Origin: Rhodospirillaceae bacterium
GTDB lineage: Bacteria; Pseudomonadota; Alphaproteobacteria; GCA-2731375
Assembly (NCBI GenBank): GCA_018660265.1
Contig: JABJKS010000080.1
Coordinates: forward strand, 1-33,871
Direction: 5' to 3'
DNA: 33,871 nt
Shown here: piece by piece, positions 1 to 33,871 of the stretch
Position numbering within the stretch: the first letter of the stretch is position 1
How the letters are laid out: every line of letters begins with the position of its first letter
Notes under the pieces: model-generated
Seen by the model: the letters and a program-made list of their open reading frames with translations, nothing else
What the model was told of the DNA's origin: nothing
Database searches by the model: none
Position numbers and translations under genes: made by a program

Positions 1-1271
1 CCGCCGCGATCCGCTGGTGTCGTCGCATTCTGGGCGATGGACACGCCGTCCGTGCTCGTCGCTGCGTCAAAGCTCATAACGCCGTTCGTCAGGGCCAAGG
101 TCGCGCCAGTTACATTGGCATTCACCGCCGTGATGACATCCTGCACAGTGACGAAGCCACCACCGTCGAAATCGACTTCGTAGGAATCGGTCAACAGATT
201 TGCACTATCGAGAATGCCGAACGTGACCTTGCCCGTGAAACCGTGGGCATCGGTTGCCAACACGCCCACATTCCGCCCCGTCAGCGTATTTGGTGGCGGG
301 ACGGCGCTGTTTTCGTTGTGGACCTTATTGATCTGATCGATAAATTTGGCCGATAATTCCCCCAGCGACAGGGCGATTTCAGGTAATTCCTTGTCCCGCA
401 TATCCACCAGCCCTTTTAGGGTGCCGGCGCGTAAATTAGGCTCCAATGCGACGCCGGTAGCTTGTGGCTGGCCGGTTGTGGTATCGATTTGATGCACTGT
501 GATAGAATTAAAGACAACCGTGGTTTCCACCTGGCCTGGGGCATTGTATTGCACCACACGCAGGCGATCATCAACAAGGGAGAGGCCTGAAATTGTGGAA
601 ATATCAATCTTGAAATTAGGCTTTTCCGTCGCTCGAATATCGACAATGTCGCTGACTTCCTCGATGGCACGGGCCCGCTGCTCTTCCAAAGCCGCAGGAT
701 TGCCGCCAGATTCCTTTTGTTGGGAGATCAACGTGTTGAGGCTGTGGATCTGAGCCAGGGCATTATTAAGAACCGAAATTTCAGCGGTGATCCCGGCATC
801 GGCCTCGCTACGCAGGGAGAGGATCTGGCGGCTATAGCGATCAAATGAGTCTGCCACATTCTGAATATCGCTCACCAGACCAATACGTCGCGGCGCTTGG
901 GTTGGATCGGTCGCCAGGGAGGCAAAGGGCTCAAACATTCCATCGATCTGTTGGTTCAATGACGAGGCATCGTCCGGGCTGCCGAAGAGGGATGACAAGC
1001 GATCAAACAGAACCGTCTGCTTATCGTAATAGCCATGATAGGCCGACGCACCGATCAGTTCCTTGGTCAGGAACTTATCGACAATGCGCCGAACTTCACC
1101 AATTTCCACACCTTGCGACTGACCACCCGCAGATGCAGTCTGCAGGATGACTTCCTGGCGGGCATAGCCTTCCGTATTCACGTTGGCAATATTCTGTGAC
1201 GTGACCCGCAGGGCTGATTGGTTGGTGTTCAGTCCACTCAGGGCTGTACGGAGAATGGCGTCCAAAGACAT
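1..1271 (-). CDS. flgK: Flagellar hook-associated protein 1 FlgK (3' part beyond the window)
   Basis: FlgK is the first hook-filament junction protein; it is exported through the flagellar type III apparatus and sits on the finished hook. Reading leftwards from ATG at 1271, the protein opens with an N-terminal flagellar rod/hook signature: MSLDAILRTALSGLNTNQSA followed by SQNIANVNTEGYARQEV. The next 420 or so residues fit FlgK: long helical stretches and a LVDMRDKELPEI segment, as in other FlgK proteins. The C terminus is cut by the window edge. A strong Shine-Dalgarno (GGGAGG) lies 9 bases before the ATG. The 5' leader is about 250 bases long and begins at a sigma-54-type promoter, so the gene is probably a late flagellar gene activated by FlbD. 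The open reading frame has no internal stop. Confidence 0.93.
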   Translation of the reverse strand, partial: MSLDAILRTALSGLNTNQSALRVTSQNIANVNTEGYARQEVILQTASAGGQSQGVEIGEVRRIVDKFLTKELIGASAYHGYYDKQTVLFDRLSSLFGSPDDASSLNQQIDGMFEPFASLATDPTQAPRRIGLVSDIQNVADSFDRYSRQILSLRSEADAGITAEISVLNNALAQIHSLNTLISQQKESGGNPAALEEQRARAIEEVSDIVDIRATEKPNFKIDISTISGLSLVDDRLRVVQYNAPGQVETTVVFNSITVHQIDTTTGQPQATGVALEPNLRAGTLKGLVDMRDKELPEIALSLGELSAKFIDQINKVHNENSAVPPPNTLTGRNVGVLATDAHGFTGKVTFGILDSANLLTDSYEVDFDGGGFVTVQDVITAVNANVTGATLALTNGVMSFDAATSTDGVSIAQNATTPADRG

Positions 1272-1537
1272 GAGCCGTTACCTCCCCATCGCCAGGAACA
1301 AGGAAGGTATTGCACGTCCACAGCGACTAAATTTTCTGGTTCGAGCAACTTGAAAGGCAGAATTTGCCTCCAAGACAGCCCTGACAGCGCTTTTGGGAAA
1401 AATATGCCGATCACAAGCGGTTACCCACACATTTCGCTTTATGGCGGTAACTATTTGTTTCGACTTAGTTTTTCTGGTATGTGACACGTTGCACTTCCTA
1501 ATAACTGGCTACGTTGCGTTATCTCTACACACAACTA

Positions 1538-1553
1538 TGCAAACCTGATGCCA
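1538..1553 (-). promoter_or_regulatory. Sigma-54 (-24/-12) promoter for flgK
   Basis: On the minus strand the sequence reads TGGCATCAGGTTTGCA, which matches the sigma-54 consensus TGGCACGN4TTGCA at nearly every position and has the exact GG-N10-GC spacing. It points towards flgK; transcription would begin near 1527, about 255 bases before the flgK ATG. A sigma-54 activator of the FlbD type is encoded in the same window, which fits the known class III control of flagellar genes in alphaproteobacteria. The assignment rests on motif and spacing only. Confidence 0.7.
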
Positions 1554-1613
1554 AGTCTGTCGCAATATTGTCGCCCGGTCCGCAGGGCGTTCAGTGAACG
1601 TACCGTCAAGGGC

Positions 1614-1643
1614 AAAAAAAACGCCCGGGCGAACCGGGCGTTT
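1614..1643 (-). terminator. Rho-independent terminator of the Sel1-repeat gene
   Basis: A perfect 10-bp stem (AAACGCCCGG / CCGGGCGTTT, loop of 5) is followed on the minus strand by an uninterrupted run of T (the A run at 1614-1620). It lies about 110 bases beyond the stop of the leftward Sel1-repeat gene and before the flgK promoter, so it separates the two transcription units. Confidence 0.8.
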
Positions 1644-1754
1644 CCATAAACCTGCAGTGATCTAAGTCTCTAATCTATCGTTCTTGGTCTATCTTCAAGG
1701 ACTTTCCTTGAATGGCGGCAAGATCTTTCCGCCTGGCGCAAGGCAGTCAAAATT

Positions 1755-2447
1755 CTAGCGCGTTGCTTTAGCCGATGCTTCTTCCAACTGTTTCAGCGTC
1801 TTCATTGCAGGTTCATGGTTTTGACCCGCTGCCGCTTGCAAAAGACTGACAGCCCGCTCTACATCCCTCTCAACCCCTTTGCCATCCATTAACAGAATTG
1901 CCAGGTTAAATTGCGCCGGCGCAAGTCCCGCATCAGAGGCAAGCTCATAGAGTTGCGAAGCCTTGGCTTCGTCCTGGGGCAGGCCAACGCCGTTTTCCCA
2001 CATCACACCAAGATTAAAGGTTGCTACGATATAGCCAGCCTCAGCCGCAGCAGAATAAAGCTCTACCGCTCTGGCGAAATCCTGGGTCACGCCCTCGCCC
2101 CGCTCGTACAGGCCCGCCAGATTGCACATAGCCGGCACATGCTTCTTATCGGCGGCACGGGTGTACCAATAAGCGGCCTCGGGCACATCCTCTTCAACGC
2201 CCAGGCCGATACCGTAAAGCACGCCGAGGCTATATTCTGCTTCCGTATGGCCACGATTGGCGGCCTTCATAAAATGGTCATGGGCTGCCAGAAAATCTTT
2301 CTTTATGCCTTCGCCCCGGCTGTGAATCTGACCAAGAAGAAACTCCGCTTCTGTGTCGCCTTCTTCCGCCGCCTGGCGCCAACCTTCCATGGCGGCCGCA
2401 TAATTGCCATGTTCAAAATGGTCGTTCGCATTTTCCAATATCGACAT
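1755..2447 (-). CDS. Sel1-like repeat (tetratricopeptide-type) protein
   Basis: A 230-residue protein made almost wholly of Sel1-like repeats. At least five consecutive units of about 36 residues can be read, each with the pattern A..LG.LY..G.GV..D...A..WY..AA..G (for example around GRGEGIKKD-, GIGLGVEED-, ERGEGVTQD-, ENGVGLPQD- and MDGKGVERD-like turns). Such proteins form alpha-solenoids that act as protein-interaction scaffolds. No signal peptide or membrane segment is visible, so it is probably cytoplasmic. The gene is divergent from fliK and ends at its own terminator. Its position inside a flagellar locus hints at a role in flagellar or polar assembly, but nothing in the sequence proves this. 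Confidence 0.85.
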   Translation of the reverse strand: MSILENANDHFEHGNYAAAMEGWRQAAEEGDTEAEFLLGQIHSRGEGIKKDFLAAHDHFMKAANRGHTEAEYSLGVLYGIGLGVEEDVPEAAYWYTRAADKKHVPAMCNLAGLYERGEGVTQDFARAVELYSAAAEAGYIVATFNLGVMWENGVGLPQDEAKASQLYELASDAGLAPAQFNLAILLMDGKGVERDVERAVSLLQAAAGQNHEPAMKTLKQLEEASAKATR

Positions 2448-2550
2448 CTGCTCTGCCTCTTGCTTCCATCTGTACTGCGCCGATCACGAAGCTGCCAACC
2501 GGCATGCCACAGCCCGGCGAACGGCGGATCGCGCCATTCACATATTCAAG

Positions 2551-2748
2551 CTATATACCGCCGCCTTTTAAGAAACCGTTAACGACGTTTACCCCATGGG
2601 CGTGCGTCTGTGGGGCTGGGAATATATCCAAGGAAGGCGGCAAAAGACGCCGGGCAGGGCGGCAGGTTTTACCGCCAATGACCGGATTTACCTGGCTGGT
2701 CAAATCGCGGATTTCGCGAATTTGCCGTAGAGTCAAAGGCTTAGCCAT
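2551..2748 (-). CDS. Possible small protein of unknown function upstream of the Sel1-repeat gene
   Basis: A 65-codon frame begins with ATG at 2748 and reads MAKPLTLRQIREIRDLTSQV near its start, which looks protein-like (amphipathic helix). The rest is rich in proline, glycine and arginine and resembles nothing I know. It is leftward, like the Sel1-repeat gene that follows 100 bases later. There is no convincing Shine-Dalgarno, and the CtrA box at 2568-2583 lies inside it, so it may equally be chance coding in a regulatory region. Confidence 0.22.
   Translation of the reverse strand: MAKPLTLRQIREIRDLTSQVNPVIGGKTCRPARRLLPPSLDIFPAPQTHAHGVNVVNGFLKGGGI
2568..2583. promoter_or_regulatory. CtrA-binding box upstream of fliK
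   Basis: TTAA-GAAACCG-TTAAC is an exact match to the alphaproteobacterial CtrA consensus TTAA-N7-TTAA(C). It lies in the divergent region between the Sel1-repeat gene (start 2447) and fliK (start 2818), about 235 bases before fliK. CtrA activates early and middle flagellar genes in this class. The rest of the 370-base gap shows no other clear signal. Confidence 0.6.
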
Positions 2749-2817
2749 TTTGCCAGAGTTGGCCCGTTATTTGCTTCTATCCGGGTGGTACCAACCGCAA
2801 ATCGGAAGCAAACGCTC

Positions 2818-4713
2818 ATGAATTTCAATATCGCCAACCTCGGCTCTCTTCCCAACGATTATATGGGGCCCCCCAGCCAGCAGCTGGATATCTCCCGCCT
2901 GTGCTCTGTGGACGAAGATGGGTTCGCCCATATTCTGCGCAACGAAGGCAAGCGTGATGAGCAGGCCAGTTTTGAAGCCAAGGACCGTGACGCAAGTGAA
3001 GCGCGCGAAGGTATCGAACAGTCTGACAACCGGGACAGCGAAGCAGATCGCCGAATTAACGCGAAGCAGGAAGAGCAAGATAGCCGGGACGAGAAAAATC
3101 GCGAACGCGATGGCGAGGACAGCGACAACCAATCGAATTCCGAAGATGGTCGGGATGATACCACTGAGGATACCGATCTACGGGCCGCGCAGGGCGACGG
3201 GCACGAAAGCGGCCTGCAAGCCGATCCTCTACAATTTATCCGTGATCAACAAGCAGCCGCACAAGAAGCAGCCGGGCCGGCGGCTCAACCTGGCAATTCG
3301 CAGGCGGATGCCAATCCGCATCGCCAGGACGCCCCAGGGCAACAGACAGTTGCTGTCGATGATATCACTGATGTTACGAATGGTATAAACGGCGTCGGCA
3401 ACGCCAATGGCGAACAGACTGCGGACGCCGCCCGCATGGCCGCCGCCGCGGCCATGAACCAAAACAAGGCGGCAGAGGTCTTAACAAATCTTGTCAGTCA
3501 AGGCCGCCCCAATGGCGCGGCTGGATTGCAACCCGGTCTACCGGGCCTACCGGGCAATGCGGACCCCTTGGCCAACGGGACCTTGCCTGAACCTTTGATG
3601 GGTAAACTAAATGCGGGTAATATACCAGGTGAGGCCACTGCTGATGCTGCCAAAGACAAAAGCCTGAAGTATGCCCAGCAAATTCAACTCCAAGCCGCCC
3701 AACCCAACACGCCAAATTTACGAGGCGGTCGCCCCCAACATGGCGGCGGTTTTATGGCTGATACTCTACCTCGTCCACAGACGGCACAATCTCCTCTGGC
3801 GAACGCCTTTGGCCGGCCCTTGGCAGAAAATATGCCGCCCCAGCAACCGGGACAACAAGGCCTGGCAGCTCAACCTGTCGGCGGCCCGGCGGCTAACGCG
3901 GCAAATATCGCCGGCAGCAACGGCCCGGATAGTCAGAGCGGTGTTCAGAATTTACAGCTTTCCGTCTCGCCTGCGCAGACTGGAAAAGCAGACCTGCCCA
4001 CCCTATCAACCCGATCCGAGATGGCAGCCGCATCTGCGGGAACAACAGCTGTCAATGCCCCGGTACAGACGTCCGCGATCCCACAGACCCAAGCCAACCT
4101 GGCTATGGACGGCGAAGTTCCGGCCAAGTTGCCGCCCATGGCTGAAGATACGGTCAAGGCAACCAACAGTAATTCAAACAGTGCAACGGCGACATCAACA
4201 GCCAGTGCCAATGGAACCACCGACACCAAGGGTGCAGCAACCGTACAACAGAGTGTGACGTCCGATGTACGGAGCCCCGCCATTCAGGTCTCCATGCAAT
4301 TGTCCAAGGCCTTGCAGAATGGTTTGGACAAAATGACCATCCGCCTGGACCCGGTGGAACTGGGACGGGTCGATGTGAAACTGGAAATTGGTCATGACGG
4401 TCGTGTCCTGGCCCTGGTTGCAGCTGATCGGCCCGAGACCCTGGACCTTTTGAAGCAGGATTCCCGCTCGCTGGAGAAGGCGCTACAGGATGCCGGCCTG
4501 GAAACGGATGAGAATAGTCTGGACTTCTCCCTCGGCCATGGTGGTGAGCAGGGCGGTGCCCTGGCCGACAACGGCAAAGATGATGAGAACGGCAAGGGTA
4601 ATAGAAACGCATCCGGCAACGGAGCAAGTGAAAACGATGGCGTGGAGGTAACCGGCGATGACGAAGTTCTGCCGCAAGTGACCTCCAACCGCGCCCTCGA
4701 TATCAGTGTATAG
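2818..4713 (+). CDS. fliK: Flagellar hook-length control protein FliK
   Basis: FliK is the secreted molecular ruler that measures the hook and switches the export apparatus from hook to filament substrates. The 631-residue protein has the expected layout: a long low-complexity, charged then Q/A/P/N-rich N-terminal region, and a conserved C-terminal globular domain (about residues 490-573) with the signature MTIRLDPVELGRVDVKLEIG and a RPETLDLLKQDSRSLEKAL helix. An acidic, glycine-rich tail follows. I chose ATG 2818 because GGAAG lies about 10 bases upstream; an in-frame GTG at 2785 has no ribosome site. It is followed 14 bases later by the flgD-flgE frame, which has its own strong GGGAGGAA, so the two genes form one operon downstream of the CtrA box. 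Confidence 0.88.
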   Translation: MNFNIANLGSLPNDYMGPPSQQLDISRLCSVDEDGFAHILRNEGKRDEQASFEAKDRDASEAREGIEQSDNRDSEADRRINAKQEEQDSRDEKNRERDGEDSDNQSNSEDGRDDTTEDTDLRAAQGDGHESGLQADPLQFIRDQQAAAQEAAGPAAQPGNSQADANPHRQDAPGQQTVAVDDITDVTNGINGVGNANGEQTADAARMAAAAAMNQNKAAEVLTNLVSQGRPNGAAGLQPGLPGLPGNADPLANGTLPEPLMGKLNAGNIPGEATADAAKDKSLKYAQQIQLQAAQPNTPNLRGGRPQHGGGFMADTLPRPQTAQSPLANAFGRPLAENMPPQQPGQQGLAAQPVGGPAANAANIAGSNGPDSQSGVQNLQLSVSPAQTGKADLPTLSTRSEMAAASAGTTAVNAPVQTSAIPQTQANLAMDGEVPAKLPPMAEDTVKATNSNSNSATATSTASANGTTDTKGAATVQQSVTSDVRSPAIQVSMQLSKALQNGLDKMTIRLDPVELGRVDVKLEIGHDGRVLALVAADRPETLDLLKQDSRSLEKALQDAGLETDENSLDFSLGHGGEQGGALADNGKDDENGKGNRNASGNGASENDGVEVTGDDEVLPQVTSNRALDISV

Positions 4714-4727
4714 GGAGGAATAGTAAG

Positions 4728-6413
4728 ATGGACTTTTCAGCAATCGCAGCAGCCACCGGCGTCCCGCCGGCCACGGCCTCGGGCGTCGCAGATGCCAAAC
4801 TGGCGGACAATTTTGACACCTTCCTCACGCTGTTAACCGCACAGTTGGAGCATCAGGATCCATTGGAACCCATGGACGCCAACCAGTTTACGGATCAGTT
4901 GGTTCAGTTCACCGAGGTGGAACAATCAATCGCAGCCAACAAGAACCTGGAGAAACTTCTGGCCTTGGTCGGAACAAACTCTACGGCTGACGCTGTCTCG
5001 TACTTGGGTAAAACCGTTGAAGCTGTCGGTAGGACCACGTCTTTGACCAGCGGTAAAGCGGACTGGCGTTATCACCTGCCGGAGACGGCCGAGAGCACCA
5101 CCGTCACAATCACCAATGCCGCCGGCAAGCTGGTTTATTCCACCGAAGGTGAAGTTGCGGCGGGGAACATCACCAACGTGAACACCATTGGCTATAAGAC
5201 CACACGGGCAGCGTTCAGTACCCTGGTCACCAATAGTGGCTCTGCAACGAAATATTCACCAGGCGGTGTCAGCTCATCACCACAAGGTTTGATTGACCGT
5301 CAGGGCCTGTTACAGGCTTCGACCTCGCCGACCGACCTGGCTGTGACGGGTCAAGGCTTCTTCGTCGTCAATACAGACCAAGTTCCGACGTCGACGACGG
5401 GCGCATATCTTTATACCCGGGCCGGCTCTTTCTCCGCCGATTCCAATGGCTATCTTAGGAACACGGGTGGCTACTATGCCCAGGGTTACCCCTACGATAC
5501 CAACGGCAACCTGCCTTCCAACCGTGCCCTCGGTTCCCTGGAAACTGTAAACATCAGTAATCTGACGGGTACAGCAGCAGCCACGACATCCTTGTCACTG
5601 TCCGCCAACTTGAATTCGGACACGGCCACTAAAGCCTATACCTTTGGCAACATGTCAGCGGGCACAACGACGCCGGACTTTGAACGTTCCGTCCAAGTAA
5701 TCGATTCGAAGGGCGGTGTTCGTGCGCTTACGTTCGGCTTTGTCCGCAACAATGCCCTGGCCGCCAACCAATGGTCGGTGGAGATCTATGCCAACCCTGC
5801 CACTGATGTGACCAATACCAATGGCTTGTTAAATGCCGTTGGCACATCCCTACTGGCCTTCAACACTGACGGCACTGTCGACACGGCCACTTCCAATTTA
5901 CCTGCTTCCCTGTCGATTACGACCTGGGCAGCAGCATTGGGCGTTGCCAATTCCACCATCGCCCTTGATTTCGGCACTAACAGCCAGGCCGATGGTATGA
6001 CGCAGTTTTCAACGCCGTCAAATCTAATCTCCTCCGAAACCAACGGCGCGGTCTTTGGTGCCCTAACCGGCGTCAGTGTCTCTGAAGAAGGTGTGGTTAC
6101 TGCGCTGTTCGACAACGGCACGCGAAAAGATATCTACAAGATGCCTCTGGCCTTGTTCCCCAACGTCAATGGCTTGGAAGGCACCACAGGCAATGCCTAT
6201 ATCGCCGCCATCGCAGCGGGCGATTTGACCTTGCAGGAAGCCACAACCGGTGGTGCCGGACTGGTCTCGGCATCGACGCTGGAGGCCTCAACCGTGGATT
6301 TGGCGGAAGAGTTCTCCATTATGATCCAAACCCAACAAGCTTATTCGGCATCGGCGCGAATTATTACAACAGCCGACGAGATGCTGGATGAGTTGATCCG
6401 ACTAGCTAGATAA
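4728..6413 (+). CDS. FlgD-FlgE in-frame fusion (hook cap N-terminus joined to hook protein lacking its N-terminus)
   Basis: One uninterrupted 561-codon frame contains parts of two flagellar proteins. Residues 1 to about 146 are FlgD, the hook-cap scaffold: DNFDTFLTLLTAQLEHQDPL, then MDANQFTDQLVQFTEVEQS, then the start of the FlgD beta domain ending at KLVYSTEGEVAAG. From residue 147 the sequence is FlgE, the hook subunit: NITNVNTIGYKTTRAAFSTL through to a normal C-terminus with EEFSIMIQTQQAYSASARII and DEMLDELIRLAR. Missing are roughly the last 80 residues of FlgD (rest of the Tudor/FnIII-like part), its stop, the intergenic gap and about the first 30 residues of FlgE, which form the D0 helix and export signal. 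The junction is near 5163-5168. Known biology predicts that such a fusion would not build a normal hook. It could be a genuine deletion or an assembly collapse. Confidence 0.88.
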   Translation: MDFSAIAAATGVPPATASGVADAKLADNFDTFLTLLTAQLEHQDPLEPMDANQFTDQLVQFTEVEQSIAANKNLEKLLALVGTNSTADAVSYLGKTVEAVGRTTSLTSGKADWRYHLPETAESTTVTITNAAGKLVYSTEGEVAAGNITNVNTIGYKTTRAAFSTLVTNSGSATKYSPGGVSSSPQGLIDRQGLLQASTSPTDLAVTGQGFFVVNTDQVPTSTTGAYLYTRAGSFSADSNGYLRNTGGYYAQGYPYDTNGNLPSNRALGSLETVNISNLTGTAAATTSLSLSANLNSDTATKAYTFGNMSAGTTTPDFERSVQVIDSKGGVRALTFGFVRNNALAANQWSVEIYANPATDVTNTNGLLNAVGTSLLAFNTDGTVDTATSNLPASLSITTWAAALGVANSTIALDFGTNSQADGMTQFSTPSNLISSETNGAVFGALTGVSVSEEGVVTALFDNGTRKDIYKMPLALFPNVNGLEGTTGNAYIAAIAAGDLTLQEATTGGAGLVSASTLEASTVDLAEEFSIMIQTQQAYSASARIITTADEMLDELIRLAR

Positions 6414-6423
6414 CTGCCAAATT

Positions 6424-6452
6424 TGGCCCGGTAGACATGCTCTACCGGGCCA
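6424..6452 (+). terminator. Stem-loop after the flgD-flgE frame
   Basis: A perfect 12-bp stem (TGGCCCGGTAGA / TCTACCGGGCCA) with a 5-base loop begins 11 bases after the stop of the flgD-flgE frame. A T-rich stretch follows about 12 bases later rather than immediately, so it may act as a terminator or as an mRNA-stabilising 3' hairpin that ends the fliK-flgDE transcript before sciP. Confidence 0.65.
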
Positions 6453-6474
6453 CCTTAATAGCCTTTTTCTGCAT

Positions 6475-6490
6475 TTAGGACCTTATTAAC
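6475..6490. promoter_or_regulatory. Near-consensus CtrA box upstream of sciP
   Basis: TTAG-GACCTTA-TTAAC differs from the CtrA consensus TTAA-N7-TTAAC at one position and keeps the exact spacing. It lies 73 bases before the sciP start. In Caulobacter sciP is itself under CtrA control and feeds back on CtrA, so a box here is expected. Confidence 0.45.
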
Positions 6491-6562
6491 CGTCTTCTTT
6501 AGGCAAAGTTTAAATGATGTCCGATAGCTTCTGTCACATCACGTTCGAGGGATGTTGAGTAC

Positions 6563-6904
6563 ATGACACAGATGCCAAATCGTAACCCGGACCGCATCAT
6601 GGGCCCCTATGGGGAGCAAATCACCATGAGCGATCTGCCGCCGACCAATACCAAGCGCTGGGTTATCCGGCGCAAGGCGTTGGTTGTTGCCGCGGTTCGC
6701 GGTGGCTTGCTTAGCCTGGAAGAGGCTTGCCGCCGCTATGCCTTGTCGGTAGAGGAATTCCTCTCCTGGCAGCAGGCGATCGACCGGCATGGCCTCCCCG
6801 GATTGCGGACGACCCGTATTCAGCTTTATCGCGACAGCGATCAGGAACATGGCGACGATAGGAACAGCGATCCCTTGCCATCCACTTCACCGTTGACCGC
6901 CTAG
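6563..6904 (+). CDS. sciP: CtrA inhibitor SciP (DUF1153)
   Basis: SciP is a small helix-turn-helix protein that, in Caulobacter crescentus, binds CtrA at its target promoters and blocks recruitment of RNA polymerase, limiting CtrA activity to part of the cell cycle. The 113-residue protein contains the family's conserved core: LPPTNTKRWVIRRKALVVAA, then GGLLSLEEACRRYALSVEEF with the helix-turn-helix, then LSWQQAIDRHGLPGLRTTR. The C-terminal tail is polar and unconserved. It is a monocistronic gene between the fliK-flgDE unit and the fliF operon, preceded by a near-consensus CtrA box. Position amid CtrA-controlled flagellar genes fits its role as a CtrA antagonist. Confidence 0.9.
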   Translation: MTQMPNRNPDRIMGPYGEQITMSDLPPTNTKRWVIRRKALVVAAVRGGLLSLEEACRRYALSVEEFLSWQQAIDRHGLPGLRTTRIQLYRDSDQEHGDDRNSDPLPSTSPLTA

Positions 6905-7274
6905 GACATGAGCTGAAACTACGCCAGGTCAAATACCGATTAAAAGAACAAGACCCATCGCAAACAAGATCTGAGCACAACCAAACCAATCAAAAACCTT
7001 TCCCAATATCGCCTTTTGCGTAGAGGCAAATTGACGCTATGTAAGCCGACTTCACCGTATCGACCACACTCATATAGCCAAAGACCTTTGGGTCTATTGG
7101 TTTGGAACAAGAATTCCCCAAAATCTCTTGCCCTGTTAACTAATTTTTATCACCCGGTAGGCATGATTTGCCTAGGCACAGGGACAGAACGCCCATGGGC
7201 TGTCGATAGCGACAGCTAGGTAGCCGAAAAATATTGGCCGTGGCGAACTAGGTAGTAGAGTTGGTGGGGATTTC
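6905..7274. other. Intergenic region upstream of the fliF operon
   Basis: This 370-base gap must hold the promoter of the large fliF operon. It contains a weak CtrA-like pair (TTAA-N7-TTAT at 7136-7150) and a 7-bp stem-loop GCTGTCG-ATAG-CGACAGC at 7199-7216, 59 bases before the fliF start. I see no convincing sigma-54 or sigma-70 promoter and no RNA gene. A 67-codon frame at 7016-7219 lacks a ribosome site and looks random. Confidence 0.4.
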
Positions 7275-9035
7275 GTGAACAGTTTAGTAGATGCAATAAG
7301 GACGCTGGGGCCTGCCCGCCTATTGGCGACAGGTTTGGTCCTGGCGACGACCATCGCGTTTTTCGTGGTGATAACCACACGACTGACCTCGCCTGATATG
7401 GTTTTACTCTATGGCGATTTGGCCCAGACCGATGCCGGCCAGATATCCAGCAAATTGGAAGCCATGGGGGTGCCGTATGAGTTAAAGGCCAATGGTACGA
7501 TCATTCATGTTCCTTCCAGCCAGGTCCTGCGCTTGCGGATGGAAATGGCGACCCATGGCCTGCCGACGGGTGGTTCGGTCGGTTATGAATTGTTTGACCG
7601 CACCGATTCCCTTGGCACCACTGCCTTCGTCCAGAACGTCAATCATTTACGTGCCATGGAGGGAGAGCTTGCCCGCACCATTGCCACAATTGAGAAAATC
7701 GCCGCCGCACGCGTACATCTTGTCTTGCCCCAAAGGGAATTGTTTAGCCGTGAGAGACGCAAGGCCTCGGCTTCGATCATTTTGAAGGTGCGCGGCAACC
7801 GCTCCCTTGATAACAATCAGGTTGCAGCCATCCAGGCACTGGTCTCCGCGGCTGTCCCCGGCTTGAAGCCCGAAATGGTCTCCATCGTCGATGATCGGGG
7901 CACTCTACTGTCACGGCAAAACGATGGCAACAACCCGTCGGGCGCAGGTACTTTAGGCAAACTTCGCCTGACCTATGAAAGACGCGTCAAGGAAGCCTTG
8001 GAAGCCATGATCGAACGCTCAACCGGGATCGGTAGCGTTCGTGTGGAAGTTTCCGCGGAAATGAACTTTGACCGGATCACCACAAATTCAGAGCTGTATG
8101 ACCCCGATGGCCAGGTGGCCCGCTCCACCCAATCCGTTGAACAATCAGATCAATCTTCTGATGCTGCCACCACTGGCTCGGTCTCGGTTTCCACAAATCT
8201 TCCAGATGGAGAAGCTGCAGGCGGCGGCGGTGTCGGGGGAACAACGCAAAACAAATCCGGCCGGGTCGAAGAAACAATTAATTACGAAATCTCGAAAACC
8301 ATCCGCACACAGATCCACGAATCCGGGACTGTCAAACGGATTTCCCTGGCGGTTCTCGTTGACGGCACATACGCAATGGAAGGCGAGGGCGATGCAGCTA
8401 CAAAAACATACAAGGCGCGGACCCCGGACGAGTTGAAACAAATCGAAGAATTGGTCAAAACATCGGTCGGCTTTGATGAAGGACGAGGTGATGAAGTCAA
8501 AGTCGTCAACATGCGGTTTACCCGCCTTGAGGATGACCCGGACTTCGTAACCGAAGACGGCTTGGCCCTCACCAAGACGGATATTTTCCGCATGGCGGAA
8601 ATCGGATCACTGGCAGTTGTCGGTATCCTGGTCATCTTCCTGGTCCTGCGCCCCCTCATCAGCCGGGTGTTGACACCAAGACCGATAATTGGCGCAGACG
8701 GTTTGCCGGTGCAGCTGGATGACAACGGCAGACCGGTCGTTGACGAGGAAACCAAGGTCGCCAACCAACTACCTGCGGCATTGACCTCCCAGCTAAGCAA
8801 TCCTGATGTCATTAAGGCGGTCGAATCCGGCAACCTTGGCGATGCGGAAGCCCAACAATTGATACAGGCGGCGGTCGCCCGACTACAGGGTGGCTCCGCC
8901 ACCGACCAGATTGATATGGCGGAAATCGAAGGCCGCGTAACCGACAATTCGACACGAAAACTGATTGAGATGGTGGAAAACCATCCCGATGAAGCGGTCG
9001 CGATCATGCGCAACTGGATGTACCAGGAAGTCTAA
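7275..9035 (+). CDS. fliF: Flagellar MS-ring protein FliF
   Basis: FliF forms the MS ring in the inner membrane, the base on which the C ring and export gate assemble. The 586-residue protein has a membrane segment near residues 16-37, the YscJ/FliF ring-building domain ([20 protein letters not shown] and [16 protein letters not shown]-type segments), a flexible Ser/Thr/Gly-rich stretch near 290-325, a second membrane segment near 443-462 ([18 protein letters not shown]) and a cytoplasmic C-terminus ending in [17 protein letters not shown], the part that binds FliG. The start is GTG with GTGGGGA just upstream. It is the first gene of a tightly spaced operon running to 18188. Confidence 0.97.
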
Positions 9036-9046
9036 GGATAGCCATC

Positions 9047-10069
9047 ATGGCAGGCGAATTAAAATCACGCATGGAAGAATTAACCGGCCCGGAAAAGGCC
9101 GCGGTGATCATGCTGGCGCTGGGGAATGACCATGGTGCCCCCCTATGGCCCCTGATGGACGACGAAGAAATTCGCGATATCTCCATGGCCATGGCAAACC
9201 TGGGCAAGATCGACCCCGAGGTCATTGAATTGTTGGTGGTCGATTTCGCAACACAGATGAGCACGACGGGCACCATCGTCGGCTCCATGGACAGCACGGA
9301 ACGGCTGTTGCGGGACATTCTTCCCAATGACCGGGTCGATACGATTTTGGAAGAAATTCGGGGCCCCGCCGGTCGCACCATGTGGGACAAACTGTCCAAT
9401 GTGAACGAGATGGTGTTGGCCAACTATCTACGCAACGAATATCCGCAAACCGTTGCCGTCGTTCTGTCGAAGATCAGATCCGAACATGCCGCCCGCGTCC
9501 TGTCGTCCCTGCCTGAGGATTTTGCCCTGGAAGTGGTCATGCGTATGTTGCGCATGGAATCTGTGCAGAAAGATATTCTCGACAAGGTCGAGCGTACCCT
9601 GCGGGTCGAATTCATGAATAACCTGGCCCGCACCAACCGCCGCGACAGCCATGAATTGATGGCCGATATCTTCAATAACCTGGACCGCAACGCCGAAGGC
9701 CGTTTCATGGCCTCTTTGGAAGAGCGTAACCGAGATGCCGCCGAAAAAATCAAAGCCCTGATGTTCACCTTCGAGGATCTGTTGCGTCTGGATCCGGGCG
9801 GTGTGCAAACACTTATCCGGGGTGTGGAAAACAACCGCCTTGCCCTGGCATTGAAGGGATCATCGGATTCGATCCGAGATTTGTTCTTTTCCAATATGTC
9901 AGAGCGCGCGGCAAAAATCCTCCGGGAAGATATGGATGCGATGGGCCCCGTACGTTTGCGGGATGTGGATGAATCACAATCGGAAATTGTCGCCGCCGCC
10001 AAGGATCTTGCCGATCGTGGCGAAATCATGCTGGCCGACAATAAAGATGATGATGAGTTGATCTACTAA
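9047..10069 (+). CDS. fliG: Flagellar motor switch protein FliG
   Basis: FliG is the rotor protein of the C ring that touches the stator and transmits torque; it binds FliF and FliM. The 340-residue protein begins with the [15 protein letters not shown] segment, has the middle-domain FliM-binding motif as EYPQ (usually EHPQ) within [14 protein letters not shown], and the [11 protein letters not shown] motif before the C-terminal torque domain with charged helix residues ([19 protein letters not shown]). It starts 11 bases after fliF. Length and domain order are normal. Confidence 0.97.
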
Positions 10070-10093
10070 TGATCGGAAGGGGGTAAAAATTCA

Positions 10094-11002
10094 ATGACTA
10101 AATTCCTTTTCGAAAATAACTTCGATGTGGATCAGGATGGCAACTTGAAGCCTGATGAAACACCCGATGCTATCTATTCAGAGGAAGATCTGGCTGCCGC
10201 CCGGGGCGAGGCGCAGGCCATTGGCTTTGCCGCTGGTAAACAGGAAGCTTTGGGCGGGATTGAAAATCTGGTCGCAAACACGTTGCAAAACATAACTGCG
10301 GCCGTTGGAAATATCGGCGCGCAGTATGAACAAGCTGTTTTGGCGGTAAAAGCGGAATCGGCCCAAATGGCCATGGTTATAGCCGGCAAATTGGCCCCCT
10401 CGTTGCTGGAGCGCCAACCCATGGACGAGATCCAGGGCCTGATCCTGGAATGCCTGGAACTGCTGCCTACCGAGCCGCGCATCGTCGTCCGTGTGAGCGA
10501 GCCTATATTGGAGCAGCTTTCCGAAGAAATTGATCAACTGGCAATACGTGCCGGCTTCCAAGGCAGTGTGGTTTTGCTGGCCGAGGATAACATGACCGGT
10601 GCCGATTGCCGTGTGGAATGGGCCGATGGCGGCGCGGAACGCAATATTGAAGCGTTGTTTCAAAATATCGACAGTGCCGTTGGCCGCTATTGCGCCAACC
10701 TGAACGACCAGATCAAACAAATCGACGAGGCGGAGCAGGCAGCAGCGCAGGCATCGGGATTACACGACATGGACCTCGATAATTCAGGCCCGGAGCATGA
10801 TCAACCTCGTGTGGAGGTTCTGGCCCCGCCAGAAGATGAGAACCCGTTCCCCCTGCCCCCCGGCACAGAAGATTTTGGTGTCGTAGATGACCCACTCCCC
10901 CCCTTGGCCCGCGCCGCGAGCCAGGTTCCACCCTTGCCCAACAACGGCAACGGTACCGACGAAATGCCAGCGCAGGCGCCGACAATAACCGAAGAGCCAT
11001 AG
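10094..11002 (+). CDS. fliH: Flagellar assembly protein FliH-like (export ATPase regulator)
   Basis: FliH holds the export ATPase FliI at the C ring and controls its activity. The 302-residue protein has an acidic N-terminus (KPDETPDAIYSEEDLAAARG), the FliH-typical AxxxG helix region (AQAIGFAAGKQEALGGIENL) and a globular part with LILECLELLPTEPRIVVRV and GADCRVEWADGGAERN. A proline- and acid-rich tail of about 80 residues is longer than in enteric FliH. It starts 24 bases after fliG behind a purine-rich GGAAGGGGG site and is followed by fliN, the usual operon position for FliH. Sequence is divergent, as FliH often is, so context carries much of the call. Confidence 0.85.
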   Translation: MTKFLFENNFDVDQDGNLKPDETPDAIYSEEDLAAARGEAQAIGFAAGKQEALGGIENLVANTLQNITAAVGNIGAQYEQAVLAVKAESAQMAMVIAGKLAPSLLERQPMDEIQGLILECLELLPTEPRIVVRVSEPILEQLSEEIDQLAIRAGFQGSVVLLAEDNMTGADCRVEWADGGAERNIEALFQNIDSAVGRYCANLNDQIKQIDEAEQAAAQASGLHDMDLDNSGPEHDQPRVEVLAPPEDENPFPLPPGTEDFGVVDDPLPPLARAASQVPPLPNNGNGTDEMPAQAPTITEEP

Positions 11003-11011
11003 GAGGCCCTG

Positions 11012-11401
11012 ATGGCTGACGAAGACGAAATGACAATGGAAGAAGCCATGGCGATGGAAGCCGAGGAAAATGGCACGCCGCCTGTGTTAGAGGAAAGTCC
11101 CGATGATGCCGGCCAGGACGATGAGCAATCGGAAGTCGAAGAAGGGGAGAAGACAGCGACCGACCTGGCTGCCGTCTACAATATTCCCGTCAAGGTATCC
11201 GCCGTGCTGGGTCGTTCCAGCATGCAGATCAGCTCACTCCTCAAAATGGGTCGGGGGGCGGTCATTGAACTGGATCGGAAAGTTGGTGAAGCCATTGATA
11301 TCTACGTCAACAACCGCCTCGTCGCGCGTGGCGAGGTCGTGGTGGTCGATGAACGACTGGGCGTTACCATGACGGAAATTATTAAGGGCGATAGGAGCTA
11401 A
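11012..11401 (+). CDS. fliN: Flagellar motor switch protein FliN
   Basis: FliN forms the lower part of the C ring and helps dock the export apparatus. The 129-residue protein has a very acidic N-terminal extension of about 50 residues followed by a single SpoA domain: YNIPVKVSAVLGRSSMQISS, GRGAVIELDRKVGEAIDIYV, NNRLVARGEVVVVDERLGV. Length is typical. It starts 9 bases after fliH with AGGAGG upstream and ends 3 bases before the MotA-like gene. Confidence 0.96.
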   Translation: MADEDEMTMEEAMAMEAEENGTPPVLEESPDDAGQDDEQSEVEEGEKTATDLAAVYNIPVKVSAVLGRSSMQISSLLKMGRGAVIELDRKVGEAIDIYVNNRLVARGEVVVVDERLGVTMTEIIKGDRS

Positions 11402-11404
11402 TCC

Positions 11405-12214
11405 ATGGCCAGGGCAAAAACAGCAAATCGGCCACGGAATGGAGGCGCTTCGCTTACCACCGTTATTGGTCTATTGGCGGGTTTTGCGCTTATAGCGACG
11501 GCGATGTTTTGGGGTGGCTCACCATCTTCGTTTTTTGACGGACCGGCATTGTTGATCGTCTTCGGCGGCACCTTTGCCGTCACCTTGGCTTCGTTTTCAT
11601 TCTCTGATGTCGCCCGCGCGGGTGGTGCCATCGGTCAGGCCATCGTCCATCAAAGCCACGACCCCAGTCATGCCGCCTATCAAGTCGTCGAATTGGCGGA
11701 AAAGGCCCGCAGCGATGGTGTTCTGGGTCTGCAGGACGGCTTGGTCAAATTAAAGTCGGAGCCGTTCCTGATGAAAGCCATTGCTTTGGTCGTGGACGGC
11801 ACACCGGGTGAAGTCGTTGAGGGCATTTTGCGCCGCGAAGTCGCGACAAACGCCAGCCGGCAACAGACTTCGGCGGATGTATTCCGTAAGGCGGCCGAAG
11901 TTTCCCCGGCCATGGGGTTGATCGGTACTTTGGTTGGCCTGGTGCAAATGCTGGGTAATTTGAATGACCCCACGACCATCGGCCCGGCCATGGCCATCGC
12001 CCTTTTGACCACCTTCTACGGCGCTGTCCTTGCCAATATGGTGTTCAACCCGTTGGCGACCAAATTGGAACGTTCCAGCGATGGCGAGGTTCTGGTGCAC
12101 AACGTCTATTTAACCGGCGCGGCCTCCATCGGGCGGCAGGAAAGCCCACGTCGGCTGGAAATGCTGCTCAACGCCATGCTGCCGCCAACCCACCGTATTC
12201 AATACTTTGACTAA
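11405..12214 (+). CDS. motA: MotA/PomA-type flagellar stator channel protein
   Basis: MotA-family proteins form, with MotB, the ion-driven stator that turns the rotor. This 269-residue protein has four predicted membrane segments (near 18-37, 45-62, 167-185 and 195-215), a cytoplasmic loop containing ARSDGVLGLQ like PomA/MotP, and the two family prolines in SPAMGLIGT (Pro168) and FNPLATKL (Pro216), which correspond to Pro173 and Pro222 of E. coli MotA. It is closer in size to PomA than to enteric MotA. No motB follows; flbD comes next, so the MotB partner must be encoded elsewhere. TolQ/ExbB relatives are less likely because of the operon context and the PomA-like loop. Confidence 0.85.
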   Translation: MARAKTANRPRNGGASLTTVIGLLAGFALIATAMFWGGSPSSFFDGPALLIVFGGTFAVTLASFSFSDVARAGGAIGQAIVHQSHDPSHAAYQVVELAEKARSDGVLGLQDGLVKLKSEPFLMKAIALVVDGTPGEVVEGILRREVATNASRQQTSADVFRKAAEVSPAMGLIGTLVGLVQMLGNLNDPTTIGPAMAIALLTTFYGAVLANMVFNPLATKLERSSDGEVLVHNVYLTGAASIGRQESPRRLEMLLNAMLPPTHRIQYFD

Positions 12215-12235
12215 GCAAGACCTGGAGTTCCAACG

Positions 12236-13636
12236 ATGCGTTTATTAATAATCGGCAACCTTGACGGACAAGTTGCAGCTGCGACGCAGATCGCTATACA
12301 GCGCGGCGCCAAGGTTGCTCACGCCGGCTCCATGGAAATCGCGATGGAACATTTGCGCGCCGGTCGCGGGGCCGACATGGCCATGATGGAAGTCGATCTG
12401 GATATTAAGCAGTTTATCCAGAATCTCGATCAGGAACGTATTTCCATTCCCGTTGTCGCCTGCGGCATCGAAACGGATGCCACCACCGCAGCCAATGCCA
12501 TTCGTGCAGGTGCCAAGGAATATGTACCCCTGCCCCCCGATCCCGTCCTGATCGCCGCTGTATTGGAGGCGGTGACGGAAGACAATCAATCCATGATTTT
12601 CCAGGATCCGGCATTTGTCGCCGTCGTGGGATTGGCGGACCAGGTGTCAAAAAGTGAGGCCAGCATACTCATCACCGGCGAGTCCGGTGCCGGCAAGGAA
12701 TTAATGGCCCGCTATGTCCACGACAACAGCCGTCGGGCGCAGAGGCAGTTCATCTCGGTCAATTGCGCCGCCATTCCGGAAAATCTGTTGGAATCGGAAC
12801 TATTCGGCCACGAAAAAGGCTCCTTCACCGGTGCCATCGCACGGCGTATCGGTAAGTTTGAGGAAGCCAGCGGCGGCACCTTGCTGTTGGATGAAATCAG
12901 CGAGATGGACCCGCGCCTGCAAGCAAAGCTGTTACGCGCTATCCAGGAACGGGAAATTGACCGTATCGGCGGCACCAAACCGATTAAGATAGATATCCGC
13001 GTGATCGCCACTTCGAACCGGGATCTGACAGAAGCGGTCAAGGAAGGTTCCTTCCGGGAGGATTTGCTGTTCCGCCTGAATGTGGTCAACCTGCGTGTGC
13101 CATCACTGCGTGAACGGCCCAATGACATCAACTTGCTGGCGACTCATTTCGCCAAAAAATATGCCGAAGCAAACGGCATGCCCGACCGCCCCGTCGCCGA
13201 TGCAACCATCAATCTTTTAGAAGGCATGCATTGGCAGGGCAATGTCAGGGAGTTGGAAAATACCATCCACCGCGCCGTTTTGCTGGCCACGGGCAGCGAG
13301 ATCGCGCCTGAAGCGATTATGTCGCCAGACGGTCAATTGCCGCAATCAATACCCCAGCCGCCTGGCGCTGGCGACATTGGTCAGGGCGATCAAAATGGGC
13401 AAGTCGCCCTGACGGGCCAAAGTGGGGCGTCTGAATCTGCCCTTGTAGGTCGCACCGTGGCCGCTGTGGAACGGGATTTGATCATCGACACCCTTTATCA
13501 TTGTTTGGGCAATCGCACCCATGCGGCCAATATACTTGGCATTTCAATTCGTACCCTACGCAACAAGTTGAAGCTTTATACGGATGACGGCGTGCATGTC
13601 CCGGTACCGGGCGATGCCAGCCGCGCGAATGCTTAA
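12236..13636 (+). CDS. flbD: Sigma-54-dependent flagellar transcription activator FlbD
   Basis: FlbD activates sigma-54 promoters of late flagellar genes in alphaproteobacteria. The 466-residue protein has a receiver-like N-terminal domain (1-115), an AAA+ domain with Walker A GESGAGKE (148-155), the sigma-54-contact loop as GSFTGA (195-200, usually GAFTGA), Walker B LLLDE (216-220), and a C-terminal Fis-type helix-turn-helix (AANILGISIRTLRNKLKLY). The receiver domain is degenerate: the place of the phosphoryl-accepting aspartate reads AMMEVDLDIK, so control is probably by protein partners rather than by phosphorylation. It sits between motA and flhA, its usual place. The sigma-54 promoter before flgK is a likely target. 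Confidence 0.93.
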   Translation: MRLLIIGNLDGQVAAATQIAIQRGAKVAHAGSMEIAMEHLRAGRGADMAMMEVDLDIKQFIQNLDQERISIPVVACGIETDATTAANAIRAGAKEYVPLPPDPVLIAAVLEAVTEDNQSMIFQDPAFVAVVGLADQVSKSEASILITGESGAGKELMARYVHDNSRRAQRQFISVNCAAIPENLLESELFGHEKGSFTGAIARRIGKFEEASGGTLLLDEISEMDPRLQAKLLRAIQEREIDRIGGTKPIKIDIRVIATSNRDLTEAVKEGSFREDLLFRLNVVNLRVPSLRERPNDINLLATHFAKKYAEANGMPDRPVADATINLLEGMHWQGNVRELENTIHRAVLLATGSEIAPEAIMSPDGQLPQSIPQPPGAGDIGQGDQNGQVALTGQSGASESALVGRTVAAVERDLIIDTLYHCLGNRTHAANILGISIRTLRNKLKLYTDDGVHVPVPGDASRANA

Positions 13637-13657
13637 GGCAAAGCAGGTCCGTTTTAG

Positions 13658-15832
13658 ATGAGCGATACACCCACAGACGGTGGCGCCCCGGGGCTGCCCG
13701 CAACAGGCGGAGCCAGCGCGGAGGTAGGACCAGAGGGAGGCACGCCAGGCACTGATTACAGTGCCATGACCATGGGCTTCCTCAACCACATGCGCCAGGG
13801 CGACATTGCCTTGGCCCTGGGCGTATCGACTATTCTTGTCATTCTGATTTTGCCATTGCCCAGTTGGCTGTTGGATGGGGCATTGGCCATTTCCATCACA
13901 TTTTCCGTGATGATCATGATGACCTGTCTGTTTATCGCGCGGCCGCTTGAATTCTCCTCATTTCCGACGGTCTTGCTTATCGCGACAATGCTGCGGCTAT
14001 CCCTCAACCTGGCATCGACCCGGCTGATCCTGTCCGAAGGCCACGAGGGCACGCATGCTGCCGGGCGGGTCATTGAAGCATTCGGCAATTTCGTCATGGG
14101 CGGTAACTTTGTTATCGGCGTCATTGTTTTTTCCATTCTGATCATTGTGAACTTCATCGTCATCACCAAGGGCTCGGGCCGGATCGCCGAAGTGGCCGCC
14201 AGGTTTAGCCTGGATGCCATGCCCGGCAAACAGATGGCCATTGATGCGGATCTGTCTGCCGGTCTGATCAATGAAGATGATGCCCGTCTGCGCCGCCAGA
14301 CGCTGGAGGACGAAAGCACCTTCTTCGGTGCCATGGACGGTGCGGCAAAATTTGTCCGCGGCGATGCGATCGCGGGGCTATTGATCACATTCATCAATGT
14401 CATCGGCGGCATTATCGTCGGTGTGGCGCAGAACGGTCTGAGTTTCGCGCAAGCAACGGAATCTTATACCTTGCTGACGGTTGGCGATGGCCTTGTATCG
14501 CAAATTCCAGCCCTGATCGTCTCTACTGCATCAGGCCTTTTGGTCTCCAAGGCCGGTGTTGTCGGCTCCACCGATAAGGCACTCTTTGGGCAATTGTCCG
14601 GTTACCCAAAGGCGATGGGGCTGGTCAGTTTTCTGCTGCTCTGCCTCTCGCTGCTGCCCGGCTTGCCGATGATACCGTTCCTGCTCCTGTCCATCATCAC
14701 GGGCGTGATCACCTATCGCATGTACCGAAAGAATGTTGACGCCGTGACACAGGCGGCAGACGTCGCCCAGCAGGAAATTGCTGATGCCCCGGAAGTCGAG
14801 GAGCCAATTTCCACGGCACTGCTGATTGATGAGCTGCGTATAGAACTGGGCTATGGCCTGCTGTCCTTGATCAACGATAGTCGCGGTCATCGTTTGACCG
14901 ACCAGATCAAAGCCCTGCGTCGGCAGATCGCAGGCGATATGGGCTTCATCATGCCTTCGGTCCGGATCCTTGATAATATGCAATTGCCGGCCAGCAGTTA
15001 TGCCGTCCGTATCAAGGAGGTCGAGGCGGGGCGCGGGGATCTGCGCCCGGACAAGCTGCTGATCATGGATCCCCAGGGCGGCAGCATTGATATTCAGGGC
15101 GAGGCCACCACCGAGCCGACCTTTGGCCTACCCGCCATGTGGGTTGACGAGTCTTTGCGGGAAGAGGCCAGTTTCCGTGGCTATACCGTGGTCGACCCGC
15201 CCACCGTGGTCACAACCCATTTGACGGAAGTTTTGCGGGATAATATGGCGGATCTACTGTCCTATGCCGCAACCCAGAGATTGCTTGACGATCTACCCCG
15301 CGAACACCACAAGCTGGTGGAAGATGTGGTCCCGGCGCAATTGTCCGTTACGGCTGTGCAGCGGGTTCTACAACGGCTGTTGTCCGAACGTATCTCTATC
15401 CGTGATCTGCCGACAATTCTTGAAGGCATTGCCGAGGCCGTCGGCTTTACCCAGAATGTGGTACAGATCGCCGAACATGTACGTGCCCGCCTGGCCCGCC
15501 AGATCAGCCATGCCTCGACCTCCATGAATGGCTATATCCCGCTGGTGCCCCTGTCACCGGAATGGGAGCAGGAATTTGCCGAGGCCATCGTTGGTCAGGG
15601 CGACGATATGCAGCTGGCCATGGCCCCCACAAAATTGCAGGAATTCATCGGCCGCGTCCGCGAAGTCTTCGACGAGCTGGTACAACAGGGCGAAATTCCA
15701 GTCTTGTTGACCTCACCCGCAGCCCGCCCCTACGTCCGTTCCATAATCGAACGCGTGCGGCCAATGACACCCGTGCTATCCCAGAATGAAATCCATCCAA
15801 GTGCCAAAATTCGCACCTTGGCGCAAATCTAG
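13658..15832 (+). CDS. flhA: Flagellar export gate protein FlhA
   Basis: FlhA is the large inner-membrane gate of the flagellar type III export apparatus; its cytoplasmic ring receives substrates and chaperones. The 724-residue protein has a glycine-rich N-terminus, about eight membrane helices in the first 345 residues, the conserved family (FHIPEP) block SRLTITKGS-like GSGRIAEVAARFSLDAMPGK, followed by DADLSAGLI and GDAIAGLLITFINVIGG, and a cytoplasmic domain that includes TTHLTEVLRDNMADLLSYA and the C-terminal ARPYVRSIIER segment. Length is normal (about 690-720). It starts 21 bases after flbD and ends 15 bases before flhF. Confidence 0.97.
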   Translation: MSDTPTDGGAPGLPATGGASAEVGPEGGTPGTDYSAMTMGFLNHMRQGDIALALGVSTILVILILPLPSWLLDGALAISITFSVMIMMTCLFIARPLEFSSFPTVLLIATMLRLSLNLASTRLILSEGHEGTHAAGRVIEAFGNFVMGGNFVIGVIVFSILIIVNFIVITKGSGRIAEVAARFSLDAMPGKQMAIDADLSAGLINEDDARLRRQTLEDESTFFGAMDGAAKFVRGDAIAGLLITFINVIGGIIVGVAQNGLSFAQATESYTLLTVGDGLVSQIPALIVSTASGLLVSKAGVVGSTDKALFGQLSGYPKAMGLVSFLLLCLSLLPGLPMIPFLLLSIITGVITYRMYRKNVDAVTQAADVAQQEIADAPEVEEPISTALLIDELRIELGYGLLSLINDSRGHRLTDQIKALRRQIAGDMGFIMPSVRILDNMQLPASSYAVRIKEVEAGRGDLRPDKLLIMDPQGGSIDIQGEATTEPTFGLPAMWVDESLREEASFRGYTVVDPPTVVTTHLTEVLRDNMADLLSYAATQRLLDDLPREHHKLVEDVVPAQLSVTAVQRVLQRLLSERISIRDLPTILEGIAEAVGFTQNVVQIAEHVRARLARQISHASTSMNGYIPLVPLSPEWEQEFAEAIVGQGDDMQLAMAPTKLQEFIGRVREVFDELVQQGEIPVLLTSPAARPYVRSIIERVRPMTPVLSQNEIHPSAKIRTLAQI

Positions 15833-15847
15833 GGACGGGTCCGGGAA

Positions 15848-16936
15848 ATGCGCCTAAGAACATTCTCCGCCCCCACCATGGCAGAGGCCATGCGGCAGAT
15901 CCGCGACGCCTTGGGCGACGATGCCATTATCGTCTCCAGTCATGAAAGCGAGCGAGGACGCGGGGTACAAGTCACTGCCGCTGCAGAAGCCGCTCCAATG
16001 GTGCCTTCAACTGTCGACGTAGGCGCAGAGTACGACGACCACGACAATGATAACGACGCCTTTGACGAAAGTGGGTCAGCAACAGAACAGGACCAGAACC
16101 GGACCCTAAATTCGATCCAAAATCGGTCGGGGAATGGAGACGAGGATCAAGCCGGGTACGCCGGCGATCTTTTGGCTTCACTTTTGTATCACGACGTGCC
16201 CGAGACGATGGCGGAACGTTTGGCAGCCATCGGTGGCAAAGTCAAAGCGGACGACCCGGTCGAAGCCCTGGCAATTGGTCTGGACCGCTATTTCGAATTT
16301 TCAACCCTGTCGAAGTTGAACCGACCGGTCATGCTGATCGGGCCCCCTGGTGCCGGCAAGACGGTCACGGTAGCCAAACTGGCCGCAGCGGCAACCCTGC
16401 GCGGGACGGCGACATCCGTAATTACAACGGATTCTGTCCGCGCCGACGCTGTCGCCCAATTGTCGGGATACACGGATATTCTGCAGCTGCCAATGACCGC
16501 CGTCGATACGCCAGAGGGCCTGCACGGCGCCATCATAAGTCAGCCCGATCAATCTATTCTGATCGATACCCCCGGCACCAATCCCTACAACGATGAGGAA
16601 ATGTCGGATTTGAGCCGCTTTATCGACATCGCCGACGTAGACCCCGTTTTGGTATTTCCCGCCGGCATAAATGCCCAGGATGCCAGCGAAATGGCAGCCG
16701 CCTATTCCCGGCTTGGCTGTTCCATCATGATCGCAACCCAGCTGGACGGTGTTCGTCGCCTTGGTGCAATTCTTTCGGCGGCCCAGGGTGGCAACCTGGC
16801 ATTCAGTGTCGTCTCTATCTCAGCCTCAATTGCCCAGGGTCTTACACCCCTGAACCCCATGTCTCTGGCGCGCGTTCTACTACGCGATCCGGAAAATAGT
16901 CGCGAGTATTCTCAACCCGGAGCAAACCACGCATGA
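15848..16936 (+). CDS. flhF: Flagellar placement GTPase FlhF
   Basis: FlhF is an SRP-type GTPase that sets the site of flagellar assembly at the pole. The 362-residue protein has the FlhF N-terminal motif (MRLRTFSAPTMAEAMRQIRD, then ALGDDAIIVSS), an acidic variable linker (about 45-100), and an NG domain with G1 GPPGAGKT (165-172), the G2 region ITTDSVRADAVAQL, G3 DTPG and G4 written TQLD where TKLD is usual. The lysine-to-glutamine change in G4 may lower guanine affinity, though this position varies in alphaproteobacterial FlhF. It overlaps flhG by 4 bases (ATGA), which indicates translational coupling. Confidence 0.94.
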   Translation: MRLRTFSAPTMAEAMRQIRDALGDDAIIVSSHESERGRGVQVTAAAEAAPMVPSTVDVGAEYDDHDNDNDAFDESGSATEQDQNRTLNSIQNRSGNGDEDQAGYAGDLLASLLYHDVPETMAERLAAIGGKVKADDPVEALAIGLDRYFEFSTLSKLNRPVMLIGPPGAGKTVTVAKLAAAATLRGTATSVITTDSVRADAVAQLSGYTDILQLPMTAVDTPEGLHGAIISQPDQSILIDTPGTNPYNDEEMSDLSRFIDIADVDPVLVFPAGINAQDASEMAAAYSRLGCSIMIATQLDGVRRLGAILSAAQGGNLAFSVVSISASIAQGLTPLNPMSLARVLLRDPENSREYSQPGANHA

Positions 16937-17790
16937 CCGTCGCCCCCAGAAAACGCGTCGCGCTTCACCCCGCCTCTGCCACCGCAGGACGGAATGTCAT
17001 CAACATCGCCTCCGGCAAAGGTGGCGTCGGCAAAACCTGGATGGCCATCTCACTGGCCCATACCCTGGCCCGGCAGGGGGAAAAGACCCTGCTGTTCGAC
17101 GCAGATTTCGGTTTGGCCAACGTCGATGTCCAATTGGGATTAAACGCGGAAAGGGACCTGGGCGACGTTGTCGCCGGCCGGGTCAGCATGAACAAGGCCG
17201 TGACCCCTTTCGCGGACGGTGGTTTCGATATTATCGTGGGGCAATCAGGCTCCGGCCGTTTGGCGGATATGGACAGGGCGCGGTTGAGCGAACTGAAAAG
17301 CGATCTGTGGCAACTGGCGCAACGCTATGACCGCGTGATCATCGACCTCGGCGCAGGCTTGGAATCCGCTGTACGCTCCTTGACCCCCAGAGGCGGCATG
17401 ACCCTCGTGGTCGCAACGGACGAGCCCACGTCATTGACCGATGCCTATGCCTATATCAAGGTCTCAATCCAGGAAAACAGCCGGGCGGATATGCGGCTGG
17501 CCATTAATATGGCCAATGATCGTCGCCAGGGGGAAAAGACCTATGGGGCCCTGGCCAAGGCCTGCCGCACATTCCTGAATTACACCCCGCCCCTGATGGG
17601 CATCGTACGCCGGGATGATCGCATCCCCGACGCCATCCGGCGGCAGACCGCATTTCTATCCCGCCACCCCCAGGCCGAGGCAGCCGAAGATCTGGCCGAG
17701 ATGGCGACAACGATCCGCAACCAGCCCGCCAAAAGCGCCGTCAAGAAGGCGGTTAAGAAGACTGATAAACCCTCCGAGGCAAATCCGTGA
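16933..17790 (+). CDS. flhG: Flagellar number regulator FlhG (MinD/ParA-type ATPase)
   Basis: FlhG (FleN, YlxH) is a membrane-associated MinD-like ATPase that limits flagellar number by acting on FlhF and, in some species, on the sigma-54 activator. The 285-residue protein has the deviant Walker A SGKGGVGKT (27-35), the LFDADFGLANVDVQLGL segment typical of the FlhG branch, and DLGAGLESAVR as the Walker B region. The C-terminus is lysine- and alanine-rich; no clear amphipathic membrane-targeting helix is seen. It is coupled by 4-base overlaps to flhF before it and to the small gene after it. Confidence 0.94.
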   Translation: MTVAPRKRVALHPASATAGRNVINIASGKGGVGKTWMAISLAHTLARQGEKTLLFDADFGLANVDVQLGLNAERDLGDVVAGRVSMNKAVTPFADGGFDIIVGQSGSGRLADMDRARLSELKSDLWQLAQRYDRVIIDLGAGLESAVRSLTPRGGMTLVVATDEPTSLTDAYAYIKVSIQENSRADMRLAINMANDRRQGEKTYGALAKACRTFLNYTPPLMGIVRRDDRIPDAIRRQTAFLSRHPQAEAAEDLAEMATTIRNQPAKSAVKKAVKKTDKPSEANP

Positions 17791-18188
17791 ACACGCTGCC
17801 CGAGCATGATCGCCTGCGCGAACGGCGGGCCTGCCTGACGGTTGCGCCCAATCCTGCACCTGACCGTGATCGCATCACCATTCTGTCAGGTGATTTACCG
17901 TCGTCCTCTATTCCCGGCGGCGGTTCCATCCATATTGATTTGCGTTATATTGCGGATCGGGATCTGTTGACCGCCGCTGCTCTGGCACAGTATTTCCAGG
18001 TCGCGGCTGAAGAAACCTGCGACACGTTGGAAGCTTATACGGAACTTGTCCTAAGTGATCTGAACAACGAACTGGTACCACGCTGGATCTGGCTGCGCCT
18101 GTCCATGGGTGGGCATCAGGTTATTCAACAAGACCGCCAACCAGCCTGGAGCAATCAGGGACTTTTGGCGACGTTAGACTTTTCCTGA
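17787..18188 (+). CDS. Small QueF-like (T-fold) protein of unknown function
   Basis: A 133-residue protein starting at GTG within the flhG stop (GTGA overlap), so translationally coupled to flhG and last in the flagellar operon. I do not recognise it as a named flagellar protein. The middle part (IHIDLRYIADRDLLTAAALA, QYF, then ETCDTLEAYTELVLSDLNNE and LVPRWIWLRL...GG) follows the pattern of QueF, the nitrile reductase of queuosine synthesis: the Y-PD-SLKLYL-HE-NDL-L-P-W-GG order is kept in outline. The QueF active-site motif CPVTGQPD is absent (the corresponding place reads VAPNPAPDRD), and Lys and Glu binding residues are also changed. It may be a T-fold protein without reductase activity. 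The similarity is my own reading and needs a profile search. Confidence 0.6.
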   Translation: MNTLPEHDRLRERRACLTVAPNPAPDRDRITILSGDLPSSSIPGGGSIHIDLRYIADRDLLTAAALAQYFQVAAEETCDTLEAYTELVLSDLNNELVPRWIWLRLSMGGHQVIQQDRQPAWSNQGLLATLDFS

Positions 18189-18192
18189 ACAG

Positions 18193-18969
18193 CTAATCTG
18201 ACCATTTTGGCGGACGTTTTTCCATAAATGCAGCCAAGCCTTCCTGGCTCTCCTCTGTCACCACGATGTTGCGCATGGTTTCGGCCACGGCCTCAATATT
18301 CCGGCGGTAGTCCTGATCGTTGGCCCGCATATAAGAATCCCGGCCCAACTTCATCACCACAGGTGATTTCGCAGCCAACTTCCGGGCTATGCCCCGGGCC
18401 TTCTCCATGACTTCATCGTCAGGCACGACGTGATTTACGATGCCTAGGTCGGCGGCGACATTCGCGTCGAAATCATCGCCCGTGAATAGATATTCAAAGG
18501 CCCGATGACGACCTGCAACACCTGGCAGGTGCACAAAATGGAGGGCCGGGATCAGGCCGACATTAATTTCGGGATAGCCAAATGTCGCCCCTTCTCCGGC
18601 AATGATCATGTTGCAGGATACAGCTACCGTCATACCACCGGCCCGTGCGGCACCTTGAACGGCGGCGATTGTGGGTTTGCCAAGGCGATACTGCACATCG
18701 TTCAATTCGAAATACAGCCGCTCCAAAAAGCCACGCATCCCTTCGCCATCGACGCCTTTAACCACGGATAAATCAAGCCCCGCGCAAAAGACGCCCTTTA
18801 GGGCGGAATTTATGATGACGGCGCGGACATCGTCATCATCGCGGGCCTTTTCCAAGGCGGAAATGATCTCGTTCACCAGATCCAGGTTCAGGGCGTTGAC
18901 GGGCGCACGGTTCAGGCTGATTTCAGCCACCCGCTCCACCACGGTGTAGTCCAGATGCGTATAACTCAT
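18193..18969 (-). CDS. Enoyl-CoA hydratase/isomerase (crotonase) family protein
   Basis: A 258-residue crotonase-fold enzyme acting on acyl-CoA substrates. The oxyanion-hole motifs are seen in LKGVFCAGLDL and VQGAARAGGMTVAVS. Aligned without gaps to rat mitochondrial hydratase, Glu164 is present (YPEI, Glu134 here), but Glu144 is replaced by Thr114, so it is not a standard two-glutamate hydratase and may be an isomerase or another crotonase. The stop lies 4 bases from the end of the flagellar operon, the two units converging with no visible terminator. The gene lies 44 bases downstream of the acyl-CoA dehydrogenase stop and is probably co-transcribed with it. Confidence 0.9.
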   Translation of the reverse strand: MSYTHLDYTVVERVAEISLNRAPVNALNLDLVNEIISALEKARDDDDVRAVIINSALKGVFCAGLDLSVVKGVDGEGMRGFLERLYFELNDVQYRLGKPTIAAVQGAARAGGMTVAVSCNMIIAGEGATFGYPEINVGLIPALHFVHLPGVAGRHRAFEYLFTGDDFDANVAADLGIVNHVVPDDEVMEKARGIARKLAAKSPVVMKLGRDSYMRANDQDYRRNIEAVAETMRNIVVTEESQEGLAAFMEKRPPKWSD

Positions 18970-19013
18970 TATTTTTCAGCCTCGATTGCTCGCTCGGGTT
19001 AGGAATGCCGCCA

Positions 19014-20168
19014 TTATGACCGGCGGGGCAGGATGCCCATCTCCTTGCAGATGATCTGCTGCATAACCTCGTTCGCGCCACCACCAATGGCGACCAGTTT
19101 CATATCCCGATAAACCCGGGAGATACGATTTTCCGCCATGAAACCCTGGCCACCCCAGAATTGCAGCAATTGCGAGGGCACTTCAGAGGCCATGACACCG
19201 ACCAGATATTTCGCCATGGAGGCCAATTTGGTCACCTCCCCCCCTGCCGTGTAAATATCCACGGCCCGATACAACAGTGCGCGCGCTGCCTCAATCTGGG
19301 ACTGGATATCCGCCATTTTGTAATGCATGACCTGATTGTCCAGAACGGGGCGGCCAAAGGCGATGCGCTGGCGGGTATATTCGATGGTCTCCTCCAACGC
19401 CATTTCCAGCGCCGTACAGGTGCGGGCGACAGAGAACATTCGCTCTTCCTGAAACTGCTCCATCTGATACTTGAAGCCCATGCCTTCTTCACCGATGCGA
19501 TAGCGTTGGGGTACGCGAACTTCATCAAAATGAAGATGACCAGTGTCTGAACAATGTAGACCCAGTTTTTTTAACTGGCTGCGGCTGACGGCAGGATCAT
19601 TCAAAGGCACCATAATCAATGTCTTATTACGATGGGGACCATTGTCTTCATCTGTATTGCACAACATGCACATCCAATCCGCCTGGATCGAATTGGTGAT
19701 GAACATCTTGTTGCCCGAGATGACATAGTCGGCGCCATCCTTGCGGGCGAAAGACCGTACGCTGGATACGTCCGAGCCGGAGCCTTCCTCCGTCACGCCA
19801 ATGCAGCCGATCATCTCACCGGCGATGGCGGGGGCCAGGAATTCCTGGCGCAACTCATCGCTACCATATTGGGCCAAGGCCGGTGTGGACATATTGGTCT
19901 GCACACCAACAGCCGTGGAAACGCCCTGGGCCTTGACCTTGCCCATCTCCTCAGCAAAGACGATTTCATAGGAATAATCCAGGGCCATGCCGCCGAATTC
20001 GGTTGGCTTGGAAATGCCCAAAATGCCTGCCTGACCCATCTTTTTAAGCAGATCATGCAGGGGGATCGCCTCGGCCTCTTCCCATTCATCGACAAAGGGA
20101 TTGATATCGTTTTCAACAATATTGGCGACCGTGCGCCGCAATTCCATATGTTCGGGGGTTTCCTGCAT
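19014..20168 (-). CDS. Acyl-CoA dehydrogenase (AtuD/isovaleryl-type)
   Basis: A 384-residue FAD-dependent acyl-CoA dehydrogenase. It shows the CIGVTEEGSGSDVSSVRSFA flavin/substrate loop, the ISGNKMFITNS segment, the KYLVGVMASEVPSQLLQFWGGQGF helix and the C-terminal GGGANEVMQQIICKEMG motif. The position of the MCAD catalytic glutamate (before G-T) is glycine here; instead EER in FQEERMFSVAR lies where isovaleryl-CoA dehydrogenase and citronellyl-CoA dehydrogenase (AtuD) have theirs. This suggests a branched acyl-CoA substrate. It is leftward, with the crotonase after it, and divergent from the aminotransferase. Confidence 0.92.
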   Translation of the reverse strand: MQETPEHMELRRTVANIVENDINPFVDEWEEAEAIPLHDLLKKMGQAGILGISKPTEFGGMALDYSYEIVFAEEMGKVKAQGVSTAVGVQTNMSTPALAQYGSDELRQEFLAPAIAGEMIGCIGVTEEGSGSDVSSVRSFARKDGADYVISGNKMFITNSIQADWMCMLCNTDEDNGPHRNKTLIMVPLNDPAVSRSQLKKLGLHCSDTGHLHFDEVRVPQRYRIGEEGMGFKYQMEQFQEERMFSVARTCTALEMALEETIEYTRQRIAFGRPVLDNQVMHYKMADIQSQIEAARALLYRAVDIYTAGGEVTKLASMAKYLVGVMASEVPSQLLQFWGGQGFMAENRISRVYRDMKLVAIGGGANEVMQQIICKEMGILPRRS

Positions 20169-20242
20169 TTTCCGTCTCCTCTGCTACTCAAGGGGGCTAC
20201 TAAAGCTAACAATGACCTTGGACCTATGTACACGGCCCGACT

Positions 20243-20257
20243 AAACTGTGCCAGTTT
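20243..20257. promoter_or_regulatory. Possible operator palindrome in a divergent promoter region
   Basis: AAACTG-TGC-CAGTTT is a perfect 6-bp inverted repeat in the 110-base gap between the divergent acyl-CoA dehydrogenase (start 20168) and aminotransferase (start 20279). It lies 22 bases before the aminotransferase start codon and would suit a dimeric repressor. No regulator gene is next to it. Confidence 0.3.
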
Positions 20258-20278
20258 CTAAAATATGGGAGCGATATC

Positions 20279-21652
20279 ATGACGACGCGCAACGCACCGC
20301 CAGGTGATAACCGGCCATCCGCTATGTTCTTCTGGCCCACCCCTGAACGCCCCATGGTGGAGCGGGGTGAGGGCATCTATCTGTGGGATCAGGACGGCAA
20401 GCGTTATATCGATGGTTGCTCCGGCCCGCAGACCGCCAATATAGGTCACGGCAACGTGCGGGTGCGCGAGGCGATGGTGGAACAGGCGGAAAAAGTATCC
20501 TACGCCTTTCGTTCGCATTTTCTGAACGAACCTGCGGAGCTGTTGGCCCAAGAGATCATGGATGTAACACCGGATGGCTTTGATCAGGTCTTCTTCGGCT
20601 CGGGCGGCTCGGAAGTTGTGGAGGCTTGTGTGAAACTGGCCCGGCAATACGCCATCGCGACGGGTGAGGCGACCCGCTACAAGGTGATCTCCCGCCTGCC
20701 GTCATACCACGGCACCACCCTCGGCGCGCTGTCTCTGACCGGAGATCCCGCTGGCTTTTCCATGTTCGCACCCATGATGGTGAACCATCCGAAAATTCCG
20801 GCACCATTTTGTCGTTACCGCCGTCCCGGACAATCGGAGGACGAAGCCGCCCTGGAATATGCAAATGCCCTGGAGACGGAGATCGTCAGCCAGGGTGTGG
20901 AAACCGTCCTGGCATTTATCATGGAACCCATCGGTGGGGCCGCTACCGGGGCTCTGACCGCCCCCGATATCTATTATCACCGGATCAGGGAGATCTGTGA
21001 CAAATACGGCGTACTATTGATCTTTGATGAGGTGATGTCAGGCGCGGGGCGCAGCGGCAAGTATCTTTCCGCAGAACATTGGGGTGTGAAGGCGGACCTG
21101 GTTGCCTTGGCCAAGGGATTGGCGTCGGGCTATATCCCCCTGGGGGCCTGTTTGACGTCACGCAAAATTGTTGGCGCGGTGGAGGATGCGGGCGGCTTCA
21201 ATCATGGCCATACCTATTCTGCCTCCCCCATCGCCTGCGCCGTGGGCCGGGCCGTCCTGGCCGAGCATTTGGAGAACGACCTGATCGGCAACGCCGCCCG
21301 TATGGGTGCGATCCTGAAAAGCCGCCTTGAAGGCCTGTTGGAAGAATTCGAATTCATCGGTGAAGTGCGCGGGCGCGGCCTGCTGTTGGGTTTTGACGTT
21401 ATTGCGGACCGGGAAACCGGTCGCCCCCTGCCCCCTGAATTGGACGCGCATGTCCATCTGGCCCAGGAAGCCTATGATCGCGGCCTGATCATCTATTCCC
21501 GGCGCGTGATGGGTGGGGCCCGCGGCGATAACTTCCTGGTCTCGCCCCCCCTGATCGTGACCGAGGATCAAATCGATGAAATCATGGATATATTGATCCA
21601 GGCCCTGCGCGCCTTTGCACCCACCGCCCGCGCCGCTATAAAGGCAGCCTAA
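20279..21652 (+). CDS. Class III PLP-dependent aminotransferase
   Basis: A 457-residue fold-type I aminotransferase of the omega (class III) group, which moves amino groups from amines, beta-alanine or gamma-aminobutyrate-like donors to keto acids. The PLP-binding signature is LLIFDEVMSGAGRSGKYLSA (Asp250) and LVALAKGLASGYIPLG with Lys279 as Schiff-base lysine; VFFGSGGSEVVEACVKLAR binds the phosphate. The substrate cannot be read from sequence. ATG 20279 has GGGAGC upstream. The small monooxygenase gene follows 28 bases later, so the pair is probably one transcript. Confidence 0.92.
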   Translation: MTTRNAPPGDNRPSAMFFWPTPERPMVERGEGIYLWDQDGKRYIDGCSGPQTANIGHGNVRVREAMVEQAEKVSYAFRSHFLNEPAELLAQEIMDVTPDGFDQVFFGSGGSEVVEACVKLARQYAIATGEATRYKVISRLPSYHGTTLGALSLTGDPAGFSMFAPMMVNHPKIPAPFCRYRRPGQSEDEAALEYANALETEIVSQGVETVLAFIMEPIGGAATGALTAPDIYYHRIREICDKYGVLLIFDEVMSGAGRSGKYLSAEHWGVKADLVALAKGLASGYIPLGACLTSRKIVGAVEDAGGFNHGHTYSASPIACAVGRAVLAEHLENDLIGNAARMGAILKSRLEGLLEEFEFIGEVRGRGLLLGFDVIADRETGRPLPPELDAHVHLAQEAYDRGLIIYSRRVMGGARGDNFLVSPPLIVTEDQIDEIMDILIQALRAFAPTARAAIKAA

Positions 21653-21680
21653 TCGTACACAAATACAGGAGACCGCCATC

Positions 21681-21965
21681 ATGCTAGCCGCCATCGCAAC
21701 CTTACGGGCCAAGGAAGGTTCCGAAGCCGATTTCCTCGCCATCGCTCAGGAAATGGCCGTCGCCGTCAATGCCAATGAAGAGGGCTGTTTGTCCTACGAA
21801 ATTTTCCAGGGCGACAACCCGCAAACCTTCATCTTCATCGAACGTTACAGAGATGAAGCCGCGACAGAAGCGCACCGCAATTCAGACCATTTCAAAACAA
21901 TCGGTGCCCGCATGGGCCCCTTCATGGCCGGCCGCCCAGACGTCCAGCGCCTGAACCTGGCATAA
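21681..21965 (+). CDS. YgiN/ABM-family small monooxygenase-like protein
   Basis: A 94-residue single-domain protein of the antibiotic biosynthesis monooxygenase (ABM, ferredoxin-like) family. Typical features are LAAIATLRAKEGSEADFLAI, NEEGCLSYEIFQGD, FIFIERYRDEAATEAHRNSD and HFKTIG. Members act as cofactor-less quinol monooxygenases or as general small-molecule-binding proteins. An AGGAG lies upstream of ATG 21681. It is downstream of the aminotransferase and ends before the bidirectional stem-loop at 21990. Confidence 0.88.
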   Translation: MLAAIATLRAKEGSEADFLAIAQEMAVAVNANEEGCLSYEIFQGDNPQTFIFIERYRDEAATEAHRNSDHFKTIGARMGPFMAGRPDVQRLNLA

Positions 21966-21989
21966 TTTCCGGCATTAATTTGGACCAAG

Positions 21990-22011
21990 CGGCCCCGCAT
22001 CAGCGGGGCCG
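21990..22011 (+). terminator. Stem-loop between convergent genes
   Basis: A 9-bp GC-rich perfect stem (CGGCCCCGC / GCGGGGCCG, loop ATCA) followed by GTTTC. It lies between the rightward monooxygenase gene (stop 21965) and the leftward acyl-CoA dehydrogenase (stop 22019). The T run is short, so termination may be modest. Confidence 0.6.
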
Positions 22012-22018
22012 TTTCGGC

Positions 22019-23203
22019 CTAAAGGCTGAGCACACGCTTGGCAATGATATTGCGTTGAATTTCGTTGGAACCGCTATAGATCGACGCAGCGCGATTGTGC
22101 AGGTACTTCCCCACCAGTGACACCCCGGATCCAGGCGCTATGGGTACAATATTGTTGCCTGGCATACGCGCTTCCGGTTGATGGGGTGCTGCATAAACAT
22201 TCAGCGCATCAAGGAACAATTCCGTAACGCGCTGATCGGTTTCCGAACCCAGTACCTTCATGATGGACGAAGCATGGCCGGGCCGACCGACGCGGCTAAT
22301 TTCAGCGATGATCCGATGTTCGGTATTCTCCACCGCCATTTGTTGAATTTCCACCGCCGCGACTTTTTGCGCAAACAACGGATCATCGAAAGCCTTTTGA
22401 TCGGCGATTTTATGGAAGGCATTGAACGATGCCCCAATCTTGGCACCGAAGGCGCTGCCGCCGCGTTCAAACTCCAGCAAATATTTGGCCACCGTCCAAC
22501 CGTCGTTTTCCGCTCCAACCAAGCTTGACTTCGGCACGCGCACATCTTCGAAAAACACCTGATTAAAGCTATGGACATCGGCGATATTGATGATCGGCTG
22601 TATATCGATGCCGGGTGTATCCATGGGAAAAATAAGGAAACTGATGCCTTCCTGTTTTTTGCCTTCTTCTGACGTTCGCACCAGGCAGAATATAAGGTTT
22701 GCGTACTGTGCGCCGGTGGTCCAGATTTTGCTGCCATTTATCACGTAGTCATCGCCATCTGACACCGCGCGGGTTTGCAAAGATGCCAGATCCGAACCGG
22801 ACCCCGGCTCCGAATAGCCCTGGCACCAGACATCCGCAGCAGACAAAATTCGCGGTAGAAAATGATCTTTCTGCGCCTGGGTGCCAAAGCGCATAATCAC
22901 CGGTCCGACCATTGAAATACCCATGGTAAAGGCATTCGGCACATCCGCCTTGGCGGCCTCGGTATCATAAATATAGCGTTGCATAGGCGTCCAGTTACAG
23001 CCGCCATATTCCAGCGGCCAGGACCGGGCTGCCCAACCTTTTTTATAGAGCGCCTGATGCCAGCGCTCACTAACGTGGAAATCGGAAAATGAACTGGCAC
23101 TTAATCGGGCCGCTTCGCGCATTTCGTCGGTTAAATTCTCAGCCAGGAATGCTCGCACTTCATCACGAAAGGCCACATCAGCCGCCGACATGTTCAAATC
23201 CAT
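22019..23203 (-). CDS. Acyl-CoA dehydrogenase (long FadE-type)
   Basis: A 394-residue acyl-CoA dehydrogenase, the last gene of an AtuA-DUF4387-dehydrogenase operon. The signature loop is CQGYSEPGSGSDLASLQTRA, followed by INGSKIWTTGAQYANLIFC; the C-terminus is HNRAASIYSGSNEIQRNIIA. The MCAD-type glutamate position is serine (YSGSNE rather than YEGT.E), whereas FERG in LLEFERGGSAFGAK supplies a possible catalytic glutamate as in isovaleryl-type enzymes. This class often works on sterol, terpene or dicarboxylate CoA esters, sometimes as heteromers. Substrate unknown. Confidence 0.92.
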   Translation of the reverse strand: MDLNMSAADVAFRDEVRAFLAENLTDEMREAARLSASSFSDFHVSERWHQALYKKGWAARSWPLEYGGCNWTPMQRYIYDTEAAKADVPNAFTMGISMVGPVIMRFGTQAQKDHFLPRILSAADVWCQGYSEPGSGSDLASLQTRAVSDGDDYVINGSKIWTTGAQYANLIFCLVRTSEEGKKQEGISFLIFPMDTPGIDIQPIINIADVHSFNQVFFEDVRVPKSSLVGAENDGWTVAKYLLEFERGGSAFGAKIGASFNAFHKIADQKAFDDPLFAQKVAAVEIQQMAVENTEHRIIAEISRVGRPGHASSIMKVLGSETDQRVTELFLDALNVYAAPHQPEARMPGNNIVPIAPGSGVSLVGKYLHNRAASIYSGSNEIQRNIIAKRVLSL

Positions 23204-23307
23204 TTTTCGGTACCCTTTCGTAAACGCGAGATATTTTTTAAAGATTGCATGATTTCATTTTGCGGCACAAACGGGCTTTTAATAGCCGCATAAAATCAAC
23301 CTTAGGA

Positions 23308-23619
23308 CTAATCAGGAATCTCGATGGTCAATAGCGGGCCGTGTTGTTGGGCACCATAAACATCCGTGTCGCCGAAACTGCCTGACGGGACCAGGCGCGG
23401 CACCGTGATCTTAATCGCCATGGCAACATCGTAGGGGATAATTGAAACCTCGTTCTGCGAGACGTGATAGAGCGAGGCAATAAGCGCTGGCTCGATCACG
23501 CCGCTGTCGCGCACGCGTTCATAGATCGCCACATCCTCGAACATCAGATCCAGCGTACACAACAATGCACCGGCATTCTTGGACCGCAAAACAGATGCCA
23601 GTTCAGATAAGGTCGCCAC
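23308..23619 (-). CDS. DUF4387 domain protein
   Basis: A 103-residue protein that I place in DUF4387, a small family usually encoded just after AtuA-type DUF1446 proteins. It starts at GTG 23619, one base after the stop of the AtuA-family gene, so its translation is coupled; the same frame remains open further upstream inside that gene, which would give a misleadingly long protein. Conserved features include LRSKNAGALLCTLDLMFED, IEPALIASLYHVSQNEVSII and SGSFGDTDVYGAQQHGPLL. The biochemical role is unknown; it may be a second subunit of the DUF1446 protein. Confidence 0.85.
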   Translation of the reverse strand: MATLSELASVLRSKNAGALLCTLDLMFEDVAIYERVRDSGVIEPALIASLYHVSQNEVSIIPYDVAMAIKITVPRLVPSGSFGDTDVYGAQQHGPLLTIEIPD

Positions 23620-23620
23620 G

Positions 23621-24988
23621 TTACAGGTCCACCATTTCAATCGGGAATGGCTCCAACGGGTCCTCGATCTCCATGATATGCCAGAGATTGAATTCATAGG
23701 TCTCTCCGACAGGGATATCGGATGGCGAAAATGGAATGGCCAGGTTGCCGGAGATACATTTGCGCCCGGGAAAGTCGGAATGCAGCAATGCCAGGCGCGT
23801 CTTCGCCATGACCGCCAGGCTGGTTTCCTCATCATCCGCCAGGACCTCGGCCAGAATACCGATTTCATGGGGCGTGGCATCCTGGATCGGCTCACGGGAG
23901 CCCATGGTGCCTGATTTGCCGTAGACATGGATGTTAAGCTGATATTGATCGGCGTCGATCTCCAACGCGGCGACCTGTTTTCGCACCCGGTCCCGGCAAA
24001 ATTCGATGAAATCATCGATGATGGCGATCAGCCCGGGATCCCGCGCGCCGGCGATAAAAATGGTTCTAAAGCCTGCCCGGCGCACCCCTTCCAGCTTCAC
24101 CGTATAACGGTTGGCGCTCTCAAAGCGGCTGCCCGCCACCTTCACGGTGCGGTCGTCAAATTGTTCATATACGGAATCCACCGTCACCACGGTTCCATCG
24201 GGCTCCTCCAGATGATAGGGGCTTGGGTTTTCATAAAGCGTATGGGCGGCAACACTCATGCGCGTACAGCGGCTATCGGGATCGGCAGGTGCGACCAGAA
24301 AATGATCTGCGGCCAAGGTGCCGATCATGCAATCCTGCCCCGTTTTCGGCACGGCGACCGCACCGGCGCATTCAATAATCTTCGACAGATGCCAGACCAG
24401 GCCGGGGTCAAAGCCCCGCATCAGGGGAATTGCAGAATAGATCGAAGCATCCGTTGCGCGCCCCGCCAGGACGACCTGCGCGCCATTTTTCAGCGCCTGC
24501 TGGAATGGTTCAACCCCCATCATGGCGACAACACGATGGCTCTCCTCAATCGTCTCCGACGTCGCGTCATCGATGGGGCCGAGGGGTTCGATCTTTCCGG
24601 CCTTCAGCTTTTCATGCAGATAGTCTTTGCTTTGATCCGCATGGATCACCGCCATTTTGAAGTGAAATCCACGCTCCGCCGCGATTTCCTCAATCACTTC
24701 GCGCACCAGTGCCACTTGCGGCGCACTACCACCGCCGCCCGCCGAACCGATCAACATGGGAATGCCCTTCTCGAGTGCCCCTTCGAGCATCAGGCCAAGA
24801 TCGCGCTTGATCGCCTTGCGACTGACGAACGGCACGCCGGCACCAAGATAGTGCGGGCCGGGATCCATGGAGCCCGCATCGGCGGCTATGAAATCAAGAT
24901 CAACTTCCAAACCGTGTCTAAAGGAATCCTCACCAAAGCCGTAACCGAGCAAGCCGGTCGTCGCCATCATGCTGAGTGATTTGCCCAT
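23621..24988 (-). CDS. Acyclic terpene utilization AtuA-family protein (DUF1446)
   Basis: A 455-residue DUF1446 protein. AtuA of Pseudomonas belongs to this family and is needed for growth on citronellol/geraniol, but its reaction is not established. The sequence shows the family start LLGYGFGEDSFRHGLEVDLD, DAGSMDPGPHYLGAG, the glycine-rich MLIGSAGGGGSAPQVALVRE, AQVVLAGRATDASIYSA and GRKCISGNLAIPFSPSD. Length is typical of the stand-alone form. It begins the leftward operon with GAAAGGAA before ATG 24988 and is coupled to the DUF4387 gene. The 163-base divergent gap to the rhodanese gene contains an inverted repeat CGCAGG-N9-CCTGCG (25011-25031) that could be an operator. Confidence 0.9.
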   Translation of the reverse strand: MGKSLSMMATTGLLGYGFGEDSFRHGLEVDLDFIAADAGSMDPGPHYLGAGVPFVSRKAIKRDLGLMLEGALEKGIPMLIGSAGGGGSAPQVALVREVIEEIAAERGFHFKMAVIHADQSKDYLHEKLKAGKIEPLGPIDDATSETIEESHRVVAMMGVEPFQQALKNGAQVVLAGRATDASIYSAIPLMRGFDPGLVWHLSKIIECAGAVAVPKTGQDCMIGTLAADHFLVAPADPDSRCTRMSVAAHTLYENPSPYHLEEPDGTVVTVDSVYEQFDDRTVKVAGSRFESANRYTVKLEGVRRAGFRTIFIAGARDPGLIAIIDDFIEFCRDRVRKQVAALEIDADQYQLNIHVYGKSGTMGSREPIQDATPHEIGILAEVLADDEETSLAVMAKTRLALLHSDFPGRKCISGNLAIPFSPSDIPVGETYEFNLWHIMEIEDPLEPFPIEMVDL

Positions 24989-25151
24989 AGGCCTGTTCCT
25001 TTCAGTCCAACGCAGGTCAATCCAGCCTGCGAGGTAGGTGCTCGCTGGTATGGTAGAAGTCTAACGCCCTATATTCAGGGAGGCTATGCCTGTGGTATTA
25101 GCTCCTAAATGGAAATGACTGACGCATTAATATTCGAGTGGGAGAGAGCAC

Positions 25152-25541
25152 ATGGGCATCAAGGCACTGGCGGAACAGGCACAGACCGAAATAACACCGA
25201 TGACAGTAGGGGAAACCCTGCCACGTTATGGTGATGGCGATCTGGTATTCGTCGATGTGCGCGATGTTCGCGAGGTTGAGAAAAGCGGCACCATTAAAGG
25301 TGCCCAGCACGCGCCCCGCGGCATGATCGAATTCTGGTTCGACCCCGAAAGCCCCTATCATCGGGAGATCTATGGCGACCCAGACAAGACCTATGTCCTG
25401 TTCTGCAACGCCGAATGGCGCTCCGCCCTCAGCGCCAAATCATTGCAGGACATGGGCATTAAAAATGTCGCCCAACTATTCGGCGGCCTGCCCGCATGGC
25501 GCGATGCCGGTGGCCCGACAGAGGAAAAACCGCGAAAATAA
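25152..25541 (+). CDS. Rhodanese-like sulfurtransferase
   Basis: A 129-residue single-domain rhodanese. The fold is seen from VFVDVRDVREVEKSGTIKGA to LFGGLPAWRDAGGP, and the active-site loop is CNAEWRSA with Cys85 as persulfide carrier; the loop is of the CxxxxR form found in sulfurtransferases. No signal peptide, so cytoplasmic. GGGAGAG precedes ATG 25152. It is alone, divergent from the AtuA operon, and its stop lies only 4 bases before the first REP palindrome of the transposase unit. Confidence 0.9.
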   Translation: MGIKALAEQAQTEITPMTVGETLPRYGDGDLVFVDVRDVREVEKSGTIKGAQHAPRGMIEFWFDPESPYHREIYGDPDKTYVLFCNAEWRSALSAKSLQDMGIKNVAQLFGGLPAWRDAGGPTEEKPRK

Positions 25542-25545
25542 TTTT

Positions 25546-25594
25546 ATGCGGGGACACAATACTTATATGCCATATATGTATTGTGTCCCCGCAT
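25546..25594. repeat. REP-type palindrome, copy 1 (3' side of the transposase gene)
   Basis: A 49-base palindrome with arms of 24 bases that pair at 23 positions around a single central C: an outer arm ATGCGGGGACACAATAC, one T/T mismatch, and an inner TATATG/CATATA. It touches the transposase stop codon (25594-25596). Its core (25550-25590) is nearly identical to copy 2 and has the same orientation. Confidence 0.9.
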
Positions 25595-26262
25595 TAAGGT
25601 TTCGCGATACTGGATTTCCTGCCCGGCCTACCTTTATGCAATTGGCGCCCGGTACGGCTTTCAAGTGCATCAATAAATTGCCGCGCGCCAATGGGCCGGC
25701 CCGTGCGCTCCCCAGCCCGAAGACGATCCGCTTGATCATTCGTCAAGCCTTGGGCCAGGAAATCTTTCCAGTTAGGAACCAAGGCACCTAAGGCCTCGGC
25801 CCGCATAACGCCGTCATCCTTGTTCGCCAAATGGCCACGCGCACTCGACCAAGCCCAGTCTTGGGGCCGCTTCACCAATCCGGCCCGCACTGGATTAAGC
25901 TCTACATATCGAGCAGCCATGAGGGTATGGGCCTCGTCCATGGGGCAGGAAGCAAACCGGCCTTGCCATAGATAACCCTTCCAATCCTGGCGCGTGTTGA
26001 TGAAACGGGTATAACGACGATGGGCTTCTTGCAGGGCCTTGTGCAGACCAGCTTCGTCGTGCGGTACCAATAGCAGATGCACATGGTTGGGCATCAGACA
26101 ATAAGCCCATATTTCCGTTCCGGCCTCGCCCGCATATTGGGTCAGAAAATTCAAATACTGACGATAATACGTATCAGAAAAGAAAACCTCCTGCCGACGG
26201 TTCCCGCGTTGGGTCACGTGATGAGGTATGCCGGGAACAACGATGCGCGCCAATCTAGCCAT
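25594..26262 (-). CDS. REP-associated tyrosine transposase (RAYT, Y1/IS200-like)
   Basis: A 222-residue Y1-type HUH transposase. The N-terminus MARLARIVVPGIPHHVTQRG and NRRQEVFF segment is diagnostic for the RAYT branch; the HUH motif is NHVH (His60, His62) and the catalytic tyrosine is Tyr119 in ARYVELNPVRAGLV. Such proteins cut single-stranded palindromes and are thought to spread REP elements while being kept as a host gene. Both flanks carry matching long palindromes. The C-terminal region continues with a basic tail, and no frameshift or stop is seen, so it may be active. Confidence 0.93.
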   Translation of the reverse strand: MARLARIVVPGIPHHVTQRGNRRQEVFFSDTYYRQYLNFLTQYAGEAGTEIWAYCLMPNHVHLLLVPHDEAGLHKALQEAHRRYTRFINTRQDWKGYLWQGRFASCPMDEAHTLMAARYVELNPVRAGLVKRPQDWAWSSARGHLANKDDGVMRAEALGALVPNWKDFLAQGLTNDQADRLRAGERTGRPIGARQFIDALESRTGRQLHKGRPGRKSSIAKP

Positions 26263-26288
26263 GGCGACAGCCTAACGCCTTATATAAA

Positions 26289-26327
26289 GGGACACAATAC
26301 TTATATGCCATATAGGTATTGTGTCCC
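26289..26327. repeat. REP-type palindrome, copy 2 (5' side of the transposase gene)
   Basis: The palindrome GGGACACAATAC-T-TATATG-C-CATATA-G-GTATTGTGTCCC pairs perfectly except for one T/G pair. Aligned with copy 1 over 41 bases it differs at two positions and is in the same orientation. It lies 26 bases upstream of the transposase start codon and 17 bases beyond the deacetylase stop. Confidence 0.9.
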
Positions 26328-26344
26328 CATAAAGGCGCATAGAG

Positions 26345-27268
26345 CTAGGCTTGCGCCTTAAACGCGTCCAGGATCTCAGCCCCGGTGGCGGTCCAGACCC
26401 CGTCGTGGCCGGAGATATAGCTTAACGCTTCCTCCAGCGCCTTGATGCGATAAGCCTGGCCGGTGACCCAGGGGTTGAGGTTGATGGCCATGACACGGCC
26501 ACCGCGCTCTGCGGATTCTGCATACAGGCAATCGAACTGGTCTTTCAGCTGATCGACATATTCCTGCTCCGTATGGCGCAGGGTGACCAGGACCTGTTGG
26601 TCATCCAGTTCCATGGTATGGGGCAGATTGTGGATGGTGCCTGATTTGGTCTCGAACGCATAAGGCATGTCATCATTCAGCCAATCACAGAGATATTCGA
26701 TGCCGTTTGCGGCCGCAATATCCGGCGTGTTGAAGGATTCTGATCGGATGGGCGATAACCAGCCTCGGACCGGTTGGCCCGATAGCTTGCGCAGGCTATC
26801 CAGGACGCCCTTGATCATGGCGGCTTCCTCCTCCCTGTCCATTTCACCATGGATGATGTGGCCCATATCCAGACCATTGGCGACCACTTCCCAACCGCGT
26901 TGGTTGACCTGTTCGATCAGGAAGGGATGCCGTTCCGCCAGCGCGGAATTAATGGCGACGGAGGATTTCAGGCCCAATTTATCGAGCACTTTGAAAATAC
27001 GATACACACCGACACGGTTGCCGTAGTCCCGCAAGGTATAGTTCCAAAAATCCGGATATGGCCGGGCCATGGCACCGGGCACGGGTACGGCGGGCTTCAT
27101 ATCCATGGGGAACCACTGCAACTGGGTCACGACCCATAGGGCCACCCGCGCGCCGTTGGGCCAGGTCACGTTGGGACGTTCATGCAACTGCGACCAGGGA
27201 TAGCGGTCATGATCCATACCATGGCCGCGATTGGGGTATTTCAGATAATCGTCCGATAGCTCTGCCAT
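26345..27268 (-). CDS. Polysaccharide deacetylase/PuuE-type protein, paralogue with His-to-Asn changes
   Basis: A 307-residue protein of the polysaccharide-deacetylase superfamily, PuuE/allantoinase-like branch (RPNVTWPNGARVALWVVTQL start, RDYGNRVGVYRIF, WLSPIRSESFNTPDI). It is clearly homologous to the gene just upstream (27271-28182) along its whole length, so the pair arose by duplication. At three positions where the neighbour has histidine this protein has asparagine: VANG (Asn131), LNDD (Asn198) and LNPW (Asn265). If those histidines bind metal or catalyse, this copy may be a non-catalytic partner or have different chemistry. It starts 2 bases after the neighbour's stop with GGGGGAG upstream. 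It is the last gene of the operon. Confidence 0.85.
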   Translation of the reverse strand: MAELSDDYLKYPNRGHGMDHDRYPWSQLHERPNVTWPNGARVALWVVTQLQWFPMDMKPAVPVPGAMARPYPDFWNYTLRDYGNRVGVYRIFKVLDKLGLKSSVAINSALAERHPFLIEQVNQRGWEVVANGLDMGHIIHGEMDREEEAAMIKGVLDSLRKLSGQPVRGWLSPIRSESFNTPDIAAANGIEYLCDWLNDDMPYAFETKSGTIHNLPHTMELDDQQVLVTLRHTEQEYVDQLKDQFDCLYAESAERGGRVMAINLNPWVTGQAYRIKALEEALSYISGHDGVWTATGAEILDAFKAQA

Positions 27269-27270
27269 AT

Positions 27271-28182
27271 TCAGCTCCCCCTTCTGGCGGTCAGGCTGGC
27301 GAGTACATTGTCGTAATGGTGTTCATAATAGTGGGCCGCGATCTCCCGCCCCGTGGTGACCCAGACATCGTCGTGGCCGGTAATATAGTCCAGCACCTCG
27401 GCGAAATTGCCAATACGGTGAGGTTGCCCAATGAGGAAGGGATGCAGGGGAATGCACATGACCTGGCCGTTTTCTGCACCTTCTTCATACAGCTGATCGA
27501 AATTCGCCTTCAGAATATCCGAATAATGGCGGCTGCTTTTACCCATCATGGACAACACCACCGTATCGTTCATTTCCAGGGAATAAGGCACCGAGATTAA
27601 ACGGCCGCTTTTGGTATTCACGGGCTGTGGCTGATCATCGTGGAACAGATCACAGGTGTACTGAATGCCGAATTCCGCCAACAGCTCAAATGTATTGGTG
27701 GTGTAGGAAAGTGCAGGCGCCAGCCAGCCGGCCACATCCTGGCCGCTGGCATCCTTGATGGTGTCGATGACGTCCTTCATCATGGCCCGTTCCTGGGCCT
27801 CGGACATTGTGTAGGTATAGCGGGTGTTATAAATCCCGTGGGAAAACAACTCCCAATCCAGTTCGTTACAAACTTTGATCAGCTCCGGGTGATGCTGGCA
27901 GATGGCCACGTTGAGGGAGACACTGCCGCGCACATTGTATTTCGCCATGGCCTCCATCATGCGAAAAAAACCGGCCCGGTTGCCGTAGTCCCGGTGTGAA
28001 TAGGGCACCACATCCGGGTGCGGCTTTGGCCAGGCCCGTCGGCCAGGATTTAGCGGCGGATCAAATTCGTAATATTCAATATTCGGTGCCACCCAAAAGG
28101 CCACCCTGGCACCGTTCGGCCAGGTTATTTTTGGCCGGTCACACAGGGGCGAATAATCATAAAGCTGCGGATCGCGCATCAT
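27271..28182 (-). CDS. Polysaccharide deacetylase/PuuE-type protein (putative ring-opening or deacylating hydrolase)
   Basis: A 303-residue member of the same PuuE-like branch. PuuE proteins are allantoinases; relatives include deacetylases and cyclic amidases. Characteristic parts are RPKITWPNGARVAFWVAPNI, RDYGNRAGFFRMMEAM, FSHGIYNTRY (His115), LFHDDQ (His181), and IPLHPFLIGQPHR (His247). The ATG at 28182 is followed immediately by a second ATG; TAGGAG lies upstream. It lies 15 bases after the cysteine hydrolase gene and 2 bases before the second deacetylase, so co-transcribed. The substrate is unknown; the neighbouring cysteine hydrolase suggests an N-carbamoyl or ureide compound. Confidence 0.88.
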   Translation of the reverse strand: MMRDPQLYDYSPLCDRPKITWPNGARVAFWVAPNIEYYEFDPPLNPGRRAWPKPHPDVVPYSHRDYGNRAGFFRMMEAMAKYNVRGSVSLNVAICQHHPELIKVCNELDWELFSHGIYNTRYTYTMSEAQERAMMKDVIDTIKDASGQDVAGWLAPALSYTTNTFELLAEFGIQYTCDLFHDDQPQPVNTKSGRLISVPYSLEMNDTVVLSMMGKSSRHYSDILKANFDQLYEEGAENGQVMCIPLHPFLIGQPHRIGNFAEVLDYITGHDDVWVTTGREIAAHYYEHHYDNVLASLTARRGS

Positions 28183-28197
28183 ATGGTCAACTCCTAC

Positions 28198-28875
28198 CTA
28201 ATCGTTCAACATTTGATAGTCGGTCAGGTAGTCGACGACATCCTGGGCCGGGACCACATCGGCATACTTGATCGCCATGTCATACAGGTTCGCAAAGTGC
28301 GGGCTTTCATGCTTATCGGCGACGCACTCCTCCGGCACGATGGTTCGGAAACTGCGGGAGAGGCTATCGACAACAGTGGCACGGACACAACCTGATGTGG
28401 AGCCGCCGGTGACAATGACCGTATCGATGCCGTGGAAATTCAAGACGGATGGCAGGTTGGTTTCGTGAAAGGCGGAGGCCATCCGCTTGTTGACGATGAC
28501 GTCTTTTTGCCGATCCACGTGCAGTCGGTCATCAAATTCCGAGCGGCGGGAATCCACCTTGATGTTCTGTAGGCTGTCAGGCGTATCCGTCCGCGTACCC
28601 CAGATGCCGCAATCTTCGCCCGAATCCATATAAGCCACATAGGTCCAGATCACCGGCAGACTTTTGGAGCGGGCCAGATCAGAGATCTCGTTGACATAGT
28701 CCATCTGCTTCGGGTCCGTTTCGTAGGCGGTGGCGAATTCGCCTACGTTCGTATAGGCCTTCTGCAAATCCACATTGATCACCGCAGCCTTGCGGCCAAA
28801 GCCAAAGCGGGGCCGGGTTGGGTTGGCCTTGATCGCCTCGTAGAGTTGCCGGGCGCTTTTATCTGACGTTTCCAT
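28198..28875 (-). CDS. Isochorismatase-family cysteine hydrolase (N-carbamoylsarcosine amidase-like)
   Basis: A 225-residue cysteine hydrolase. The triad can be read: Asp36 in AVINVDLQKAY, Lys130 in VIVNKRMASAF and Cys163 in GGSTSGCVRATVVDS, with the cis-peptide motif TGGSTSGC. Such enzymes split amide or carbamoyl groups, for example N-carbamoylsarcosine, ureidoacrylate or nicotinamide; the Asp-Lys-Cys pattern and length fit the carbamoylsarcosine branch best. GAGGAG precedes the ATG. It stands between an isocitrate lyase-type enzyme and two PuuE-like proteins, a combination that suggests degradation of an N-carbamoylated compound. Confidence 0.9.
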   Translation of the reverse strand: METSDKSARQLYEAIKANPTRPRFGFGRKAAVINVDLQKAYTNVGEFATAYETDPKQMDYVNEISDLARSKSLPVIWTYVAYMDSGEDCGIWGTRTDTPDSLQNIKVDSRRSEFDDRLHVDRQKDVIVNKRMASAFHETNLPSVLNFHGIDTVIVTGGSTSGCVRATVVDSLSRSFRTIVPEECVADKHESPHFANLYDMAIKYADVVPAQDVVDYLTDYQMLND

Positions 28876-28907
28876 TGCTTAGTCTCCTCGTAAAAAAATT
28901 CGTTGGC

Positions 28908-28946
28908 TTAGGGTTGAAATCCCTATTTGGTTTAGGGTTGAAACCC
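28908..28946. repeat. Short direct repeat at the end of the isocitrate lyase-type gene
   Basis: The sequence TTAGGGTTGAAAYCCC occurs at 28908-28923 and, one base shorter, at 28932-28946. The second copy includes the last codons and stop of the leftward gene, so the gene's end (GFQP-stop) is duplicated 24 bases downstream. It looks like a local slippage duplication. Confidence 0.6.
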
Positions 28947-29870
28947 AATGGCACCTTCATATTTGTCCGCCTCTTCCTCTGGCAGGAACTCGAGCTCGTA
29001 TTCCCGGATCTCGGGGAAGCCGACAAAGGCGTGGAAGTCCGCCAAAGGATGCGCCTTGTATTCGGCCTTCAGGCGTTCTTCGAGGGCGTTATCTTCGGCG
29101 GCAAAGGCGGTGTAATAGTCCCACATGGATTTGGTCGCAGCCCGCATGGCACCGCCTGGATTGATAACAATATCTATACCCAGTTTCTGCAGTTCGTCCG
29201 CATGCAAATTAGGTGAAACGCCGGTGCGGTTATAAAGCACCCCACCGCCCACAGCCTCGCAGACCTGACCAATTTCCTCCGCCGATATTAAGCCTTCGGG
29301 GAATGCCACATCGGCACCGGCTTCACGGTACGCCTTCAGCCTGGTAATCGCGTCATCCAAACTGCCGCCTGCGACACCACGGGCATCACAGCGGGCAATC
29401 AAAACAAAATCCGGGTCCATCTCATCCCGCACACGGGCCGCGGCGCGTATTTTGCCCGCAGCTTCTTCGATAGAGATCACCTGCTTGCCGGCCACATGGC
29501 CACAGCGTTTCGGCGCGATCTGATCTTCCAGATGAATGCCCGCAACACCGGATTTTATGAACTCCTCAACTGTGCGCATGACGTTGATGGCATTGCCATA
29601 GCCCGTATCAGCATCACAGATCACCGGGATCGAAACCGCGCTGGCCACTTTGCCCGCAACATCCGTCATCTCCGTCTGCGTGGCCAGACCCACATCGGGC
29701 CGGCCAATATGATTGACCGAAACCCCATAGCCCGAGATATAGACGGTGTTAAAGCCGGTCTTCTCGATAATTCGCGCGCCCATGGCATTAAAACAGCCCG
29801 GTGCGACAACGATATCATCGCCCGCCAACTGTGTACGCAGAACCTTCGCCGCGCCCATTGAATGAGACAA
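28932..29870 (-). CDS. Isocitrate lyase/PEP mutase superfamily enzyme
   Basis: A 312-residue enzyme of the isocitrate lyase/PEP mutase fold, which cleaves or makes C-C or C-P bonds next to a carboxylate, for example 2-methylisocitrate or oxaloacetate. Seen are PVICDADTGYGNAINVMRTV (metal-binding Asp), IHLEDQIAPKRCGH with the active-site loop KRCGH (121-125) and FVLIARCDARGVAGGS. Length fits the methylisocitrate lyase/oxaloacetate decarboxylase group rather than true isocitrate lyase. The likely start is TTG at 29870 because GGGAGG lies 8-9 bases before it; an in-frame ATG at 29858 is too far from that site. It is the first gene of the leftward operon. Confidence 0.9.
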   Translation of the reverse strand: MSHSMGAAKVLRTQLAGDDIVVAPGCFNAMGARIIEKTGFNTVYISGYGVSVNHIGRPDVGLATQTEMTDVAGKVASAVSIPVICDADTGYGNAINVMRTVEEFIKSGVAGIHLEDQIAPKRCGHVAGKQVISIEEAAGKIRAAARVRDEMDPDFVLIARCDARGVAGGSLDDAITRLKAYREAGADVAFPEGLISAEEIGQVCEAVGGGVLYNRTGVSPNLHADELQKLGIDIVINPGGAMRAATKSMWDYYTAFAAEDNALEERLKAEYKAHPLADFHAFVGFPEIREYELEFLPEEEADKYEGAIGFQP

Positions 29871-29942
29871 AGCCTAACCCTCCCAGATGTTTGCTTTTGG
29901 GAAGTCTAACAGAACCTTGCGGCCACTCAAATGCAAACGGCC

Positions 29943-32900
29943 CTATTGAGCTTCGCCCACGAAAGTCAAAGCCGACTCGAACCGGGCGATCGCCTGACTT
30001 CGCTGGCGGATAGCGCGCATCATGTGCCCCCCGATCAAACGATCGACTTCGACCTTCAGGGCGTCACGCATCGCCCGCAATTCGTTCGCCTTCGCCCCAG
30101 CAAGCGCAGCCGCATTCTCCTGTGCTTGAACGATACCATTTTGCGTTCCAATATCTTGATCAAGCAGGTTAATTTCTCCGTTTATTCGCTGCTGATCGGC
30201 GGCGTTATTGGCAGCGGTGGCGACAGCAAGTTCTGCTTGCTTGACCTTCTTATCACCCTTTAATTCAGCAATCCGCACTTCTGCCGCGTGCTTGGCAGAA
30301 TTGGCATTAGCAACCGCTTCGACCTGACCGGAAATTGCTGGATCAAAATGAACGGCGGTCTCACTCTCATTTCGTTTACGAGCACTTTCCAACAATGCGA
30401 CGACCCGCCGGACGATCGCGCTCATATTCGCGGCTTCCACGCGGCGCTGAAGACGAAGCGCAGGGCCGGTCATGGTCGTGTTGAATTCAAGTTCAGCCTT
30501 CACCAATCCTTCGGCCTCATTCAAGTCAACATTGATAATACCCTCAACATCCTTTGCCTTGGTCGGGTCCGTGCGGGATTTCCAAATCCCCTCAACCCTA
30601 TTGCCCAGAGCGTTGGCGGGCAGGGCCAAACGCAATGTATCGTGGGAGGTTTTTGTAGCTTCCTCATAAGCCTCTTCTTCACGAACGAAGATCCGCTGCA
30701 AGGTTTCGTTGCCGCCCGCACTGTTCTCCCTCAGGCGAGTCATTTCGTCTTCGTCGCCGTCTGCAGTGTACTGATCCGGGCGATTACGTTGCTTATGCCG
30801 CAACTCATCCATGCGCAATAGGTTGGTGTTCAAGGCACCGCCCAGATTGTACAACGCCAACGACTTCGCCGATTGTATAATCACCTCTGGATCGGCGCTA
30901 TAGGACTTCACCTTCCAGTTGCCGATATCGTCCTTGATCAGAGCATAGTTCGTGTTGCCCGTCCCTGCGACACGCACCGTGTTAATCGTCTGCCAAAAGC
31001 GTCTATCGATTTGTCGCTGAATCTTGATACGATCGCGCTTGTCCTGATCATTGGTGAACCATTCGGAGCCGAAGGGCATGGCGCGTTTGGACTGCTCGGC
31101 GAGCATATTTTGCCACAGCAATCCCGGATCGTTCTGCAGCGATGTCGATGGGTAGCTGCTACGCAGATAGGCGCTTGGCGGTCGGATATAGACCATGCCG
31201 GCACGCTGTTCGTACGCCGTCTTCAGCGCCCGTTTGACATTTGCGGTCCGTGGGCTGCCGTCGCCCCCTTCCCGTTGCGCCTGGATCAGCTCGTGCCTCA
31301 AGGTCGTGATCATACTGTCCAGCACGTCGATCTGACGATCGAAGTCAATCTCTTTACCGGCGGTTTTCCCGATTGGCGGCAATAGACCGTCCAGCGTATT
31401 TTTCAGCGCCTTCCAATCATCCTTTTCGGTGTTATTCGAGGGATCCTCAATCTTCGCCTTGATGGCGACTTGCAAGCCGGAGAATGCAGCCTGGGGATCG
31501 CCGGCCTTGCCCTTTGCCAAAATTTCATCCAGGATGCCCGACCGCAATGCATCGAAATTGTCACTGTGCTTTTTCGCCAGGTTTTCCGCATCGACGGTCG
31601 ACGATTTTGCCACTTCCTTATCCGCCAGATCTTTCGCCACAGTCTTTAATTGCGTTACATGATTAGCAAAGGATACGATAATGACCCTGTTCAAATCCGC
31701 ATCCAAAGTCGTGCGGGTGATGGCGCTGCTATTTTCCGGGTTGGCACCGATACGGCCTTCAAAATAGCGCCGCGCTTCGGTCAACAAACGTTTCTTCGCC
31801 TCCGTATCGGCGTCTCCCGCAAGGGTCTTCTGCACGCCCGATAAATAAGCATCCATGAACTCGCGCAACGTGCCGCTGGCACCGGAGGCAATTACACCGT
31901 CGACCACCGCATCAATCTTTAACTTCAGTGCAGCAATGTCGGCCTTGCTCACCTTGAAACCTAATCCATCCGGCTTATCGGGTAGGTCAGGATCATAGTC
32001 TTCACCCATCAGGATCGAACGTGCGGCGAACACCGGCCAGGCCGCTGCGACTGTTTTCTTCAGCGACGTTTGGGCAACGGTCACCACCCCATTCGCCGCC
32101 GTCGATTTGGCGGCGGATTTACTCACCCGGCCCTTGAAGATGGTTGCCAGGTCCTGCAACACCTGCTGGGCGTTCTTGCCGGTGGACCAACGCAGGGCGT
32201 TGAGTTCCGCATCTTTGTAGTTTTGATCATGCTCCCGTTCACGGAACGATGCTTGCTGGCGCAATTCATCGGCTTGGATCAAAATGGAATTGCCGATAGC
32301 TTCCAGGACCATCAGGTAGTGGCCTTGATTCACGCTCTTATATTCGCTCACCAGGATCTCATGGTTTGAAAGCGAAAGAATTTTCTGCGCGAACTGGACC
32401 ATGGAATTAGTTAGTTCGCGCAAGGCAATCCGTCTGGATATTTCCTTGTCCGAACACCAATTTTTGCCACAACCCCTGCTGCTGTTCTGCGTGTCCTTTT
32501 GAGCAAAATTACGGGCTTTCTTGGCCAAAAGGGTATCGCCCGACACAGCATCTCCGTACAGCTTGACCAAGGTGTTGAGCCCTTCGGGTGGCCGGGCATC
32601 TTCGAACCCAAGGCCGGAATTTGAAACACCGGCTGCCTGAACTTGCGCGACAAAACCGAATATTGCGTTCTCATCAGCTGGATCACCCTCTAAATCAAAA
32701 TTTGACGGGGCAGCACCCTCCGCACTATCGCGCAGAAAGGCCGGGTCAGCTATACCAAATCGCCGGGTTTCCTTAGGTTTTTTCCAATCGTTTCGCCAGT
32801 AAGGCGCATTCAGCCAAAGGTCAATTTCCGCATTCATGTAGATATCATTCAGCTTTTTTAGCTTAATGGCGCTTTTGACCGGATCCTTGAGGATCGCACG

Positions 32901-33620
32901 GCGAAGCTTCACACGTTTTGCCTTCGCATCGGCCCTTCTTTTTATATATCTCTCCTTTCCTTGCTCGACCGAATTCAGTAGACGTTCTTCGGATTTCGTA
33001 ACCGCGTCGTTGTCCGTAGCCTTGATATTATCGCTTTTCGTGACAGTAACTGGCACACGGGGTAACGGCTTAAGATCCGGGGCATTAACTGGCTTTTCGT
33101 TTTTAAAAATTTTGTGCGCACTCGGTTGCAGAATTCTGGGAAACCCTGTTTCACCTTTGTCAGCCGCGACTTTTTCGGCAATTTCCTCGGCAATTTCTAG
33201 GGTTCCCGGCCGCGTCAATTTAACAAGCAGATTAACCACCAGCTCAAACGTTTCCTCGCGCCTTCGGTCCACCTGATCCCGCTCGCGAGAGGTAAGCTTT
33301 GCGCGATCAATCGTATACTCGTTGCTCCACGGGCGCCCCAGGGCCTCGACATAATTTGCAGTCGCCAGCCAAAGGTCGGATTGCAAATTCCTGCGATCTA
33401 TATAGGACTGTGCTAGGCGTTGGATCGGCCTGATAAAATCGCGATCTATGGCATTTTTTGTCTTCGCCCCCTGCGCTGAGGGGAAAACCAATCCGGCTAA
33501 ATTTTCGAGAGTTTTGGCGCCTGACAAACGGGCGATGCGGGTGCCGGAATGTTTGACCTTCCCTACGACCATCATCGCTGGAAGAATTTTCATTTCGTCT
33601 ATGCTAAGAGGATCTTCCAA
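29943..33620 (-). CDS. Very large uncharacterised protein, probably 5'-truncated
   Basis: A 1225-codon frame (from TTG 33620) that I do not recognise. It is hydrophilic, with no membrane segment, and mostly alpha-helical. A compact block at about 809-935 (VYIRPPSAYLRSSYPSTSLQ, then WQTINTVRVAGTGNTNYALI, then KSYSADPEVIIQSAKSLALY) looks like a conserved domain, while about 1085-1195 is a predicted coiled coil (AEVRIAELKGDKKVKQAELA and similar). A cysteine pair CGKNWC lies near the middle. The frame stays open upstream to a stop at 33794 with coding-like sequence (VPAKILCSLRDFV, then PTSRSYRRVTYLEDPL) but without any start codon, and then meets the IS5-type element. So the native N-terminus, possibly with a signal or lipoprotein sequence, has been lost. 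Function unknown. Confidence 0.75.
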   Translation of the reverse strand: MEDPLSIDEMKILPAMMVVGKVKHSGTRIARLSGAKTLENLAGLVFPSAQGAKTKNAIDRDFIRPIQRLAQSYIDRRNLQSDLWLATANYVEALGRPWSNEYTIDRAKLTSRERDQVDRRREETFELVVNLLVKLTRPGTLEIAEEIAEKVAADKGETGFPRILQPSAHKIFKNEKPVNAPDLKPLPRVPVTVTKSDNIKATDNDAVTKSEERLLNSVEQGKERYIKRRADAKAKRVKLRRAILKDPVKSAIKLKKLNDIYMNAEIDLWLNAPYWRNDWKKPKETRRFGIADPAFLRDSAEGAAPSNFDLEGDPADENAIFGFVAQVQAAGVSNSGLGFEDARPPEGLNTLVKLYGDAVSGDTLLAKKARNFAQKDTQNSSRGCGKNWCSDKEISRRIALRELTNSMVQFAQKILSLSNHEILVSEYKSVNQGHYLMVLEAIGNSILIQADELRQQASFREREHDQNYKDAELNALRWSTGKNAQQVLQDLATIFKGRVSKSAAKSTAANGVVTVAQTSLKKTVAAAWPVFAARSILMGEDYDPDLPDKPDGLGFKVSKADIAALKLKIDAVVDGVIASGASGTLREFMDAYLSGVQKTLAGDADTEAKKRLLTEARRYFEGRIGANPENSSAITRTTLDADLNRVIIVSFANHVTQLKTVAKDLADKEVAKSSTVDAENLAKKHSDNFDALRSGILDEILAKGKAGDPQAAFSGLQVAIKAKIEDPSNNTEKDDWKALKNTLDGLLPPIGKTAGKEIDFDRQIDVLDSMITTLRHELIQAQREGGDGSPRTANVKRALKTAYEQRAGMVYIRPPSAYLRSSYPSTSLQNDPGLLWQNMLAEQSKRAMPFGSEWFTNDQDKRDRIKIQRQIDRRFWQTINTVRVAGTGNTNYALIKDDIGNWKVKSYSADPEVIIQSAKSLALYNLGGALNTNLLRMDELRHKQRNRPDQYTADGDEDEMTRLRENSAGGNETLQRIFVREEEAYEEATKTSHDTLRLALPANALGNRVEGIWKSRTDPTKAKDVEGIINVDLNEAEGLVKAELEFNTTMTGPALRLQRRVEAANMSAIVRRVVALLESARKRNESETAVHFDPAISGQVEAVANANSAKHAAEVRIAELKGDKKVKQAELAVATAANNAADQQRINGEINLLDQDIGTQNGIVQAQENAAALAGAKANELRAMRDALKVEVDRLIGGHMMRAIRQRSQAIARFESALTFVGEAQ

Positions 33621-33759
33621 ATATGTGACCCGGCGGTAGCTTCGGGATGTTGGGTGTACGAAATCCCGCAGACTACACAGAATTTTTGCGGGTACACTCC
33701 ATGGCGTGTATGTACCCTCGTAGCAACCTTCAAACCGATCAGCTAGGGCCCGTGGACAT

Positions 33760-33871
33760 TTATCTTGCGGCGATGATCGCTGCGACGAGGTTTAGGTTAG
33801 CGGCATAGCTTGTATCTGTCTTGTCGTATCTGGTGGCAATGCCCCGGAATTCCTTGATCTTGGCGAAGTAG
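33760..33871 (-). mobile_element. IS5-type insertion sequence, 3' end of transposase gene (continues beyond the window)
   Basis: On the minus strand from the window edge the frame reads YFAKIKEFRGIATRYDKTDT, then SYAANLNLVAAIIAAR and stop at 33760-33762. The ATRYDKT...AA ending is the usual C-terminus of IS5-family DDE transposases. The IS end lies a few bases beyond the stop, near 33741-33750, at CTAGGGCCCGTGGACA read on the plus strand; CTAG agrees with the YTAR target of IS5 relatives. The other end and the matching inverted repeat lie outside the window. Confidence 0.85.

Follow-up and report, generated by a model that had tools for sequence, protein, structure and literature searches.

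The 33,871-nucleotide window analysed here, drawn from a Rhodospirillaceae bacterium (assembly GCA_018660265.1, contig JABJKS010000080.1), contains flagellar genes among which those for the hook-capping protein FlgD and the hook protein FlgE appear as one continuous reading frame. The question raised by this locus is whether the frame encodes a protein that the organism makes, records a deletion in the organism's chromosome, or came into being only when the sequence was assembled. The original prediction described an in-frame joining of FlgD to FlgE in which the adjoining ends of both proteins had been lost, and it named an assembly artefact as its own refutation. The description of the frame holds, being borne out by the ORF, by Pfam searches and by alignment to relatives, and yet an artefact is the reading that we find best supported, with a probability of about 0.6, given a bin that resembles the output of a k=141 assembly and contains two other false-looking joins.

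Composition of the fused frame

Positions 4728-6413 form a single open frame of 561 amino acids without an internal stop. Sequence comparison confirms its predicted make-up, in which the first 146 residues correspond to FlgD and are followed directly by FlgE from residue 27 of that protein; alignment to four relatives of the same genus puts the switch at 5165/5166, within the interval 5163-5168 proposed earlier, and the FlgE part thus begins at residue 147 (Table 1). An RBS-like GGAGG is kept, as are the flgD start and the FlgD N-terminus.

When set against the FlgD hook-capping protein (PF03963 plus PF13860), residues 1-146 align both with FlgD of the genus and with PF03963, which a Pfam scan of the fused protein placed at residues 20-75, so that a FlgD N-terminal domain is clearly present. 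The frame differs from that protein in that its Ig-like domain is cut at about half of the profile (FlgD_ig positions 8-48 of 79 only, 24.9 bits against a cut-off of 27) and the Ig-like/C-terminal region is incomplete, with 81-86 residues missing relative to the relatives. The comparison with the FlgE hook protein (NF040922, NF004242, PF22692, PF06429) has a similar outcome: residues 147-561 align with FlgE of the genus over 415 residues, and the same scan found the FlgE/F/G D1 domain (PF22692) at residues 205-265 with 37.2 bits and Flg_bbr_C (PF06429) at residues 517-559 with 52 bits, both over their cut-offs, whereas the 26 N-terminal residues are absent and the scores fall below the equivalog cut-offs of NF040922 (349.2 vs 750) and NF004242 (336.9 vs 365). 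The Flg_bb_rod motif, which comprises the start of the D0 helix and the export region, is halved; only its positions 16-31 of 31 are represented, at 14.5 bits in the genome search and 12 bits in the protein scan against a cut-off of 20.7. FlgE_D2 (PF07559) scored 49.5 bits in a six-frame genome search, over its cut-off, but was unlisted in two Pfam protein scans at E values up to 10; the stretch concerned is covered throughout by the alignment to the relatives.

An AlphaFold2 model of the fused protein, built from 8 sequences, had a mean pLDDT of 33.3 and is too poor to use. It should be borne in mind that two coding frames joined at random meet in phase one time in three.

Table 1. Features of the window that bear on the flgD-flgE join
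Feature	Position	Strand	Evidence
Contig-end overlap with contig C119 inside flgK; on C119 the sequence runs on into flhA instead	1..98	-	Exact match to C119:121-218; FlgK by TIGR02492
5' portion of flgD (residues 1-146: capping/export region at the N-terminus plus roughly half of the Ig-like domain)	4728..5165	+	PF03963 71.1 bits; partial FlgD_ig; 62-73% identity to FlgD of four relatives
Join; 400-422 bases of the relatives (flgD 3' end, intergenic stretch, first 26 flgE codons) missing	5165..5166	+	Comparison with four same-genus loci
flgE, codon 27 to the normal stop	5166..6413	+	81-86% identity over 415 residues to FlgE of four relatives; Flg_bbr_C and D1 present
flhA stretch repeated at the tip of C119 (1-123), where it is spliced to flgK with 3 shared bases	13783..13905	+	Sequence match; FHIPEP domain of the ORF
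Repeated sequence at the right contig end	33737..33871	.	129-135 bases recur at the ends of seven further contigs of the bin, and 36 bases in an eighth

The same locus in related genomes

A comparison with close relatives had been proposed as a check, and we searched ten other genomes of the genus (G001-G010). Both flgD and flgE are present in four of these (G002, G003, G005 and G010), and in all four loci they are separate, ordinary genes. The FlgD and FlgE searches gave nothing beyond weak matches of the FlgF/FlgG kind in G001, G006 and G007, and no FlgD or FlgE match was found in G004, G008 and G009. FlgE is 441 residues long from its start in each of the four relatives, with 26 residues preceding an NITN motif in all of them; in the fused protein the residues before NITN are instead the FlgD Ig-like stretch, unlike the N-terminal stretch that the four share. 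Beyond the site of the join, FlgD continues for 81 more residues in G002, 85 in G003 (where the 5' end of flgD is cut by the contig start) and G010, and 86 in G005. The first estimate of about 80 FlgD and about 30 FlgE residues lost was right. The alignments give 403-425 missing bases, and the number in Table 1, of which the lower value is that for G002, is given after deduction of a Gly codon that the window keeps.

The FlgE part of the window contains no further frameshift or stop, and its 81-86% identity to the relatives compares with 81-91% among the relatives themselves; these identities give no sign of relaxed selection on the fused gene, although the test is a weak one at such distances. 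Conservation near the level of the relatives, in a sequence with no additional lesion, implies that the loss is either very young or not real.

The genes around the join are in good order. Thirteen other ORFs between 1911 and 18188, among them those for FliK, FliF, FliG, FliH, FliN, a MotA-family protein, a sigma-54 activator, FlhA and FlhF, are colinear with the relatives and show no disruption of this sort; gaps make the lengths of FliK and FlhF differ, and for FliN and FliH the alignment to some relatives is less complete. Identity between the window and the flagellar region of G005 is 70-81%. Thirteen ORFs to the right of 18188 were also compared, of which five had no match and one had weak paralogue matches only, and these six support no statement. 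The earlier claim that every other flagellar gene is intact thus stands for the ORFs of the window that can be compared with relatives; it does not extend to the bin, as described below.

A wider survey gave no indication of a conserved FlgD-FlgE fusion family, whether among the four same-genus loci, among 16 loci of relatives and class members, or among the FlgD matches listed for 385 genomes sampled from the class. A search of the 16 loci with regular expressions (the G005 locus among them) found no single ORF with both FlgD and hook motifs; the FlgD motif was found in 10 of them, and both motifs, in separate ORFs, in five. FlgD was found in 197 of the 385 class genomes, and among the matches listed the frame of the window (583) is the longest; the next three (523, 453 and 411) contain FlgD without FlgE. 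Neither of two candidates for natural full-length fusions gained support. A single frame length had been reported for flgD plus flgE in G005 and G014 (704 and 741), but translation of the G005 sequence shows two separate ORFs, and in G014 the motif search picked up FlgD only, in an ORF of 276 residues. We found no mention of a FlgD-FlgE fusion by name in the full text of open-licence PMC papers.

Flagellar genes in the rest of the bin

The window is the whole of contig C78 in an assembly of 5.55 Mb and 121 contigs that is rated 97.24% complete and 0.73% contaminated. Separate full-length copies of flgD and flgE, which the original prediction suggested looking for, were not found in this bin. 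The queries for the lost pieces were the entire G002 FlgD and Flg_bb_rod, each at E values up to 10; the FlgD query matched only the window, as did FlgE_D2. Flg_bb_rod matched at five sites besides the remnant in the fused frame, namely FlgK in the window (TIGR02492, 215.9 bits), FlgF on contigs C107 and C28 (TIGR02490), and a frame beside each FlgF which, also from its position, we take to be FlgG. No Flg_bb_rod match in the bin corresponds to FlgB or FlgC, though such small rod frames match in several relatives (FlgC of G010 was confirmed by a family model). A search for FlhB in the bin was likewise negative, and the one contig on which FliM was found is the divergent C28, so that this bin, for all its 97% rated completeness, is without some flagellar genes, through either loss or binning. 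Among the ten other genomes of the genus, three have no rod/hook N-terminal motif at E values up to 0.01.

Contig C28 carries a second flagellar gene set, in which FlgH, FlgF and FliM were confirmed by family models and flgA, flgG and fliL are presumably also present. It is about 72-80% identical to C107 where the two overlap, and contig C68 corresponds by homology to the flgI-bearing side of this cluster in relatives; both C28 and C68 start in sequence common to other contig ends of the bin. This second set represents either a co-binned relative or a second flagellar locus. A search of five same-genus genomes for the source of C28 gave flagellar matches of 69-86% identity and no close source. 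C28 also contains, at 6272-6356, an interspersed repeat of about 85 bases; of five same-genus genomes searched for it, four have numerous copies. On C107, three closely similar flagellin-like genes lie in tandem at 652-4124, the first of which matches flagellin models below their cut-offs.

Assembly marks and other abnormal joins

An overlap of exactly 141 bases is common among the contig ends of the bin; other overlaps are slightly shorter and a few longer, and they frequently involve several contigs together, as repeats do. In two of the relatives the contigs have names beginning with k141_. We infer that the 141-base overlaps are the mark of a final k=141 step in a short-read metagenome assembly, with an assembler of the MEGAHIT kind.

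Two other joins in the bin look false, both at contig ends and both also readable as deletion variants, in a search that concentrated on the flagellar contigs. Contig C119 starts with 120 bases of flhA (window positions 13786-13905) spliced to flgK at window base 98, a deletion-like join that spans 13.7 kb. Together, however, C119 and the window, with their 98-base overlap, span, uninterrupted, a relative's partial FlgK frame (518 residues) that was used as query, and both pieces match FlgK; an ordinary, unspliced flgK path therefore exists too. Contig C107 changes abruptly at the start of flgF, and the 141 bases that end it (12093-12233) are identical to the 3' end of flgC and the bases that follow on contig C32 of G005, which is another bin; flgF and flgC lie about 15 kb apart in G010, in the same order and orientation. 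An exact-k overlap with another bin suggests that both bins derive from one assembly and that the path left its own genome, unless the flgC block on C32 is itself misplaced and belongs to the genome of the window.

The starts of the 121 contigs were compared with other pieces (60 contigs at 400 bases, nearly all the others whole or to 8 kb), and the start of C119 was the only one to match another piece more than about 250 bases from its end, within 519,712 bases of the 5.55 Mb; this is about 9% of the genome, so that most such matches in the remainder would escape notice. Of the ORFs in the C119 and C107 stretches that have a match, most are aligned over the greater part of their length; the C119 frame at 20429-21118 is aligned only in part, and several C119 ORFs have no match.

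Origin of the join

The fused frame is best explained as a join that is either false or not representative, a chimera from assembly or library in a short-read metagenome bin, a reading that we put somewhat above even odds. About 400 bases, from the middle of flgD to flgE codon 27, would have dropped out when the true path gave way to a chimeric or gap-bridging one, with the coding frames on either side meeting in phase by chance. This reading is favoured by the separate genes in all four same-genus genomes with the locus, by the well-conserved FlgE part and the 13 unbroken neighbours, by the 141-base overlaps and contig names, and by the presence in the bin of a divergent second gene set on C28 and C68. 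It is favoured too by the C119 splice, which lies beside an unspliced flgK, and by the C107 end, which is identical to the flgC region of G005; we infer that the join in the window has the same cause as these two. In the excerpted results of one benchmark, megahit produced 22.15 chimeric contigs per genome compared with 2.63 for SPAdes (PMC11261854). Our join resembles the chimeric contigs of short-read metagenome assemblies in its abruptness, its lack of a supporting relative, the 141-base end overlaps and the company of other abnormal joins; it differs in that it is in phase, is confined to a single gene pair, and lies in a contig's interior rather than at its tip.

Several observations sit less easily with a chimera. 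No competing path is kept at 5165, in the interior of the contig, and a chimeric read seldom wins at good coverage. All three abnormal joins keep gene order and orientation, as true deletions would and random chimeras need not, most matched ORFs on C119 and C107 are aligned over most of their length, and C119 stands alone among the contig starts compared. There is also almost no shared word at the two breakpoints in the four relatives. A join driven by a repeat was for this reason rejected: a k-mer repeat did not make it, and some molecule or gap-filling step must have done so.

A tentative alternative, clearly less probable than a chimera, is that a deletion of about 400 bases is real and present in most cells of the population. 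The product would be null, with the FlgD export signals but no FlgD C-terminus and with an FlgE body lacking its N-terminal helix; the cells would be hookless and non-motile, and the flagellum would be in the course of being lost from the lineage. Such a deletion is favoured by a join internal to a contig and by the failure to find the lost FlgD piece elsewhere in the bin, and it fits with the two further deletion-like joins in flagellar genes and with the many contig ends in sequence common to several contigs, as in a repeat-rich genome. Six of the ten same-genus genomes have no FlgD match and FlgE matches that are at most of the weak FlgF/FlgG kind, and the three genomes without the rod/hook motif point the same way. 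The order and orientation kept at the abnormal joins, and the failure to find FlgB, FlgC and FlhB in a bin whose only FliM is on C28, are the reasons why we keep a real, decaying flagellum at roughly one chance in three. Against it, every other flagellar gene of the window that was compared is intact and conserved well, genes that the searches of the bin did not find may simply sit on unbinned contigs, and of the two other deletion-like joins one coexists with the intact gene and the other enters the sequence of a different bin. From the state of the FlgE sequence, a real deletion would have to be very young.

That the fusion is a working protein is very improbable. Such a protein might be a hook subunit that is exported by FlgD signals and polymerizes despite lacking the usual N-terminal helix of FlgE, or a protein that is cap and hook in one; a FlgD-led, FlgE-bodied secreted product, made in the cell and replacing the separate cap and hook in a flagellum that perhaps lacks some rod and export genes, is an idea to which we give almost no weight. 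In the hook, the D0 core is packed by the N-terminal helix of FlgE. In favour of a working protein, the frame is open and its RBS-like site, flgD start and FlgD N-terminus are all in place. The export signals of Salmonella FlgD, as described in the excerpted text of PMC8983047, lie at residues 2-5 and in a gate recognition motif at 36-40; the corresponding region is kept in the fused protein, which by analogy might be exported since it retains the FlgD N-terminus. The same excerpt reports, however, that deletion of residues 9-32 makes export of Salmonella FlgE very poor, and that a linker restoring the spacing rescues it (PMC8983047). Moreover, the first 26 residues of FlgE and the last 81-86 of FlgD are gone and the bin yielded no other FlgD or FlgE, the residues before NITN derive from the FlgD Ig-like stretch and not from FlgE, the fold prediction offers no help, and the arrangement is absent from all relatives examined. 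The view that the fused product is unlikely to build a normal hook was in our judgement right, and absence of a hook would be the likeliest outcome if the frame were real; nothing that we found supports the suggestion of a changed hook mechanism.

Significance

These analyses serve as a warning that in-frame fusions in binned short-read genomes should not be taken as biology without the reads, even where the frame is clean. A working fusion would overturn the idea that a hook subunit requires an N-terminal helix of its own along with a separate cap; as biology, though, the fused frame is most likely not a feature of this organism and not a new kind of hook protein, and the usual flgD-flgE pair of the genus is most likely present in the organism. 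If the deletion is instead real, it would provide a new example of flagellar loss, in a genus of Alphaproteobacteria that is known from marine metagenomes.
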